A program made the translations under genes and the position numbers. Of a DNA stretch of 64,000 bases, positions 1 through 64,000 are shown one piece after another. How positions within the stretch are numbered: position 1 is the stretch's first letter; each line of letters begins with the position of its first letter. The notes beneath the pieces were generated by a model. It did no database searches and had not been told where the DNA came from. It was given only the letters and a program-made list of their open reading frames with translations. The DNA comes from Lysobacter niastensis. Lineage in GTDB: Bacteria > Pseudomonadota > Gammaproteobacteria > Xanthomonadales > Xanthomonadaceae. The stretch is taken from contig NZ_JADLZT010000001.1 in the NCBI RefSeq assembly GCF_015453285.1, positions 248,001-312,000 on the forward strand, in the 5' to 3' direction.

Positions 1-1
1 G

Positions 2-460
2 CACGACGTGCAGATGGTGAACATCCACATCAACCACAGCAAGGAAATCACGCCGCTGCTGCGCTCACGCATCAGGATGCTTCGCAGGACCGGCACGATG
101 CTGGGCAATCAAAGCGTGCTGCTCAAGGGCATCAACGACGACGTACAAGTGTTGCGCGACCTGTTCATGGATTGCGTTTCGATGGGTGTACGCCCCTATT
201 ACCTGTACCAGAACGACCAGACGTTGCAGGGCGCCCACTTCACCGTTCCCCTGTCGCGGATGCTGGAGCTGTATGAAGGCGTCCGCGGCTGGATCAGCGG
301 CCCGGCGGTTCCGACGTTCGTGATCGACGGCCTGGGCGGCCTCGGCAAGATGCCGGTGATCCCGACGTACGTCGAGGAACGCGAGGGGCACATCGAGTGC
401 CGCAACTACAAGCAGGAGCGGGTCCGGATGGACTACCTGCGCGACGGCGCCAAGATCTGA
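2..460 (+). CDS. KamA family radical SAM protein, C-terminal part (lysine 2,3-aminomutase-like)
   Basis: Partial gene whose start lies upstream of the window; 152 codons and a TGA stop are visible. The visible part matches the end of the radical SAM barrel and the PLP-binding C-terminal region of KamA/lysine 2,3-aminomutase proteins: HINHSKEIT, a LLKGINDD block, YYLYQND, and a GGLGKMP segment like the C-terminal Gly-rich motif that contacts PLP in this family. The radical SAM CxxxCxxC cluster would be in the missing N-terminal part. Family members interconvert alpha- and beta-lysine, and the EpmB branch makes beta-lysine for EF-P modification. The substrate cannot be told from this fragment. 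It ends before a convergently transcribed TetR gene. Confidence 0.85.
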   Translation, partial: HDVQMVNIHINHSKEITPLLRSRIRMLRRTGTMLGNQSVLLKGINDDVQVLRDLFMDCVSMGVRPYYLYQNDQTLQGAHFTVPLSRMLELYEGVRGWISGPAVPTFVIDGLGGLGKMPVIPTYVEEREGHIECRNYKQERVRMDYLRDGAKI

Positions 461-496
461 GGCGGCGCGGCGCATATTCCATGCGCCGGTAGATCC

Positions 497-1111
497 TCAC
501 CCGTAATAGGCGAGGAACATGTCCACGGCGGCTTCGGCCACTTGCTTCTGTTGCGCGGGTGTCAGTGGCGGTTGACCGAGCGCCACCTGCGGCCAGAACG
601 CGAAACCCTTCACCAGGCCCTGCAGCTGCATCGAGGCGAACAGGGGATCCTTGGCTTTCAGGCGGCCATCGGCGGCAGCGGCGCGGATCCACGTCGTGAG
701 TCCTTCCTCACGATTGCCCATGCGCGAGACCATCTCGTGCGCGCGCTCGGGCGAATGGATGCCGGCGGCGATCGCGACGCGCGCCAGGTCGGTGAAGTTG
801 TCGTCGTGCAGCAGCCGCAGCTTCTGGCTCACCAGTTCCAGCAGTTGCGCGCGCAGCGGGCGATCGCCGCTGTATGCCAGGTCGAGGCCCTCGACGCTGC
901 GCTCCCAGAGTTGCTCCACGATGTGCTCGAACAGCGCTTCCTTGCTGGGGAAGTGGTTGTAGACGGTGCGCTTGGACACGCCGGCACTGTCCGCGATGCG
1001 GTCCATGCTGGTGGCCTCGTAACCGGACTGACGAAACTCGGCCACAGCGGCATCGAGGATGGCCGCGCGCTTGCGGTCGGTCAGTCGGGCAGGGGCGGGC
1101 AGGCTGTTCAT
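497..1111 (-). CDS. TetR/AcrR family transcriptional regulator
   Basis: A 204-residue protein. The N-terminal TetR DNA-binding domain is clear: an ATSMDRIADSAGVSKRTVYNHF helix-turn-helix at about residues 33-54, followed by PSKEALFEHIV. The C-terminal part is helical and of the AefR/AcrR-like ligand-binding type. It is divergent from the MBL-fold lipoprotein gene at 1191, and the 79-bp gap holds palindromic sequence over the predicted promoters. It is therefore probably the local repressor of that gene and of itself. The ligand is unknown. The ATG at 1111 has no clear Shine-Dalgarno; a TAAACT box lies 6 nt before it, so the mRNA may be leaderless. Confidence 0.92.
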   Translation of the reverse strand: MNSLPAPARLTDRKRAAILDAAVAEFRQSGYEATSMDRIADSAGVSKRTVYNHFPSKEALFEHIVEQLWERSVEGLDLAYSGDRPLRAQLLELVSQKLRLLHDDNFTDLARVAIAAGIHSPERAHEMVSRMGNREEGLTTWIRAAAADGRLKAKDPLFASMQLQGLVKGFAFWPQVALGQPPLTPAQQKQVAEAAVDMFLAYYG

Positions 1112-1162
1112 GGGGAAAGTTTACACCCATGGGTTTACTTTTCCGAAAACGGAAACTACACT
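1112..1162. promoter_or_regulatory. divergent promoter/operator between TetR gene and MBL lipoprotein
   Basis: For the plus-strand gene a -35-like TTTACT (1134-1139) and a -10-like TACACT (1157-1162) are spaced by 17 bp. A perfect 10-bp palindrome ACCCATGGGT (1125-1134), flanked by two direct copies of TTTAC, abuts the -35. A second palindrome TTCCG-AAAA-CGGAA (1141-1154) lies between the two boxes. On the other strand TAAACT (1118-1123) sits 6 nt before the regulator's ATG. This fits TetR autoregulation plus repression of the target, which is inference. Confidence 0.5.
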
Positions 1163-1190
1163 GTGTCGTGTACTTTCATAGCCCCTGTTC

Positions 1191-2390
1191 ATGAAGCGAT
1201 CCGCTGGCCATTCCTTCCCCCGTCTCCGCCGTGCGTGTCGTACCGCCCTCTTTTCTGGAGCCCTGCTCGTGAGCGCCTGCCTGCTGTCCGCCGCCAAGAC
1301 CAATCTCCCCGTCGCGGGGTATCCCGCCTCGCCGCAGGCCGCCGAAGGCCGCTTCCGCAACCCCGCACCCAAGCCGGCCGATGGCGTGCTCAAGACCCTC
1401 GGCATCATCTGGAACGTGCTGCTCAACAAGCCCGACACCACCGTGCCGAAGGGATCGGTCCCGGTCGATGCGCTGACCCGGGCCGACCTGGACGCCGCGC
1501 CGGACCGCAGCCTGTTCCGGCTCGGCCATTCGACGATGCTGATCAAGCTGCGCGGCGGTTACTTCATCACCGACCCGGTATTCGCCGAGCGCGCCTCGCC
1601 GGTGCAATGGATGGGGCCCAGGCGCTTCCATGCGCCGCCGATCGCTCTGAAGGACCTGCCGCCGCTGCGCGGCGTGATCCTCTCGCACGACCACTACGAC
1701 CATCTCGACCGCGCCACCGTCCTGCAGCTGGCAAAGACCACCGACGTGTTCCTTGCTCCGCTCGGCGTCGGTGACCGGCTGATCGCCTGGGGCGTTGATG
1801 CTGCCAAGGTGCGGCAGTTCGACTGGTGGGAGGGCACGAGCATCGATGGCGTGGAGTTCACCGCGACGCCGTCGCAGCACTTCTCTGGTCGCGGCCTGTT
1901 CGACGGCAACAAGACGCTGTGGGCATCGTGGGTGATCGTCGACGGCGCGGACGATGCGGATGCGCCGGACCACGGCACCCTGCGCCTGTTCTTCAGCGGC
2001 GACACCGGCTACTTCGACGGGTTCAAGGAGATCGGCCGCCGCTTCGGGCCGTTCGACGTGACCCTGCTCGAAACCGGCGCCTACGACGCGCAGTGGCCCT
2101 ACGTGCACATGCAGCCCGAACAGACCGTGCAGGCGCATGAGGACCTGCGCGGACGCTGGCTGCTGCCCGTGCACAACGGCACCTTCGACCTGGCCATGCA
2201 CGGCTGGCAGGAGCCGTTCGAGCGCGTGCTCGCGTTTGGTGAAAGGCGTGGGATCGCGCTGACCACGCCGCGCATGGGCGAGCGCCTGGACCTGTCAGCG
2301 CCGCATACGGCGACGCGCTGGTGGCGCGAGGTGGATACCGTCACCGCAGGAGCGTTGCTGCCCGAGCGCGGCTTCGAAGCCGCGCAGTAA
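1191..2390 (+). CDS. MBL-fold metallohydrolase lipoprotein (RomA/NAPE-PLD-like)
   Basis: A 399-residue protein. The N-terminus carries a signal sequence with a lipobox-like VSAC near residue 30, so it is probably a lipoprotein. The metallo-beta-lactamase core has the zinc motif HDHYDHLD (H166, H168, D170, H171), a downstream PSQHFSGR histidine, FFSGDTGY (the bridging Asp) and a late PVHNGTFD histidine. This arrangement is that of the UlaG/RomA/NAPE-PLD-like branch, whose members hydrolyse phosphodiesters, lactones or N-acyl lipids. The substrate is not deducible. The divergent TetR gene suggests it is inducible. It uses ATG, and the promoter overlaps palindromes in the upstream gap. Confidence 0.9.
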   Translation: MKRSAGHSFPRLRRACRTALFSGALLVSACLLSAAKTNLPVAGYPASPQAAEGRFRNPAPKPADGVLKTLGIIWNVLLNKPDTTVPKGSVPVDALTRADLDAAPDRSLFRLGHSTMLIKLRGGYFITDPVFAERASPVQWMGPRRFHAPPIALKDLPPLRGVILSHDHYDHLDRATVLQLAKTTDVFLAPLGVGDRLIAWGVDAAKVRQFDWWEGTSIDGVEFTATPSQHFSGRGLFDGNKTLWASWVIVDGADDADAPDHGTLRLFFSGDTGYFDGFKEIGRRFGPFDVTLLETGAYDAQWPYVHMQPEQTVQAHEDLRGRWLLPVHNGTFDLAMHGWQEPFERVLAFGERRGIALTTPRMGERLDLSAPHTATRWWREVDTVTAGALLPERGFEAAQ

Positions 2391-2430
2391 CCCCTCCCAG
2401 CGTGCTGCAGACCTCTCAGGTGGAAACACG

Positions 2431-2679
2431 ATGAAACTTCAGATCAACGGCATCCGCGGCGGAGACTGCGTGCGAAGCATCACCAACGCGCTGCTCCAGG
2501 TCGATCTCGGCGCCCGCATCAACTTCAACCTCGACGACCACCTCGTGCGCATCGAAGGGCGATTGACCCTGGGCGACGCGACGACAGCGATCGAACGGGG
2601 CGGCTTCAAAGTAGCCTCGATCATCGACGACACGGTCGTCGATGCCGTGTTCCGCATCGCGCACTGCGAGGCGTTCTAG
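2431..2679 (+). CDS. small HMA-fold protein with degenerate metal site
   Basis: An 82-residue protein preceded by AGGTGG. Its pattern follows the heavy-metal-associated (HMA/CopZ) fold: a first strand KLQINGI, a helix starting at the metal loop, a second strand, a second helix TTAIERGGF and a final strand. The usual GMxCxxC loop reads GIRGGDC, so only the second cysteine remains; a further Cys lies near the C-terminus (HCEAF). High-affinity Cu(I) or Zn binding by the standard two-Cys site is therefore unlikely. It lies 40 bp after the MBL lipoprotein and may be co-transcribed. The role is unknown. Confidence 0.75.
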   Translation: MKLQINGIRGGDCVRSITNALLQVDLGARINFNLDDHLVRIEGRLTLGDATTAIERGGFKVASIIDDTVVDAVFRIAHCEAF

Positions 2680-2752
2680 GCGCGCGGGCGTCCGGCCGAA
2701 AAGTGCCCCCTTTTCGCTTGCGGATGCGGATATTGATGCGCAACCAGGACAT

Positions 2753-2780
2753 ACGACCGCTTCCAGCCGGAAGCGGTCGT
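2753..2780. terminator. hairpin terminator between convergent genes
   Basis: A perfect 12-bp stem, ACGACCGCTTCC with a 4-nt loop AGCC, lies between the converging HMA-like and EF-hand genes. There is no T-tract on either side, so intrinsic termination may be weak, although bidirectional use is plausible from the position. Confidence 0.6.
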
Positions 2781-2798
2781 TGCCCGCGACCCATCGCA

Positions 2799-3173
2799 CT
2801 ACCTGGAGCGCTTCGCCTCGTCGCGATCGATCGAGCCGTCGCTGTTGCCGTCCATGACCGCGAAATCGCTGTCGGTGAAGGCGTCGATCTCGGCGATCGT
2901 CAGGTAGCCGTCCTTGTTGGCGTCGATCTTGTCGAACTTGCTGACGTCGCGTGCGTCGGATACTTCATTGCGCGACAGCTTCTCATCGCGGTCGACGTCG
3001 TACAGCAGCACCAGTTCCTCGACGAACCCGTCGTACTCGGCGCGGTCGACCTTGCCGTCGTCGTTGGTGTCGGCGGCGTCGAAGCGCTCAGGCGCGACGT
3101 CGGACTTGACCTGTGCCGTGGCGGGGGCGGCCACTGCCAGGAGCAGGGCGAAGCCCAGGGCGATCTTGATCAT
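2799..3173 (-). CDS. secreted EF-hand calcium-binding protein
   Basis: A 124-residue protein with an N-terminal signal peptide (IALGFALLLAVAAPATAQ) and four EF-hand-like loops: DTNDDGKVDRAE, DVDRDEKLSRNE, DANKDGYLTIAE and DGNSDGSIDRDE. Loop 2 has Glu where Gly is usual at position 6 and may bind Ca2+ poorly. The ATG at 3173 was chosen because GAGGAG lies just upstream and a signal peptide follows at once; longer in-frame versions would overlap the next gene. It is probably a periplasmic or secreted calcium sensor or buffer. It lies 17 bp after the glycine-zipper lipoprotein gene, likely in the same transcript. Confidence 0.88.
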   Translation of the reverse strand: MIKIALGFALLLAVAAPATAQVKSDVAPERFDAADTNDDGKVDRAEYDGFVEELVLLYDVDRDEKLSRNEVSDARDVSKFDKIDANKDGYLTIAEIDAFTDSDFAVMDGNSDGSIDRDEAKRSR

Positions 3174-3190
3174 CTTGGCCACTCCTCGTG

Positions 3191-3661
3191 TCAGCCGACG
3201 TCCCACTGCCCATTGGATTTCTTGCAGGCGGTGCCCGAGGTCTCGTCGACCTCCTTTCCGTCCACGCTGAGACCCCTGCGGAAGTCGCGGCAGAGGCGTC
3301 CGTCGGTCATGCGCTTGGTGTTGAGCGCGACGAAGTAGCCGGACTCGTGCGTGCGTGGATCGGACCAGGTCACCTTCTGGCCTGAAGCGCCGTTGTTGAG
3401 GGCGCGCTGTGCCGCGTCCTTCTCGTACTCGGATTTGGCGTGCTTCTTGAACAAATGGTCGCCGACGAAGCCGCCAGCGACCGCGCCGGCTGCCGTCATC
3501 AGTGCCCGGCCCGTGCCGCCGCCGAACTGGTTGCCGACCAACCCGCCGATCACTGCGCCCGCCACCACCGAAGCGCTTTCCTTCTGTGTGTCGCGGGTAC
3601 CCGGATCCGTGGAACACGCCGCGATGGTGAGCGCGGCCGCCAGCACGATGATCTGCTTCAT
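3191..3661 (-). CDS. glycine-zipper 2TM surface-antigen-like lipoprotein (17 kDa antigen type)
   Basis: A 156-residue protein with a signal peptide and a lipobox ending IAAC at about Cys16. A glycine-zipper segment follows (SVVAGAVIGGLVGNQFGGG, then ALMTAAGAVAGGFVGDHLF), typical of Rickettsia 17-kDa-antigen/RT0821-like outer-membrane lipoproteins. The C-terminal half is an immunoglobulin-like surface antigen domain with WSDPRTHESGYF and two cysteines (GRLCRDF, GTACKKS) that could form a disulfide. Such proteins sit in the outer membrane and are linked to envelope stability. The upstream leader has attenuator-like hairpins (see 3681-3753). Confidence 0.87.
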   Translation of the reverse strand: MKQIIVLAAALTIAACSTDPGTRDTQKESASVVAGAVIGGLVGNQFGGGTGRALMTAAGAVAGGFVGDHLFKKHAKSEYEKDAAQRALNNGASGQKVTWSDPRTHESGYFVALNTKRMTDGRLCRDFRRGLSVDGKEVDETSGTACKKSNGQWDVG

Positions 3662-3680
3662 CGCTGCGTCTCCCGTGGGT

Positions 3681-3753
3681 GAAAAAGCCCACGCCGAACG
3701 GCGTGGGCGCCGTCATCTTCCGCCCGGGCCGTTAATTCGGCGTGACCCACGCC
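3681..3753 (-). promoter_or_regulatory. attenuator-like leader of the glycine-zipper lipoprotein gene
   Basis: Read on the minus strand, a 9-bp hairpin GCCCACGCC-GTTC-GGCGTGGGC (3708-3687) is followed directly by TTTTTC (3686-3681), the form of an intrinsic terminator. It lies about 20 nt before the lipoprotein ATG, with a GGGAG ribosome site in between. Further upstream the leader contains GGCGTGGG (3753-3746), identical to part of the second arm, which could pair with the first arm and form an antiterminator. No minus-strand gene lies to the right, so the terminator is not explained as the end of a coding transcript. Confidence 0.45.
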
Positions 3754-3811
3754 CTGGAAGGGCTTCCGGCAGATATCTTTGGAGTGGGGCAGGGGATTGG
3801 GGCGTGAAGCC

Positions 3812-4261
3812 ATGACGGACAACCAGTCGGGGCCGGGCGGACTCGCGACCGCACAGGTCATCGAAGCGCTGCGCAAAGCCCGCACTTCACTGGTGCGGGC
3901 GTACATGCTGCACGTGCTCTGGTTCACGGTGATGTGCGGTTTCGTCGGACTGCACTGGAACCAGGGTGGCCTCAAGGCTTCCGTGCTGCTGACACTGGTC
4001 ACGGTACCGCCGGTGCTCGTGTTTACCGTGAAGGTGCACAGCCTGTGCCGGGCGATCGATCCCCGGTCGCGAACGGTGGGCCTGGTGCCGGTGATCGTAA
4101 CCACGCTGGTGCTCAGTCCGTTCGAATCCGGTCTTTTGCTGCCCGCCAAGAACCTGATCGTCGCCAACCGCCTGCTGCGGGCACACCGACCGGCTCAAGC
4201 TTTGGTGGACAATGACCCTGCCGGGTTGCCAGACAGCCCCGGGCGTGAAAATTTCCAATGA
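3812..4261 (+). CDS. small inner-membrane protein of unknown function
   Basis: A 149-residue protein from the ATG at 3812; a TTG at 3779 would add 11 residues with no better support. Two to three hydrophobic segments are visible (YMLHVLWFTVMCGFVGLHW, ASVLLTLVTVPPVLVFTV, TVGLVPVIVTTLVLSPF), followed by a charged C-terminal region. I do not recognise a family with certainty. It precedes a DUF695 gene by 10 bp and may be co-transcribed with it. Confidence 0.7.
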   Translation: MTDNQSGPGGLATAQVIEALRKARTSLVRAYMLHVLWFTVMCGFVGLHWNQGGLKASVLLTLVTVPPVLVFTVKVHSLCRAIDPRSRTVGLVPVIVTTLVLSPFESGLLLPAKNLIVANRLLRAHRPAQALVDNDPAGLPDSPGRENFQ

Positions 4262-4271
4262 GGCGTTGACC

Positions 4272-4730
4272 ATGTCGGCATCCACCACGGCCCTCGATGC
4301 GCTACAGCAGGACACATGGGCCACGGCCACGGGAACGGAAGACGATCTCCCGCTGGTCTTCCGCTTCCGCCAGCACATGCCGCTGGCGGTGCGTCAAGCC
4401 AGCGACTTCCCCTCGTTCATCAACGTCTATTGGGGCTACGACGGCAGCGAAAGCAATGGCATGCCGCCGTCGGATCACTACGACCGCCAGATCGCGTTCG
4501 AGGAGGCGATCGTTCCGCTCGACGAGGAAGACCGCCTGGGTTTCCTGATGCTGGTCATCACCGGAAACTCGCGCAAGGAATGGATCTTCTACGCCAATGA
4601 CGTGGATGCCTGGCTGGCGCGCTTCAACGAGCTGCTGTCCGGTCATTCCGTCTACCCGATCGAGATCGAGACGGGGGACGATCCGGATTGGACGGCATGG
4701 CGGGGCGTGGCCGCCTGCGCGCAGAACTGA
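4272..4730 (+). CDS. DUF695 domain protein
   Basis: A 152-residue soluble protein. The layout fits DUF695: an N-terminal strand region (PLVFRFRQHMP), a central NVYWGYDGSESNGMP segment, an acidic FEEAIVPLDEEDRLGFLMLVITGNSRKEW core in two pieces and a C-terminal PIEIETGDDPDW motif. The function of this family is not known. The ATG at 4272 is preferred because GAGG precedes it and the conserved part begins soon after. The stop overlaps the ATG of the next gene (ATGA), which indicates translational coupling. Confidence 0.8.
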   Translation: MSASTTALDALQQDTWATATGTEDDLPLVFRFRQHMPLAVRQASDFPSFINVYWGYDGSESNGMPPSDHYDRQIAFEEAIVPLDEEDRLGFLMLVITGNSRKEWIFYANDVDAWLARFNELLSGHSVYPIEIETGDDPDWTAWRGVAACAQN

Positions 4731-5884
4731 TGACGGTGATCATGACGACTCCGCCGCTCGAATCGCTGGACACGCCGGCGCTGGTGCTGGACGAGACGCG
4801 CATGCTGCGCAACATCGAACGCCTGCGCCGTCACATCGGCAGTCTCGGCGTATCCGTTCGCCCGCATCTGAAAACGGCGAAATCGGTCGAGGTGGCGCGA
4901 CAGTTGCTCACTGACGGCCACGGTCCGGCGACCGTCTCGACATTGAAGGAGGCCGAGGTGTTCGCCGCCGCGGGTGTCGGCGACGTCCTCTATGCGGTCG
5001 GCATTTCCCCGGCGAAGCTGCCGCGTGTGCTGGCCCTGCGCAAGCGCGGCTGCGACGTCAGCGTGGTGCTCGATTCGCTCGAACAGGCTCGCGCGGTCGC
5101 CGAGGCGTCGCGCGAATCCGGCGACCCGATCCCGGTGTTGATCGAGATCGATTGCGACGGCCATCGTTCCGGCATGCGTGCGGGCGACCCGCTGATCCTC
5201 GACATCGCACGCGTCCTGACATCGGGCGGTGCCGAATTGCGCGGCGTCATGACCCATGCCGGCGAGAGCTACGGAGCGGTCGGAGCGGAGGCATTGGCCG
5301 CATTCGCCGAGCGCGAACGGGCTGCCGTGGTCTCCGTGGCCGAAACGCTGCGCGCCTCGGGCTTCCCATGCCGAGTCGTCAGCATGGGGTCCACGCCGAC
5401 GGCTCACTTCGCGCGAGACCTGGGCGGCGTCACCGAAGTGCGCGCGGGCGTCCACGTGTTCTTCGACCTGGTGATGGAAGGCATCGGCGTGTGCTCGCGC
5501 GACGACATTGCGTTGTCGGTGCTGACGACGGTGATCGGACATCAGCCGACGCGCGGCTGGATCATCGTCGATGCCGGCTGGATGGCACTGTCGCGTGACC
5601 GGGGCACTGCCAGCCAGGCGGTCGACCAGGGCTATGGCGTGGTCTGCGACGCCGACGGCGCCGGATTCGAGGACCTGATTGTCGTCTCGGCCAACCAGGA
5701 ACACGGCATCGTCGCGCTTCGCCCCGGGAGCCGCGCCACCTTGCCCGATCTTCCCGTGGGAACGCGTCTACGCATCCTGCCCAACCACGCCTGCGCCACG
5801 GCGGCGCAGTTCGACGGCTACCAGGTGCTGCGGGCCGGGACAGACACGCCGCTGGCGTATTGGCCGCGCATTCGCGGCTGGTAG
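4730..5884 (+). CDS. DSD1 family PLP-dependent enzyme (D-threonine aldolase / D-serine dehydratase-like)
   Basis: About 384 residues. The N-terminal alanine-racemase-type TIM barrel has the PLP lysine in VRPHLKTAKS, and the C-terminal D-serine dehydratase-like domain carries the PNHACAT zinc motif (His and Cys) seen in fold-type III D-threonine aldolases and eukaryotic-type D-serine dehydratases. Likely reactions are D-threonine to glycine plus acetaldehyde, or D-serine to pyruvate and ammonia. Which one is not decidable from the sequence alone. The start at 4730 overlaps the DUF695 stop (ATGA); an ATG at 4742 is the alternative. Confidence 0.88.
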   Translation: MTVIMTTPPLESLDTPALVLDETRMLRNIERLRRHIGSLGVSVRPHLKTAKSVEVARQLLTDGHGPATVSTLKEAEVFAAAGVGDVLYAVGISPAKLPRVLALRKRGCDVSVVLDSLEQARAVAEASRESGDPIPVLIEIDCDGHRSGMRAGDPLILDIARVLTSGGAELRGVMTHAGESYGAVGAEALAAFAERERAAVVSVAETLRASGFPCRVVSMGSTPTAHFARDLGGVTEVRAGVHVFFDLVMEGIGVCSRDDIALSVLTTVIGHQPTRGWIIVDAGWMALSRDRGTASQAVDQGYGVVCDADGAGFEDLIVVSANQEHGIVALRPGSRATLPDLPVGTRLRILPNHACATAAQFDGYQVLRAGTDTPLAYWPRIRGW

Positions 5885-6044
5885 CGGGTCGCGGGCGTTC
5901 GGCATACGGGAACCGTGGTCGATTTCGCAGTGCCTGCGCGGTAGTGTGTGGTCGCTCCGGCCTCCTGGTCGTGTCGAGGCGCCGGAGCCGATGGCCGCGG
6001 TCGTGGTCGCGGTGCACAGGGTCTGCCAGACCAAGGGGAACACA

Positions 6045-6656
6045 ATGGATGTCCGCTCCGCTTGCTTAGCAGTAGTGCTGATGTCGATGGCGACAACGGC
6101 CGTCGCGAACGATCCCCCCGCCGAGCCGCGGCGTCGCACTAACGACAACGTGCTGATGATGTACACGCCGCAGGACGATGAGGGCTTCATCACTCGCGGT
6201 GACCTGGCGTCGCTGGGATGTCCCGTCGAGAGGATGAGCGGCACTTATGCCGATGTGCCCATGAGCGGCGAGCGCGCCTACCGCTTCGACAGCAGCAAAG
6301 GCTGCACGATCGACCTGCTGACGACGATCACCGAAATCCGCTATGCCAAGAAAGATGCCGCCGCGTTGTGGCAGGACGTCGACGAGTATGCCGCGCGGCG
6401 CGCGAAGAAATGCAAGAGCACGCCGGAGGTCCGCGAGGTTTCGACCGGCGAGAAAGCACGCCTGACGATCTTCCCGGGCGACAAGGACAAGTGCGGCTTC
6501 ACCTATGTCGTGCAGGATCGCGGCTACCTGTACGAACTGGTCTCGTTCGGCAGCGGCTTCGTGCTGACGCCGGAGCTGGAGAAGATCGTCGCCGGCAAGC
6601 TCGATGCGCTGGCTTCGGGCCAGGCCCTCGGACCTTACGACCGCGCGGCGAAGTAG
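6045..6656 (+). CDS. periplasmic protein of unknown function
   Basis: A 203-residue protein with a signal peptide (VRSACLAVVLMSMATTAVAN). The mature part is soluble, with five cysteines spread through it (LGCPVE, KGCTID, KKCKST, DKCGFT), suggesting disulfides in the periplasm. I do not recognise a named family. The ATG at 6045 was chosen because the signal peptide starts there, with AAGGGGA upstream. It stands alone between the PLP enzyme and the acid phosphatase on the same strand, with gaps of 160 and 136 bp. Confidence 0.72.
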   Translation: MDVRSACLAVVLMSMATTAVANDPPAEPRRRTNDNVLMMYTPQDDEGFITRGDLASLGCPVERMSGTYADVPMSGERAYRFDSSKGCTIDLLTTITEIRYAKKDAAALWQDVDEYAARRAKKCKSTPEVREVSTGEKARLTIFPGDKDKCGFTYVVQDRGYLYELVSFGSGFVLTPELEKIVAGKLDALASGQALGPYDRAAK

Positions 6657-6792
6657 CAGTGCGCTGATGAATGGCGGGCCAGCCACGGCCCGCCTTTCAC
6701 GCCGGGTTTACCGCCTCCGTCGAACATGGCCTTCGCTTTCGTCGCGTACGCCGCCAAGGCGTCGGGACCCGTCGTGTTCAAAGGAGAAGGGC

Positions 6793-7698
6793 ATGGTCAA
6801 GTCCCCGGGCAAGTACTCCGTCCCCGCGTGGGCGGCGATATTTGCGACCGGCATCTGCAGTGCGTGGCTGGCCGGCTGCAACACGACACCAGTATCGGAA
6901 GCTTCGTCCTCGCCGATGTTGCCGGCTCCCACGGTGGTGCCTGCGACGCCAGCGCCAGTGCCGGAGCTCAAGCCTGGAGTGCCAGCCGGCTACCTGGGAC
7001 GCAATCTCCCCAACAGCCTGGTGCTGCTGCCTGCACCACCGGACGGCGACAGCACAGGCTTCCGCCAGGACCAGGCGGTCAGCCGCGCATCGCAGAAACT
7101 CAAGGGCACGCCGCGCTACGCGCTGGCCGCCTCGGATGCGGACCTGCATTTCCCCCATGTGGCCAGTACCTTCGACTGCGCGCTCGGCGTACCGGTCACG
7201 CAACAGGACACGCCGCGGCTGTACCTGCTGCTGCAGCGGACCATGGTGGATGCCGGGCTGGCGACGTACACGGCGAAGGATCACTACAAGCGCATCAGGC
7301 CGTTCGTGCACTACAAGGAATCGACCTGCTTCCCCGCGGACGAAGCGGCGCTGCGGAGTGATGGTTCCTATCCGTCCGGGCATACCTCCATCGGCTGGGC
7401 GTGGGCGCTGCTGCTGACCGAACTCGCACCTGACCACGCCGATGCGCTGCTGGCGCGCGGCCGCTCGTTCGGCGAAAGCCGCCTCGTCTGCAATGCGCAT
7501 TGGCAGAGCGACATCCTGGAAGGGCGCGCGGTGGCGGCGGGCGCGGTGGCACGGCTGCATTCGGATCCGACGTTCCTGTCGGACATGCAGGCCGCCAAGG
7601 CCGAGATCGATGCGCAGCGCAGCGCCGGCAAGATGCCGCAAGGCGACTGCGCGGCCGAGGCCGAAGCGCTGAAGACGAAGATCCCCGGCGTGCTGTGA
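6793..7698 (+). CDS. class A non-specific acid phosphatase lipoprotein (PAP2 superfamily)
   Basis: A 301-residue protein. The full three-part PAP2 signature is present: K162 to R169-P170 in KDHYKRIRP, PSGH at 194-197, and S229-R230 with H236 and D240 in SRLVCNAHWQSD. This is the PhoN/PhoC class A layout, in which a histidine is transiently phosphorylated during hydrolysis of organic phosphomonoesters in the periplasm. The signal sequence ends in a lipobox LAGC followed by a Pro/Ala/Ser-rich linker of about 35 residues, so the enzyme is probably tethered to the outer membrane. The ATG at 6793 has AAGGAGAAGG just upstream. Confidence 0.93.
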   Translation: MVKSPGKYSVPAWAAIFATGICSAWLAGCNTTPVSEASSSPMLPAPTVVPATPAPVPELKPGVPAGYLGRNLPNSLVLLPAPPDGDSTGFRQDQAVSRASQKLKGTPRYALAASDADLHFPHVASTFDCALGVPVTQQDTPRLYLLLQRTMVDAGLATYTAKDHYKRIRPFVHYKESTCFPADEAALRSDGSYPSGHTSIGWAWALLLTELAPDHADALLARGRSFGESRLVCNAHWQSDILEGRAVAAGAVARLHSDPTFLSDMQAAKAEIDAQRSAGKMPQGDCAAEAEALKTKIPGVL

Positions 7699-7772
7699 CG
7701 ATGGGCGGCTAGCCGCAGACGTCGGCACCGGAGAAATGAGAGGCACCTTGGTACGGGGCGAGGTCCTCCGTG

Positions 7773-9041
7773 TCAGTGACTCCGCATGTCATCGCGGAGC
7801 CTGCGCACGCCGTCGCGATCGACCGGGTGGGGCTGTCCGCCAAACCGGCTGCGCAGCCAGCCCGCGAGTGCGGCGACGTCGTCGTCGTTGAGGTCCTGGG
7901 CGAAGCCCGGCATGTCCTGCATGCGCGCCAGTCCCGGGAAGTCGTGTTCCGGGAGACCGTCGAGGATGGCGACGATCAGGTTGTGCGGATCGGCATCGCG
8001 CACGCTGCTGTTGGTGCTCAGCGCGGCCGCGACGTTGGGCATGCCTTCGCCGTCGCGGCCGTGGCAGCCGGAGCACAGATCGAGGTAGTGTCGACGGCCC
8101 TGTTCGGGCGTTCCACTTGTCGCGGATGCGATCCGCTTCGCCGGCGGCGGCGTGTCGCCGAGCAGGTAGGTGGCCATCGCATCGAGATCGGACGCCGGCA
8201 GCCGGCTGGTGGACAGGTTGACCACCTTCAGCATCTCGTCGGAGGCCACCGCATTGGCGCTGACGCCGCCGCCGAGATAGGAGCGCAATTGCGTGGCGTC
8301 CCAGCCGCGCGCCGACAAAGCCGTCGGCGTGATGTCGGGAGCGGCGAAGCGGCCCATCCTGCTGTTGCCGGCCAATGGATGGTCGCGGTCGACCTGGCCA
8401 AAGCGGCCGCGCGGGCTGTGGCATTCGCCGCAGTGGCCGAGTGTTTCGACCAGGTAGCGGCCGCGCTGCCAGGAAACGGAGCTGCCCTGCGATGCGGGGC
8501 GAGTCTCGGCGCCTGCGAACAACAGGTTCCAGCCGTGGATGCCGCTGCGGAGGTTGAAGGGGAAGTGCACGCCGTTCTTCAGGTTGGCCTGCGCCACCGG
8601 CGGTTGCTGCATGAGGAACGTATAGATCGCGTCGCTGTCGGCGCGCGTCATCGTCTTGTAGGACACGTACGGCATCGCCGGATAGAGCTGGTGCCCGTCA
8701 CGGGCTTCGCCGCGCGTGATGGTGTGGAAGAACTCGTCGGCGGTGTAACGGCCGATGCCATGGTCGGGATCGGGCGTGATGTTGGTGCCGTGGATCGTGC
8801 CGAACGGGGAGCCCAACGGCACTCCACCGGCGAACGGCGCGCCGCCTTCGGCGGTGTGGCACGCGGCGCAATCGGCCGCATCGGCGAGGCGGCGTCCGTG
8901 TGCGATCTGCTCCGGCGTCGCCGACACGCGCTGTATCGGGCCGCGCGACGACCACCAGCGCGACAGCCACGACACCAGTACCACCACCAGCACGATCAGC
9001 AGCAGCCAGGCCAGCATGCGTTTCCAGCCGGTGCGGGTCAT
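7773..9041 (-). CDS. membrane-anchored triheme c-type cytochrome of the molybdenum hydroxylase operon
   Basis: A 422-residue protein. One N-terminal membrane segment (MLAWLLLIVLVVVLVSWL) anchors three cytochrome c domains with heme motifs CAACH, CGECH and CSGCH. This is the architecture of the cytochrome subunit of membrane-bound alcohol, aldehyde and gluconate dehydrogenases. Here it should pass electrons from the molybdenum/2Fe-2S dehydrogenase, encoded just upstream, to the respiratory chain. Its ATG overlaps the stop of the 2Fe-2S subunit gene (ATGA). Confidence 0.92.
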   Translation of the reverse strand: MTRTGWKRMLAWLLLIVLVVVLVSWLSRWWSSRGPIQRVSATPEQIAHGRRLADAADCAACHTAEGGAPFAGGVPLGSPFGTIHGTNITPDPDHGIGRYTADEFFHTITRGEARDGHQLYPAMPYVSYKTMTRADSDAIYTFLMQQPPVAQANLKNGVHFPFNLRSGIHGWNLLFAGAETRPASQGSSVSWQRGRYLVETLGHCGECHSPRGRFGQVDRDHPLAGNSRMGRFAAPDITPTALSARGWDATQLRSYLGGGVSANAVASDEMLKVVNLSTSRLPASDLDAMATYLLGDTPPPAKRIASATSGTPEQGRRHYLDLCSGCHGRDGEGMPNVAAALSTNSSVRDADPHNLIVAILDGLPEHDFPGLARMQDMPGFAQDLNDDDVAALAGWLRSRFGGQPHPVDRDGVRRLRDDMRSH

Positions 9042-9610
9042 GGCGCGCCCTCCTTGCCGGCATCGCGCACCAGGCCAGGCGTTGCCAATACCAGGTCCTT
9101 CACCGCCTGGTAGTAGCGGACGTAGCCCGTGCAGCGGCACAGGTGCGGGTTCAGCGCTTCGGTGATCGTGGCTTCGAGGGCGTCGCGGGAGACCGGTGTC
9201 TTCTTCAGGCGCTCGACCAGCACCGTCGCGGCGTTGACGAAGCCCGGGGTGCAATAGCCGCACTGGAAACTGAAGTGGTCGAGGAAGGCCTGCTGCACCG
9301 GTGACAGCTCGGTGATCGCGCCCGTGTCGTCGCGCTTCGCGTGCCCTTCGACCGTACGGATCTGCTTGCCATCGAAGTAATGCGCGCCGGTGATGCAGCT
9401 GCGCACCTCGCGCGGGCCGTGTTCGTCGTCGACGATGACGGTGCAGGCGCGGCACACGCCCTGGCCGCAACCGAAGCGCGTGCCGGTGAGGCCGAGGTAC
9501 TCGTGCAGCACGTCGACCAGCATCATGTCCTCGGGGATGTCGAGCGGGCCGTGCGCGCGTCCGTTGACGTGCAGGCGCAGCGGCCGTTTGCTGCCCAGCT
9601 TGGCGCTCAT
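9038..9610 (-). CDS. 2Fe-2S subunit of xanthine dehydrogenase-family enzyme (isoquinoline 1-oxidoreductase alpha-like)
   Basis: A 190-residue protein. The N-terminal plant-ferredoxin-like domain has FGCGQGVCRAC and a later SCITG cysteine for the first cluster; the C-terminal helical domain has QCGYCTPGF and HLCRCTGY for the second. These are the two clusters of the small subunits of xanthine dehydrogenase-family hydroxylases. It relays electrons from the molybdopterin subunit to the cytochrome c subunit. Both ends overlap neighbours by ATGA, so the three genes form one translationally coupled operon. Confidence 0.93.
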   Translation of the reverse strand: MSAKLGSKRPLRLHVNGRAHGPLDIPEDMMLVDVLHEYLGLTGTRFGCGQGVCRACTVIVDDEHGPREVRSCITGAHYFDGKQIRTVEGHAKRDDTGAITELSPVQQAFLDHFSFQCGYCTPGFVNAATVLVERLKKTPVSRDALEATITEALNPHLCRCTGYVRYYQAVKDLVLATPGLVRDAGKEGAP

Positions 9611-12459
9611 GCCGTTTCCTCCGTGGCATCCACGCGGCCGCTGGCGAGCGCCGACCGCACCTTTTCAGCAGTCACCGGCAACTCGCGGAAGCGCAGCCCG
9701 GTGGCGTGGGCGATGGCGTTCACGATGGCGGGCACCACCGCGATCATCACCACTTCGGCCATGCCCTTCGGTGGATCGCTGTCGGACAGCGCGGGTAGCA
9801 CTTCGCCGGACTGTTGCCACACCGCCACGTCCTTCGCCCGAGGCAGCGTGTAGCGGTTGAAGTTCCAGGTGCCGTTGCCGGGGCCGTCCTCGTACAGCGG
9901 CAGGTACTCATGCAGCGCATGGCCGATCCCCATCGCCAACCCGCCCTGCAACTGGCCGGAGACGAGCTCAGGCACGATCGGGTTTCCGCATTCGAGCACC
10001 GAGTGATGGTTGAGAAGCTCGACTTCGCCGCTCGCCGTATCGACCGCAACCTCGGCGATCGTGCCGATCGCGCTGTAGTAGACGACGCCCGCGTTGTTGC
10101 GCTGCGCGGGCGGGTAGTGCGCGCGCGTGCGCTCGATCATGCGGTAGCCGTTGGCGGTCGGCGTGCCCCGGCCTTCGCCTTGCCCATCGCCCCAGCGCAG
10201 CGCGATGCCGTCCAGCGGCAGGCGTGCATCGCTGCCTTCGAGGGGGAACTCCGCCTCGGCCCACTGCCAGCGGTTGAACGTGTGCACGATCGCGCCGGTC
10301 GCCAAGCCCAGTTCGAACGCCTTGGCGACCAGTTGCTGCAACGGCAATGGCGTGAGTCCGCCGGCGGTGAGCTTGCCGTCGACCCAGCGCGCTTCTTCGC
10401 GCCGCACGACCAGCGGTGCAAGCTGGCCGCCGCCGAAGCCCTGGCCCCAGATCGCCAGCGCCGCCGGCCACAGGCCCTGCGTGAACAGCAGCCGCGCCGC
10501 TTCGCGGGTGGCGTGGCCGAAGAAATACGCCGAGTTGCTGGCGCTGCTCGGGCTGACGTAGTGCGGCGTCCAGCGAGGGTTGCCGACGTTGCGATCCTGT
10601 TCGGCCTGCTGCATCAGCCAGGGATCGCCGGTCTCGAACATCGGCAACTCCGGCCACTGCGTGTCGCCGGTGCGGATTTCGTCGGCGGGTCGGCCGAGCC
10701 AGGGAATACACAGCGCCGACTGGCTGGTGGCCATGCCGGTGCCCATGTCGATGCCGATGTGCCGCAGCAGCACCTTCCCTTCGCGCGACAGCGACACCTC
10801 GGCGAACGCGGCTTCGGCACCGGTGCCGAAATCCTTCTGCACGCAGCCGAAGCCGATTCCGTAGCGCTTGCCCGGATGCGCGGCTTCGAACTCGCGTTTG
10901 CGCTGTTCTCGCTGCTGCCATAGCGGATGCGCGCGGCACTTCGCCAGCACCTCGTCGGCGCGCTGTGCGCCGCCGGGAATCGCGCCCTGCGTGTTCTTCA
11001 TCCCCGATGTGAACACGTTGCGCTGGCGCAGTTCGATCGGGTCGAGCTTGAGCTCGGCCGCGACTTCGTCGACCAGCATCTCGGTCGCGCCCATGCTCTG
11101 CAACGTGCCGTAGCCGCGTGCCGAACCGGCGTCGAGCGCGCGCGATGAGATGACCGTGCTGGCCAGGTCGCTTTGGGGAAAGTAGTAGATCGACTGCGCC
11201 GCCGTCGCAGCGACCAGGCACACCGAGGGCGAGAAGTTCTGGCGGCCGCCACCGTCGCCGTGCATCGTGCCCTGGAAGATGTCGAACTTTCCGCTGGCTC
11301 GATCCACCGCGATTCGATAGCGGATGCGGAAGCTGTGGCGCTTCAGGCTCGACTGGAACTGCTCGTAGCGGTCGTTGGCCAGCCGCACGGGCCGGCCATC
11401 GCCGTACAGACCCGCCATCAGCGCGTAGAACGGGAACGGGTTGTGGTCCTTGGAGCCGTAGCCGACGGTGTAGCAGGGGTGCAGGATCAGGCGTTTCACG
11501 CCGAGCCCGCTGGCGGCCAGCATGCGCGCGCCGTCCTCGGCGACTTCGTGTGGAGACTGGGTGGCAGCGACGAGGTGCATCGTGCCGGTGGCGGGGTCGA
11601 ACCAGCCGTTGCCGTTATCGAGCTCGAATGCGGCGGTGTCGATCGACTGCGAGAAGTACTCGCGCTCCATCACCAGCGTGCCGGCAGCGGGCGCATCGAG
11701 CGCAGTCGCGATGGCTTCGGCGTGTGCCATGCCTTGCGCGTCGATGGCACCGTTGGCGTTGCCCTGTGGCCATTGCGGGATGTTCTTGCGGTAGCCCGCC
11801 GGGAACAGCGGCGTGTCCTTGAGGCTGGAGTAGGCGTCGTCTTCGAAAGGTGTCGCGCCACCTACGCGCACGTAACGGAAGCTGGCCCACGGCGGACGCT
11901 CCAGGGGGCCGGTCTGCGCGCCCCAGCGGATTACTTCGTCATGGAACTTCAGCGCGGTCTTGGCAGTGCGGAAGCGGGCGAAGTCGTGCCACACGAGCAG
12001 TGCCACGGCGTGACCGAGATAGGCCGGCGTCTTGCCTTCCGGCAGCAACATGTCCTCGCCGTAGAACGGCGGGAAACGCACGCCGTCGCGCTCCAGGTCG
12101 GCGGCGGTGACGATGTGGTCGGGCTTGAGCGTGGCATCGAGGATCGACAGATCGAAGCCTGCGTAGGCTCGGTCGGCACGGCCGACCCGCAGCAGCATTG
12201 CGTGCGCCTGCTCTTGTGGCCAGCCGGGCATGTCGCGGCCGCGGATGTCGTAGCTGAAGACCTTCTCGCCGGTGACCTTGGCGGTGGCGTCGGTGCGGTA
12301 TCGGATGCGGCCGGTCGAGGCGTCCCAAGGCAACGGCCGCTGCCGCTCGCGTTCGAACAGCGCTGCCAGCGCCGCGCTGCCCGGTGGCGCGATATAGACC
12401 GCGATGCCCGCGACCACGCTGCACTTCAGGAAGTCGCGGCGACTCAAGCGGGCTGGCAT
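9607..12459 (-). CDS. molybdopterin-binding subunit of xanthine dehydrogenase-family enzyme (isoquinoline 1-oxidoreductase beta-like)
   Basis: About 950 residues. The protein starts with a Tat signal (LSRRDFLKCSVVAGIAVYI), so the folded cofactor-loaded enzyme should be exported. The body follows the large subunits of the aldehyde/isoquinoline oxidoreductase branch, with the C-terminal LPVTAEKVRSAL block. Near the C-terminus the usual KGxGE catalytic motif reads KGMAE. The substrate is probably an aldehyde or N-heterocycle. The ATG at 12459 is preferred because it gives the Tat motif at once and GGAGCG lies upstream; a GTG 39 nt earlier is the alternative. Confidence 0.9.
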   Translation of the reverse strand: MPARLSRRDFLKCSVVAGIAVYIAPPGSAALAALFERERQRPLPWDASTGRIRYRTDATAKVTGEKVFSYDIRGRDMPGWPQEQAHAMLLRVGRADRAYAGFDLSILDATLKPDHIVTAADLERDGVRFPPFYGEDMLLPEGKTPAYLGHAVALLVWHDFARFRTAKTALKFHDEVIRWGAQTGPLERPPWASFRYVRVGGATPFEDDAYSSLKDTPLFPAGYRKNIPQWPQGNANGAIDAQGMAHAEAIATALDAPAAGTLVMEREYFSQSIDTAAFELDNGNGWFDPATGTMHLVAATQSPHEVAEDGARMLAASGLGVKRLILHPCYTVGYGSKDHNPFPFYALMAGLYGDGRPVRLANDRYEQFQSSLKRHSFRIRYRIAVDRASGKFDIFQGTMHGDGGGRQNFSPSVCLVAATAAQSIYYFPQSDLASTVISSRALDAGSARGYGTLQSMGATEMLVDEVAAELKLDPIELRQRNVFTSGMKNTQGAIPGGAQRADEVLAKCRAHPLWQQREQRKREFEAAHPGKRYGIGFGCVQKDFGTGAEAAFAEVSLSREGKVLLRHIGIDMGTGMATSQSALCIPWLGRPADEIRTGDTQWPELPMFETGDPWLMQQAEQDRNVGNPRWTPHYVSPSSASNSAYFFGHATREAARLLFTQGLWPAALAIWGQGFGGGQLAPLVVRREEARWVDGKLTAGGLTPLPLQQLVAKAFELGLATGAIVHTFNRWQWAEAEFPLEGSDARLPLDGIALRWGDGQGEGRGTPTANGYRMIERTRAHYPPAQRNNAGVVYYSAIGTIAEVAVDTASGEVELLNHHSVLECGNPIVPELVSGQLQGGLAMGIGHALHEYLPLYEDGPGNGTWNFNRYTLPRAKDVAVWQQSGEVLPALSDSDPPKGMAEVVMIAVVPAIVNAIAHATGLRFRELPVTAEKVRSALASGRVDATEETA

Positions 12460-12832
12460 GGCGAAGCGCTCCGGCTGGCCTGCGGCGATCTTAACCACAG
12501 TTGCCGGGACCGCCTAACCACGGCAGCAGAAACTATTCCCCAGGACGTTGGCGGCCGCAGCTATCGTCGGCCCGGGAGCGTGCCGACGTCGGCTCTGCGC
12601 AGGCGGTTCCTGATAAACCACCGGAAGTTGTCATCACCCGGTGACAACGGCGAATCCGTATCGTTTCGCAAGGCCCGTTCGGGGCCTCGGCGCCAAGGCG
12701 CCAAATGCCTGGCTCACTGGATATCAACGACGTGCCTCGCCCGTCCCGCTGGTTGATGCGGAAGGCGCGATCCCGCTTCCCCGCGTGTCGTCAGGCCAAT
12801 CCAGCTCCCATCAAGTTCGAGGAGACGCGCGC
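12460..12832. other. 373-bp divergent intergenic region (dehydrogenase operon / arylsulfatase)
   Basis: No convincing gene. It must hold promoters for both directions. Visible elements are an inverted repeat GTTGTCA-N8-TGACAAC at 12627-12648, a 6-bp hairpin AGGCCC-GTTCG-GGGCCT at 12671-12687 and a repeated GGCGCC pair at about 12690-12703. I could not assign clear -35/-10 boxes. Confidence 0.5.
12627..12648. promoter_or_regulatory. inverted repeat, candidate operator upstream of arylsulfatase
   Basis: GTTGTCA and TGACAAC are perfect 7-bp arms separated by 8 bp (TCACCCGG). The size and symmetry suit a dimeric regulator. It lies about 185 bp upstream of the arylsulfatase ATG and 170 bp upstream of the divergent dehydrogenase gene, so either could be controlled. 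No regulator gene is adjacent. Confidence 0.35.
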
Positions 12833-14335
12833 ATGGCAAGCAAGACGAAGCAACCCAACATTCTCGTGATGTGGGGGGACGACATTGGCCAGTCGAATCT
12901 GAGTTGCTATACGAAGGGCTTGATGGGTTATCGCACGCCCAACATCGACCGGATCGCGAAGGAAGGGATGATCTTCACCGATGCCTACGCAGAGCAAAGC
13001 TGTACGGCGGGCCGCGCGTCGTTCCTTACCGGACAATGCGGCCTGCGGACCGGGCTCACCAAGGTCGGCCTCCCCGGCGCAGGACTCGGGCTCAAGGCAA
13101 AGGACATCACCGTCGCCGAAGCCCTCAAGGGGCAGGGCTATCGCACCGGCCAATTCGGCAAGAACCACCTGGGCGACCTGGACGAGCACCTGCCGACCAT
13201 GCATGGTTTCGATGAGTTCTTCGGCAACCTCTACCACCTGAACGCCGAGGAAGAGCCGGAACACGTCGATTACCCGATCGATCCCGAGTTCAAGAAGAAG
13301 TACGGGCCGCGCGGCGTGCTGCATTGCTGGGCCGACGGCAAGGGCGGGCAGAAGATCGAGAACACTGGCCCGCTCACGAAGAAGCGGATGGAAACCTGCG
13401 ACGAAGAGTTCATGGAGGCCGCCAAGAAGTTCATCAAGGCCGCGCACGAAGCAGGCGAACCGTTCTTCGTCTGGTTCAACACCACGCACATGCATGCCTT
13501 CACGCACGTGCATCCGGATTGGCGCGGGAAGGCCGGACACTGGCAGTCCGAATACCACGACACGATGCTGTACCACGACGATTGCATCGGCCAGATGCTC
13601 GCTCTTCTCGACGAGCTCGGCATTGCGGACAACACGTTCGTGCAGTACAGCACCGACAACGGGCCGCACATGAACACCTGGCCGGATGCCGGCACCACGC
13701 CATTCCGCAACGAGAAGAACTCGAGTTGGGAAGGCGCCTACCGCATCCCGTGCATGGTGCGCTTCCCTGGCAAGATCGCGGCCGGGTCGGAGTCCAACGA
13801 GATCGTCAGTCACCAGGACTGGTTCCCCACCATCCTTGCGATCGCCGGCGATGCCGACATCAAGGAGAAGCTCCTGAAGGGGCACAAGGTCGGCAACAAG
13901 ACCTTCAAGGTGCACCTGGACGGCTACAACCTGTGGCCGTACCTGACTGGCAAGGAAAAACAGAGTCCGCGCAAGTCGTTCGTCTATTTCACCGACGAGG
14001 GCGAGGTCGCTGCGCTGCGCTACGAGAACTGGAAGATGTTGTTCATGGAGCAGCGTGTCCCCGGCACGCTGAAGATCTGGCAGGAGCCGTTCATCACGTT
14101 GCGCACGCCATACATCTTCAATCTGCGAACAGATCCGTATGAGCGTGCGCAGATCACCTCGAACACTTACTACGACTGGATGTTCCGACGCATCTACCTG
14201 CTGGTGCCGGCGCAAGCCTACGTCCAGGAGTTCCTGATGAGTTTCAAGGAGTTCCCCCCGAGCCAGAAGGCGGCCACCTTCAATCTGGAGAGCGTGCTCG
14301 CCAGTCTGGAGAATGCTTCGTCCGGCGGCGCATGA
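12833..14335 (+). CDS. arylsulfatase (sulfatase family, cytosolic)
   Basis: A 500-residue protein preceded by GAGGAGA. It has the alkaline phosphatase-like sulfatase fold: metal ligands in VMWGDDIG near the N-terminus, the formylglycine site SCTAGRASFLTG with Cys57 as the residue to be converted, KNHLGD, and YSTDNGPH for the second metal-ligand pair. No signal peptide is seen, which suggests action in the cytosol or an unrecognised export route. The Cys type needs a formylglycine-generating enzyme; none is in the window. It hydrolyses sulfate esters, substrate unknown. It ends with a strong hairpin terminator. Confidence 0.92.
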   Translation: MASKTKQPNILVMWGDDIGQSNLSCYTKGLMGYRTPNIDRIAKEGMIFTDAYAEQSCTAGRASFLTGQCGLRTGLTKVGLPGAGLGLKAKDITVAEALKGQGYRTGQFGKNHLGDLDEHLPTMHGFDEFFGNLYHLNAEEEPEHVDYPIDPEFKKKYGPRGVLHCWADGKGGQKIENTGPLTKKRMETCDEEFMEAAKKFIKAAHEAGEPFFVWFNTTHMHAFTHVHPDWRGKAGHWQSEYHDTMLYHDDCIGQMLALLDELGIADNTFVQYSTDNGPHMNTWPDAGTTPFRNEKNSSWEGAYRIPCMVRFPGKIAAGSESNEIVSHQDWFPTILAIAGDADIKEKLLKGHKVGNKTFKVHLDGYNLWPYLTGKEKQSPRKSFVYFTDEGEVAALRYENWKMLFMEQRVPGTLKIWQEPFITLRTPYIFNLRTDPYERAQITSNTYYDWMFRRIYLLVPAQAYVQEFLMSFKEFPPSQKAATFNLESVLASLENASSGGA

Positions 14336-14357
14336 CGTCTGTTTCCATGACGTTCCG

Positions 14358-14386
14358 TTGCGGCCCGCCCTGGAGGCGGGCCGCAA
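14358..14386 (+). terminator. hairpin terminator after arylsulfatase
   Basis: A perfect 12-bp stem, TTGCGGCCCGCC with loop CTGGA, 22 nt after the stop. No T-tract follows, so termination may be partial. It sits between convergent genes. Confidence 0.6.
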
Positions 14387-14484
14387 CGCATGGCATCACA
14401 TCGGCGGAGGGGCGTCCGCTCGGCACGCTTTTGATTTCGCCCGTGTGCGCGGGCTAATCCTTTTGACTTGATCTGCACGATGCA

Positions 14485-14506
14485 GGCGCCGCCCGGTCGC
14501 GGCGCC
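14485..14506 (-). terminator. hairpin downstream of sdaA
   Basis: An 8-bp GC-only stem, GGCGCCGC with a 6-nt loop, lies 8 nt after the sdaA stop on the minus strand. No T-tract is present, so this is a weak terminator candidate. The 179-bp gap between the convergent arylsulfatase and sdaA genes holds only these two hairpins. Confidence 0.4.
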
Positions 14507-14514
14507 GCAGGCGG

Positions 14515-15897
14515 TCAGCACTCGATGACGTTGACCGCCAGGCCGCCGCGCGAGGTTTCCTTGTACTTGTCCTGCATGTCGCGGCCGGTGTCGCGCATGG
14601 TCTTGATGACCTTGTCCAGGCTGACCTTGTGCTTGCCGTCGCCGCGCATCGCCATGCGGCTGGCGTTGATCGCCTTCACCGCGCCCATCGCGTTGCGTTC
14701 GATGCAGGGGATCTGCACCAGGCCGCCGATCGGGTCGCAGGTCAGGCCGAGGTTGTGCTCCATGCCGATCTCAGCGGCGTTCTCGATCTGGCTGGGTGTG
14801 CCGCCGATGGCGGCAGTCAGGCCGGCGGCGGCCATCGAGCAGGCCACGCCGACTTCGCCCTGGCAGCCGACCTCGGCGCCGGAGATCGAGGCGTTTTCCT
14901 TGTAGAGGATGCCCACCGCCGCGGCGGTCAGCAGGAACGTGCGCACGCCCTGGATGTTGGCACCCGGGCAGAAGCGGTCGTAGTAGTGCAGCACCGACGG
15001 GATGATGCCGGCCGCGCCATTGGTGGGCGCGGTCACTACGCGGCCGCCGGCCGCATTTTCTTCGTTGACCGCCAGCGCATAGAGGTTGACCCAGTCCAGC
15101 GTGGTCAGCGGGTCGCGCATGGCCGCTTCGGGGCGCGAGGACAGTTCGTTGTGCAGCGCCGGTGCGCGACGCGAGACATGCAGTCCGCCCGGAAGCGTGC
15201 CCTTCGCGCGGACGCCGCGCAGCATGCAGGCCTGCATCGCGTTCCAGATCTCGTCGAGGCCGGCGTTGATCTCCTCCGGCGTGCGCCACACCTGCTCGTT
15301 GGCGTACATCAGCTCGGCGATGCTCAGGCCGTTCTGCTTGCACTGCGCCAGCAGCTCGTCGCCGGAATGGAACGGGTAGGGCAGGTCGGTGGTGTCGGCG
15401 ACGATGCGGTCTTCCGCCGCTTCGTCCTGGTTGACCACGAAGCCGCCGCCGACCGAGTAATAGTCGCGCGTGGCGATCACCTCGCCGTCGGCGTCGTAGG
15501 CGGTGAAGCGCATGCCGTTGGTGTGGAACGGCAGCTTCTGGCGCTTGTTCATGATCAGGTCGTGCTTCTCTTCGAAGGCGACCTCGTGCTGGCCGAACAG
15601 GCGGATGCGCTTCTCGCCGCGGATGCGTTCCAGCGCGTCGGGGATGATGTCGGGGTCGATCTCGTTGGGCCAGTGGCCCTCCAGCCCCATCAGCACCGCC
15701 TTGTCGGTGCCGTGGCCGCGGCCGGTCAGGGCCAGCGAGCCGAAGACTTCGGCGCGGACGCGGGCGGTGCGGGCCAGATCCCCGTTTTCGATCAGCCAGC
15801 GCTGGACGAAACGGGCGGCGGCGCGCATCGGGCCGACGGTGTGCGAGGAACTCGGCCCGATGCCGATCTTGAACAAATCGAAACTGCTGACGGCCAC
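14515..15897 (-). CDS. sdaA: L-serine ammonia-lyase (L-serine dehydratase)
   Basis: A 460-residue single-chain enzyme that converts L-serine to pyruvate and ammonia with a 4Fe-4S cluster acting as Lewis acid. The N-terminal beta domain opens with [20 protein letters not shown], the signature of the family. The C-terminal alpha domain contains the cluster cysteines in [14 protein letters not shown] and [14 protein letters not shown]. Length fits the usual 455-460. Translation starts at GTG 15897 with AGGAG about 8 nt upstream. It appears to be transcribed alone. Confidence 0.97.
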
Positions 15898-15999
15898 GTG
15901 TAACTACTCCTGGAGCCCCACGAGGGATGGCAAGCGGGGCGATCAGGCTATTCTACGCGCCCCGAAGGCCCCTTCCCGCCATACTGTCCCGCACTGCCG

Positions 16000-16254
16000 A
16001 TGTCCGATCACATCCCCGTGCTGATGCCCGAACTGACCCTGTTCCAGCGCGACGACTGCCACCTTTGCGACCTCGCCCTCGAGGTCCTGGCGGTGGCACG
16101 CGCACCGGAGTTCGAGAGCGTCTTCATCGACGACGACCATGCGCTGGAAACGCGCTACGGCATCCGCGTGCCGGTGCTGCGCGACGAGGGCCGCGGCATG
16201 GAGCTGGACTGGCCGTTCGACGCCGAGGGCGTGCGCCGCTTCCTCGAGAAGTAA
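16000..16254 (+). CDS. glutaredoxin-family protein (DUF836-like)
   Basis: An 84-residue thioredoxin-fold protein with a redox-type CHLC motif in QRDDCHLCDLA and the cis-Pro region IRVPVLRD. This is the short glutaredoxin-like family common in gammaproteobacteria, probably a thiol-disulfide exchange protein with unknown partner. It sits between sdaA (divergent) and a 50-residue minus-strand gene (convergent). Confidence 0.88.
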   Translation: MSDHIPVLMPELTLFQRDDCHLCDLALEVLAVARAPEFESVFIDDDHALETRYGIRVPVLRDEGRGMELDWPFDAEGVRRFLEK

Positions 16255-16267
16255 GCGTGGACGGCGT

Positions 16268-16420
16268 TCAGCCGTGGCGCTTGAAGTACTGCACTTCGCG
16301 CTCGTGCTTTTCCGCCGCGGCGCGGGTCGGGAAGGTGCCCAGGTTGCGGCGCTTGCCGGTGCGCGGGTCCTTCTTGCGCGAATAGAGGCGGTATTCGCCC
16401 GAAGCGAGCTTGCGGATCAT
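16268..16420 (-). CDS. 50-residue basic protein resembling an integrase arm / AP2-like DNA-binding domain
   Basis: A small frame starting MIRKLASGEYRLYSRKKD and continuing with PRTGKRRNLGTFPTRAAAEK to a HEREVQYFKRHG end. It is strongly basic. The pattern of three short strands (EYRLYSR, RNLGTF) followed by one helix (TRAAAEKHEREVQYF) resembles the arm-type/AP2-like DNA-binding domain at the N-terminus of tyrosine recombinases. Here it is a free-standing protein with a normal stop and no integrase nearby. Codon use matches its neighbours. DNA or RNA binding is inference. Confidence 0.7.
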   Translation of the reverse strand: MIRKLASGEYRLYSRKKDPRTGKRRNLGTFPTRAAAEKHEREVQYFKRHG

Positions 16421-16526
16421 GCGGGCCGTCCCGTGTCAGATGAGGCCATCAACGCATGCCGGGCGTAACCCTGCCGTCCGCTCCGCGTCCCGATTCCGTA
16501 AAGGCCTTCACCTTCAGCCGACAAGC

Positions 16527-16550
16527 GAACGGAGCCTTGCGGCTCCGTTC
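16527..16550 (-). terminator. hairpin terminator after the YceI / cytochrome b561 operon
   Basis: A perfect 10-bp stem, GAACGGAGCC with loop TTGC, lies 29 nt beyond the YceI stop on the minus strand. No long T-tract follows. It also separates this operon from the 50-residue gene downstream. Confidence 0.65.
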
Positions 16551-16578
16551 ATGGTGACGACGCTGCTCGCGTTTGATT

Positions 16579-17145
16579 TCACTTCGCGGGTGCGAACACG
16601 ACCTTGGTACTGACCGCCACTTCGTTCGGGAGCATGTCCGTATCGGCCCAGTCCTCGCCGCTGCCCACGCCGAAATCCAGGCGCTTCACCGTGGCCTTGC
16701 CCTGCAGCACCGGCTGCGCGCCGGGCGTCCAGGTGAAGGTCAGCGTGACCGGCTTGCTGGCGCCGCGAAGGCTCAGCGTGCCGTCGGCTGCGTACTGGTT
16801 GCCGCCGAGGCTACGGAACTTCGTCGCGGTGTAGCGCGCCTGCGGAAACTTGCCGACGCTGAAGAAATCGCTGCCCTTGAGGGCATCGTCGCGTTCGCCG
16901 TTGGCAGTGGTGACGCTGGCGAGCGGGATCGTCACGTCGAGCTTGGACGTCGCGAGTTGCTTGGGGTCGAAGCTGAAACGAGTGGTGAAGCCCGGGAATC
17001 TGCCGGTGAACACTTCGCCTTCGTACTTGCTGGCGAAGGTCAGGCTGGAACCGGCGGCCTGCACGTAATCGGCGGCGCTCGCCGGCGTGGCGAATGCAAG
17101 GGCGGCCAGGACGGCAGCCATTGCACCGGGAAACTGGATCGACAT
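16579..17145 (-). CDS. YceI family periplasmic protein (first copy)
   Basis: A 188-residue protein with a signal peptide (MAAVLAALAFATPASAA) and a YceI lipocalin-like barrel: the N-terminal SSLTFASKYEGEVFTGRFPGF, a central LKGSDFFSVGKFPQARYTATKF and DGTLSLRGASKPVTLTF. YceI proteins bind long isoprenoids such as polyprenyl or ubiquinone-like molecules in the periplasm. The ATG overlaps the cytochrome b561 stop by one base. Pairing with a b561 cytochrome suggests a role in quinone handling or redox, which is inference. Confidence 0.93.
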   Translation of the reverse strand: MSIQFPGAMAAVLAALAFATPASAADYVQAAGSSLTFASKYEGEVFTGRFPGFTTRFSFDPKQLATSKLDVTIPLASVTTANGERDDALKGSDFFSVGKFPQARYTATKFRSLGGNQYAADGTLSLRGASKPVTLTFTWTPGAQPVLQGKATVKRLDFGVGSGEDWADTDMLPNEVAVSTKVVFAPAK

Positions 17146-17735
17146 CAGCGGATCTCCGAAGCGGGGGATGGGGAGGAGACGTTGCGGCGGCGCGACGGCA
17201 GCATGCGCCTCAGGGTCGCGTCGTGCTGGAACAGGTGGTGGTAGAACGCAGCGGCGGCATGCACCGCCACCAGCGCCACCAGCAACCAGAACAGCCACTC
17301 GTGCGAGTCGCGCATCACAGGCTGCAGCGACTGGCTGGGCGGCAGCAGCTTGGGAACCTTGAACAGACCGAAGAAGCGCAGCGGTCGCAGCCCGCTGACC
17401 GAATCGAACAACCAGCCCGACAGCGGCACGGCGAACATCAGGGCATACAGCAACCAGTGCGTGATGTTGGCGATGCGCTCCTGCCAATGCGGCGAGCCGG
17501 GCACTGGGCGCGGCGCGCCGGCATACCAGCGCCACAGCAGGCGGACCACCACCAGTGCGATTACCGCCAGCCCGGTCGACTTGTGCAGGTCGTAGACCCA
17601 GAAGTAGCGGGGCGACTTAGGCAGCTCGACCATGACCAGTCCGACCACGGCCAGGATCAGGATCAGCAGCACGATCAGCCAATGCAGCAGCTGGCTGATG
17701 GCGCCCCAGCGCTCGTCGGTGTTTTTCAGCGTCAT
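17145..17735 (-). CDS. cytochrome b561 family membrane protein
   Basis: A 196-residue integral membrane protein with four helices and histidines placed to ligate two b hemes: LLHWLIVLLILIL in helix 1, LHKSTGLAVIALVVV in helix 2, THWLLYALMFAVPLSGW in helix 3 and HEWLFWLLVALVAVHAAAAFYHH in helix 4 (written here in part). Bacterial b561 proteins move electrons between the quinone pool and periplasmic acceptors, including superoxide in E. coli CybB. It lies between two YceI genes and overlaps both, so the three are co-expressed. Confidence 0.93.
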   Translation of the reverse strand: MTLKNTDERWGAISQLLHWLIVLLILILAVVGLVMVELPKSPRYFWVYDLHKSTGLAVIALVVVRLLWRWYAGAPRPVPGSPHWQERIANITHWLLYALMFAVPLSGWLFDSVSGLRPLRFFGLFKVPKLLPPSQSLQPVMRDSHEWLFWLLVALVAVHAAAAFYHHLFQHDATLRRMLPSRRRNVSSPSPASEIR

Positions 17736-18463
17736 GGTGTCGGTTCGGGAGGCGTGGGTTCGGGTTCGGTTTCCGGCTGATCAGTGGAAGCCGGTTCGGA
17801 AGGATCTGGTTCAACCGCGGGTTCGATTGGTGCCGGGGCTTGGGTCTCGACGTGCGCCGCGCCGCGCTCGTCGGGCTTGCCGATCACCGCTTCGGCCTCG
17901 ATGCGCAGGTCCACGCTGTCACCGATGACGTTCTTCCACGTGATGATGCCGTACTCGGCCCGGCTCAATGTTGCGGTGGCCGAGAAGCCGGCGGTGCGCC
18001 GGAACGGTGGCAGCGGGTGGCGCTTCAGCGCGTTGAGCGTTACGTCCATGCAGAGCGGGCGCGTCATACCGCGCAGGGTCAGGTCGCCACAGACGCGGGC
18101 GCGGTCGGCTTCGCCAGGTTCGACCGACGTGGACACGAAATGCGCTTCCGGATGGCGCTTGCCGTCGAGCAGGTTGATGCCCAGCACCGCCTCGTTCCAC
18201 TTCGCATCGCCCAGGTCCAGGTGCTGTATCGGCACGCGCACGTCCAGTCGCGCGCTGCGCCAGTCGTCGCGATCGAACACCAGCGTGCCGGTGCTGCCGG
18301 ACACGGTGCCCAGCGCCTTCGAGAATCCGGCGTGACTGACCGCGAACAGCACGCGCGTATGGACCGGATCGAGCTCATAGGTTTCGGGGCCCGCGGCGCC
18401 GGCTGAGGACCAGGAGGCCACGCCGAGCATCAGGCCGAGCGATGGGAGGACGCGGCGGAGCAT
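17732..18463 (-). CDS. YceI family periplasmic protein (second copy) with acidic Pro/Glu tail
   Basis: A 243-residue protein. A signal peptide is followed by a YceI barrel (ETYELDPVHTRVLFAVSHAGF, the classic opening; DLTLRGMTRPLCMDVTL later). Unlike the first copy it has about 45 extra C-terminal residues rich in Pro, Glu and Thr (for example EPEPTPPEP), likely disordered. The two copies differ a good deal, so the duplication is old. The stop overlaps the cytochrome b561 ATG (ATGA). This is the first gene of the three-gene operon. Confidence 0.92.
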   Translation of the reverse strand: MLRRVLPSLGLMLGVASWSSAGAAGPETYELDPVHTRVLFAVSHAGFSKALGTVSGSTGTLVFDRDDWRSARLDVRVPIQHLDLGDAKWNEAVLGINLLDGKRHPEAHFVSTSVEPGEADRARVCGDLTLRGMTRPLCMDVTLNALKRHPLPPFRRTAGFSATATLSRAEYGIITWKNVIGDSVDLRIEAEAVIGKPDERGAAHVETQAPAPIEPAVEPDPSEPASTDQPETEPEPTPPEPTP

Positions 18464-18625
18464 CAGGTCATTCCAGAGGCGGGGCTGGGTGGATTCTAGA
18501 AGGGGCGGATGCCCGGGCGCGCACATCATGCCGAGGCGATGGCCGCGGCGGAGGCTTGCGTGTGCAACGATGCGTTGCGAGGATTCGGCCGCCCCGCGGG
18601 AGGGCGGCGGGGAAGAGGACGCCTG

Positions 18626-21600
18626 ATGCGACGTTGCACACTGATCGTGCTGTGGCTGTTCGCAGCACTGGCATGGATGCCGGCCTGGGCCGGATTGCCC
18701 GAGACGCCGCGGCCGCGGCAGCTCACGGTGGCCCATGGCCTGCCGTCCAATCGCATCAACGGCATCGCCGAGGACCAGCACGGCTACCTCTGGATCGCCA
18801 CCAGCGACGGCCTTGCGCGCTACGACGGCATCGCCTTCCGCATCTGGCGGACCGAGCAGGGACTGCGCGACAACTTCGTGTGGTCGGTGCATGTGGACGC
18901 TCGCAACCGGGTCTGGGTGGGCACGCGGCAGGGTGGCCTGGCGGTACTGGATGCCGCACGCAGCCGCTTCCGTCATTACGATCGGGCCAACACGCCCGTG
19001 CTGGCGAGCAATGACATCTGGTCGATCGCTTCGACGAAGGATGGCGCGATCTGGTTCGGCACTTCCGATGCCGGCTTGTACCGCATCGCGGCTGACGACA
19101 GGGTGACCCGCTTTATGCCGCGGGCCGGCGATACCCGCAGTCTGCCCGACGCCAGCATCGGCCAGCTCGCACGCGCGCCCGACGGTTCGCTGTGGATCGG
19201 CACCAAGGCGGGCGTCGCGCGCTGGAACGGCCGCGATTTCGAGCGGGTTCCCGCCGATGCGCTGAGTTCGCCGTCCATCAATGGCCTCATGGTGGAGCCT
19301 GACGGGACGCTGTGGATCGGTACGCCCGCCGGCGTCAGCGTGCGCAGGCCCAACGGCAGTTTCTCGAAGAGCCCGTGGCGCGAGGTTGGATTCCGCGACG
19401 CCATCTGGCACGTGCTGCTGCGTGATCGCGCCGGGCAGTACTGGCTGGACATCGCCGCCGGCCTCGGACGCGACGGCGACGACCAGGTGTCGGTGGTCCC
19501 GCTCTACAGCGAAGCGGCCAATGGCCTGGTGCGGCCGCTGTGGGTCGGTGGTTACGAGGATCGCGAAGGCGGGGTGTGGTTCGCCAGTTCCAACAGCGGC
19601 CTGTGGTACCTGCCGCCGAACTGGAGGCGTTTCGCCACGCTCTCGCGCCGCCTCGACGACACCACGACGATCGCGAACGCGCACGTGCGTGGGATCGCAC
19701 CTGCGGCCAATGGCGACATGTGGCTGGTCGGTACGGGCGGCGTGCTGGACCGGCTCGATCCCGAGAGCGGGCGGGTCGAGCATGTCTGGAAGGATGTCGG
19801 TGCCGGCTTCGTGCTGGCGAGCGTTTTCGAGGATCGCGACGGTTTCGTCTGGGTCGGCTACCAGGACGGCCTGGCGCGCATCGATCCGATCCGCAAGCAG
19901 TTGCGGCGATGGATCAGTGACAGCAAGCGCGATCCCGCGCCGCCCGGCGACGCCTACTTCACGCAGACGTCCGACGGCCTGATCTGGATCGCCACCGACA
20001 GCAACCAGGTGGAGGTGCGCGACGGCGAGGGCCGCGTGCAATGGAAGGTGGCCGCCGGCGATGGCCGTGGACTGCCGTCCGGCACGGAGTTCCAGCATCT
20101 CGGTCTGGCGCCCGACGGCACGGTGTGGATAGCCGCGGCGCGCGGGTTGTTTGCGTGGAATGCCGGATCCAAACGCTTCGAGCCGGTGCCGGGCGCTCCC
20201 GCCGAGCACGTGTACGGCTACGCCATCGGCCACGACGACCGCATCTGGCTGGCGCGGCTGGGCGCGGTGGAGTCGTATCGCTGGGATGGCGAGGCCCTGC
20301 AGCTGGAGCGACGCATCGACGCGCGCCACGGCTTCCCTGAGCTCGAGCCGAGCGGGCTGACGGTGGACGCGGCGGGACTGGTCTGGCTGACCAGCGTGCG
20401 CGGGTTGATCCGCGTGGATCCCCGGGCGGAGTCGGTGCGGGTCTACGGCGTGCGCGACGGACTGCCCGGCCAGGAGTTCGAGGACGGTCCGGCCGCCCGC
20501 CGCGGAGACGGTCGCATCCTGGCCGGCAGCACCGATGGGCTGGTGTTGTTCGATCCCGCCACGGTCCGGCCGGCCGAGATTGCGCCCCAACTGACGATCG
20601 AGACCGTCGATGTGCGCCGCGGCGATTCGCGGATGGGCTTCACGCCTGGCCGCGCTTTTTCGATCGGGCACGACGATCGTGACCTGCGCATCGTCGCGCG
20701 GCTGCTGTCGTTCAACGACGCCCTCAACCACGCCTACCGCTTTCGCCTTCGCGGATATGACCGCGACTGGGTCGATGTCGGTTCCACCGGCGAGCGCGTC
20801 TTCTCGCAGCTCAAGCCCGGGCAATACCGCCTGGAAGTGAAGGCGCGCGCCGCTGACAACGTCTGGTCGGGCGCGAAGGTCATCGAGTTCAGCGTTTCGC
20901 CGCCATGGTGGCAGACGTGGTGGGCGCTCGCCGGATTCGCAGGCCTCGCCGTACTGCTGCTGTGGACGTTGGCCGATACCTATCGCACGCGGCTCAAGCG
21001 CCGCCATGCGTGGCTGCTCGCCGAACAGAAGCGCGAACTTGCCGAGCAGGGTTCGCTGGCCAAGACCCAGTTCCTCGCAAACCTGGGCCATGAAGTGCGG
21101 ACTCCGATGACCGGCGTACTCGGCATGAGCGAGCTGCTGCTTGGCACGCCGCTCGACCCGCAGCAGCGCGGCTATGCCGAATCGATCCATGGCGCCGGCG
21201 AGCATCTGCTGCGCCTCGTCAACGAAGCGCTCGACCTTGCCAGGATCGAATCGGGACGACTGGAGCTCGCGGACGAAGTATTCGAATTGCGTACGCTGGT
21301 GACGGATGCGGTCAAGCTGATGGAGCCGCTGGCACAGCGCAAGGGTTTGGCATTCGCGGCGACCGTCTCTGCCGATGCGCCGCGCGGATTGCGTGGCGAT
21401 CCGATCCGCGTGCGCCAGATCCTGCTGAACCTGCTCGGCAATGCGATCAAGTTCACCGAGCACGGGAGCGTTTCGTTGGAGGTCTCGGCGCTCGCTCCGC
21501 AAGGTGTGCGCTTCGACATCGCCGACACCGGCCCCGGCCTCAACGAGGAACAACTGACGCGGTTGTTCCGCCGTTTCGAGCAGGCGGAAGGCGCCAGCGC

Positions 21601-22141
21601 CCGTTACGGCGGTAGCGGTCTGGGCCTGGCGATCTGCCACGAACTGACGGCGGCGATGGCGGGCGCGATCACGGTCGACAGCCAGCCTGGCGAAGGCGCG
21701 TGCTTCAACGTCAGTCTGCCGCTTGCCGAAGCGGTATTGCCCGAGAACGGGCCCTCGTCACCCGCTGCCGCGCCGGCTGGACGCCGCCTCTGCCTGCTTC
21801 TGGTCGAGGACGATCCGACGGTCGCCGATGTGATAGCCGGGCTGCTGCGGGCGCAGGGGCACCGGGTCGAACATGCCGGCCACGCCCTGGCAGGCCTGAC
21901 CGAAGCGGCCACTCGCCGGTTCGATGCCGCGCTGCTGGACCTGGACCTGCCGGGGATGGATGGTTTCGCCTTGGCCAGGCAGTTGCGTGCGCAGGGATTT
22001 GACCGTCCCTTGATCGCCATCACCGCGCGAGCGGATGCCGAGGCAGTGCCGCAGGCGCTGGCGGCCGGGTTCGACCGCTTCATGCGCAAGCCGGTGACGG
22101 GCGCGTTGTTGAACGAACTGCTGGAGGATGCCGTGGCCTGA
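18626..22141 (+). CDS. hybrid sensor histidine kinase with periplasmic beta-propeller sensor
   Basis: A 1171-residue protein starting at the ATG at 18626 with AAGAGGA upstream. Domains in order: signal peptide (to about 22); two-component-regulator propeller repeats to about residue 630 (recurring DGxLWIGT/GLARY-like blades such as HGYLWIATSDGLARYD); a Y_Y_Y domain (YRFRLRGYDRDW); one membrane helix near 761-786; HisKA with H822 in NLGHEVRTPMTGVLG; HATPase_c with NLLGNAIKF, DTGPGL and GGSGLGLAI; and a C-terminal receiver with LLVEDD, phospho-acceptor D1105 and MRKP. It senses something in the periplasm. No DNA-binding output domain or partner regulator is nearby. Confidence 0.95.
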   Translation: MRRCTLIVLWLFAALAWMPAWAGLPETPRPRQLTVAHGLPSNRINGIAEDQHGYLWIATSDGLARYDGIAFRIWRTEQGLRDNFVWSVHVDARNRVWVGTRQGGLAVLDAARSRFRHYDRANTPVLASNDIWSIASTKDGAIWFGTSDAGLYRIAADDRVTRFMPRAGDTRSLPDASIGQLARAPDGSLWIGTKAGVARWNGRDFERVPADALSSPSINGLMVEPDGTLWIGTPAGVSVRRPNGSFSKSPWREVGFRDAIWHVLLRDRAGQYWLDIAAGLGRDGDDQVSVVPLYSEAANGLVRPLWVGGYEDREGGVWFASSNSGLWYLPPNWRRFATLSRRLDDTTTIANAHVRGIAPAANGDMWLVGTGGVLDRLDPESGRVEHVWKDVGAGFVLASVFEDRDGFVWVGYQDGLARIDPIRKQLRRWISDSKRDPAPPGDAYFTQTSDGLIWIATDSNQVEVRDGEGRVQWKVAAGDGRGLPSGTEFQHLGLAPDGTVWIAAARGLFAWNAGSKRFEPVPGAPAEHVYGYAIGHDDRIWLARLGAVESYRWDGEALQLERRIDARHGFPELEPSGLTVDAAGLVWLTSVRGLIRVDPRAESVRVYGVRDGLPGQEFEDGPAARRGDGRILAGSTDGLVLFDPATVRPAEIAPQLTIETVDVRRGDSRMGFTPGRAFSIGHDDRDLRIVARLLSFNDALNHAYRFRLRGYDRDWVDVGSTGERVFSQLKPGQYRLEVKARAADNVWSGAKVIEFSVSPPWWQTWWALAGFAGLAVLLLWTLADTYRTRLKRRHAWLLAEQKRELAEQGSLAKTQFLANLGHEVRTPMTGVLGMSELLLGTPLDPQQRGYAESIHGAGEHLLRLVNEALDLARIESGRLELADEVFELRTLVTDAVKLMEPLAQRKGLAFAATVSADAPRGLRGDPIRVRQILLNLLGNAIKFTEHGSVSLEVSALAPQGVRFDIADTGPGLNEEQLTRLFRRFEQAEGASARYGGSGLGLAICHELTAAMAGAITVDSQPGEGACFNVSLPLAEAVLPENGPSSPAAAPAGRRLCLLLVEDDPTVADVIAGLLRAQGHRVEHAGHALAGLTEAATRRFDAALLDLDLPGMDGFALARQLRAQGFDRPLIAITARADAEAVPQALAAGFDRFMRKPVTGALLNELLEDAVA

Positions 22142-22158
22142 GCCACGGCTGTGCCCGC

Positions 22159-22398
22159 TCAGGCCTGGGGGGCGTCGATCCCGGCCCCGGAGCGGATCGG
22201 TGCCGCGACGACCAGTTCACCGGTTTCGCCGTACACGCGCACGACCACGTTGCGGCGGCTCGTACGGGCATGCAGGTGGGCGTCGCGCCGCCCGGCCGTG
22301 GCAGCGTCGTGCAGCGTGCCGTGGCAGTGCAATGTCGAAGGCATGGAGACGCAGGGTCCGGTCGATCCGGACTCGCGGATTTCGACCCGGTAACTCAT
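22159..22398 (-). CDS. small protein of unknown function
   Basis: A 79-residue frame starting MSYRVEIRESGSTGPCVSMP. It contains a His/Cys-bearing stretch (TLHCHGTLHD, RDAHLHART) and a strand-rich C-terminal half (NVVVRVYGETGELVVAAPI). I do not recognise a family. Its ATG overlaps the stop of an upstream small membrane-protein frame (ATGA), which supports both being real. It converges on the hybrid kinase gene. Confidence 0.5.
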   Translation of the reverse strand: MSYRVEIRESGSTGPCVSMPSTLHCHGTLHDAATAGRRDAHLHARTSRRNVVVRVYGETGELVVAAPIRSGAGIDAPQA

Positions 22399-22598
22399 CG
22401 TCTGGGCTCCCCCACGCTGCTTTGAAGCAGCCTGTTTTCCGGCGGCTTCGCGTGCCCGGTCTGGGCGGGGGCGATCGCGTGCGCCATCAGGGCGAGTGCC
22501 GCCACCGTCAGCCACACGACCAGGAAGCGGCGCACACCCTGCCGGATGCGGTCGGCACGTCGTCCGGTACGAATTGCGCGGTCTAGCACGTGCGCCAT
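22395..22598 (-). CDS. small single-pass membrane protein (hypothetical)
   Basis: A 67-residue frame. A basic N-terminal half (RTGRRADRIRQGVRR) precedes one hydrophobic helix (FLVVWLTVAALALMAHAIA) and a polar tail. Charge placement suggests the N-terminus stays in the cytoplasm. It overlaps the next small gene by ATGA. No family recognised; it could still be a chance frame in GC-rich DNA. Confidence 0.42.
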   Translation of the reverse strand: MAHVLDRAIRTGRRADRIRQGVRRFLVVWLTVAALALMAHAIAPAQTGHAKPPENRLLQSSVGEPRR

Positions 22599-22934
22599 CG
22601 CGAAGCCCCGGCTCCGAACTCGGAAGAAAAAGGCGCCCCGGCCCAGCCAACCCGTTGCTCAAGCGGACGGCCTGTAATCCTTTGCTGAGCGGTGGTTCCT
22701 TGACCATCGCAAAGGCCGGGCTGCCGGGGCGCAGTCAGAATGCTGTATGGGTCCGAAACCTGCCGTCGGCCGACAGCGCGCCGGACCGTAGGAAAACTCC
22801 TACGTGTCGCACATCGGGCTTGGCTTCCGGTCCCGCATCCTGACCGCAGGCACAGCATGGGACCGGCGCTGCCTACGCCGGGTGAAGATGGCGAGTCGGT
22901 TTCGCGTCAGCGTCGCGCGGAGCGACGCCGCGAA
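22599..22934. other. 336-bp intergenic region between hemE and the small membrane-protein gene
   Basis: No convincing gene on either strand; short frames here lack ribosome sites and show no recognisable domain. A 7-bp hairpin CGTAGGA-AAAC-TCCTACG lies at 22787-22804 and a palindrome GTCGGCCGAC at 22765-22774. The promoter of the two small minus-strand genes should lie here. Confidence 0.5.
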
Positions 22935-24038
22935 TCAGCGCGCGCTGAGTTCGTGCACCGCGGCCACGAGCGCGGCGACGTGGTCCGGGCTCATGTCGGG
23001 CGACATGCCGTGTCCGAGATTGAACACATGGCCCTCGCGCGAACCGCCATTGCCGGCCGCGTAGTCGTCGAGCGCGCGCCCGACCTCACGGCGAATCGCG
23101 TCCGGCTGCGCGTACAGCGTCACCGGATCGAGGTTGCCCTGGATCGCGACCTTGCCGCCGGTACGGCGCGCGGCATTGCCCAGCTCGACCGTCCAGTCGA
23201 CGCCGACGGCTTCGGCACCGCTGGCGGCGAGTTCCTCGAGGTAGGCGCCGTTGCCCTTTCCGAACAGGATCAGCGGCGCCCGCCCCTCGGGTGCATGGTC
23301 GTCACCACGCGGCAGCTCCTGCGCAATGCGCTTGAGATAGCGCAGCGAGAACTCGCGGTACATCGCCGGCGACAGCACGCCGCCCCAGGTGTCGAACACC
23401 TGCAGCGCCTGCGCGCCGGCCTGGCGCTGTGCGTCCAGGTAGGCGATCACGGAGTCGGTCACGACCTCCAGCAGGCGGTGCATCGCCGCCGGGTCGTTGA
23501 GCGCCAGCGACTTCACCTTCGAGTAGTTGTCGCTGCCGCCGCCTTCGACCATGTAGCAGGCCAGCGTCCACGGACTGCCGGAGAAGCCGATCAGCGGCAC
23601 GGAACCGTCCAGTTCGCGCCGGATCGTGCTGACCGCGTCCGTCACGTAGCGCAGCTCGCGGCCCATGTCGGGCACGGCCAGGCGGGCGATGTCGTCATGG
23701 CTGCGGATCGGGTGTTCGAACTTCGGGCCCTCGCCCTCGACGAAGTACAGGCCCAGGCCCATCGCGTCGGGCACGGTGAGGATGTCGGAGAACAGGATCG
23801 CCGCGTCGAGCGGGAAGCGCCGCAACGGCTGCAGCGTCACTTCGCAGGCCAGTTCGGGGTTCTTGGCCATCGCCAGGAAGCTGCCGGCCGCGGCGCGCGT
23901 GGCGCGGTATTCCGGCAGGTAGCGGCCGGCCTGGCGCATCAGCCACACCGGCGTCCGGTCGACCGGCTCGCGGCGCAGGGCGCGGAGGAAGCGGTCGTTC
24001 TGGAGGGCGGACGTCGGGGCGGGGGCGTTGGCGGTCAT
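22935..24038 (-). CDS. hemE: uroporphyrinogen decarboxylase
   Basis: A 367-residue cytosolic enzyme of heme synthesis that removes four acetate carboxyls from uroporphyrinogen III to give coproporphyrinogen III. Diagnostic motifs are present: [18 protein letters not shown] near the N-terminus, [14 protein letters not shown] with the catalytic Asp, and [13 protein letters not shown]. The ATG at 24038 gives the usual length. A WGR-domain gene lies 126 bp upstream on the same strand. Confidence 0.97.
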
Positions 24039-24164
24039 TCGTCGGTCTCGGGCGCGTGGGGTCGCGCGGAAGGGCGGCATTATCGCCTGAGCGGGCGGGG
24101 ACCGGCGGAGTGCCCTGGTCGCGCGCCGGCACCGGAGCGTTTCAGCGTGGGGCTTTACCCGGGC

Positions 24165-24419
24165 TCACCGGGGTGCGTCGGCGCCCTGCACGAACATCAG
24201 CTGGAAGCCCCGCTTGAGCTGCTGGTCACGCGCGCTTTCGAGCGCGGTCATGGCGCTGGCGTGGTCGAGGAACTGTTCCCTGCGCAGCGTGCTGCGGCCG
24301 CCGATCTGGCCGGACTCGCGCACCAGCGTCCAGCCGCCGAGGAGGTCCGGCTGCAGCATCAGTTGCACGAAGCGCGGGGCTTCGCGGCCGTCCGGACGTT
24401 GTTGCAGGAGCAGGCGCAT
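24165..24419 (-). CDS. WGR-domain-like small protein
   Basis: An 84-residue protein whose core FVQLMLQPDLLGGWTLVRES followed by GQIGGRSTLRREQF and a helix region matches the WGR domain, found in PARPs and in many free-standing bacterial proteins of unknown role. It starts 41 bp after the aroB stop. A TACAAT box (24426-24431) lies 6 nt before the ATG, which has no Shine-Dalgarno, so it may be made from its own leaderless mRNA. Confidence 0.8.
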   Translation of the reverse strand: MRLLLQQRPDGREAPRFVQLMLQPDLLGGWTLVRESGQIGGRSTLRREQFLDHASAMTALESARDQQLKRGFQLMFVQGADAPR

Positions 24420-24425
24420 GGCGGG

Positions 24426-24431
24426 ATTGTA
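24426..24431 (-). promoter_or_regulatory. -10 box of a probable leaderless promoter (WGR gene)
   Basis: On the minus strand TACAAT is followed by 6 nt (CCCGCC) and then the ATG at 24419. Transcription would start at or next to the start codon. No ribosome site is visible. The -35 is not clear. Confidence 0.5.
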
Positions 24432-24460
24432 CGGTCAGGGTTCGCGGCGCGGACGCTCGC

Positions 24461-25564
24461 TCATCCTCTCCGCAATACCTCCAGCACGGTTTCGTCGGGC
24501 ACGCCCGAGGCGAGGGTGGCCGAGCCCAGCGGCTTCCATAGCACGAAGCGCATGCCGCCGGCCTGGGCTTTCTTGTCCAGGCGCATCCGTTCCAGCAACC
24601 GTGAAGGGTCAAGCCCAGTCGGCATCGCGGTGGGAAGGCCAAGCCGGTGCAGCAGCGCTTCCAGCCGGTGTGCGTCGGACAGCGGAGCCCAGCCCACGGC
24701 CGCGGCCAGCTTCGCCGCCAGCACCATGCCGACCGCTACGGCCTCGCCATGGTTCAGCGCATCGCTTTGCGCACCTGCGTAGCCCTGCTCGGTTTCGATG
24801 GCGTGGCCGAAGGTGTGGCCAAAATTGAGCACGGCGCGTTCGCCCTGCTCGAACGGATCGCGCGAGACGACCTCGGCCTTGTGCCGGCACGAACGCGCGA
24901 TCGCCTCGGACAGCGTCGCATCCTCGCTGGCGACCAGCGCGTCGGCGTGCGCCTCGAGCCATGCGAAAAAGCCCGCGTCGAACACCGCGCCGTACTTGAC
25001 CACTTCGGCCAGGCCCGCGCGCAATTCGCGCGGCGGCAGCGAGCGCAGCACGGCGGTATCGGCGATCACGGCCCGTGGCGCATGGAACGCGCCGACGAGG
25101 TTCTTGCCGGCGGGCAGGTCCACCGCCGTCTTGCCGCCGACGGAGGAATCGACCATCGACAGCAACGTGGTGGGCAACTGGATCACGTCGATGCCGCGCA
25201 TCCAGCAGGCCGCTGCAAAGCCGGCGAGATCGCCCACCACGCCACCGCCCAGCGCGATCACCGCGGCGTCGCGCGTCGCGCACATGGCCGCCAGCGCGTC
25301 GATGCACTCGCAGAACCGGGCCAGCGTCTTTTCCTGTTCGCCGGCGGGCATGACATAGCGGCCCACGTGCAGCGACGGCCGGGCCGAGAGCAGCGTGGCT
25401 TCGACGCGATCGGCATAGAGCGGCGCCACGTTGACGTCACTGACGATCAGCGCGTGCCGCCCGCGCAGCGTCTGGGCGATGCGTGCATCGCCCAGCAGGC
25501 CAGGGCCGATCAGGATGTCGTAGCGCGACTCGCCCTCGACCTTGACCGTGTGCAGTGCGCTCAT
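24461..25564 (-). CDS. aroB: 3-dehydroquinate synthase
   Basis: A 367-residue enzyme of the shikimate pathway that converts DAHP to 3-dehydroquinate using NAD+ and Zn2+. Motifs: [23 protein letters not shown] and [21 protein letters not shown] (NAD and substrate site), and the zinc ligand region [14 protein letters not shown]. Its ATG overlaps the aroK stop (ATGA), the common aroK-aroB pair. Confidence 0.97.
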
Positions 25565-26142
25565 GAAGGAATACTCCTTTGGCGGCAGGCGGCGGCGAAG
25601 GGCCAGTGGACCTCCAGCAGTCGCGCGAGATGTTCGGCGGTGTCGGTCTCGGAATGACCGTCGGTGTCGAATTGCAGGTGCGCGACTTGCGCATACAACG
25701 GCGCGCGCACTTCGGCCAGGCCGCGAAGGATCCGTTCGCGGTCGCCATGGGCGAGCAGGGGACGGGTGCGATCCTGCGCCAGGCGTTGCAGTTGCTGGTC
25801 GACGCCGGCCTGCAGGTACACGACGAATCCCCGCTCGCGCATCAGCGATCGATTGGCGGCATCCAGCACCGCACCGCCGCCCGTGGCCAGCACCAGGCCT
25901 TCGTCCTGCAGGAGTTCGGCCAGTGTGGCGCGCTCGCGCGTGCGGAATCCTGCCTCGCCTTCGCTTTCGAAGATCTGGTTCACGCTGCAGCCTGCGCGCG
26001 ATTCGATCTCGCGGTCCGCGTCGGCCAGGCGCAATCCGAAATGCTCGGCGAGGCGCCGGCCGATGCTCGATTTTCCGGATCCCATCGGGCCGACCAGGAC
26101 CAGATTGGAGACGCCGGGGCGTGGGGCGCTGGCGGAAGTCAT
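25561..26142 (-). CDS. aroK: shikimate kinase
   Basis: A 193-residue P-loop kinase that makes shikimate 3-phosphate. Walker [10 protein letters not shown] starts at residue 18, the shikimate-binding [19 protein letters not shown] follows, then [15 protein letters not shown] (Walker B region) and the lid DRTRPLL. Starts after this ATG match the family length; there is no Shine-Dalgarno, but TACAAT sits 6 nt before the ATG. First gene of the aroK-aroB operon. Confidence 0.97.
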
Positions 26143-26148
26143 GGCGCG

Positions 26149-26154
26149 ATTGTA
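26149..26154 (-). promoter_or_regulatory. -10 box of a probable leaderless promoter (aroK)
   Basis: TACAAT on the minus strand, then CGCGCC and the aroK ATG at 26142. The 6-nt gap places the transcript start at the start codon. A possible TCGACA lies further upstream (26175-26180) but with a long 20-bp spacer. Confidence 0.5.
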
Positions 26155-26259
26155 GCCAGCCGCCGCAGACAGGATGTCGATGCGTGATGTTGACGGGCCC
26201 GGGCGTACGGTCGCGTGGCCGGCGGCAACCCGTCGCCGGAATCCCCCGGGAGAGACGCC

Positions 26260-26463
26260 ATGTCGGTAGCCAAGGTCATCGAGCTCAATGCCGCTTCGAA
26301 GACGAGCATGGAGGACGCGGTCAAGGTCGGCCTGAAGAAATGCGCCGAATCCGTGAAGAACCTGCAGGGCGCGTGGGTTCACGAGATCAAGGTCGTGACC
26401 GACGACAAGGGCAACGTGCAGGAATGGCGCGTCAACCTGCGGATCACCTTCATCGTCGAGTGA
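26260..26463 (+). CDS. dodecin flavin-binding protein
   Basis: A 67-residue protein matching dodecin: [39 protein letters not shown] with the flavin-stacking Trp, and a final strand [13 protein letters not shown]. Dodecins form hollow dodecamers that store FMN/FAD or riboflavin and protect the cell from free flavin. Preceded by GGGAGAGA. Transcribed alone between aroK (divergent) and the glycerate-kinase-like gene (convergent). Confidence 0.95.
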
Positions 26464-26487
26464 CACCCCGCGGGCAGTAAACGGATT

Positions 26488-27318
26488 TCAGGCCAATGGA
26501 CGCCGCTGCGCGTCCAGGGGCAGTACGAGATCGGCGAGCCCGGGCAACGTGCGCAGCGCCTGGCGGCTGACGCGCTCGAACAACTGCACGAAGCGATCCA
26601 TTTGCGGCCGCGACATGCCGCGCCGCGGGGACGGAGCGTTGGCCTGCATGGCCGCTTCCTGCTCCCACCGCCATCCGGGCACGATCTCGAATCCCGGAGG
26701 CTGCAGGAACAGCAGGCGATCCAGCCGCGACCACAGCGCCGGGTACTCGCGGGCGAGGGCGTCGTTGCAGTACCGGCGCCACGATCCGTCCGGGTCTTCG
26801 TCGCGCTCCACCGCGTTCAGCGATTCCCGCAACTCGCCGGGCGCCTGTGGCGGTGTTTTCAGGAACCAGCCCTCGAACAGCACGAGGTCGGCGGCGGACA
26901 CGGGCTTCCAGCGCGACGGCGGCAGGCGAGTGTCGGCGAGCTTGTCGAAGCGGGGCAATCGCACGTGCCCGCCTGCACGCAGCCGGTCGAGCACGTCGCA
27001 GGCGAGGGCGACATCGTGGGTGCCCGGCGGCCCGCGCGTGGCGAGCAGCGGGTGCACGTCCCGTGCGAGGCGCAGACGTTCGCGGCGGCCGAGGTAGACG
27101 TCGTCGATCGACAACGTGGCCACGCGCAGCCCGCGCCGCGCCGCCATCGCGCCGACCTGCGCGGCGAGCGTGGACTTGCCGGAGCCCTGCAGGCCAGCAA
27201 TGGCATAGACGCGCGCGCCATGGACGAGCGCATCGTCGAGGACACGGCGGACGATCTCGTCGCCGAATCCGGCGGTATGGGGAGCGGCGGGTGAGGAAGG
27301 GTGCAGCCGTGGCGACAT
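26488..27318 (-). CDS. P-loop kinase, D-glycerate 3-kinase-like (Tda10 family)
   Basis: A 276-residue protein with Walker [10 protein letters not shown] at residues 42-50 and later [32 protein letters not shown] and VLFEGWFL, the layout of the YGR205/Tda10 and plant glycerate kinase family. Likely reaction: D-glycerate to 3-phosphoglycerate, or a related small-molecule phosphorylation. The start at 27318 is only 17 bp from the divergent pdxH start. No Shine-Dalgarno; TATTGT lies 6 nt upstream. Confidence 0.85.
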
Positions 27319-27323
27319 CGGCC

Positions 27324-27330
27324 CACAATA
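27324..27330. promoter_or_regulatory. overlapping divergent -10-like boxes between glycerate-kinase-like gene and pdxH
   Basis: The two start codons are separated by 17 bp (27319-27335). In it CACAAT (27324-27329) lies 6 nt before the pdxH ATG, and on the other strand TATTGT (27330-27325) lies 6 nt before the kinase ATG. The boxes overlap by 5 bp. Both -35 regions would fall in the opposite coding sequence. Neither gene has a ribosome site. Confidence 0.45.
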
Positions 27331-27335
27331 TCGCA

Positions 27336-27938
27336 ATGACGACAGCCCCCCTGCTCAGTGAAGCCCTCGCCACGTTCGCGCAGTTGTTCGAGGAAGCGCG
27401 CATCGCCGGCGAGCCCGACCCCACCGCGATGACCGTCGCCACGGCCTCGCTCGATGCCCGCCCGTCCGCGCGAACGGTGTTGTTGAAAGCGTTCGACGAG
27501 CGCGGCTTCGTGTTCTACACGCACCTGGACGGGCGCAAGGGCCGCGAACTGCAGGCCAATCCGCATGCGGCGCTGCTGTTCCACTGGCCGCGTGTCCGCG
27601 ACGGCGTGCAGGTGCGCATCGAGGGTGCGGTCCAGATCGTCGGCGACGACGAGGCCGATGCCTATTTCGCCTCGCGGCCGCGCGGAAGCCAACTCGGTGC
27701 GTGGGCATCGAAACAGTCGGAGACGCTGGAATCGCGCGCGGCCTTCGAACAGCGACTGGCGCAGGCCGAGCACGAGTTCGCGGGCCGCGACGTGCCGCGC
27801 CCCGCGCGCTGGACCGGGCTGCGCGTGCGCCCGGAGATGATCGAGTTCTGGTACGGCGCGGATTTCCGCCTGCATGAGCGCCAGTGCTACGAAGCCGATG
27901 TGGCCGGCGAATGGCGCAAGAGGATGCTCTATCCGTGA
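27336..27938 (+). CDS. pdxH: pyridoxamine/pyridoxine 5'-phosphate oxidase
   Basis: A 200-residue FMN enzyme that oxidises PNP or PMP to PLP, the last step of vitamin B6 synthesis and salvage. Motifs: [20 protein letters not shown] (FMN phosphate and PLP site), [41 protein letters not shown] and the C-terminal [17 protein letters not shown] ending WRKRMLYP. Length is a little short of the E. coli enzyme, as usual in this group. Probably leaderless. Confidence 0.97.
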
Positions 27939-28047
27939 AACCCGGGTGGACCGTGCGCATGGCAACGCCGGCCGGTGTGCCGGCCTGGGCGTTGGCCCCC
28001 GAGCACGGAAGCGAGGCGCGGACGGCGGGCCGGTGCGAGCTGCATGC

Positions 28048-28053
28048 GACAAT
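28048..28053 (+). promoter_or_regulatory. -10 box of a probable leaderless promoter (BtuF-like gene)
   Basis: GACAAT followed by TCGCGC and the ATG at 28060, a 6-nt gap. No ribosome site precedes the ATG. The -35 is not clear. Confidence 0.42.
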
Positions 28054-28059
28054 TCGCGC

Positions 28060-28854
28060 ATGGGACCGCAACGCATCGTCTGCCTGACCGAAGAACCGAC
28101 CGAGACGCTGTACGCGCTCGGCGAACAGCACCGCATCGTCGGCATCAGCGGCTTCACCGTGCGCCCGCCGGTGGCGCGCAAGGAAAAGCCCAAGGTCAGC
28201 GCCTTCACCAGCGCGAAGATCGGCGAGATCCTCAAGCTCCAGCCGGACTTCGTGATTGGCTTCTCCGACATCCAGGCCGAGATCGCCGGCGAACTGATCC
28301 GCCACGGCATCGAGGTGTGGATCAGCAACCACCGCAGTGTCGAGGGCATCCTCGACTACATCCGCCGGCTTGGCGCGATGGTCGGCGCGGCGGCGAAAGC
28401 GAACGCGTACGCGGACGAACTGCAGCGAGGGCTGGACGCCATCGCGGCGGAGGCGGCCAGGCTGCCGTGCCGCCCGAAGGTCTATTTCGAGGAGTGGGAC
28501 GAGCCGCCGATCACCGGCATCCGCTGGGTGGCGGAGCTGGTCCGCATCGCAGGCGGCGACGACATCTTCCCGGAACGCGCCGCCGAGCCGCTGGCGAAGC
28601 AGCGCATCCTCGAAGACGCCTCGGAAGTGGTGCGGCGTGCGCCCGACATCGTGTTCGGATCGTGGTGCGGCAAGAAATTTCGCCCGGACAAGGTCGCCGC
28701 ACGTCCCGGCTGGGATGCGATCCCGGCGGTGCGCGACCGCGAACTGCACGAGATCAAGTCGCCGCTGATCCTGCAGCCCGGGCCCGCGGCATTGAGCGAC
28801 GGAGTGCGGGAGATCGCGGGCGTGATCCAGGCTTGGGCGCGGCGGCATGGGTAG
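28060..28854 (+). CDS. BtuF-like periplasmic-binding-fold protein without signal peptide
   Basis: A 264-residue protein of the helical-backbone substrate-binding family (BtuF/FepB fold): RIVCLTEEPTETLYALGEQHRIVGISG, then KIGEILKLQPDFVIGFSD, an EEWDEPPITGIRWVAELVRIAGG and WDAIPAVRDRELHEI. Family members bind cobalamin or siderophores for ABC import. Here the conserved fold begins at residue 4, with no room for a signal peptide or lipobox, and no ABC transporter genes are adjacent. It may act in the cytoplasm. The likely leaderless ATG supports this start. Confidence 0.85.
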   Translation: MGPQRIVCLTEEPTETLYALGEQHRIVGISGFTVRPPVARKEKPKVSAFTSAKIGEILKLQPDFVIGFSDIQAEIAGELIRHGIEVWISNHRSVEGILDYIRRLGAMVGAAAKANAYADELQRGLDAIAAEAARLPCRPKVYFEEWDEPPITGIRWVAELVRIAGGDDIFPERAAEPLAKQRILEDASEVVRRAPDIVFGSWCGKKFRPDKVAARPGWDAIPAVRDRELHEIKSPLILQPGPAALSDGVREIAGVIQAWARRHG

Positions 28855-28889
28855 GTGTCAGGTCCGCCTGCTTCGCGCACTCAACAGAG

Positions 28890-28921
28890 CCTCTCTTCCG
28901 CATGCGGAGAGTGGGTGAGGG
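28890..28921. repeat. REP-like palindromic element between convergent genes
   Basis: A palindrome around TCCGCATGCGGA with flanking CTCT/GAG arms (28893-28911) followed by GTGGGTGAGGGC. This resembles, in degenerate form, the CTCTCCC...GGGAGAG / GTGAGGG intergenic repeats of Xanthomonadales. A second, fuller copy is at 38097-38210. It lies between two converging genes and could act as a terminator. Confidence 0.45.
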
Positions 28922-28927
28922 CCGTTT

Positions 28928-29431
28928 TCAGCGCGGGTAGAAGTCGCGGCTGAACTGCATGCTCGAGGTAGCGCCGCCTTCGCGGACGATCGTGAGGTCG
29001 AAGCGCAGCGTGTCCGGCAGCGAGATGTCGACCGTGCCGATGTAGTCCAGCAGCTCCGGACCGGAGCCGGCCCCGGTGCGCAGCTCGCGCATCGAGACCG
29101 TCTGGCGGCGGCCGCGCAGGTCCGTCGCGGTGGCGGTGATCTGCGCCGGGAGCGCCACTTCCTGCGCTTCGGGCCCTTGGCGGACGGCAACCAGCAGCAT
29201 CACGGTGCGGTCGTCGCGGGCGATGCCGTATTGCGCCGCCACCTGCTCGGGCAGCGAGGAAGTCTGGACGACGCTGGCGCGGATGCTGACGTCGCCGATG
29301 CGACTGACCGCATCCTGCGTGGCGCCCGCCGTGGAAGCACTCGGCGCAGCCGGCGGAGGCGAACCGCCGCCTCCGCATCCGGCAAGGACGAAGGCCGTCA
29401 GCAGCGAGGCCAGAGAGATCTTGTGGCTCAT
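28928..29431 (-). CDS. DUF4426 domain lipoprotein
   Basis: A 167-residue protein with a signal peptide, lipobox LAGC near residue 19 and a Gly/Pro/Ala-rich linker. The body (IGDVSIRASVVQTSSLPEQVAAQYGI, DDRTVMLLVAV, LPDTLRFDLTIVREGG) matches DUF4426, a periplasmic immunoglobulin-like family of unknown role often encoded near proC/yggS. It follows proC by 19 bp on the same strand, with GAGGAGA-type ribosome site upstream, so it is probably in the yggS-proC operon. Confidence 0.87.
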   Translation of the reverse strand: MSHKISLASLLTAFVLAGCGGGGSPPPAAPSASTAGATQDAVSRIGDVSIRASVVQTSSLPEQVAAQYGIARDDRTVMLLVAVRQGPEAQEVALPAQITATATDLRGRRQTVSMRELRTGAGSGPELLDYIGTVDISLPDTLRFDLTIVREGGATSSMQFSRDFYPR

Positions 29432-29450
29432 GACGGTCTCCTCGGGTTCA

Positions 29451-30269
29451 TCAATCATGCGCCGCCGACAATTGGCGGCCGCGTTCGGTGGCGGCGGCAA
29501 TCGCACTGTCCACCAGGGCGCGGAAGCCGCCGGCCTCGAACGTCTCGATCGCCGCCTGCGTGGTCCCGCCGGGCGAGGTGACGCGGGCGCGCAGTACTTC
29601 GGCCGGTTCGTCCAGCTGCGAGAGCATGGTCGCCGCACCCAGCAGGGTCTGGGTCACCAGGGCCTGGGCCGCCTCGGGCGCGAGTCCCTGGCGGATGCCC
29701 GCGGCGGTCATCGCTTCTGCCAGCAGGAAGACGTAGGCCGGGCCGCTGCCCGAGACCGCGGTGACGGCGTCCATGCGCGCCTCGTCGTCGATCCACACGG
29801 TCGGGCCCACCGCATGCAACAGGGCTGCGGAACGCTCGCGGCCGGCATCGTCGGTGGCTGGGTTCGCAAAAAGGCCGGTGATGCCTGCGCCGAGCAGGGC
29901 CGGGGTGTTGGGCATCGCCCGGACCACCGCCTGGCCGCCGCCCAGCCACTGGTCGAGCTGCCGGGTGCCGATGCCCGCGGCCACCGAGATCACCAGCGGA
30001 TGCTGCGCCTGCGCCAACGGCGCGAGTTCCTCGCACACGGCGCGCATCACCTGTGGTTTGACCGCCAGGACCCAGACCGCGGCGCCATCGGCGGCCGCGG
30101 CCGCGGAGCCGTACGCGGCCACGCCGAAGTCGCTCTGGAGGCCTTCCCGCAGGGAGTCGACCGGCTCGGCTACGTGGAGGGCGGCGGGTTTGTGGCCGCG
30201 CGAGGCGAGGCCGCCGATCAGGCTGCGGGCCATGTTGCCGCCGCCGATGAATGCGATGGAAAGGGTCAT
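29451..30269 (-). CDS. proC: pyrroline-5-carboxylate reductase
   Basis: A 272-residue enzyme that reduces pyrroline-5-carboxylate to proline with NAD(P)H. N-terminal dinucleotide fold with AFIGGGNMARSLIGGL, then VLAVKPQ, RAMPNTPALLGAG, and the C-terminal signature AVSGSGPAYVFLLAEAM with TQTLLGAA and SPGGTT. Its ATG overlaps the yggS stop (ATGA). Confidence 0.97.
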   Translation of the reverse strand: MTLSIAFIGGGNMARSLIGGLASRGHKPAALHVAEPVDSLREGLQSDFGVAAYGSAAAAADGAAVWVLAVKPQVMRAVCEELAPLAQAQHPLVISVAAGIGTRQLDQWLGGGQAVVRAMPNTPALLGAGITGLFANPATDDAGRERSAALLHAVGPTVWIDDEARMDAVTAVSGSGPAYVFLLAEAMTAAGIRQGLAPEAAQALVTQTLLGAATMLSQLDEPAEVLRARVTSPGGTTQAAIETFEAGGFRALVDSAIAAATERGRQLSAAHD

Positions 30270-30970
30270 GCGTGGGAGTGGTCCGGTGTGTGGGGCTTGG
30301 CCGGGCGCGAGCCGAACAGGGCGGTGCCGACGCGCACCATGGTCGCGCCTTCGGCGATCGCGATGGGGCAATCGTCGCTCATGCCCATGGACAGTGTGTC
30401 GGCGTCGGGATGGTCGTGCTGCAGGGCCTCGAACAACTCGCGCGTGCGCCGGAAGGCGCCACGCCGCTGCTCGATGTCGGGGTGGGGCTGCGGGATCACC
30501 ATCAGACCCCGCAGGCGCAGCCTTGGCTCACCCGCGACGGCGGCGGCCAGGGCCGCCACCTCGTCCGGGCGGCAACCATGCTTGCTGCTCTCGTCGTCGA
30601 TATTGACCTGGATCAGGACGTTGAGCGGCGCCCGGTCGGCGGGCCGGTGCAGGGCCAGCGCCTGGACCAGCTTGGCGCGGTCCACGGTCTGCACCCAGTC
30701 GAACAGCACCGCGGCTTCCCTGGCTTTGTTGGACTGGAGGTGACCGATCAGGTGCCACTCCAGCGCCAGCGCATTCAGTTGCGCCTGTTTGGCTGCCGCC
30801 TCCTGCACGTAGTTCTCGCCGAATGCGCGTTGTCCACACGCCGCCAATTCCGCGACCGCGGTCGCAGGCTGGGTCTTGGACACGGCAAGCAGGCGCGGCA
30901 CTGGCCGCTGGGCGGCCCTCGCCGCGTTCTCGAGTCGGAGCAATACGTCTTGCAGGGCGTGCGTGAGCAC
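30266..30970 (-). CDS. yggS: YggS family PLP homeostasis protein
   Basis: A 234-residue single-domain fold-type III PLP-binding protein with the PLP lysine in RLLAVSKTQPA, GENYVQEAAAK, WHLIGHLQSNKAR, IQVNIDDESSKHG and LSMGMSDD. Members have no enzymatic activity and buffer free PLP. Starts at GTG 30970 with AGGA upstream; it is the first gene of yggS-proC-DUF4426, divergent from pilT. Confidence 0.95.
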   Translation of the reverse strand: MLTHALQDVLLRLENAARAAQRPVPRLLAVSKTQPATAVAELAACGQRAFGENYVQEAAAKQAQLNALALEWHLIGHLQSNKAREAAVLFDWVQTVDRAKLVQALALHRPADRAPLNVLIQVNIDDESSKHGCRPDEVAALAAAVAGEPRLRLRGLMVIPQPHPDIEQRRGAFRRTRELFEALQHDHPDADTLSMGMSDDCPIAIAEGATMVRVGTALFGSRPAKPHTPDHSHA

Positions 30971-31019
30971 GTCGACAAATCCTGAAATGGGGGCTGGAAC
31001 GGCGGTACGGGTCCGGGGC

Positions 31020-31025
31020 TATACT
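31020..31025 (+). promoter_or_regulatory. candidate -10 box upstream of pilT
   Basis: TATACT about 95 nt before the pilT ATG, in the 150-bp divergent gap between yggS and pilT. No good -35 lies at the usual distance. This is the best sigma70-like -10 in the gap. Confidence 0.35.
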
Positions 31026-31120
31026 GCCCTCAGGGGTGGTTTCGCGCCAGTTTTCGCGGGCGCAGACACGTATCGGGTCGTTTCGTATCAAGAAGTTTCC
31101 GCGTTGCGGGGGGAGCACGC

Positions 31121-32158
31121 ATGGATATCGCCGAGCTGTTGGCGTTTTCGGTCAAGAACAAGGCATCCGACCTGCATCTGTCGGCGGGCTTGCCGCCGAT
31201 GATCCGGGTGGACGGCGACGTCCGCCGCATCAACATTCCGGCGCTCGACCACAAGCAGGTGCACGCGCTGGTCTACGACATCATGTCGGACAAGCAGCGC
31301 CGCGACTACGAAGAGTTCCTCGAGGTCGACTTCTCGTTCGAGATCCCGGGCCTGGCGCGCTTCCGCGTCAACGCGTTCAACCAGAACCGCGGCGCCGGTG
31401 CGGTATTCCGTACCGTGCCTTCGGAAGTGCTGACGCTCGAGGACCTGGGCTGCCCGCGCATCTTCAAGGAACTGATCGACCAGCCGCAGGGCCTGATCCT
31501 GGTCACCGGCCCGACCGGTTCGGGCAAGTCGACCACGCTCGCGGCGATGGTCGACCACATCAACAAGAACGAATACGGTCACATCCTCACCATCGAGGAC
31601 CCGATCGAGTTCGTCCACACCTCGCAGAAGTGCCTGATCAACCAGCGCGAGGTTCACCGCGACACGCACGGCTTCAACGAAGCGCTGCGCTCGGCGCTGC
31701 GCGAAGACCCGGACTACGTCCTGGTCGGCGAGCTGCGCGACCTGGAAACCATTCGCCTCGCGCTGACCGCCGCGGAAACCGGCCATCTCGTGTTCGGCAC
31801 GCTGCATACGAGCTCGGCCGCCAAGACCGTGGACCGCATCATCGACGTGTTCCCGGCCGGCGAGAAGCCGATGGTGCGCTCGATGCTGTCCGAATCGCTG
31901 CGCGCGGTGATCTCGCAGGCGCTGCTGAAGAAGGTCGGCGGCGGCCGTACCGCCGCGTGGGAGATCATGGTCGGCATTCCGGCGATCCGTAACCTGATCC
32001 GCGAGGACAAGGTCGCGCAGATGTATTCGGCGATCCAGACCGGCCAGAACTACGGAATGATGACGCTCGACCAGCACCTGCAGGACCTGGTCAAGCGTGG
32101 CCTTATCACCCGTCCGAATGCGCGCGAGTACGCTAAGGACAAGCGGCTGTTCGATTGA
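31121..32158 (+). CDS. pilT: type IV pilus retraction ATPase PilT
   Basis: A 345-residue hexameric AAA-like ATPase that powers pilus retraction and twitching. It begins MDIAELLAFSVKNKASDLHL and has Walker A GPTGSGKST at 130-138, the Asp box TIEDPIEFVH, Walker B region EDPDYVLVGELRDLET, and the His box TGHLVFGTLHTSSA. The C-terminal AIRNLIREDK motif typical of PilT is intact. GGGGGGAG precedes the ATG. It is followed by pilU. Confidence 0.98.
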   Translation: MDIAELLAFSVKNKASDLHLSAGLPPMIRVDGDVRRINIPALDHKQVHALVYDIMSDKQRRDYEEFLEVDFSFEIPGLARFRVNAFNQNRGAGAVFRTVPSEVLTLEDLGCPRIFKELIDQPQGLILVTGPTGSGKSTTLAAMVDHINKNEYGHILTIEDPIEFVHTSQKCLINQREVHRDTHGFNEALRSALREDPDYVLVGELRDLETIRLALTAAETGHLVFGTLHTSSAAKTVDRIIDVFPAGEKPMVRSMLSESLRAVISQALLKKVGGGRTAAWEIMVGIPAIRNLIREDKVAQMYSAIQTGQNYGMMTLDQHLQDLVKRGLITRPNAREYAKDKRLFD

Positions 32159-32232
32159 TCAACGTCCGGCCGTGCCGCGACCAATGACGGCCGCGGCGCA
32201 CGGAACGCAACAACGCCTCACGGAGGCATCGC

Positions 32233-33375
32233 ATGAGCACCACCGGCACCACCATCGATTTCACCTCCTTCCTCAAGCTGATGGCGCACCAGAAGGCGTC
32301 GGACCTGTTCATCACGGCCGGCATGCCGCCGTCGATGAAGGTCCACGGCAAGATCTCGCCGATCACGCAGAACCCGCTGACCCCGCAGCAGAGCCGCGAC
32401 CTCGTCCTCAATGTGATGACGCCGCAGCAGCGCGAGGAGTTCGAAAAGACGCACGAGTGCAACTTCGCCATCGGCGTCTCGGGCGTAGGCCGCTTCCGCG
32501 TGAGCTGCTTCTACCAGCGCAACCAGGTCGGCATGGTGCTGCGACGCATCGAGACCAAGATCCCGACTGTCGAGGAGCTCAACCTGCCGCCGGTCATCAA
32601 GACGCTGGCGATGACCAAGCGCGGCATCATCATCTTCGTCGGTGCTACCGGTACCGGTAAGTCGACCTCGCTGGCGGCGATGATCGGCTACCGCAACATG
32701 AACTCGACCGGCCACATCATCACGATCGAGGACCCGATCGAGTTCGTGCACAAGCACGAGGGCTGCATCATCACGCAGCGCGAGGTCGGCATCGACACCG
32801 ACAGCTGGGACGCGGCGCTGAAGAACACGCTGCGCCAGGCGCCGGACGTGATCATGATCGGCGAGGTGCGCACGCGCGAAGGCATGGACCACGCCATCGC
32901 CTTCGCCGAGACCGGCCACCTGGTGCTGTGCACGCTGCACGCCAACAACGCCAACCAGGCGATGGACCGCATCATCAACTTCTTCCCGGAAGACCGACGC
33001 GGCCAGCTGCTGATGGATCTCTCGCTCAACCTCAAGGGCGTGGTCGCACAGCAGCTGATCCCGACGCCGGACGGCAAGGGGCGCCGCGTGGCGATGGAGA
33101 TCCTGCTCGGCACGCCGCTGGTGCAGGACTACATCCGCGATGGCGAGATCCACAAGCTGAAGGAAGTGATGAAGGAGTCCGTGCAGCTCGGCATGAAGAC
33201 CTTCGACCAAGCCCTGTTCGAGCTGTACCAGGCCGGCGAGATCTCCTACGAGGACGCGCTGCGTTATGCCGACTCGCAGAACGAAGTGCGCCTGCGCATC
33301 AAGCTTGCGCAGGGCGGCGATGCCAAGACCCTGGCGCAGGGCCTGGACGGCGTCGAAGTGGCCGAAGCCCGCTGA
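32233..33375 (+). CDS. pilU: PilT-like retraction ATPase PilU
   Basis: A 380-residue paralogue of PilT that assists retraction under load. Walker A GATGTGKST starts at residue 137; IEDPIEFVHKHEGCIITQREVG, EVRTREGMDHAIAFAETGH and TLHANNANQAMDRIINFFPE follow. The tail beyond residue 345 (RIKLAQGGDAKTLAQGL) is typical of PilU. ACGGAGG precedes the ATG. A T-rich hairpin terminator follows at 33402-33427. Confidence 0.97.
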   Translation: MSTTGTTIDFTSFLKLMAHQKASDLFITAGMPPSMKVHGKISPITQNPLTPQQSRDLVLNVMTPQQREEFEKTHECNFAIGVSGVGRFRVSCFYQRNQVGMVLRRIETKIPTVEELNLPPVIKTLAMTKRGIIIFVGATGTGKSTSLAAMIGYRNMNSTGHIITIEDPIEFVHKHEGCIITQREVGIDTDSWDAALKNTLRQAPDVIMIGEVRTREGMDHAIAFAETGHLVLCTLHANNANQAMDRIINFFPEDRRGQLLMDLSLNLKGVVAQQLIPTPDGKGRRVAMEILLGTPLVQDYIRDGEIHKLKEVMKESVQLGMKTFDQALFELYQAGEISYEDALRYADSQNEVRLRIKLAQGGDAKTLAQGLDGVEVAEAR

Positions 33376-33401
33376 TACGGGTGGCTATCGGATGAAGGAA
33401 G

Positions 33402-33427
33402 AAGCCGGGCCTGGCCCGGCTTTTTCT
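33402..33427 (+). terminator. intrinsic terminator of pilT-pilU
   Basis: An 8-bp stem AAGCCGGG/CCCGGCTT with a 5-nt loop, followed by a T-rich run (TTTTTCTTT), 27 nt after the pilU stop. Classic Rho-independent form. Confidence 0.85.
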
Positions 33428-33499
33428 TTGGATGTTTCCTCGATTGCAGTCACGGACAGGCCGCCGCCGTGACACGGACTTCACACGCCAGGACGGCAT

Positions 33500-33693
33500 G
33501 CTTCTCTAGGGGGCAGGGGCGTGCGCGTGACGCGCACGGAGATCGAATCCGGACGATCGAGGCGCGCGTGACCGCGCGCGCCGCAGCCGCTGTTTCCCCG
33601 TACAGGCCGCCGCAACAGGCGCCTGGACGAGCTGATTTTCTCAGCCCGGCTGCCGCCTCTCGATTCCCTCCCCGGCGGCCGGGCTTTTCTTTT
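33500..33693 (+). ncRNA. candidate small RNA downstream of pilU
   Basis: Between the pilU terminator and a second plus-strand terminator lie two tight hairpins: GTGCGCG-TGA-CGCGCAC (33521-33537) and GGCGCGCG-TGACCG-CGCGCGCC-type (33561-33582), joined by a linker with two GGA triplets. No reading frame with a ribosome site is present. Promoter evidence is weak: TTCACA at about 33480 with a poor -10 near 33505. The 5' end is therefore a guess and no known RNA family is recognised. Confidence 0.3.
33643..33693 (+). terminator. intrinsic terminator on the plus strand, no gene assigned
   Basis: AGCCCG pairs with CGGGCT and GCCGCC with GGCGGC across a 16-nt loop, with a small bulge, followed by TTTTCTTTTC. 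The T-tract direction is plus, so it cannot serve the minus-strand tag gene. It ends some plus-strand transcript that starts after, or reads through, the pilU terminator. Confidence 0.7.
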
Positions 33694-33717
33694 CGGCCGT
33701 CCATCAGGGCTAATGGT

Positions 33718-34275
33718 TCAGCCCGATTCCGCCATCCAGGGCGGCGGCAGCGCCGCGATGCGCGCATACACCGGGCAGCTCTCGCGATGCGCGCCGGCCA
33801 GGTAGCCCAGACTCATCAGGAACTCGCCGGTGATCTCGCCACCGGTGAAACGGAAGGTCTTCTTGAACAGCTTCACCCATGACGCCTTGTCGCGCCGGCG
33901 ATCGTGGTCCAGCTGCTGTGCATCGAGCCACTGCGCGAAGCTGCCATGGCTGTCGCGCAGTCCACGGATCACCTGTGCATTGTGGATGGCGGCATCGACC
34001 TTGAGACGGTTGCGGATGATGCCGGGGTCGGCCAGCAGGCGTTCGCGGTCGCGCTCGCCATAACGGGCGACGCGATCGACGTCGAAGCCATGGTAGGCGC
34101 GACGGAAGCCGTCGCGCTTGCGCAGCATGGTTTCCCAGCTCAGCCCCGCCTGGTTGATTTCCAGCACCAGCCGTTCGAACAGCACGGCGTCCTCGCGCTG
34201 CGGGAAGCCGTACTCATGATCATGGTACGGCCCGTGCAGCGGGTGGCCCGGTGCGTAATCGCAGTAGCCCGACAT
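33718..34275 (-). CDS. tag: DNA-3-methyladenine glycosylase I
   Basis: A 185-residue helix-hairpin-helix glycosylase that excises 3-methyladenine from alkylated DNA. Motifs: HGPYHDHEYGFPQRED (substrate pocket), FERLVLEINQAGLSWETMLRKRDGF in part, DPGIIRNRLKVDAAIHNAQ, and the C-terminal zinc-binding region including GHPL and CPVYAR. The usual first Cys and His ligands (YCDYAPGHP) are present. It lies 6 bp downstream of the M49-type peptidase gene and is probably co-transcribed. Confidence 0.95.
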   Translation of the reverse strand: MSGYCDYAPGHPLHGPYHDHEYGFPQREDAVLFERLVLEINQAGLSWETMLRKRDGFRRAYHGFDVDRVARYGERDRERLLADPGIIRNRLKVDAAIHNAQVIRGLRDSHGSFAQWLDAQQLDHDRRRDKASWVKLFKKTFRFTGGEITGEFLMSLGYLAGAHRESCPVYARIAALPPPWMAESG

Positions 34276-34281
34276 CGCCGG

Positions 34282-35988
34282 TTACGGCTGCGTGCTGGCG
34301 TACTGCGACAGGCCCAGCACCTCGAGCCCCTGGTCGAAGCGGATGTCGACCGGGATCTTCGCGTCCTTCAGGCGTGCCAGGTCCGAAGCGAGTTCGGGCT
34401 TGATGACGCCCATCGTCGCGGTCATGCGCTTGGCCTCGGCGTAGTCGCCGTCGCCCTGCACGGTCAGCAGCTTGGCGCTGAGCGCGTTCATTGCCGAGCG
34501 CATCTTCTCGAAGTCGACGCGGTAGCGGCCATCGGCGTCACGGGTGAACGCGCCGCGTTCGGCGAAGAAGTTGAAGCGCACCATGTTGGCCTTGCCATGC
34601 GCGTCCGCGGCGCCGAAGCGCACCGAGCGCAGGATGCCGGCGAGGAAGGTGACGTAGCCGTCCATCAGCTTGGTCTTGTCGAGTTCACCCTGCTCGCTCA
34701 GCGCGTCGATCATGTACAGGCCGAGGATGTCGGCCTTGCCCTCCTCGAAGCTGGAGGCGTACTCCTTCAGCGCTTCGTCGACCGTGCCCTTGCCGTCGAG
34801 AGTCTTCTTGATGCCCAGGCCGTGCGCGACCTCGTGGAACATCACGTCCTCGAAGAATGCATCGAAGGTGACGTGCTTGAGCTGGTCCTGGGCGATCAGC
34901 TGCTGCGCGATCGGCATCAGGATCGCGTCGAACTTCGCCTTCATGACGTTTTCCAGCTGCAGACGGCGCGTGCCTTTCTTCAGCTGGACTTCCTCGTCGT
35001 TGGGCAGGTTGATCGCGATGGTCTTGGCGCCGACGTTGGCGTTGCCGCCGTAGTACACGGCCTGGTACGCGTTGAGGTCGGCATTGGAGCCGGGCGTCTC
35101 CGCCTTGTACTTCCCATCGACCGGCAGCCCCTTCTGCAGCGCTGGCAGCAGCTTGGCGAAGCGCGCCAGCTTCTGGCTCCATTCGATGTCCTTGATCAGC
35201 ACCAGGCCTTCGTAGGCAGCCTTATATCCGAACAGCTGGTCCTCGTAGGTCTCGATCGGACCGATGACGACATCGACCGGATTGGTCTTCATGTCCATCC
35301 AGGCCAGGTCGCTGGGGCGGAAGTCGTCCGACAGCAGCGCGTCGGCGCGCATGGCCAGGTAGCTCGCGAACGCCTGGTCGGCGCTGAGCTTCGACGCCTC
35401 GCGCAGCAGAGCGGCGGCGCGCTCCAGTTCGGCGCGGTACGCCTGGTGATAGGGCTCGGTGATCAGCTTGCCGGCCGCGTCGCGGCGAAGCAGCGTGTAG
35501 TTGGAGGTCTTGTCCGGCAGCGAGGCAGCCTCGAACTCTTCCTTGGTCATGTCCACGGGATAGAACGGGCCGCCCGGCGGACGCGCCCCCACACCGGCGA
35601 TGAACGGCTTGTCCTCGTTGAGGCGGTCCCACGGGCCGAAGTTGACCTCGACCAGTTCGCGCGTGGCGGCATCGGGGGCGCGTGCGAGCAGTTGATCGCG
35701 GTCGCCGTCCCACGATTGCTTCCAGTAGATCGCGTTCATCACGCCGCTGGCTTCGACCAGCCTGGCGATCATCTGTCGCGTACGTTCATCGAACTTCGAC
35801 AGATCGGCCTTCAACGGAACGCGGGCGTAATCGCCGGCGTGCTCCGCGGCGTAGGCGCTGGCGGCATCGGGCGCGGGCTGCGCCGGTGCCGTGCTCGCGG
35901 CCGGCTCCGGGGCCTGGCGTTGACAGGCGGCCAATGCAATGACGGCGAGGCAGGCGAAGGCGAGGGGGCGCAGGGACAATGCAGGCAT
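34282..35988 (-). CDS. peptidase M49-like (dipeptidyl-peptidase III family) lipoprotein
   Basis: A 568-residue protein with a signal peptide, lipobox LAAC near residue 21 and an Ala/Pro linker. The zinc site is H385-E386-V-A-H389 with EEGKAD at 415-420, the second glutamate motif of M49 enzymes. Typical DPP III enzymes have HExxxH, with one extra residue; here the spacing is the normal HExxH. The mature part begins with [17 protein letters not shown]. It probably removes dipeptides in the periplasm. The ATG at 35988 gives the signal peptide directly. Confidence 0.87.
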
Positions 35989-36063
35989 GACGGTGCGGTC
36001 GATTTCGGGGCCAATCGCCATCCTACGCCGCGGGCCAAGGCCGCGCGATCACACGCCGCGCGA

Positions 36064-36069
36064 TAGAAT
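36064..36069 (+). promoter_or_regulatory. -10 box of a probable leaderless promoter (yqgE operon)
   Basis: TAGAAT ends 7 nt before the ATG at 36077, so the mRNA would start at or beside the start codon. No ribosome site precedes it. The 88-bp gap to the divergent M49 gene shows no clear -35. Confidence 0.5.
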
Positions 36070-36076
36070 GCGGGGC

Positions 36077-36643
36077 ATGCAAGCAACGCCCACACCCCTC
36101 GCCAATCAGCTCCTGATCGCGCTGCCGGCGCTGGCTGACACCAATTTCTCGCGCAGCGTCGCGCTGATCTGCCAGCACGACGACGACGGCGCCATGGGCA
36201 TCGTCGTCAACCGCCCGTCCGAATACACTCTCGGTGAAGTACTCGGGCAGATGGGCGTGGAAGGCGGCGATGAACATCTCCGCGCGCAGATCGTCCTGGC
36301 GGGCGGCCCGGTGCATCCGGAGCGCGGCTTCGTGCTGCACGATGGCGGAATGCATTGGGACTCGACGATGGCGATCGCCGAGGCGCTGTTCCTCACGACC
36401 TCGCGCGACATCCTCGAGGCGATGGCGCGTGGCGAAGGGCCCAGGCATGCGATCGTCGCGCTGGGTTGCGCCGGCTGGGGCTCGGGCCAGCTCGAGCAGG
36501 AGCTGACCGAGAACGACTGGCTGACCGCACCCGCGGATCCCGAACTGCTGTTCAACCTTCCGCTGGAATCGCGCTGGCAGGCGGCGGCCGGGCGCATCGG
36601 CGTCGACTTCGCCCACCTGGCCGATTACTCCGGGCACGCATGA
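36077..36643 (+). CDS. yqgE: YqgE/AlgH family protein
   Basis: A 188-residue protein of the UPF0301/YqgE family: [49 protein letters not shown] and [16 protein letters not shown] followed by [10 protein letters not shown]. The function is not established; in Pseudomonas AlgH was linked to alginate regulation. An in-frame ATG 9 nt upstream overlaps the -10 box and is less likely. Its stop overlaps the ruvX start (ATGATG). Confidence 0.95.
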
Positions 36644-37167
36644 TGGCGCCGCCCTCCGGCCAGCCTTCCGAAAGCCAACCTGCCAGCGGACCGTCTTCCA
36701 GCATCCGCCGCGACGGCACCGTTCTCGGCTTCGATGTCGGCTCGCGCCGCATCGGCATCGCCGTCGGCAGTGCCTTTGGCCATGGCGCACGCGCGCTAGC
36801 CGTGGTCGACGTGCATGCGAGCGGACCGGACTGGGCCATGATCGACCGTCTGCGCAAGGAATGGCGTCCGGACGGCATGATCGTCGGCGATCCGATGACG
36901 CTCGAAGGCGGCGACCAGCCGATACGCCAGCGCGCCCATGCGTTCGCGCGCGAGCTGCATGCCCGCTACAAGGTGCCGGTGGTACTGGTCGACGAGCGAT
37001 CCAGTTCCATCGAAGCCGCGCAGCGTTTTGCCTCCGACCGCGCCGAAGGGCGCAAGCGCCGCCGCGATGCCGATGCCCTGGACGCGGTCGCCGCGGCCGT
37101 GATCATCGAGCGCTGGCTGGCGGCCCCGGACGAAGCCACCGAACTCTCCGACCTGCCTGCCGCATGA
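36640..37167 (+). CDS. ruvX: Holliday junction resolvase-like YqgF (RuvX)
   Basis: A 175-residue RNase H-fold protein: [18 protein letters not shown] with the catalytic Asp, [24 protein letters not shown] in part, [12 protein letters not shown] and [13 protein letters not shown] with the final Asp. YqgF proteins act in 16S rRNA 5'-end maturation and may resolve recombination junctions. An N-terminal extension of about 27 residues (Ser/Pro/Gln-rich) precedes the fold. Overlaps yqgE and pyrB by ATGA. Confidence 0.95.
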
Positions 37168-38093
37168 ACGCATCCCACACCGTGACGCCCCGCCACCTGC
37201 TCACCCTGGACGGCATGCCGCGCGATGCCCTGAACGCGCTGCTGGTGCGCGCACAGGCCTTCGCCGAAGGCCATTACGACCGCCGCGCGCTGGATGGCAT
37301 CGCGGTCTGCACGCTGTTCTTCGAGCCTTCCACGCGTACGCGCATGAGCTTCACGCTGGCCGCGCAGCGGCTCGGTGCCGACGTGCTGAACTTCGATGCA
37401 TCCACGTCCTCGACCAGCAAGGGTGAAACCGCGCTGGACACGATGAAGAACCTAGAGGCGATGGGCGTGCGTGGCTTCGTCATCCGGCACAAGGTCGACG
37501 GCGCCGTGGCCGAATTGTCCGGACATGCCAACCCGGGAACGTCGCTGGTCAATGCCGGCGATGGCCGCACAGCACACCCGACGCAGGGCTTGCTTGACAT
37601 GCTGACCCTGCGCCAGGCGAAGGGTCATGACTTCTCCCGGCTGAAGGTGGTGATCGTCGGCGACGTGAAGCACTCGCGCGTGGCCCGGTCCGATCTGCAG
37701 GCGTTGCGGGCACTGGGTACCGGTGAGATCCGTGTGTGCGGGCCGGCCTCGTTGCTGCCGGACGACGGCACGCTGCAGGGTTGCGTGGTGTCGCATGACC
37801 TCGATGCCGCGCTGGAAGGCGTCGATGCCGCGATGATGCTGCGCCTGCAGCGCGAGCGCATGGAGGAGGGCCTGGTTGCCTCGCTTGACGAGTACCACCG
37901 TGACTTCGGGCTCAGCGCCGCGCGCCTGAAGCGTGCCGCCGCGGATGCCGTGGTGATGCATCCGGGGCCAATGAACCGCGGCGTGGAGATCACCGACGAC
38001 GTCGCCGACGGCCCGCAATCGCTGATCCTCACCCAGGTCAGCAACGGCGTCGCCGTGCGGATGGCGGTGCTGGAAGCGCTATTGCGCGGCTGA
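37164..38093 (+). CDS. pyrB: aspartate carbamoyltransferase catalytic subunit
   Basis: A 309-residue enzyme that joins carbamoyl phosphate and aspartate in the first step of de novo pyrimidine synthesis. The carbamoyl-phosphate motif FFEPSTRTRMSF, STSKGETALDT, the HPTQGLLDMLT block and the C-terminal MHPGPMNRGVEI are all intact. No pyrI or inactive pyrC homologue is next to it. It is third in yqgE-ruvX-pyrB. Confidence 0.97.
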   Translation: MNASHTVTPRHLLTLDGMPRDALNALLVRAQAFAEGHYDRRALDGIAVCTLFFEPSTRTRMSFTLAAQRLGADVLNFDASTSSTSKGETALDTMKNLEAMGVRGFVIRHKVDGAVAELSGHANPGTSLVNAGDGRTAHPTQGLLDMLTLRQAKGHDFSRLKVVIVGDVKHSRVARSDLQALRALGTGEIRVCGPASLLPDDGTLQGCVVSHDLDAALEGVDAAMMLRLQRERMEEGLVASLDEYHRDFGLSAARLKRAAADAVVMHPGPMNRGVEITDDVADGPQSLILTQVSNGVAVRMAVLEALLRG

Positions 38094-38096
38094 TTT

Positions 38097-38215
38097 CCCT
38101 CTCCCGAAAGGGAGAGGGAGTAATGGGGACACCGGTTTCCGGTGTCTTAAGCCATCCTGTCTTGCTTCTCCCCTTGTGGGAGAAGGTGGCCCGAAGGGCC
38201 GGAAGAGGGGTAAGC
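38097..38215. repeat. composite REP-like element with four hairpins
   Basis: In order: CCCTCTCCC-GAAA-GGGAGAGGG (38097-38118), GACACCGG-TTT-CCGGTGTC (38128-38146), CTTCTCCCC/GGGAGAAG (about 38164-38184) and GGCCC-GAA-GGGCC (38188-38200), ending GGAAGAGGGG. The first, third and fourth parts are typical of dispersed intergenic repeats in Xanthomonadales. It fills the gap between convergent pyrB and an esterase gene and could end both transcripts. Confidence 0.65.
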
Positions 38216-38229
38216 GAGCGACAGCGAGC

Positions 38230-39021
38230 CTATCGCTCCTGCGCGAACAGCCACGGCCACAGGTCCGCCGTGGCGTAAGCCGGGTCCCAGGCGTTGTGGC
38301 CGGCCTGGGCAAACTCTGTGTAACGCACGTTGCCGCCGATCCGGCGCATCGCTTCGACCATGTGGCGCGACTGGTCCGGCGTCACCACATCGTCCTGGCC
38401 GCCGTGGAAGAGCCACATCGGCAGGTGTTGCAGCCGCTGCGCGGCCGCCACGAACGGATCGGGCGCACCGGCGACGCCGTCGACCTGCAATGGTTCCTTG
38501 ATGCCGGGCTGAGTGATGCCGCCGCAGACCGGCACCAGCGCCGAGAAGCGTTGCGGTTCCATCAGCGCCAGCTCGTACACGCCATAACCACCGCGCGAGA
38601 TCCCGGTCAGCGCGATGCGGTCGTCGTCGCCATTGAACTCGCGCACGCTGGCATCGAGCTCGGCCAGCGCCATGCGAGCCGTGGCACCGCTCCACGACTG
38701 ACCCGCTTTCGCCTGCGGGAACACCACGATCGCAGGGAAGTCCGCCATGTGCTGTCGCAGGTACGGCCCGAGGCCGACCTCGATCTGGCGCTGGTTGTCG
38801 GTGCCGCGTTCGCCGGAGCCGTGCAGGAACAGCACGACCGCGGGCTTGCGTCCGCCTGCTTCACGCGAAGGAACGAACACCTGGTAGCGGTGGACAGCGC
38901 CCTCCACCTGCAGTTCGCGCTGTTCGAATCGGCCGGTATCCACCTTGGCGGGCGAATGCGAGCAGCTCGCACCGAGCAGCAACGCGAACATGACCAGCAG
39001 CGAGTGGGGATGGAACTTCAT
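38230..39021 (-). CDS. alpha/beta-hydrolase lipoprotein (esterase/prolyl oligopeptidase-like)
   Basis: A 263-residue protein with a signal peptide and lipobox-like GASC near residue 20. The hydrolase core shows VVLFLHGSGERG (oxyanion hole), the nucleophile elbow TGISRGGYG with the catalytic Ser, an Asp in HGGQDDVV and a His in FAQAGHNAWD. It resembles the dienelactone hydrolase/feruloyl esterase-like phospholipase group. Substrate unknown. It is the only gene between pyrB and mgtE; no operon partner. Confidence 0.9.
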   Translation of the reverse strand: MKFHPHSLLVMFALLLGASCSHSPAKVDTGRFEQRELQVEGAVHRYQVFVPSREAGGRKPAVVLFLHGSGERGTDNQRQIEVGLGPYLRQHMADFPAIVVFPQAKAGQSWSGATARMALAELDASVREFNGDDDRIALTGISRGGYGVYELALMEPQRFSALVPVCGGITQPGIKEPLQVDGVAGAPDPFVAAAQRLQHLPMWLFHGGQDDVVTPDQSRHMVEAMRRIGGNVRYTEFAQAGHNAWDPAYATADLWPWLFAQER

Positions 39022-39106
39022 GGGACAGCCTGGCAAACGACGTTGCCATATTTTTCCGCGTACGAGCGGCTGCGCGCCCGCGATTGCGTCGCAGAAACGC
39101 ACTTGA

Positions 39107-40468
39107 TCAGCGCAACAGCAGCAGCGTGGCCAGACCCAGGAACGTGAAGAAGCCCATGACGTCGGTCACGGTGGTCAGGAAGATGCTGCTCGCCAGCGCC
39201 GGGTCGAAACCGAAGCGCTTGAGCGTCAGCGGCACGAGCACGCCGGCCATCGCCGCCGAGAGCAGGTTCAGCGTGAGCGCGGTGGCGATCACCAGCGACA
39301 GGCCGATGTTGTGGAACCACAGCATCACGATCACGGCCAGCAGCGAGCCGAGCGCCAGGCCGTTGAGCAGCGCGACGCGCACTTCCTTCCACAGCAGCGT
39401 GCGCACGTTGGAGGCACCCACCTGGCCCAGCGCCAGGCCGCGCACCATCAGCGCCAGTACCTGCGTGCCGGCATTGCCGCCCATGCCGGCGACGATCGGC
39501 ATCAGCACCGCCAGCGCGACCAGCTTGTCGATCGTGCCGGCGAACTCGCCGACCACGCTGGCGGCCAAAAAGGCCGTGGCCAGGTTGATCGACAGCCAGA
39601 TCAGGCGGCGCCGCATCGCGCGCCACACCGGGCTGAACAGGTCCTCGTCCTCGTCCAGGCCGGCCGCGCTCAGGGCCTGGTGCTCCGCCTGCTCGCGGAT
39701 GATGTCGACGACGTCGTCGATGGTGATGCGGCCGAGCAGGATGTTGCTGTCGTCGACCACCGGCGCGCTGAGCCAGTCATGGTCGGAGAACCTGCGGGCG
39801 ACTTCGCCAGCGGACTCTTCCACGTCGATCGCCGGCTGCTCGTCGTCGATCAGCTTGTTGATCGGCGTGCCGGGCTCGTTGGTCAGCAGCGAAGCCACCG
39901 CAATGCGGCCGAGGTACTGGTGGCGGCGGCTGACCACGTACAGGTGGTCGGTGTGCTCGGGCAGTTCCCCGCGCAGGCGCAGGTAACGCAGCACGACGTC
40001 GATGGTGGTGTCGGCGCGCACCGTCACCACGTCGGGATTCATCAGTCGGCCGGCGGTGTCCTCCGGGTACGACAGCACCTGCTCGAGCCGCTCGCGGTTC
40101 TCGCGGTCCATCGACTTGAGGACTTCGTCGATGACCGTGTCGGGCAGGTCCTCGACCAGGTCGGCGAGGTCGTCGATGTCCAGGTCCTCGACGGCCGCGA
40201 CGATTTCGTCCGGATCCATCTCGGCCAGCAGGCTCTCGCGCACCTCGTCGCCGACGTGGACCAGCACCTCGCCGTCGTCCTCGGCATCGACCAGGCCCCA
40301 GACGATGGTGCGCTTGGCCGGCGGCAGCGATTCGAGCAGGTTGCCGATCTCGGCAGGGGAGAGCGTGTTGACCAGCCGGCGCACGGGGCCAAGGCGGCCG
40401 CTGTCGAGCGCGTCTGAGAGCAGACGCAGCTGGCGCGCGGTCTTGTCGTGGCGGACGGCTTCGGCCAT
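39107..40468 (-). CDS. mgtE: MgtE magnesium transporter
   Basis: A 453-residue Mg2+ channel/transporter. The N-terminal superhelical domain (EIGNLLESLPPAKRTIVWGLV, DLADLVEDLPD) is followed by two CBS domains (LNPDVV-like TVRADTTIDVVLRYLR; GRITIDDVVDIIREQ) and five membrane helices, with the pore segment PIVAGMGGNAGTQVLALMVRGLA in part. The soluble domains close the pore when Mg2+ is high. It lies 105 bp after ptsI at the end of the regulatory PTS cluster. Confidence 0.96.
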   Translation of the reverse strand: MAEAVRHDKTARQLRLLSDALDSGRLGPVRRLVNTLSPAEIGNLLESLPPAKRTIVWGLVDAEDDGEVLVHVGDEVRESLLAEMDPDEIVAAVEDLDIDDLADLVEDLPDTVIDEVLKSMDRENRERLEQVLSYPEDTAGRLMNPDVVTVRADTTIDVVLRYLRLRGELPEHTDHLYVVSRRHQYLGRIAVASLLTNEPGTPINKLIDDEQPAIDVEESAGEVARRFSDHDWLSAPVVDDSNILLGRITIDDVVDIIREQAEHQALSAAGLDEDEDLFSPVWRAMRRRLIWLSINLATAFLAASVVGEFAGTIDKLVALAVLMPIVAGMGGNAGTQVLALMVRGLALGQVGASNVRTLLWKEVRVALLNGLALGSLLAVIVMLWFHNIGLSLVIATALTLNLLSAAMAGVLVPLTLKRFGFDPALASSIFLTTVTDVMGFFTFLGLATLLLLR

Positions 40469-40573
40469 TCGGGGCTTCCGTTGGCGAGTCGAGCCACGTT
40501 GGGCGCGACAGGGTTAGGCGTTCATGCCGGCATTATCGCCCCATATGCGGAAGCTGCCCACCCCCGAAATCAT

Positions 40574-42292
40574 CTAAGGCGTGTTATCGCGCAGCCACTG
40601 TTCGATCGAAGCGCGGTCCCTCGCGCGAAGCAGGCCCTTGGCATTTGCCTGCAGTTGCGACAGATCGCAGGCGCGGATGCTGCGCCGGAGTTCCAGCAGC
40701 GTGGCCGGGTGCAGGCTGAACTCCATCAGTCCCAAGGCCAGCAGCAGCGGCGCGAAGTGCGCGTCGCCGGCCATTTCCCCGCACACCGCGACCGGCTTTC
40801 CGCGCTTGTGGCCCAGCTTGATCACGCTGCTCAGCATGCGCAGCACGGCCGGGTGGAGCGGCGTGTAGAGCTCGCCGAGGGCTTCGTTGTTGCGGTCGGC
40901 CGCGAGCAGGTACTGGACCAGGTCGTTGGTGCCGATCGAGAGGAAGTCGACGCTGCCGATGAAGCTGGGCAGGGCGATCGCCGCTGCCGGGACTTCGATC
41001 ATCGCGCCCAGCGGAATCTGATCGGCAACCTCGTGGCCCTGAGCGCGCACTTCCTCAATCACACGATTGAGGCGAGCGCGCACGGTACGGATCTCCTCGC
41101 GCGAGCTGACCATCGGCAGCAGGATCCGCAGCGGGCCGTAGCCGGACGCGCGCACCAGGGCGCGCAGCTGCGTGTCCAGAAGGCCATCGCGCGCCAGCGA
41201 GAGGCGCACGCCGCGCAGGCCCAGCGCGGGATTGGGCTCGTCGCGCAAGGCCAAGCCGGTGCGGTCGGCCTTGTCGGCGCCGAGGTCGAGGGTGCGGATC
41301 GTCACCGCGCGGCCGGTCATGCCGAGCACGACGTCGCGATACACGCGGAACTGCTCGTCCTCGTCCGGTAGTTCGTGGCGCTGCAGGAACAGGAACTCGG
41401 TGCGATACAGGCCAACGCCGGCGGCGCCTAGGGCATGCGCTTCGGCCACATCCTCGCGCGACTCGGCATTGGCGTAGAGTTTGATGTCGATGCCATCGAG
41501 CGTGCGCGACGGCTCGCGGCGCAGCCGGTGCAGCTGCTTGCGCTCGCGCGCGAGCTCGCGCATCCGCGCACGGTGCGCGCGCAGGTCGCCGGCGTCGGGT
41601 TCGACCACCACGCGGCCGCTGCCGCCATCGACGGCCAGCACGTCGCCGTCGTTGATCCGCTGCATCGCGAGCGAGGCGCCGACGACCAACGGCAGGTGCA
41701 GGCTGCGCGCGAGGATCGCGCTGTGCGAGAGCGTGCTACCCGACGTGGTAACGATCGCCATCACGCCCTGCGCCTGCAACTGCGCCAGCTCGGCGGGGGC
41801 GATGCTGTCGGTGACCAGGATTTCGCCAGCGACGCCCTGGACGTTGGCGTCGTGCCGGTGCAGCGCGGCGTGGATGCGTCCGATGACCTGGTCGACATCC
41901 TCGATGCGGCTGCGGAAGTAGGCGTCGTCGAGCGTGTCGAACACCGACGCGATGCGGTCGCGCTGCAGGCGCAGCGCGTAATCGGCTCTATAGAGGCCCT
42001 TGCGGATCAGCTCGTCCAGGCCCTGCAGCAGCTCCGGGTCGTCGAGCAGCAACGTGTGCAGGTCGAGGAACTCGCCGACTTCGTGCGCGAGGGCACCGTG
42101 GAGGCGCTCGCGCAAGGCATGCATCTCGCCGCGGACATGGGCGATCGCATCGTGCAGGCGTGCGATCTCGGCCTCCGCGGCCGACCTCGGTATCCGCTCC
42201 TCGACGACCTCCAGCGCATGTGGCAGGCGCACACGGGCACGGCCTAGCGCGCTGCCGCGCGACGCGCCGTGTCCGATGAACTCCTGTCTCAT
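40574..42292 (-). CDS. ptsI: phosphoenolpyruvate-protein phosphotransferase (PTS enzyme I)
   Basis: A 572-residue enzyme I that takes phosphate from PEP and passes it to HPr. The phospho-histidine domain has TTSGSTLSHSAILARSL with the active His; the PEP-binding barrel has LYRTEFLFLQR, GLRGVRLSL, LPMVSSREEI, GAMIEVPAAAI, SIGTNDLVQYLLAADRN and CGEMAGD. Length fits the family. It follows ptsH by 19 bp. Confidence 0.97.
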   Translation of the reverse strand: MRQEFIGHGASRGSALGRARVRLPHALEVVEERIPRSAAEAEIARLHDAIAHVRGEMHALRERLHGALAHEVGEFLDLHTLLLDDPELLQGLDELIRKGLYRADYALRLQRDRIASVFDTLDDAYFRSRIEDVDQVIGRIHAALHRHDANVQGVAGEILVTDSIAPAELAQLQAQGVMAIVTTSGSTLSHSAILARSLHLPLVVGASLAMQRINDGDVLAVDGGSGRVVVEPDAGDLRAHRARMRELARERKQLHRLRREPSRTLDGIDIKLYANAESREDVAEAHALGAAGVGLYRTEFLFLQRHELPDEDEQFRVYRDVVLGMTGRAVTIRTLDLGADKADRTGLALRDEPNPALGLRGVRLSLARDGLLDTQLRALVRASGYGPLRILLPMVSSREEIRTVRARLNRVIEEVRAQGHEVADQIPLGAMIEVPAAAIALPSFIGSVDFLSIGTNDLVQYLLAADRNNEALGELYTPLHPAVLRMLSSVIKLGHKRGKPVAVCGEMAGDAHFAPLLLALGLMEFSLHPATLLELRRSIRACDLSQLQANAKGLLRARDRASIEQWLRDNTP

Positions 42293-42311
42293 GGATCGTC
42301 CCTGCCGGAGG

Positions 42312-42581
42312 TCAGATGTCTTCGTCGAAGCGGCGATCGAACAGCGCGATCACGGCATCGGCCGCGGCGGCCTCGTCCTCGCCTTCGACGCGCAGCTTGA
42401 CCGGCGTGCCCTGGCCGGCGGCCAGCAGCATCACGCCCATGATGCTCTTGGCGTTGATCTCACGCCCCTTGGCGGTAAGCGTTACGTTGCTGCGGAAGGC
42501 CGCCAGCACCTGCACCAGCTTGGCAGTGGCGCGCGCATGCAAACCCAGGCGATTGCTGACGGTCAGTTCGCGTTCGATCAT
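42312..42581 (-). CDS. ptsH: HPr phosphocarrier protein
   Basis: An 89-residue HPr with His15 in NRLGLHARATAKLVQ (phosphorylated by enzyme I) and Ser46 in AKSIMGVMLLAAG, the site used by HPr kinase. The presence of hprK nearby agrees with Ser46 control. GAGGG precedes the ATG. Located between the EIIA-Man gene and ptsI. Confidence 0.96.
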   Translation of the reverse strand: MIERELTVSNRLGLHARATAKLVQVLAAFRSNVTLTAKGREINAKSIMGVMLLAAGQGTPVKLRVEGEDEAAAADAVIALFDRRFDEDI

Positions 42582-42632
42582 CGTGGTGCCCTCAATCCCG
42601 TCTCCTGCACGCCTTCATCCAGTGTCGCGTCC

Positions 42633-43025
42633 TCATGCCTCATCGATGATCACGCCATTGCGCGTACCGGCAGCGGCTACCGCCGGCAGTTCGTCGAGCT
42701 CGAGTTCTGCGTAGTTCAATACCCGCAGCAGCATCGGCAGGCTCAGCGCCGATACCCGGCGTACGGGCGTGCCGAGCCGCGCGACCTTGGCTGCCAGGTT
42801 GCTTGGCGTCGACCCGTAGAGGTCGGTCAGCACCAGCACGCCCTGGCCGCCATCGACGCGCCGAAGCGCGGCGCTGGCCTGGGGGAGCAGGCTGTCCGGG
42901 TCGCCGTCGAACGGCACTTCCATCGCCTCAACGCGCAGCGGCAGTGTCCGCAGCAGGCGCTGCGCGACCGCCACCAGCGAGTTGCCGATGCCTTCGTGGG
43001 TGATCAGTAGGATGCCGACGGCCAT
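42633..43025 (-). CDS. PTS EIIA component, mannose family
   Basis: A 130-residue EIIA of the mannose class: VGILLITHEGIGNSLV with the phospho-acceptor His10, a GQGVLVLTDLYGSTPSNLA block and the C-terminal ELPAV. Normally it hands phosphate to a EIIB sugar transporter component. No EIIB, EIIC or EIID gene is in the window, so it likely acts in regulation in this cluster, as proposed for related bacteria. Confidence 0.93.
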   Translation of the reverse strand: MAVGILLITHEGIGNSLVAVAQRLLRTLPLRVEAMEVPFDGDPDSLLPQASAALRRVDGGQGVLVLTDLYGSTPSNLAAKVARLGTPVRRVSALSLPMLLRVLNYAELELDELPAVAAAGTRNGVIIDEA

Positions 43026-43090
43026 GCCGCCAACTTAACAGACGCGGGTTACGGCTCGGAAGCACCGGCAGCGCCTTGCCGCCAGACACG

Positions 43091-43118
43091 ACGTGGGCAG
43101 CCGTTTGGCTGCCCACGT
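43091..43118 (-). terminator. hairpin terminator after the Pro-rich lipoprotein gene
   Basis: A perfect 12-bp stem ACGTGGGCAGCC with loop GTTT, 20 nt after the stop on the minus strand. The following bases are not a clear T-tract. It may partly insulate the EIIA gene from upstream transcription. Confidence 0.6.
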
Positions 43119-43137
43119 GATCCGCGATGTTGCCCGG

Positions 43138-43476
43138 TCAGTGACCTGGCTGTGTCGGGGGCTGGTCCTTCTTCGCCTCCGGTTCCGGGGTTTCCACCGG
43201 CGGAGGTGTCTGTGCGGGCGGTGACGTCATCGGCGCCTCGGCCGAAGTGGCAGGCGGTGCCTCTGAAGTGGCCGGCGGTCCCTCGGTGGTGGCGGGTGGC
43301 GGGGTCTCGGTCGCAGGAGGCGGAGTCTCTACCGGAGGCGGCGCCTCGGTCACCGGCGTGGTCGTCTCCGGTGTGATGACGGTTTCCTCCTTCTTGCAGC
43401 CGGCTACGGCGGTGATGCCCAGCAGCATCGCCAAGGTGAGTGGACCCGACCACACAGGATGAATCCTGGATTTCAT
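43138..43476 (-). CDS. low-complexity Pro/Thr/Glu-rich lipoprotein
   Basis: A 112-residue protein with AAGGAG-type ribosome site, a signal peptide and lipobox VAGC near residue 27. The mature part is almost only Pro, Thr, Glu, Ala and Ser in imperfect repeats (ETPPPATETPPPATTEGPP; SEAPPATSAEAP). It has no enzyme domain and is likely an unfolded, surface-tethered spacer. It breaks the otherwise PTS-related gene order between rapZ and the EIIA gene. Confidence 0.75.
   Translation of the reverse strand: MKSRIHPVWSGPLTLAMLLGITAVAGCKKEETVITPETTTPVTEAPPPVETPPPATETPPPATTEGPPATSEAPPATSAEAPMTSPPAQTPPPVETPEPEAKKDQPPTQPGH
43184..43350 (-). repeat. imperfect Pro-rich codon repeats
   Basis: The coding sequence of the lipoprotein contains several degenerate copies of a roughly 15-30 bp unit encoding PPATxxxP and ETPPP. 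Such repeats may vary in number among strains. Confidence 0.5.
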
Positions 43477-43781
43477 GGTTCGCGCTCCTTTCGGCGGCAT
43501 CGGACGACGATGGCGTCGGTCGATGCGGGCCGATTGGCTCAGTACTTCGTAGTGGAGTCCTTCGTGTGAGTCTTTTTCCTCCAGGCAGACGCGTACGATC
43601 ACGACGCAGTTCGACCGTAGGCCGGCGGCACGAAGCCGCGCGCAACGTCCTTGGAAAGGTTTCGTTGCCAGGGTGGCCGGCCTGGAAGCAGGGTCAGGAG
43701 GGGTTTATCGAACGCAGGCCATCCCATGACGCCATCGTCACAGGCGTTGCAGGCCCGGCTTGTCGCGAAGGCGGTGCTGCC
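43477..43781. other. 305-bp intergenic region between rapZ and the Pro-rich lipoprotein gene
   Basis: No convincing gene on either strand. It should contain the promoter of the lipoprotein gene and the rapZ transcript end. I see no strong terminator hairpin. An upstream in-frame ATG could lengthen the lipoprotein by 42 residues but would destroy its signal peptide. Confidence 0.45.
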
Positions 43782-44663
43782 TTAGTCGAGTTCGCGGTGA
43801 TGCACGGCCACTTCGTCCCAGCCGTGTTCGCGCGCGTGCTCGGCCATCCGCTCGGCGAGGTACACGGAGCGATGGCGGCCGCCCGTGCAACCGAACGCTA
43901 CGGTGACGTAACTGCGGGTGTTGTCCTCGCGCAGGCGCGGCAGCCAGGTGTCGAGGAACTCGCTGATCTGCGCGACGAAGCGCTGCACGTCCGCCTGCGC
44001 TTCCAGGTATTCGCGCACGCCGGCATCACGGCCTGACAGCGGGCGCAGGCTAGGTTCCCAGTGCGGGTTGGGCAGGCAGCGCGCGTCGAACACGAAGTCG
44101 GCGTCGCGCGGCACGCCGCGGCGATAGGCGAAGGACTCGAACAGCAGCGAGATGGTCGCGTCGCCCTCGTTGCCATAGTCGGAAATGATCTGGCGGCGCA
44201 ACTGGTGGACGTTCAGCCGGCTGGTGTCGACCACTTCGTCGGCGAGCTGGCGCAGCGGCTTGAGTACCTGGCGTTCCAGTGAGATGGCATCGGCCAGCGC
44301 CAGGCCGAGGTGGCTCAACGGGTGACGGCGGCGCGTGTCCGCATAGCGCTTGAGCAGCGCATCGTCGTGGGCGTCGAAGAACACCATCTGCGGATCGAGG
44401 CCGAGCTTGCCGACCGCCGAGAGCGATTCCGGCACGGCGCTGAGGTCGCTGTGGCGATTGCGCACGTCGATGCCGACCGCCAGCTTCGGTGCGATGTCGT
44501 CGGCCTCGAGCACGTTGCTGACGAACTGCGGCAGCAGTTCCACTGGGAGGTTGTCCACGCAGTAGAAGCCCAGGTCCTCGAAGGTCTTGAGCGCCACCGA
44601 CTTGCCCGAGCCGGACATGCCACTGACGATGACGAGGGTGGGGGGATGGCTGGTGTTGGTCAC
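43782..44663 (-). CDS. rapZ: RNase adapter protein RapZ
   Basis: A 293-residue nucleotide-binding protein: Walker [15 protein letters not shown] near the N-terminus, [17 protein letters not shown]-type [32 protein letters not shown] and the C-terminal [18 protein letters not shown]. In E. coli it targets small RNA GlmZ for RNase E cleavage and so controls glucosamine-6-phosphate synthase. Its ATG overlaps the hprK stop (ATGA). Confidence 0.96.
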
Positions 44664-45610
44664 GGAGTGCCGCGCTCCAGGAAGTGGCTGTGTCTTGCCA
44701 TGAAGGCCGCGGCCGGGTCGACGCCCTTGGCCCGCAGGATGTGCGTGCGCGTCGCAGCCTCGGTCAGCACCGCCAGGTTGCGACCGGGCATCACGGGCAG
44801 GGTGATCGTCGGTACGTCGAGGTCGAGCACGCGTCGCGCGCCGAGGTCGCCGGTGAGCCGCTCCATGCCGCTGGGCTGGGGCTCCAGGTGCGGACGCGTC
44901 AGGTGCACGATCAGGCGCAGGTACTTGTTCTTCTTGACGGCGGTGTCGCCGAACATCTGGCGGATGTTGAGCACGCCCAGGCCGCGCACTTCCAGCAGGT
45001 CCTGGATCAGTTCGGGGCAGGTGCCGTCGAGCACGTCGGGCGCGATCTGGGTGAACTCCGGCGCGTCATCGGCGACCAGCCGGTGCCCGCGCGTCACCAG
45101 TTCAAGCGCCAACTCGCTCTTGCCCGAGCCGGCTTCGCCGGTGATCAGCACGCCGATCGAGTAGATCTCCATGAAGACGCCATGCAGGGTCACGCGTGGC
45201 GCCAGCGTGCGTGCCAGGTGGTACTGCAGGTGGTTGAGCAGCTCATGGCCTCTCCTTGGCGATATCCACAGTGGCGTGTCGCTTTCCTCGGCGGCGCGGC
45301 GCAGGTCCTCGGGGCAGACCTGGTCCTTGCTGATGACCAGCGCCAGCGGCCGGAACTGGATGATCTTCTCGATCGTCTCCCAGCGCATGCGCGAATCCAG
45401 CGCGTCGAGCCAGGTCAGTTCCTCGGTGCCGAGGATCTGCACCTTGTTGGGATAGACGGCGTTGAGATAGCCCGCCAGCGACGGGCGGCGAGCGACGGTG
45501 TCGACCGCTTCGAGCACGCGCTCTTCGCCCCTGCGGCCGGCCAGCCAACGCAAGGACAGGCGTTCGCGTTGCTGCTCGTACAGTTCGCGCGCGCTGATGC
45601 GGGCATTCAT
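44660..45610 (-). CDS. hprK: HPr kinase/phosphorylase
   Basis: A 316-residue bifunctional enzyme that phosphorylates and dephosphorylates Ser46 of HPr. An N-terminal regulatory domain precedes the P-loop [10 protein letters not shown], then [11 protein letters not shown] and the HprK signature [15 protein letters not shown]. The ATG at 45610 gives the usual length; an upstream ATG at 45682 would add 24 residues outside the conserved region. Absent from enteric bacteria but normal in Xanthomonadales and beta-proteobacteria. Confidence 0.96.
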
Positions 45611-45808
45611 TGCATTGATCTCGATCTGCCGTCGTTGGGCCGGAGCATAGTCCGGCCGAATGTTCTCTGGTCCGTCCGCCATCCTGCGGTCCCCATGCCG
45701 GTCCTATGGTCATCCGGCCGGCGGAATGCTCCGCGACTTGTGCGGTCGGGTGCAAGTGCGGCCTCTGGCGGCCTGCCGGCGGCAGCAGATCCTGGGTCGG
45801 AAAACGAA

Positions 45809-45837
45809 CTGGCCGGCGGTCCACGACCGCCGGCCAG
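45809..45837 (-). terminator. intrinsic terminator after hpf
   Basis: A perfect 13-bp stem CTGGCCGGCGGTC with loop CAC, followed on the minus strand by TTCGTTTT. It lies about 50 nt beyond the hpf stop. It separates rpoN-hpf from hprK-rapZ. Confidence 0.8.
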
Positions 45838-45887
45838 CATGGGTATTCGGGTATCCGGCCGTCGGGGCCGGGCAGACGGTGTCGTGA

Positions 45888-46214
45888 TCAGCCGAACTGG
45901 CCGCTGCGCGCCACGCTCTCGCCACGATGATGGTCGACGAGCTTGGTCTTGTGCTTCATCAGCAGGCGATCGAGTTTGTCGGCGAGCAGGTCGATGGCGG
46001 CATACATGTCCATGCCGGAGGCATCGCAGTGGAGTGTGCGCCCGGAGAGAACGACGGTGGCCTCGGCGCGGTGGTCGGGCTTGTCGAGACTGAGTTGCGT
46101 GCGGACGTCGAAGGGTTGGTCGAAATGGCGTTGCAGTCGCGCCAGCTTTGTTTCCATGTAGTCACGCAGGGCCGGGGTGACTTCAATCTGCTGGCCGTAG
46201 GTTTCGATGCGCAT
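45888..46214 (-). CDS. hpf: ribosome hibernation promoting factor (short HPF / YhbH)
   Basis: A 108-residue protein with the S30Ae/HPF fold: MRIETYGQQIEVTPALRDYM, KLARLQRHFDQPFDVRTQLS, and the C-terminal DMYAAIDLLADKLDRLLMKHKTKL. It binds the decoding centre of idle ribosomes and promotes 100S dimers. The short length marks the HPF/YhbH type. AGGAGG precedes the ATG, giving a strong ribosome site. Downstream of rpoN as in most gammaproteobacteria. Confidence 0.96.
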   Translation of the reverse strand: MRIETYGQQIEVTPALRDYMETKLARLQRHFDQPFDVRTQLSLDKPDHRAEATVVLSGRTLHCDASGMDMYAAIDLLADKLDRLLMKHKTKLVDHHRGESVARSGQFG

Positions 46215-46433
46215 CGGAGACCTCCTGAACGTCGCGACGGAATTTTTATGACACCTGGACGTGGTCCAGGGTTCCAGCATCGCACGCCGTAGGCGTCGCG
46301 GAACAGCGTGCTGTATCGCAGATTGCGCGGCTGGTGCTGACCGCCGCGTCAGGATCGACGCTCTTGTCCTCCCTGCGGATTCATCAATGTGATGTTTTCG
46401 GATGCAACGCGTTAAACGTGATGCCTGTGTGTT

Positions 46434-47867
46434 TCAGCCGATCCGCACCCGGTCCTGCGACGACGGGATGCTCATGGCCTCACGATACTTCGCAACGGTG
46501 CGTCGTGCCACCGGTACACCAGTCGCTTTCAGGGTTTCGGCCAGACGCGCATCCGACAACGGCTTGCGTGGATTCTCTGCTTCGATGAGCTGGCGGATCA
46601 TGGACTGGATGGCGGTGCTCGAGGTCTCGCCGCCGGTGCCGGTCTCGATGCCGGACGCGAAGAACGCGCGCAGCGGAACCGTGCCACGCGGCGTACGTGC
46701 GTACTTGCGTGCGATCGCGCGCGACACGGTGGACTCGTGCAGGCCCACTTCGGCGGCCACTTCGCGCAACGTCAGCGGGCGCAGCGCGCCATCGCCGAAC
46801 TCGAGGAAGGAGGCCTGCTGCCGGATCAGGCAACGTGCGACTTTCAGCAGAGTGTCGCCCCGCGCTTCCAGGCTCTTGAGCAGCCAGCGCGCCTCCTGCA
46901 GGTGGCCGCGCAGGTAGCTAGCGTCCGACGGGCTGGCATGGCGGATCATGCCTTCGTAGCCGCGGTGGATGGCCACGCGCGGGCGCATGTTCTGGGCCAG
47001 GGTCACCCGCCACATCCCGTGCTGGCGCCAGATGACGACATCCGGCGCGATGTAGGTGTCGCTGCCGATGGCGCCGATCTGAGCACCGGGGCGGGGGTCG
47101 AGCGACCTCAGCAGGTGGACAGCGGTCTCGACTTCATTCGGATCGCGCTTCAGCTCGGCGGCCAGGCCGGCGATGCCGATGCGCGGCAGGCGGTCGAGCG
47201 AGTCGCTGGCCAGCATCCTCGCCAGCGTCCGGCCGGGGGTGTCATCCGGCAACTGTTCCAGCTGCACGGTCAGGCACTCGCCGACCGTACGGGCACCTGC
47301 GCCCACAGGATCGAAGCGCTGGACTTGGTGGAGCACGGTCAGGACCTCGTCCAGGCTGGCCTCGACCTGCGGCTTCAGCGAATCGAGGATGGCATCCAGC
47401 GGCTGGCGCATGTAGCCGTCGTCATCGATGGCCTCGATCAGGGCGACGCCGATCTGGCGATCGCGATGCGACAACGGGCTCAGGTGCAACTGCCATAGCA
47501 GGTGGTCGTGAAGCGTGTCGGCCTCGGCGACCTGTTCAGCCATCGGGATGTCATCGTCGCGGTCGGACGGCCCGAGGCGCTCATACCACGTGTCGCCGTC
47601 CTTGCTGTTCCAGTCGACTTCCGGCGCATTCGGCTCGCCACCGTCGCCGCCATCCTCGATGGGCGGATGCGGCACGTCATCGGCCGAGATGCTGCCGATC
47701 GACGGATCGGCCCAGTCCAGCAGGGGGTTGGTCTCGACCGCGTTGGTGAGCTCCGCCTCCAGTTCGATCGCGGACAACTGCAGCAGGCGGATCGCCTGCC
47801 GCAACTGCGGCGTCATCACCAGATGTTGTCCTAGTGCGGCTTGGAGACGGGGCTTCATTGTCGTCAT
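46434..47867 (-). CDS. rpoN: RNA polymerase sigma-54 factor
   Basis: A 477-residue sigma-54. Region I (LQAALGQHLVMTPQLRQAIRLLQLSA, Gln/Leu-rich, in part) binds activators; the acidic linker follows; region III includes the core-binding part and the HTH HESTVSRAIARKYARTPRG; the RpoN box ARRTVAKYRE is near the end. It directs transcription from -24/-12 promoters, among them pilus and flagellar genes in this group. It is between lptB and hpf. Confidence 0.97.
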   Translation of the reverse strand: MTTMKPRLQAALGQHLVMTPQLRQAIRLLQLSAIELEAELTNAVETNPLLDWADPSIGSISADDVPHPPIEDGGDGGEPNAPEVDWNSKDGDTWYERLGPSDRDDDIPMAEQVAEADTLHDHLLWQLHLSPLSHRDRQIGVALIEAIDDDGYMRQPLDAILDSLKPQVEASLDEVLTVLHQVQRFDPVGAGARTVGECLTVQLEQLPDDTPGRTLARMLASDSLDRLPRIGIAGLAAELKRDPNEVETAVHLLRSLDPRPGAQIGAIGSDTYIAPDVVIWRQHGMWRVTLAQNMRPRVAIHRGYEGMIRHASPSDASYLRGHLQEARWLLKSLEARGDTLLKVARCLIRQQASFLEFGDGALRPLTLREVAAEVGLHESTVSRAIARKYARTPRGTVPLRAFFASGIETGTGGETSSTAIQSMIRQLIEAENPRKPLSDARLAETLKATGVPVARRTVAKYREAMSIPSSQDRVRIG

Positions 47868-47961
47868 CTAACGCGAGCTTGCGTGGGCGGCGGCCGCAAA
47901 CGCCCGACGACCGTGCTGCTGCGCGAGCATTTGGCGAAGCCGCCCTGGCAATAGCCCGAGA

Positions 47962-48681
47962 CTACAGACGGAAGGTTTCGCCCAGATACACGCGCCGCAC
48001 GTCGGGGTTGGCCAGCAGCGCGTCCGGAGCCCCCTGCGCGAGCACGCTGCCTTCGCTGAGAATATACGCCCGATCGCAGATACCCAAGGTTTCGCGAACG
48101 TTGTGATCGGTGATCAGGACGCCGATGCCGCGATTCTTGAGATGGCGCACGATTCGCTGGATCTCGCCGACCGAAATCGGGTCGACGCCGGCGAAGGGTT
48201 CGTCGAGCAGCATCAGCCGCGGCTTGCCGGCCAGCGCACGCGCGATCTCGACACGGCGGCGTTCGCCGCCCGACAGGCTGGCACCGATCTGGTCGGCGAC
48301 ATGGGTGATCTGGAGTTCGTCGAGCAGGCTGTTGAGCTCCCGCTCGCGGCCGGCCCGGTCCAGGTCCTCGCGCAGTTCAAGCACCAGGCGGATGTTGTCG
48401 GCCACGCTGAGCTTGCGGAACACCGACGGTTCCTGCGGCAGGTAGCCGACGCCGTACTTGGCTCGCGCGTACATCGGCTCGGAGGTGATGTCCTTGCCGT
48501 CCAGCACGATCTGGCCTGCATCGGCCGGCACCAGGCCGACGATCATGTAGAAGCAGGTGGTCTTGCCGGCGCCATTCGGGCCCAGCAGTCCGACCACTTC
48601 GCCGGCATCCAGGGTCAGGCCGAAGTCCTTGACCACCTGGCGCGCACGGTAGGCCTTGCGCAGCCCCTGTGCGACCAGCAT
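47962..48681 (-). CDS. lptB: LPS export ABC transporter ATP-binding protein LptB
   Basis: A 239-residue ABC ATPase that powers extraction of LPS from the inner membrane with LptFG. Walker [11 protein letters not shown]-loop [12 protein letters not shown], signature [15 protein letters not shown], Walker [14 protein letters not shown] and the switch His in [10 protein letters not shown] are all present. The start overlaps the lptA stop by one base (TGATG). A 94-bp gap precedes rpoN downstream. Confidence 0.97.
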
Positions 48682-49193
48682 CAGCCGCCCCCCTGGCCGG
48701 TCTTGGGCTGGATGCGCATCTTGACGCGCCCGGCACCTTCGCCGCCGCTGGTGACCTGGCTGGTCTTCATGTTGTAGACCACGCGCTCGCCATTGAGGGT
48801 GCCGCGCGGCTCCTGGATGGTCACCTTGCCGGTGAACACGACGACCTCGGCCTTGAGGTCATAGTCGACCTTGCTGGCCTCGGCACTGAAGGGGGCGCCA
48901 TTGTCGAGCTGCTGCTTCATCTTGACCGGGCCCCCGGTCAGGACGGCGCGCACGGGCTCGCCACCCTGCTGGGTGATGGTGGCCGTCGAGGAACGGATGT
49001 CGAGGCTCCCCTGCGTGATGATCACGCCGCCGCTGAGCACGGTCGGGCGGCTGTCGTCGAGCGAGTAATCGGAATGGCCGGCATCGATGTCCATCGGCTG
49101 GTTCCGGTCCGACGAGCGCGCCAGCGCCGGCATGGGAACCAGTGACGCCGCGATCAGCGCCAGGCCCAGCAGGCTAGCGGGGAGTACGTTCAT
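48681..49193 (-). CDS. lptA: lipopolysaccharide transport periplasmic protein LptA
   Basis: A 170-residue protein with a signal peptide ([18 protein letters not shown]) and an OstA/LptA beta-jellyroll: [24 protein letters not shown] in part, [34 protein letters not shown] and [11 protein letters not shown]. It bridges the periplasm for LPS. The ATG at 49193 lies inside the end of lptC (20-nt overlap). Confidence 0.95.
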
Positions 49194-49743
49194 ATCGACC
49201 CTTGATGTCGGATTTGAGGGCAATGTTGTTGGCCTTGAGGTCGGCATCGAGGCCCCGGCCGTTAAGTGTAAAGCCCGGCTGCCGGACGGTGATCGGCGCA
49301 TTCGAGGTGGCACGCTTTTCGTCCGGGAAGACATTGAGCTCCTCGGTCTCCATGCTGACCGCCTTGCCCGACCGGTTGGTGTTGTTCGCCGTGACCTGGC
49401 CGCGCAGGCGCAGTTCCTTGCCCTCGGGGCTGACCCAGCCCGTCCTGGCACGCACCTCCCACGGCTTGTCCTGAGAGCCCGGCGTGGGCGGGATCACGAA
49501 CAGCGGCGTGGCGATGGTCATCGTCTTCGCGTCCGGGTCCCGCTCCAGCCGCGGGGCGCTCAGCGTGAAGGACTCCTGGCCCTTCTTGTCCAGCGCGACG
49601 AGTTCGAAATCGCTCAGCACATAGTCGGGACGCCGCTGCGCATGGGACTGGCCCTGTTCCTTGTCGCGCTGCAGCCAACGCACCCATCCGGTGAGGAGCG
49701 CGGCGATCAGCAGCAGCACGGTGGCGATGCCGCGCCAGCTCAT
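49174..49743 (-). CDS. lptC: LPS export protein LptC
   Basis: A 189-residue bitopic inner-membrane protein: one helix (GIATVLLLIAALLTGWVRWL) and a periplasmic LptC domain (YVLSDFELVALDKKGQESFTL, KELRLRGQVTANN). It passes LPS from LptBFG to LptA. The ATG overlaps the kdsC stop (ATGA). Confidence 0.94.
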   Translation of the reverse strand: MSWRGIATVLLLIAALLTGWVRWLQRDKEQGQSHAQRRPDYVLSDFELVALDKKGQESFTLSAPRLERDPDAKTMTIATPLFVIPPTPGSQDKPWEVRARTGWVSPEGKELRLRGQVTANNTNRSGKAVSMETEELNVFPDEKRATSNAPITVRQPGFTLNGRGLDADLKANNIALKSDIKGRYERTPR

Positions 49744-50321
49744 GCATTGCCCTCGATGCGGGTGCCTTCGGTCCGGCTGACGTCGGCCAGCAACGCCTCG
49801 GCATGGCCCTGCGCCGCGAGCAACAGGTCGCAGAACTCGCGGGCGGCGCCGTGGCCGGCACGCTGGCCGGTGCGCCAGTGCACGCGTTCACCGACCCAGC
49901 GGTGAGCGTCGGCCGGTGCCACCGAAAAACCGCAGTGCAGCATCACGCGCAGATCGGGCAGGTCGTCGCCCATGAAGGCGACCTCGTCCATGCCCAGGCC
50001 GAGTCGCGCGGCGATCTCGCGAACGCAGGCCAGCTTGTCGCCGACGCCGATATGCACCTCGGCGATACCGAGATCGGCCGCGCGCTGCTGCGCCACGATG
50101 CTGGCGCGCGCGGTGACGAAAGCGACCGTGATGCCGCTCTTGCGCAGCAGCACCAGGCCTTGGCCGTCGTGCACGTTGAACGCCTTGAGTTCGCGGCCTT
50201 CGCTGTCGAAGAACAGGCGGCCGTCGGTCAGCGTTCCGTCCACGTCGAAGCACGCCAGTCGGATGCGCGCGGCGCGTTCGCGAATGTCGGCGGGATAGTC
50301 GTTGAGGTGCGAGTAAGGCAT
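49740..50321 (-). CDS. kdsC: 3-deoxy-D-manno-octulosonate 8-phosphate phosphatase
   Basis: A 193-residue HAD phosphatase that removes phosphate from Kdo-8-phosphate. Motif I CFDVDGTLTDGRL, motif II AFVTARAS, the Lys in VGDKLACV and motif IV AFMGDDLPDLRVM are intact. Tetramer-type without a cap domain. The ATG at 50321 is used here; an in-frame ATG at 50336 just after kdsD would add five residues. Neither has a strong ribosome site. Confidence 0.96.
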   Translation of the reverse strand: MPYSHLNDYPADIRERAARIRLACFDVDGTLTDGRLFFDSEGRELKAFNVHDGQGLVLLRKSGITVAFVTARASIVAQQRAADLGIAEVHIGVGDKLACVREIAARLGLGMDEVAFMGDDLPDLRVMLHCGFSVAPADAHRWVGERVHWRTGQRAGHGAAREFCDLLLAAQGHAEALLADVSRTEGTRIEGNA

Positions 50322-50343
50322 GTCGGCAGGCGGCATCGGGCGA

Positions 50344-51348
50344 TCACACCACCCGTGCACGCAACAGGTCGTGAATGTTGAGGGCGCCGACGACGCGATG
50401 CTCGGCATCGATGACGATCAGGCCGCTGATCTTGTTCGCTTCCATCAGTTGCGCCGCTTCCACCGCCAGCGCATGCGAACCGATGGTCTTGGGCGAGCGC
50501 GTCATCACCTCGACGATGCGGGTGTTGCGCACGTCGAAGGTATGGTCGTCGAGCGTGCGTCGCAGGTCGCCGTCGGTGTAGAGGCCGAGCAGGCGGTTGT
50601 CGTCGTCGACGATCGCCGTCATCCCCAGCCGCTTGCGGCTCATCTCCACGAGGGTTTCGCTGATGCTGGCGTCGGCGGTGACGCGCGGCACGTCGTCTCC
50701 GGCATGCATGATGTCGCTGATGTGCAACAGCAGGCGCCGGCCGAGCGCGCCAGCGGGATGCGAACGGGCGAAGTCGTCGGCGGTGAAGCCGCGCGCGTCG
50801 AGGAGCGCGACTGCGAGCGCGTCGCCCATCGCCAGCGATGCAGTCGTGCTGGAAGTCGGTGCCAAAGCCAGCGGGCAGGCCTCGGCCGGCACGCTGACGT
50901 CCAGGTGCACGTCGGCCTCGCGTGCCAGCGACGACTTCGGCCGGCCGGTCATCGCGATCAGCTTGTTGCCCTGGCGCCGCAGCACCGGCAGCAGCAACAG
51001 GATCTCGTCGCTCTCGCCGGAGTAGGACAGGGCGAGCACGACGTCGGTGTCGGTGATCATGCCGAGGTCGCCATGGGCGGCCTCGCCGGGGTGCACGTAG
51101 AAAGCTGGCGTGCCGGTCGAGGCCAGCGTCGCGGCGATCTTGCGGGCGATATGGCCGGACTTGCCCATGCCGGTGCAGACCACGCGGCCGCGGGCCGCCA
51201 GCATCAGCCGGCAGGCTTCGGTGAAATCGTCGCCGATGCGCCCGGCCACCGTGGCCAGGGCCTGGGCTTCGATCTCGAACACGCGGCGTCCGCTGGCGGT
51301 CAGGCCGGCAGCAGAGTCGTCAACGGGTGGAATGGGGGCGGTTGCCAT
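50344..51348 (-). CDS. kdsD: D-arabinose-5-phosphate isomerase
   Basis: A 334-residue enzyme that makes arabinose-5-phosphate from ribulose-5-phosphate, the first step of Kdo synthesis. SIS domain with VVCTGMGKSGHIARKIAATLASTG in part, HPGEAAHGDLGMI and ALSYSGESDEIL, then two CBS domains (DNRLLGLYTDGDLRRTL; ISGLIVIDAEHRVVGALNIHDL in part). It is the first gene of kdsD-kdsC-lptCAB-rpoN, divergent from ibaG. Confidence 0.97.
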   Translation of the reverse strand: MATAPIPPVDDSAAGLTASGRRVFEIEAQALATVAGRIGDDFTEACRLMLAARGRVVCTGMGKSGHIARKIAATLASTGTPAFYVHPGEAAHGDLGMITDTDVVLALSYSGESDEILLLLPVLRRQGNKLIAMTGRPKSSLAREADVHLDVSVPAEACPLALAPTSSTTASLAMGDALAVALLDARGFTADDFARSHPAGALGRRLLLHISDIMHAGDDVPRVTADASISETLVEMSRKRLGMTAIVDDDNRLLGLYTDGDLRRTLDDHTFDVRNTRIVEVMTRSPKTIGSHALAVEAAQLMEANKISGLIVIDAEHRVVGALNIHDLLRARVV

Positions 51349-51385
51349 TTCGGACCGGAGGCCTTTCCGTTAGGCTAATTGGCCA

Positions 51386-51391
51386 ATTCTA
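51386..51391 (-). promoter_or_regulatory. candidate -10 box of the kdsD operon
   Basis: TAGAAT on the minus strand, 37 nt before the kdsD ATG, in the 152-bp divergent gap with ibaG. A normal leader with a purine-rich ribosome site follows. The -35 is not convincing. Confidence 0.35.
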
Positions 51392-51436
51392 TGCGGTTCA
51401 TCCGCGAAAAGCCCGCCGGCGTCCAGCGGCGGCTGA

Positions 51437-53083
<1,647 letters not shown>

Positions 53084-53086
53084 TGC

Positions 53087-53404
53087 ATGAAGACCTCCCG
53101 TTCGTCGCGATTCACGCCGCGCCGCCGCATCGTGCTCGGCGTGTTCGCCGCATTGCTACTGCTGGTGGGCTGGCTGCATTTCACCGGTGCCGCCGGTACG
53201 CGCGGCATGCCGCTGAAGGAAATGGACTGGAACGGTGACGGCAAAGCCGGCATGGAAGAGTGGCTGCAGTCGATATACGCCGTGGTCGTGCACAAGACCG
53301 TCGACGGCCCTCGCGAATGCAGCACCTATGCCTGGCGGCGCGATGACAGCACGATCCGGGTCGATTGCCGAACGGTGGTGAAGCCGGCAACTCCGGACAA
53401 GTGA
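53087..53404 (+). CDS. small membrane-anchored protein with one EF-hand-like loop
   Basis: A 105-residue protein. A basic N-terminus (SSRFTPRRR) leads into one membrane helix (IVLGVFAALLLLVGWLHF), probably with the C-terminus in the periplasm. The periplasmic part has a DWNGDGKAGMEEW loop like an EF-hand, and two cysteines (GPRECSTY, VDCRT). The family is not named to my knowledge. It follows murA by 3 bp and is likely co-transcribed. Confidence 0.78.
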   Translation: MKTSRSSRFTPRRRIVLGVFAALLLLVGWLHFTGAAGTRGMPLKEMDWNGDGKAGMEEWLQSIYAVVVHKTVDGPRECSTYAWRRDDSTIRVDCRTVVKPATPDK

Positions 53405-53408
53405 TACA

Positions 53409-53435
53409 AAAAAGCCCCGCGATGCGGGGCTTTTT
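53409..53435. terminator. bidirectional intrinsic terminator
   Basis: AAAAAGCCCCGC-GAT-GCGGGGCTTTTT: a 12-bp stem with A and T runs at either side, between the converging murA-linked gene and the DUF3108 gene. It should end transcripts from both directions. Confidence 0.9.
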
Positions 53436-53455
53436 CGTGGGGCGGTTGGCGGGCG

Positions 53456-54145
53456 TCAGCGCGTGGACTGGACGCGCAGATCGATTTCATCCGCGCCGTC
53501 CTTGCGCTGCAGGATGCGCGCAGGCACCGGCATCCCGGCCACCACCCAGGCGATGGTCTGCTTGTTGCCGGACGAGCTGACGACCTTGGTCGCCTGCTGC
53601 GCCTTGCCGTCGATGGTGATCGACTCCTTGCCGGCGACCGTGTAGTTGAGCTGCTTGACGCGGCCGTCCTCGACCATGCGGTAGTTCATCGGCTTGCCGG
53701 CGACGACGTCGCGGACGATGGCCAGGTTGATCAGCAGCGCATCGAGGTCGCCTGGCTCAAGCTTGATCGGACCGGCGCGCTCCGGCTTTACGTCGCCGGT
53801 CCAGCTGGCGACGCCGCGCGACCAGTCGTAGGTCGCGATCTTGGTGGTCTTCTTGGTCAGTACGTTGGTCGAGTCGTTGCCCGACAGCGGCCGCCACTGC
53901 CCGCCGTTCTCCTCGAACACGGTCGACTGGCTCAGCGTCGCCAGCGGGCTGTTGATGTCGAGGGTGTACTTCCACTTGTTGGCGCCGGCCGAGGCCAGGA
54001 CCATGCGGCCGCTGCCCTGCATGCCCATGTAGTTGGCCTGGTAATCCGCCGTGAAAGGCTGGACGGCCAGCGCCGGCAGGCTGGCGACGGCGAGCGCCGC
54101 CGCGGCGAACGCGCGACGAAGCATGGGGGTGTTTTTCGTGGACAT
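53456..54145 (-). CDS. DUF3108 domain periplasmic protein (downstream copy)
   Basis: A 229-residue protein with a signal peptide (RRAFAAAALAVASLPALA) and a DUF3108 barrel: VQPFTADYQANYMGMQGSG, FEENGGQWRPLS, ATYDWSRGVASWTGD, DLDALLINLAIVRDV and a VVAGMPVPARILQRKDG end. The family is thought to be periplasmic and of unknown function. It lies 2 bp after a second DUF3108 gene and is similar to it, so the pair comes from a tandem duplication. A GGGAG site precedes the ATG. Confidence 0.9.
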   Translation of the reverse strand: MSTKNTPMLRRAFAAAALAVASLPALAVQPFTADYQANYMGMQGSGRMVLASAGANKWKYTLDINSPLATLSQSTVFEENGGQWRPLSGNDSTNVLTKKTTKIATYDWSRGVASWTGDVKPERAGPIKLEPGDLDALLINLAIVRDVVAGKPMNYRMVEDGRVKQLNYTVAGKESITIDGKAQQATKVVSSSGNKQTIAWVVAGMPVPARILQRKDGADEIDLRVQSTR

Positions 54146-54147
54146 CG

Positions 54148-54885
54148 TCAGGCTCCCTTGTACTCGACCAGTCGCAGGTCGTAGGTGTCTTGGCCGTTCT
54201 CGCGTTGCAGGATGCGCACCGGCGTCGGTACACCTTCCACCACCCAGATCACGGTTTCCTCGTTGCCACTTTGTACGCGGTTGACGCGCATCGCGCTGAA
54301 GCTCATGTCGCCGATCTTCACGCCTTCCGATTCCGTGGCGACCACATACTGGTGCGGGCGCACGCGGCCGTTGTCGACGAAACGGTATTGCAGCGTCTTG
54401 CCCGGCTGCGCGTCGCGGATCACCGCCAGATTGATCAGCAGCCCGCTCATGTCGCCGGACTGGATCGGAACCGGCTTCTGGCGGCTTTCCTTGATGTCGC
54501 CCTGCCAGCGTGCCGTCAGCGCGCGCCAATCGTAGACGCCGATGGTCTGGCGCTTCGTGAACACGGCCTTCTTGACCGTGCCCTGGCTCAGCGGGCGGTA
54601 GGTATCGCCCACCAGGTCGAACACGGTGCTCTGCTCGCCATTCACGCCGGCCAGGCCCATTAGGCCGGTGGTGCCGTGGATGCCAAGGTCGACGCGCCAG
54701 CGGCGGGCATCGTTGCGCACCACCTGCATCGTGGCATCGCCCATCTCCTTGCCGCCATTGAAGACCTGGTAGTGGGCGATGAAGGGTTCGAGCGCCTGCG
54801 CCGGGAGGCTGCAGGCCAATGCCAGGCCGGAGGCGAGGAATGCCGCGGGCATCCGGACGCAGGTCATCAGGGTACGGGTCATCAA
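54148..54885 (-). CDS. DUF3108 domain periplasmic protein (upstream copy)
   Basis: A 245-residue protein with a signal peptide (ending SLPAQA) and the same layout as its neighbour: LEPFIAHYQVFNGGKEMGDA, GVYDWRALTARWQGD, DMSGLLINLAVIRDA and VVEGVPTPVRILQRENG. Its ATG overlaps the purN stop (ATGA), so it is translated with purM-purN. Confidence 0.92.
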   Translation of the reverse strand: MMTRTLMTCVRMPAAFLASGLALACSLPAQALEPFIAHYQVFNGGKEMGDATMQVVRNDARRWRVDLGIHGTTGLMGLAGVNGEQSTVFDLVGDTYRPLSQGTVKKAVFTKRQTIGVYDWRALTARWQGDIKESRQKPVPIQSGDMSGLLINLAVIRDAQPGKTLQYRFVDNGRVRPHQYVVATESEGVKIGDMSFSAMRVNRVQSGNEETVIWVVEGVPTPVRILQRENGQDTYDLRLVEYKGA

Positions 54886-55559
54886 GCGGTGTCTCGTTGC
54901 GGTATCCGGAGGCGGTCATCGTCGCCCAGCGACAGCGGGGCGTGCAGTTCGGCGCTGTCGAACATCACCTGGCCCCGGCCGGACAGCGCGACGCGCCCGG
55001 CGCAGATCAGGCCGACCGTGTCGACCAGCAGCGGGTGCTCACGGGTCAGCACGCGGGCCGCCAGCGCTTCCTCGTCGTCGCCGGGCAGTACCGGAATGGT
55101 GGCCTGGGAGATCACCGGGCCGCCATCCAGTTCCGGCGTGACGAAATGGACGCTGGCGCCGTGCACCGTCGCGCCGGCATCCAGGGCCTGGCGGTGCGTG
55201 TGCAGGCCCTTGAACGCGGGCAGGAGGGACGGGTGGATATTGATCATGCGGCCGCGGCGGGCATCGACTACGTGTTCGCTCAGCAGCCGCATATATCCGG
55301 CACAGACGATGAGATCGGGCTGAACGCCTTCGATGAGGCTGAACAGGGCTTCATCGTAGGCCAGGCGCGTTTCGAATCCGCGCGGGGAAAGCGCCTTGGC
55401 CGGGATCCCCCCTGCGGCGGCCAGCGCCAGTGCGCCGGCGCTCGAACGGTCGGAAAAGACGCCCGCGATGCGGGCATCCAGCCGGTTCGCGGCGATGGCC
55501 GCGATCAGCGCCCGCAGGTTGGTGCCGCGCCCGGACGCCAGCACCGCGATCCGGAACAT
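54882..55559 (-). CDS. purN: phosphoribosylglycinamide formyltransferase
   Basis: A 225-residue enzyme that transfers formyl from 10-formyl-THF to GAR in purine synthesis. Motifs: IAVLASGRGTNLRALI, VFSDRSSAGAL, VCAGYMRLLS, INIHPSLLPAFKGLHTH with catalytic Asn and His, and ASVHFVTPELDGGPVI with Asp. Longer than the E. coli enzyme by about 13 residues at the C-terminus. It follows purM by 5 bp. Confidence 0.97.
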   Translation of the reverse strand: MFRIAVLASGRGTNLRALIAAIAANRLDARIAGVFSDRSSAGALALAAAGGIPAKALSPRGFETRLAYDEALFSLIEGVQPDLIVCAGYMRLLSEHVVDARRGRMINIHPSLLPAFKGLHTHRQALDAGATVHGASVHFVTPELDGGPVISQATIPVLPGDDEEALAARVLTREHPLLVDTVGLICAGRVALSGRGQVMFDSAELHAPLSLGDDDRLRIPQRDTA

Positions 55560-55564
55560 CGCGA

Positions 55565-56617
55565 TCAGCCGATGCGCAGGCGTTCGCCGGTGCCGGCCGG
55601 CGCGACCTGTCCGATCTGCCAATGCGCCAGGCCGAGCCGGTCGAGGTCAGCGTTGACGGCGGCCACGTCGCCCGGAGCCACCATCAGCACGAAGCCGATG
55701 CCGCAATTGAAGGTGCGCCACATTTCTTCGCGTGGCACGTTGCCCTCACGCTGCAGCCAGTCGAACACCGCCGGCAGCGGCCAGGACGAGGTGTCGATCT
55801 CCAGGCCGAGGGGCTTGGGCACGACGCGGATGATCTTCTCCACCAGCGCGCCGCCGGTGACGTGGGCCATCGCATGGATGTCGTGCCGGGCCAGCAGTTC
55901 CAGCACCGGCTTGACGTAGATGCGCGTGGGCTCCATCAGCGCGTCGGCCAGCTTCACGCCGCCGAGGTCGAGGTCAAGCGGGTTGCCGGCACGCGCCAGG
56001 ATCTTGCGGATCAGCGAATAGCCGTTGGAATGCGGGCCGCTGGAGGCGATGCCGATCAGCACGTCGCCCTCGCGCACGCGGCTGCCGTCGATCAGCCGGG
56101 CCTTCTCGACCGCGCCGACGGTGAAGCCGGCCAGGTCGTACTCGCCCGGCGGATACATGTCGGGCATCTCGGCGGTTTCGCCGCCGATCAGCGCGCAGCC
56201 GGCGATCTCGCAGCCCTTGGCGATGCCGCCGACCACGTCGACGGTGGTGTCGACATCGAGCTTGCCGGTGGCGAAGTAGTCGAGGAAGAACAGCGGCTCG
56301 GCGCCCTGCACCAGCACGTCGTTGACGCACATGGCCACGAGGTCGATGCCGATGGTGTCGTGGCGGTTCAACTGTTTGGCGAGGATCAGCTTGGTGCCCA
56401 CGCCGTCGGTGCCGGAGACCATCACCGGCTCCTTGTACTTGCCCGACAGGTCGAACAGCCCGCCGAAGCCGCCGATGCCGCCGCCGAGCACCTCGGGGCG
56501 AAGGGTGCGCCTGATGGCAGGCTTGATGCGCTCGACGACTTCGTTGCCCGCGTCGATGTCGACACCGGCGTCGCGGTACGTCATCGGGGCGGGAGTGGGG
56601 GAGGTAGGCTGGGTCAC
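55565..56617 (-). CDS. purM: phosphoribosylformylglycinamidine cyclo-ligase
   Basis: AIR synthetase, about 350 residues from GTG 56617 (GAGG 5 nt upstream) or 339 from ATG 56584. Conserved blocks: [80 protein letters not shown] and [12 protein letters not shown]. It makes aminoimidazole ribonucleotide. Divergent from the DUF2066 gene. The start choice is not certain. Confidence 0.95.
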
Positions 56618-56740
56618 GGCGGCCTCGGCGGTCGCGGAAGAGATGAAGACGGCGATTTTACCAGTCGTGACGGCCTCGAATGGACGTGCCGGGCCGGCTA
56701 CGGCACCATTTCGACTCATCACGCACCCCTAAGGAAGGCG

Positions 56741-57844
56741 ATGGTTCGGGCAAACCGTGTGGCGACACTGCGCTGGAAGTTCCGGGCGCTGGGCATTGCG
56801 TTCGCAATGTCGATGCTCCTGCTGGCGAGCTTCACCGCCGCCGCGCAGCGCGTGGAAGGCGATCGCGCCAAGGCCGAAGGCCTCTACGCCGCCGAAATCT
56901 CGGTGAACGGGCAGGGCGAGCCCGAACGCAACACCGCCTTTGCCCGTGGACTGGCCCAGGTACTGGGCAAGCTGACTGGCGACCGCGGTGCGGCCTCCAA
57001 GCCGGGTGTCGGCCAGGAGCTGCGCCGGGCCAAGGACTACGTCGCCGATTACGACTATCGCCAGGACGAGGGCGTCTCGGCCCAGGGCGCGCCGACGTTC
57101 GGCACCACGCTGATCGTCCGCTTCGACGAGGAGCGGGTGAACGAGCTGGCCGCGATCCTGGGCCTGCCGGTCTGGCCGCAGCCCCGTCCGAAGCCGGTCC
57201 TGTGGCTGGCGATCGACGATGGCTCGGGCCCGCGCCTGGTCGGCCTGAAGCAGGTCAATGCCGCGCGACCGGCCCTGAACCGTGCCATCGACCGGGGATA
57301 CCGGCTCGGCCTCCCGAACGGCACCGCCGCCGAGCAGGCTGCGGTCGGCGCGATCTGGCGCGGCGATACCGCCGCCGTGGCACGCGCCTCGAGCGCCTAC
57401 AGCCCGCCGATGCAGCTGGTCGGCAAGCTGTACCGCAGCGCCACCGGCTGGACAGCGGACTGGATCTTCGTCGACAGCGGCAAGGTGCTGTCGAAGTGGT
57501 CGGGCAGCGATGCCGACGCACGCAAGCTGATGGCCACCGGCGCCGATGGCGCGGCCGACGCACTGATCAAGCGCTACGCCAAGCGCGGCACCAGCCTCGG
57601 CCTGCCGGGTACGTACCGCGTGATCTTCACCGGCATGGCCAGCAGCGAGGACTTCATCCGCCTGGCCGGCTACCTGCAGAAGCAGCAGGTGGTGCGCAAG
57701 CTGACCCCGGTCCGGGCGACGCCCGAAGGCATGGAGTTTGACCTGGAACTGCTGACCGGGCCGGAAGGCCTGCGCCGCGCACTCCTGCGCGACGACGTGC
57801 TCAGCGGCGGCGAGGGCGAGCCGCCGGTGTACAGGCTCAACTGA
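56741..57844 (+). CDS. DUF2066 domain periplasmic protein
   Basis: A 367-residue protein with AAGGAAGG before its ATG and a signal peptide (IAFAMSMLLLASFTAAAQ). The mature part fits DUF2066: YAAEISVNGQGEPERNTAFARGL, a TFGTTLIVRFDEERVNELAAI block and PRPKPVLWLAIDDGSGPRLV. Function unknown. In gammaproteobacteria it is often found between purM and hda, as here, with an AI-2E family transporter. Confidence 0.9.
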   Translation: MVRANRVATLRWKFRALGIAFAMSMLLLASFTAAAQRVEGDRAKAEGLYAAEISVNGQGEPERNTAFARGLAQVLGKLTGDRGAASKPGVGQELRRAKDYVADYDYRQDEGVSAQGAPTFGTTLIVRFDEERVNELAAILGLPVWPQPRPKPVLWLAIDDGSGPRLVGLKQVNAARPALNRAIDRGYRLGLPNGTAAEQAAVGAIWRGDTAAVARASSAYSPPMQLVGKLYRSATGWTADWIFVDSGKVLSKWSGSDADARKLMATGADGAADALIKRYAKRGTSLGLPGTYRVIFTGMASSEDFIRLAGYLQKQQVVRKLTPVRATPEGMEFDLELLTGPEGLRRALLRDDVLSGGEGEPPVYRLN

Positions 57845-57858
57845 CGGGAACGCACCGA

Positions 57859-59022
57859 ATGGATTCCGCACCCAACCATGACATCGCCCGATTCCTGAAA
57901 CGCCTGCAATGGGCCGCGGTGGGCGCCGCGGCCTGCTGGCTGCTGTGGTTGCTGGCGCCGATCCTGACGCCGTTCGTATTCGCGCTGATGCTGGCCTGGC
58001 TCGGCGATCCGCTGGTCGACCGTCTGCAGCGTTCGGGCCGCTCGCGCAACGTCGCGGTGACGATGGTGTACTCGCTGATGGCACTGCTGGTGCTGATCGC
58101 GCTGCTGATCCTCGTGCCGTTGATCGAACGTCAGATCGCCACCCTGGTGACGTCGCTGCCGAGTTACCGCGACTGGTTCATGCTGACGGCGCTTCCCTGG
58201 CTGGAGGCGAAGCTGGGCATCGAGCTGACCGAATGGTTCGACCTCGGCCACATCACGCAGCTGGTTCGCGACAACTGGGAGCGTGCCGGCGGCATCGCCA
58301 CCACGCTGCTGGGCTACCTGTCGCGTTCGGGCTTCGCCGTGATGGCGGTCGTCGCGAACATCCTGCTGCTGCCGATCATCACGTTCTACTTCCTGCGCGA
58401 CTGGGACCTGCTGGTCGAGCGCGTCGCGTCGTTGATCCCGCGCGATCATCTGGAGACGGTCAGCCGCCTCGCCCGCGAATCCAGCGACGTGCTGGGTGCG
58501 TTCCTGAAGGGCCAGTTCCTGGTGATGCTGGTGCTGGGTGTCCTCTATGGCCTGGGCCTGTGGGGCGTAGGTCTGGACCTCGGCATCCTGATCGGCTTCA
58601 TCGCCGGCCTGCTGACCTTCGTGCCGTACCTGGGACCGACCAGCGGCATCGTGCTGGGCGTCATCGCGGCGCTGGTCCAGTTCGGCGACTGGCAGCACGT
58701 GGCCGGCGTGCTGATCGTGTTCGGCATCGGCCAGATGATCGAAAGCTATGTGCTGACGCCGAAGCTGGTCGGAGACCGCATCGGCCTGCATCCGGTGGCG
58801 GTGATTTTCGCGGTGCTGGCTGGCGGCCAGTTGTTCGGTTTCCTCGGCATGCTGCTGGCACTGCCGGTGGCCGCCGTTGCCAACGTGCTGCTGCGCTATG
58901 CGCAGGAGCGCTATCGCCACAGCCGGTTGTACGTCGGCGAACACACGGCCGGCGCGATCGTGCCGGTGGATCCGCTGGCCGATCCGCATCTCGCGCCGCG
59001 CGCGGAGCAGGAAGAGAAGTAA
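57859..59022 (+). CDS. AI-2E family transporter (PerM-like)
   Basis: A 387-residue integral membrane protein with about eight helices (for example WAAVGAAACWLLWLLAPILT, MVYSLMALLVLIALLILVP, AVVANILLLPIITFYFL, LGVLYGLGLWGVGLDLGILI and FAVLAGGQLFGFLGMLLALP). The conserved PYLGPTSGIVLGVI loop marks the AI-2E/PerM family. Substrates are uncertain: some members export AI-2, others Na+ or unknown solutes. It lies 14 bp after the DUF2066 gene and 3 bp before hda. Confidence 0.94.
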   Translation: MDSAPNHDIARFLKRLQWAAVGAAACWLLWLLAPILTPFVFALMLAWLGDPLVDRLQRSGRSRNVAVTMVYSLMALLVLIALLILVPLIERQIATLVTSLPSYRDWFMLTALPWLEAKLGIELTEWFDLGHITQLVRDNWERAGGIATTLLGYLSRSGFAVMAVVANILLLPIITFYFLRDWDLLVERVASLIPRDHLETVSRLARESSDVLGAFLKGQFLVMLVLGVLYGLGLWGVGLDLGILIGFIAGLLTFVPYLGPTSGIVLGVIAALVQFGDWQHVAGVLIVFGIGQMIESYVLTPKLVGDRIGLHPVAVIFAVLAGGQLFGFLGMLLALPVAAVANVLLRYAQERYRHSRLYVGEHTAGAIVPVDPLADPHLAPRAEQEEK

Positions 59023-59025
59023 GCA

Positions 59026-59718
59026 GTGAGTATTCCGCAGTTGCCGCTGACGTTGCGGTATCCGCCCGACCAGCGCCTGGACACCTTCGTGCACGCGCCG
59101 GCCGGCGCGGCCGAGCTGTTGCGCGCCCTGGCCGCGCAGGACGGCCAGTTCGACAATGTGTACTTGGCCGGGCCTGCAGGCGTCGGCAAGACCCATCTGC
59201 TACTCGGCACCTGCGCTGCCGCGGAAGCGGCAGCGCGCCGCGCCGCCTACTTGCCGCTGATCGCGGCGACCGGGCGTCTGCGCGACGCGCTGGAGGCGCT
59301 GGAAGGCAACGACCTGATCGCGCTGGATGGCCTGGAAGCGATCGCTGGCAGCCGTGACGACGAGGTCGCGCTGTTCGACGCGCACAATCGTGCGCGTGCC
59401 GCTGGCATTCGCCTGGTGTACTCCGCGCGAGACATTCCCGATGCGATCGGGCTGGGCCTGCCCGACCTGCGCTCGCGCCTGGGGCAATGCACGCGCATCA
59501 CGCTGACTCCGCTCGACGACGAAGGCCGGCGCGAAGTGCTTCGCCAGCGCGCACAGCGGCGTGGCCTGGTGCTGGAAGAGCCCGCGCTGGACTGGCTGCT
59601 CAAGCGCGTTGGCCGCGACCTGGGCGGACTGACCGCTTTGCTCGACCGCCTCGACCGCGCCTCGCTCGCGGCGCAGCGCCGCATCACCGTGCCTTTCCTG
59701 CGGCAGACGCTGGGCTGA
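59026..59718 (+). CDS. hda: DnaA regulatory inactivator Hda
   Basis: A 230-residue AAA+ protein related to DnaA domain III: LPLTLRYPPDQRLDTFV with the N-terminal clamp-binding-like motif QLPL, Walker A GPAGVGKTHLL, DLIALDGLEAIAG (Walker B) and DLRSRLGQCTRITL (sensor/Box VII). With ADP and the beta clamp it stimulates ATP hydrolysis by DnaA and prevents over-initiation. Start GTG at 59026. Convergent with murU. Confidence 0.95.
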   Translation: MSIPQLPLTLRYPPDQRLDTFVHAPAGAAELLRALAAQDGQFDNVYLAGPAGVGKTHLLLGTCAAAEAAARRAAYLPLIAATGRLRDALEALEGNDLIALDGLEAIAGSRDDEVALFDAHNRARAAGIRLVYSARDIPDAIGLGLPDLRSRLGQCTRITLTPLDDEGRREVLRQRAQRRGLVLEEPALDWLLKRVGRDLGGLTALLDRLDRASLAAQRRITVPFLRQTLG

Positions 59719-59730
59719 ATCCCTGCGGCT

Positions 59731-60438
59731 TCAGGCGATGCCTGAGGCCAGCGATTCGTTCAATGCCTGCAGGCGCTGTGGCGTGCCGACATCGGTCCAT
59801 TGGCCGCGATGGTGCTCACCGCTGATGCGGTGCTCCTCCATGTGAGCGCGCAGGATCGGCGCCAGCCGGAAGCGCGGTGGCGTGGCATCGGCGCCGGCAT
59901 CGCTGCTGTGCGCGCGCCAGCCATCGAGAAGTTGCGGGCGGTATATGCCGAGACCGGCATAGGTGAGGCGATGCGGCCCATCGCCGCGCACCAGCCCGCC
60001 ATCGTCGAGCGCGAAATCTCCCTGCGTCGCCTGCACGGGGCGATCGACCATCACCAGATGGGCCAGGCCCGCCGGCTCGCGCGGCAGCCGCGCGAAGTCG
60101 TAGTCGGTCCAGATATCGCCATTGACCAGCAGGAATGGCGACTCGCCCAGCAACGGCAGCGCATGCAGCATGCCGCCGCCGGTTTCCAGCGGCTGCGTGC
60201 CTTCATAGGAATAGTGCAGGCGCAGGCCCCAGCGCGCTCCGTCGCCCAGCGTCTGCGGGAACTGCGGCGCCAGCCAACTGGTGTTGATCACGATGTCGCG
60301 GATGCCGATCGCGGCGAGCTTCTCCAGGTGCCAGACGATCAGCGGTTTGCCCGCGACTTCCAGTAACGGCTTCGGCGTGGTGTCGGTGAGCGGCCGCATG
60401 CGTTCGCCCAGGCCGGCCGCGAAGATCAATGCCTTCAT
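59731..60438 (-). CDS. murU: N-acetylmuramate alpha-1-phosphate uridylyltransferase
   Basis: A 235-residue nucleotidyltransferase: AAGLGERMRPLTDTTPKPLLEVAGKPL (in part) for nucleotide binding, INTSWLAPQFPQTLGDG, FLLVNGDIWTDYDF with the metal Asp and GQWTDVGTPQRL. MurU joins UTP to MurNAc-1-phosphate to give UDP-MurNAc in a recycling route that bypasses MurA and gives intrinsic fosfomycin tolerance. Its ATG overlaps the amgK stop (ATGA). Confidence 0.94.
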   Translation of the reverse strand: MKALIFAAGLGERMRPLTDTTPKPLLEVAGKPLIVWHLEKLAAIGIRDIVINTSWLAPQFPQTLGDGARWGLRLHYSYEGTQPLETGGGMLHALPLLGESPFLLVNGDIWTDYDFARLPREPAGLAHLVMVDRPVQATQGDFALDDGGLVRGDGPHRLTYAGLGIYRPQLLDGWRAHSSDAGADATPPRFRLAPILRAHMEEHRISGEHHRGQWTDVGTPQRLQALNESLASGIA

Positions 60439-61451
60439 GCCTTGCGCTCCATCGCCGGGCGGATGCGGGTGTCGAGCAGTTCGCGCAGCGGCGCCAGTTC
60501 CGCGTAACGCGGCAACACCTCGTCGAGGTAGGTGATGAAGCGCGGCGCATCCGGCAGGTACTTGGACTTGCCGTCGCGGTAGTGCAGGCGCGAGAAGATG
60601 CCGAGGATTTTCAGGTGGCGCTGGATGCCGAGCCAATCGGCGTCGCGACGGAAATGCTCCAGCGGAGGTACCGGCAGGCCGGCGTCGATAGCGCGCGCGT
60701 GATAGCGGCCGATCCACTCATCCACGCGTGCCAGTGGCCAGCTCAGGAATGCATCCTTGAAGAGGCTGATCGGGTCATAGGCGATCGGGCCCAGCACGCA
60801 GTCCTGGAAGTCCAGCACCGCCGGGCCATCGGGCACCGGCATCAGGTTGCGCGGCATGAAGTCGCGGTGCGTCAGCACGCGAGGTTGCGACAGCGCGTTG
60901 TCCATCAGCCGGCGCTGCACCAGTTCCAACCGCTCCAGGTCGCCGCAGTCGAGTGCGATACCGAGGTGGCGGCGCAGGAACCATTCCTCGAACAATCCGG
61001 CATCACGCTGCAGCAGTGCCTCGCCGAACTCGCCGATGCCCGGCGGCGGCGGGATCGCCTGCAGTCGCAGCAACTGAACGAGCGCAGCCTCGAAATGCGC
61101 GTCGGCGCTGGCATCGTCGATGGTCTGCGCCAGCGTCGGTCCGCCCAGGTCCTCGAGCAGCAGGAACCCCTTGTCGACGTCCTGCACCAGCACGTGCGGG
61201 ACGCGCACGCCGCCGCCTTCCAGCAGGTCGCGCATGCGCAGCCAAGGGCGCACGTCTTCCAGTCCCGGCGGAGAGTCCATCACGATGACGCTGCCACCGT
61301 CGCGTGGATTCGCTCGCCAATAGCTGCGGAAGCCGGCATCGACCGATGCGCGCTGCAGTCGCAGGGAAGCGTCGCCCGTGGCGTCGCGGGCCCAGACCAG
61401 CCGCTCGATTTCGCGTGCGTCGGCCTCGGCCGAAGAAGGGACTACGGTCAT
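60435..61451 (-). CDS. amgK: anomeric N-acetylmuramate/N-acetylglucosamine kinase
   Basis: A 338-residue aminoglycoside-phosphotransferase-fold kinase. The catalytic loop LTHRDFMPRNLM and the metal motif VLDFQDCVLGPIAYDPISLF are clear; the N-terminal lobe has RLVWARDATGDASLRLQR. AmgK phosphorylates MurNAc at C1 for MurU. With murU it forms the cell-wall recycling pair of Pseudomonas and Xanthomonadales. The ATG at 61451 gives the usual length. Confidence 0.94.
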   Translation of the reverse strand: MTVVPSSAEADAREIERLVWARDATGDASLRLQRASVDAGFRSYWRANPRDGGSVIVMDSPPGLEDVRPWLRMRDLLEGGGVRVPHVLVQDVDKGFLLLEDLGGPTLAQTIDDASADAHFEAALVQLLRLQAIPPPPGIGEFGEALLQRDAGLFEEWFLRRHLGIALDCGDLERLELVQRRLMDNALSQPRVLTHRDFMPRNLMPVPDGPAVLDFQDCVLGPIAYDPISLFKDAFLSWPLARVDEWIGRYHARAIDAGLPVPPLEHFRRDADWLGIQRHLKILGIFSRLHYRDGKSKYLPDAPRFITYLDEVLPRYAELAPLRELLDTRIRPAMERKA

Positions 61452-61581
61452 GCACTCTCCATGCGGCGGAACGGCCGCAGGCACACAGCGTAACGAGCCG
61501 CTGCGCGCCGGGGAATGCCGGGCCTCGATAACTGCGAAGGGCGCCCGATCGGGGGCGGATTCAGGCTCTGGCACTTCCGTG

Positions 61582-62559
61582 TCAGGCGGCGACCGTTTCG
61601 CGCTCCAGCGATGCCAGCCACTCGTCGTCGGATCCCTCCAGGACTCCTTCGAACAGGAACGTCGACAGGTAGCGTTCTCCTGTATCGGGCAGCACGGCCA
61701 GCAGCACCGAACCCTCGGGAGCGCTTTCCGCGACCTTCAGCGCGGCCGCGACCGTCGCGCCGGCGGAAATGCCGACGAACACGCCTTCCTCGGCGGCCAG
61801 GCGGCGTGCCGTGTCGCGCGCCAGGACCTCGTCGACCGGCAGCACTTCGTCGGCGATGGTGCGGCTGAGCACGGCCGGCAGGAAGTCCGGCGTCCAACCC
61901 TGGATCTTGTGCGGCTGCCAGTCCTTGCCCGACAGCAGCGCCGCGCCGGCGGGCTCGCTGGCGATCACCTTGAGGTCCGGTCGCGCGAGCTTCAGTACTT
62001 CGCCTGCGCCGGTGATCGTGCCCCCGGTGCCCCAGCCGCTGACGAAATAGTCCAGCCGCTTGCCAGCGAAGTCGCGCAGGACTTCGGGGCCGGTGGTGTT
62101 GCGGTGCCAGGCCGGGTTGGCTTCGTTCTCGAACTGGCGGGCGAGGAACCAGCCATGTTTGTCCGCCAGTTCCTTGGCCTTGCGCACCATGCCGCTGCCG
62201 CGCTCGGCGGCCGGCGTCAGGATCACCCTGGCGCCGTATGCGCGCATCAGTTTGCGGCGCTCCACCGAGAAGGTCTCGGTCATCACCGCCACGAACGGAT
62301 AACCTCGCGCGGCGGCGACCATCGCCAGCGCGATGCCGGTGTTGCCGGAAGTGGCCTCCACGATCGTCTGCCCCGGTTTCAGCAGGCCTTTGCGCTCGGC
62401 ATCGAGCACGATCGCCAATGCGAGGCGGTCCTTGACCGATCCTCCCGGATTGAAGGCTTCGACTTTGGCGTAGAGAGTGACGTGCTTCGGCGCGATGCGA
62501 TGCAGCTTGACGATCGGCGTGTTGCCGACGGTGTCGAGGATGTTGTCGTAGAGGGCCAT
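61582..62559 (-). CDS. cysK: cysteine synthase A (O-acetylserine sulfhydrylase)
   Basis: A 325-residue PLP enzyme making cysteine from O-acetylserine and sulfide. The PLP lysine is in FNPGGSVKDRLAL; VEATSGNTGIALAMVAA binds substrate; GWGTGGTITGAGEVL cradles the phosphate and EGVFVGISAGATVAAAL is near the C-terminus. AGGAG precedes the ATG. It follows cysG by 34 bp, so siroheme and cysteine synthesis for sulfate assimilation are probably co-expressed. Confidence 0.96.
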   Translation of the reverse strand: MALYDNILDTVGNTPIVKLHRIAPKHVTLYAKVEAFNPGGSVKDRLALAIVLDAERKGLLKPGQTIVEATSGNTGIALAMVAAARGYPFVAVMTETFSVERRKLMRAYGARVILTPAAERGSGMVRKAKELADKHGWFLARQFENEANPAWHRNTTGPEVLRDFAGKRLDYFVSGWGTGGTITGAGEVLKLARPDLKVIASEPAGAALLSGKDWQPHKIQGWTPDFLPAVLSRTIADEVLPVDEVLARDTARRLAAEEGVFVGISAGATVAAALKVAESAPEGSVLLAVLPDTGERYLSTFLFEGVLEGSDDEWLASLERETVAA

Positions 62560-62593
62560 CGATGTGCTCCTGTCGAATGTCTTGCCGGGTGGG

Positions 62594-64000
62594 TCAGGCC
62601 GCCTGGGCGATGCCGCGCGTTGCGCTGCCCAGCGGTGCAGCACCGAACCAGTGCAATGTCTCTGCGAACGCGGCTACCTCGCCAACGATCAGCAATGCAG
62701 GCGATTGCACGGAATGCGCGTGTGCACGCTCCGGCAGTTCCGACAGCGGCCCGGTGACGACGCGCTGGTTCGTGCGCGAAGCGTTTTCGACCAACGCGAA
62801 CGGTGTCGACGGGTCGCGACCGTGCGTGACCAGCTGGTCCCGAAATGCCTCCAGCCCGGCCACGCCCATGTACACGGCGAGCGTCTGCCGCTCCTGCGCG
62901 AGCGCAGCCCAATCCAGCGTGTCCAGCGAATCGCGGCAATGCGCGGTGACCAGGCGCACCGACTGCGCGTGATCGCGGTGGGTCAGCGGTACGCCGGCAT
63001 AGGCGGCGCAGCCCAGCGCGGCGGTGATGCCGGGCACGACTTCGTAATCGATGCCGTTCGCACGCAGTACTTCGAGTTCCTCGCCGCCGCGTCCGAATAC
63101 GAACGGGTCGCCGCCCTTCAAGCGCACCACGCGATTGCCGGCGCGGGCGTGCTCGAGCATCAGCGCATGGATCTGATCCTGCGTGGCGTGGTGGTTGCCT
63201 GCCTGTTTGCCGACCTCGATGCGCTCGGCATCGCGGCGCGCCAGCTGCAGCACCTCGCCGCTGACGAGGCGGTCGTGGAGGATGACGTCGGCTTCGTTGA
63301 GCACGCGCAATGCACGCAACGTCAGCAAGCCCGGATCGCCGGGACCGGCGCCGACCAGCGCAACCGAACCACGCGGTGCGTCCTTCTTTTGACCAAGCGC
63401 GATCGCGAACTCCCGCTCCGCGGCGAGGTGTCGCCCTTGTCGCAGCAAGCGCGGCACCGGACCTTTCAGCAGCCGGTCGAAGAAGCGACGGCGCTCGCCG
63501 GTGTCCGGGTAATGTGCCCGGATGCGCTCGCGTTCGCGGATGAGCAACTTGGCCAGTGTTTCGATCGAATCGTCGAGCGAGGTCTCCAGTTGCTCGCGCA
63601 GGTGACGCGCCAGCATCGGTGCGCCTCCGCCACTGGAAATTGCCACCTGCAGCGGGCCCCGTTCGACGCGGGCGGGAATCTGCACGGTCGATGCGTTGGC
63701 GTCGTCGACCACGTTCGCCCAGATCCGGCGCGCCTGGGCGGCGTCGGCGACGGCCTGATTCACGGTCGGGTCGTTTGTCGCGGCGACCACCAGCCAGGTG
63801 TCCTCGAGCCAGTCCGCCCGGAAGGGGCCAGCGAGGTGCTCGATGCGTCTGTCCGCGGCCCATCCGGCCAGTACGCCGGTCAACTCAGGGGCTCCGACCC
63901 GGACCAGCGCCCCGGCGTCCAGCAGCGCCTCGATCTTGCGCTGGGCCACGGGGCCGCCACCGACCACCAGCGCGATGCGGCCGCGCAGGTCGGCGAAAAC
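62594..64000 (-). CDS. cysG: siroheme synthase CysG (N-terminus beyond the window)
   Basis: About 468 residues visible; only the first few are missing. N-terminal dehydrogenase/ferrochelatase part: [21 protein letters not shown], a NAD fold, and a central [18 protein letters not shown] block. C-terminal uroporphyrinogen III methyltransferase: [63 protein letters not shown] in part. It makes siroheme for sulfite and nitrite reductases. Confidence 0.96.

What the first reader, a model, noticed from the sequence alone, without database searches (positions are those of the whole stretch)
27319..27335. 17-bp divergent gap with overlapping -10-like boxes (glycerate-kinase-like gene / pdxH)
Only 17 bp separate the two divergent start codons. 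CACAAT on one strand and TATTGT on the other share 5 bp, each 6 nt before its own ATG. Neither gene has a ribosome site. This is the geometry of a symmetric bidirectional promoter feeding two leaderless mRNAs, so the two genes would compete for one opening event and each -35 would lie in the other's coding region.
Basis: partly seen in the sequence, partly recalled or inferred. Interest (0 to 1): 0.55.

Follow-up and report, generated by a model that had tools for sequence, protein, structure and literature searches.

The report
Shared promoter starting two divergent genes
A 17-base gap between two oppositely facing genes holds one shared promoter that most likely starts both messages right at their start codons, and the same arrangement is kept across many related bacteria, which makes it a compact and testable case of two-way transcription.

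Summary
The start codons of a GLYK-like kinase (minus strand, A of ATG at 27318) and pdxH (plus, 27336) are separated by 17 bp; CACAAT and TATTGT share five bases, each ending 6 nt before its own ATG.

Comparison shows it is no coincidence. Of 150 pdxH loci read in the family, 84 have the divergent kinase. By reading frames alone, 40 of those (14 genera) have a 17-bp gap, and all 40 carry ACAATA while every other gap column varies. The base needed only by the kinase's -10 is A in 77 of 81 core-bearing loci with the kinase and 9 of 51 without it.

The geometry is that of published bidirectional promoters: start sites 18 bp apart, reciprocal -7T/-11A, opposite -18T. A conserved RTGC inside kinase codons 5-6 may be pdxH's upstream element.

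No RNA ends were measured. I file it as a doubly leaderless variant of a known promoter kind that may recur at other gene pairs in the family.

The parts
27319..27335 (.). 17-bp intergenic gap holding the whole shared -10 region
   Evidence: same length, both genes in frame, in 40 of 84 kinase-pdxH loci of the family
27324..27329 (+). pdxH -10 hexamer CACAAT (-12 to -7 if the message starts at 27336)
   Evidence: A[CG]AAT found in 81 of 84 loci with and 51 of 66 without the kinase
27325..27330 (-). kinase -10 hexamer TATTGT (TANNNT type)
   Evidence: ACAATA in 40 of 40 loci with the 17-bp gap; 27330 is A in 77 of 81 core-bearing kinase loci and 9 of 51 without the kinase
27336..27336 (+). predicted pdxH transcription start = A of ATG; on the other strand it is the kinase promoter's -18T
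   Evidence: Inference from -10 spacing and published geometry; not mapped
27318..27318 (-). predicted kinase transcription start = A of ATG; on the other strand it is the pdxH promoter's -18T
   Evidence: Inference from -10 spacing and published geometry; not mapped
27301..27306 (+). conserved GTGCAG (RTGC) at -35 to -30 of pdxH, 17 bp before its -10, inside kinase codons 5-6: candidate -35 or activator contact
   Evidence: TGC at this spacing in 65 of 81 core-bearing kinase loci and 24 of 51 without the kinase (12 of these 24 still carry the CAT); background 34 of 1377 positions
26488..27318 (-). GLYK-like P-loop kinase gene (276 aa)
   Evidence: 7xpc D-glycerate-3-kinase E 2.9e-16
27336..27938 (+). 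pdxH, pyridoxamine 5'-phosphate oxidase (200 aa)
   Evidence: TIGR00558 E 8.2e-71, above its cut-off; PF01243 and PF10590

Best explanation
The gap is a bidirectional promoter with one shared -10 element, and both transcripts start at the A of their own ATG, so both mRNAs are leaderless. RNA polymerase can bind in either orientation; the same A:T pairs act as -11A for one gene and -7T for the other. Each start codon doubles as the transcription start and supplies the -18T of the opposite promoter, which fixes the two ATGs 18 bp apart. The kinase direction has the full TANNNT -10 but no recognisable -35. The pdxH direction lacks -12T and is probably helped by the RTGC element at -35 to -30, embedded in kinase codons 5-6. 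Shown here: the sequence, its conservation, and that the kinase-side base goes with the kinase gene. Inferred: the start sites, the leaderless state, the role of RTGC, and polymerase binding in two orientations.
For: ACAATA in 40 of 40 loci (14 genera) whose 17-bp gap was defined by reading frames only, while all 11 other gap columns vary. Base 27330 is A in 77 of 81 core-bearing loci with the kinase and 9 of 51 without; by genus majority 30 of 33 vs 3 of 17, and in the four genera holding both states 14 of 14 vs 0 of 7. The pdxH box persists without the kinase: A[CG]AAT-N6-ATG in 25 of 51 core-bearing kinase-less loci. Shine-Dalgarno-like words before pdxH: 0 of 41 kinase loci with ATG at 6 nt, against 10 of 37 kinase loci without it. 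Published geometry: 18 bp, reciprocal -7T/-11A, opposite -18T (PMC10268837 passages; PMC12825309 introduction). Leaderless genes with TANNNT about 12 bp before the start are reported for Xanthomonadales (PMC3160421 passages). In own sequence TA...T lies 6 and 7 nt before ATG 30 and 21 times, against 3-15 at other spacings.
Against: No transcription start site was mapped. Related loci are not independent: the tree-corrected test had only 5 supported pairs (mean 3.9 the same way, 0.0 opposite, median p 0.125). 44 of 84 kinase loci lack the in-frame 17-bp form. Three of 84 have no core found, and four of 81 with a core lack the A. The consensus scan finds no sigma-70 promoter here. In the own genome the minimal symmetric pattern is not in excess over the T..A control (8 vs 9 sites).
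Confidence: 0.84

Rival explanations
1. The box is the kinase's leaderless promoter only; pdxH is mainly read from an upstream promoter inside the kinase gene and has a leader.
For: pdxH lacks -12T in all 81 kinase loci with a core; in 31 kinase loci the next in-frame pdxH ATG lies 20 or more nt past the core.
Against: Most kinase-less loci with a core lose the kinase-specific A (42 of 51) yet keep the pdxH box, 25 of 51 at exactly 6 nt from an ATG; Shine-Dalgarno-like word before pdxH in 0 of 41 kinase loci with ATG at 6 nt.
Confidence: 0.09
2. ACAATA is a regulator binding site or other DNA signal, and the resemblance to -10 boxes is secondary.
For: Invariance in 40 of 40 loci is very high for a -10 element; the RTGC element at fixed distance could be a second regulator contact.
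Against: The outer base follows the presence of the kinase gene as a -12T would; spacing to each ATG is that of leaderless -10 boxes (PMC3160421 passages).
Confidence: 0.04
3. Chance juxtaposition of two AT-rich hexamers in a short gap.
For: The minimal symmetric pattern occurs 8 times in this genome, no more than its T..A control at 9.
Against: Conservation in 40 loci of 14 genera.
Confidence: 0.01

Closest known systems
Prokaryotic bidirectional promoters with a pseudo-symmetric -10 (Warman, Grainger and colleagues; PMC12825309, PMC10268837)
   Same: Start sites predicted 18 bp apart, reciprocal -7T/-11A, A at +1 and T at -18 on each strand.
   Different: Both RNAs here are predicted leaderless coding mRNAs, so start codons, start sites and -18T coincide. 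The word 'leader' does not occur in PMC12825309 (find), nor 'leaderless' in PMC10268837 (find).
Leaderless genes with a TANNNT box about 12 bp before the start codon (Zheng et al. 2011, PMC3160421; authors recalled, passages seen)
   Same: Xanthomonadales are named there with Legionellales as the gammaproteobacteria where they are most found; TATTGT-N6-ATG fits.
   Different: In the passages seen, single promoters are described; here two share one box. pdxH has CACAAT, without the first T.
acrA/acrR and soxS/soxR bidirectional promoters of E. coli (PMC12825309)
   Same: One core promoter serving a divergent pair.
   Different: Those pairs have known activators; none is known here, and the pair is two enzymes.

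Membership tests
Bidirectional promoter (Warman/Grainger) | Divergent start sites 7-25 bp apart, mostly 18 | not testable with these tools
   Predicted 27318 and 27336, 18 bp apart; no RNA ends available
Bidirectional promoter (Warman/Grainger) | -7T and -11A of the two promoters reciprocally base-paired | tested here: met
   A27325:T and T27329:A serve both, if each message starts at its ATG; both invariant in 40 of 40 loci
Bidirectional promoter (Warman/Grainger) | T at -18 opposite the other gene's +1 A | tested here: met
   Supplied by the opposite ATG, assuming start at the A of ATG
Bidirectional promoter (Warman/Grainger) | Transcription in both directions shown | not testable with these tools
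   Needs RNA or in vitro data
Leaderless gene | TANNNT about 12 bp upstream of the start codon | tested here: inconclusive
   Kinase TATTGT meets it; pdxH CACAAT lacks the first T
Leaderless gene | No Shine-Dalgarno sequence | tested here: met
   GGAG, GAGG or AGGA in 0 of 41 loci on either side, this locus included
Leaderless gene | 5' end of the mRNA at the AUG | not testable with these tools
   No 5' end data held
Canonical sigma-70 promoter | -35 TTGACA at 16-18 bp | tested here: not met
   0 found; best match in the window at spacers 15-19 is 2 of 6 for pdxH and 1 of 6 for the kinase

The most novel reading that the evidence does not exclude
The family of this genome (Xanthomonadaceae/Lysobacteraceae) uses a recurrent module, the doubly leaderless bidirectional promoter: two divergent start codons exactly 18 bp apart, each being transcription start, translation start and the -18T of the opposite promoter, around one shared -10. 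It would occur at several unrelated gene pairs, and at this locus kinase codons 5-6 would be under dual selection as protein and as pdxH's upstream promoter element.
Probability: 0.5. Interest if true: 0.62.

Novelty: new variant of a known kind. Interest (0 to 1): 0.5.

Why it matters
Bidirectional promoters were described mostly through start-site mapping, often with a non-coding partner RNA (PMC10268837 passage). Here both products would be leaderless mRNAs of enzymes, so promoter geometry could be read from annotation alone as the distance between divergent start codons. Natural presence and absence of one partner gene gives an evolutionary test of which bases serve which direction. It also makes testable how one -10 is tuned for two leaderless genes that cannot use Shine-Dalgarno strength to adjust output.

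Tried and rejected
Genome-wide excess of the minimal symmetric pattern CAT-N6-ANNNT-N6-ATG in the own genome: rejected, 8 sites (4 for the pattern read backwards) against 9 for the T..A control (2 backwards). Two of the 8 (this one and L155) lie between two ORFs of more than 140 codons with GC-rich third positions, none of the 9.

Control pattern CAT-N5-ATNNNAT-N5-ATG for the family: a poor control, since it hits in-frame codons (92 of 159 genomes); I therefore also changed the gap length.

First count of exact loci (41): it fixed A, A, A and T of the core by the search word, so invariance of those letters was partly built in, and one of the 41 (L125) has its 6-nt ATG out of the pdxH frame. 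Replaced by the count from reading frames alone (40 loci). still use the 41.

A genome-wide RTGC or TTG -35 motif for leaderless genes: not seen in 46 own-genome sites, so RTGC looks specific to this locus.

Tree-corrected test of the kinase/base association: underpowered, 5 supported pairs.

Protein coding as the sole cause of the RTGC conservation: disfavoured, because TGC stays at the same spacing in 24 of 51 core-bearing kinase-less loci. But 12 of these 24 still carry the CAT and may be recent losses; without them it is 12 of 39.

Literature: searches for bidirectional or divergent promoters with leaderless mRNAs, for leaderless start sites in Xanthomonas, Stenotrophomonas or Lysobacter and for pdxH with glycerate kinase in Xanthomonas showed nothing on point in the titles and abstracts listed; I opened three papers only (passages or sections). 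The main 2021 paper on bidirectional promoters is not held and is known here only as cited by PMC12825309 and PMC10268837.

Full report
What is there. The plus strand from 27316 to 27338 reads CAT, 17 bases, ATG. The minus-strand gene, 26488-27318, is a P-loop kinase of 276 residues whose best solved relative is a D-glycerate-3-kinase (7xpc, E 2.9e-16). The plus-strand gene, 27336-27938, is pdxH (TIGR00558). CACAAT (27324-27329, plus) and TATTGT (27330-27325, minus) overlap by five bases and each ends 6 nt before its ATG. The genome is an unnamed 4.03-Mb assembly; the nearest named pdxH relatives are mostly Lysobacter species, the best at 85% identity (which may leave out the genome itself).

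Is the leaderless reading sensible here? In 450 kb of own sequence (the window plus the 20 stretches), TA...T lies 6 and 7 nt before ATG 30 and 21 times, against 3-15 at the other spacings from 0 to 15. ACAAT lies at 6 nt 9 times, against 0-3 elsewhere. Genome-wide, ACAAT-N6-ATG occurs 32 times and the same pattern read backwards 2 times, but ACAAT-N9-ATG occurs 20 times against 5 backwards, so the raw count is a modest argument. [quoted passage not shown]

Conservation. A search of 159 family genomes with PdxH found 155 with a match; the listing was cut at 150 rows and I read those 150 loci. A divergent kinase lies next to pdxH in 84. In the other 66 neither tblastn nor a profile found it in the stretch held, which is more than 1.2 kb upstream in all but L091 (168 bases); it may lie elsewhere in those genomes. 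Taking only the reading frames, 40 of the 84 (14 genera) have ATGs 17 bp apart; the next commonest gap is 40 bp, in 7. In all 40 the columns 27325-27330 read ACAATA, while each of the other 11 gap columns varies. Among 80 named loci, 66 have the divergent kinase and 31 of these the 17-bp pattern, including L. antibioticus, L. enzymogenes, L. soli and six Luteimonas; one locus has the pattern without a detected kinase; these probably overlap in part with the 150.

Where the form is lost. A core A[CG]AAT was found in 81 of 84 kinase loci and 51 of 66 others. CAT stays exactly 6 nt away in 70 of the 81. Of the 39 kinase loci with a core but no ATG at 6 nt, the next in-frame pdxH ATG lies 20 to 67 nt past the core in 31, at 5 nt in 2, and none was found downstream in 6. 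Shine-Dalgarno-like words before pdxH occur in 0 of 41 kinase loci with ATG at 6 nt and 10 of 37 without; in kinase-less loci 1 of 25 and 5 of 25 (loci without an in-frame ATG and L125 were dropped, and the choice of start in moved loci is crude).

A natural experiment. Base 27330 is outside the pdxH hexamer but is the -12T of the kinase. It is A in 77 of 81 core-bearing loci with the kinase and in 9 of 51 without, where it is mostly G (41). By genus majority it is A in 30 of 33 with and 3 of 17 without; in the four genera holding both states it is A in 14 of 14 with and 0 of 7 without. On a PdxH tree only 5 supported independent pairs exist, the base moving the same way in 3.9 on average and the opposite way in 0.0, median p 0.125: consistent but underpowered.

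Upstream element. No TTGACA-like -35 was found in either direction. In the 41 pattern loci T27302 is invariant and G27303 and C27304 are kept in 95%, inside kinase codons 5 and 6. TGC sits at this distance from the pdxH -10 in 65 of 81 core-bearing kinase loci and 24 of 51 kinase-less ones (9 of 17 genera), against 34 of 1377 positions at other distances. Twelve of those 24 still carry the CAT 6 nt from the core, so part may be inheritance from a lately lost kinase; without them it is 12 of 39. This favours a DNA element for pdxH over protein constraint alone. It was not seen as a general motif in 46 leaderless-type sites of this genome, so it may be a weak -35 or a specific activator contact. 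In the kinase direction no column at the mirrored position stands out.

Comparison with what is known. In the Grainger group's papers bidirectional promoters have start sites on opposite strands 7-25 bp apart, most often 18, with reciprocal -7T/-11A and a -18T opposite the other's +1 A (PMC10268837, passages seen; PMC12825309, abstract, introduction and passages seen). If both messages here start at the A of ATG, all of this fits, and start codon, start site and the opposite -18T are the same bases. Those authors found basal activity of all five tested promoters too low for polymerase competition, so competition should not be assumed here.

Is it a class? In the same 159 genomes, CAT-Nx-TANNNTA-Nx-ATG gives 5 sites for a 15-bp gap, 49 for 17, 18 for 19 and 9 for 21. 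The patterns read backwards give, by my hand count of the tables' forward column, 29, 24, 15 and 23. So 17 bp is the only length well above its control. Both flanking ORFs look coding in 0 of 5, 16 of 49, 4 of 18 and 3 of 9 sites, and in 0 of the 30 fetched sites of the AT..AT control. The 16 fall into five sequence-linked groups (19 bp: two groups; 21 bp: two, with doubtful ORFs), so counted by groups the excess at 17 bp is modest, and many raw sites are not between genes. Pfam gives domains on both sides for serine dehydratase / glutaredoxin-like, class I tRNA synthetase (E/Q) / metallophosphoesterase, FMN reductase / ArsR-type regulator, ABC-F-type ATPase / DEAD helicase (its domain starts only at residue 73, so that start is unsure) and ABC-F-type ATPase / sodium-proton exchanger; one more pair has an IF-2B-family protein and a partner without a family. 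The own genome has a second minimal example, class II aldolase / HiPIP (L155). The present locus (CACAATA) is not itself in the TANNNTA set.

Age. In 121 genomes of the order, 47 have the kinase. In family code f12, 16 have it and 13 were fetched; in all 13 pdxH is still adjacent and divergent, but with other spacings and sequences. Among the loci examined, the 17-bp ACAATA form was seen only in this family.

Verdict.

Noticed in passing
27301-27306: RTGC element 17 bp before the pdxH -10, conserved inside kinase codons 5-6 and in part of the kinase-less relatives; may be a -35 or a regulator contact.
   Followed up: yes
24417-24430, 26140-26153, 27325-27338, 28049-28062, 35976-35989: Five of the 32 ACAAT-N6-ATG sites of the 4-Mb genome lie within 12 kb of this window, in front of a shikimate kinase gene, pdxH and a periplasmic-binding-protein gene among others.
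   Followed up: no
L155:1501-1523: Second 17-bp divergent pair in the same genome, class II aldolase / HiPIP, with TAAACT 6 nt before the plus-strand ATG.
   Followed up: partly
L424, L426-L430, L433-L435, L438: In another family of the order (f12) a conserved stretch [CT]TAGCATC lies in or near the kinase 5' end upstream of pdxH (10 of 13 f12 loci, by eye), resembling an extended -10; genus g91 (L427, L433, L438) also shows CAT, 6 to 8 nt, AGCATA at the kinase start.
   Followed up: no
L312, L313, L315, L325-L327, L392: ArsR-type regulator and ArsH-like FMN reductase genes face each other across the same 17-bp geometry; the core may also be the operator (Pfam run on L313 only).
   Followed up: partly
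L396, L399, L400, L402, L403, L406: In genus g7 a recurrent CATCGCGCTACTATA site at 17-bp ATG spacing without two coding-like ORFs; nature unknown.
   Followed up: no
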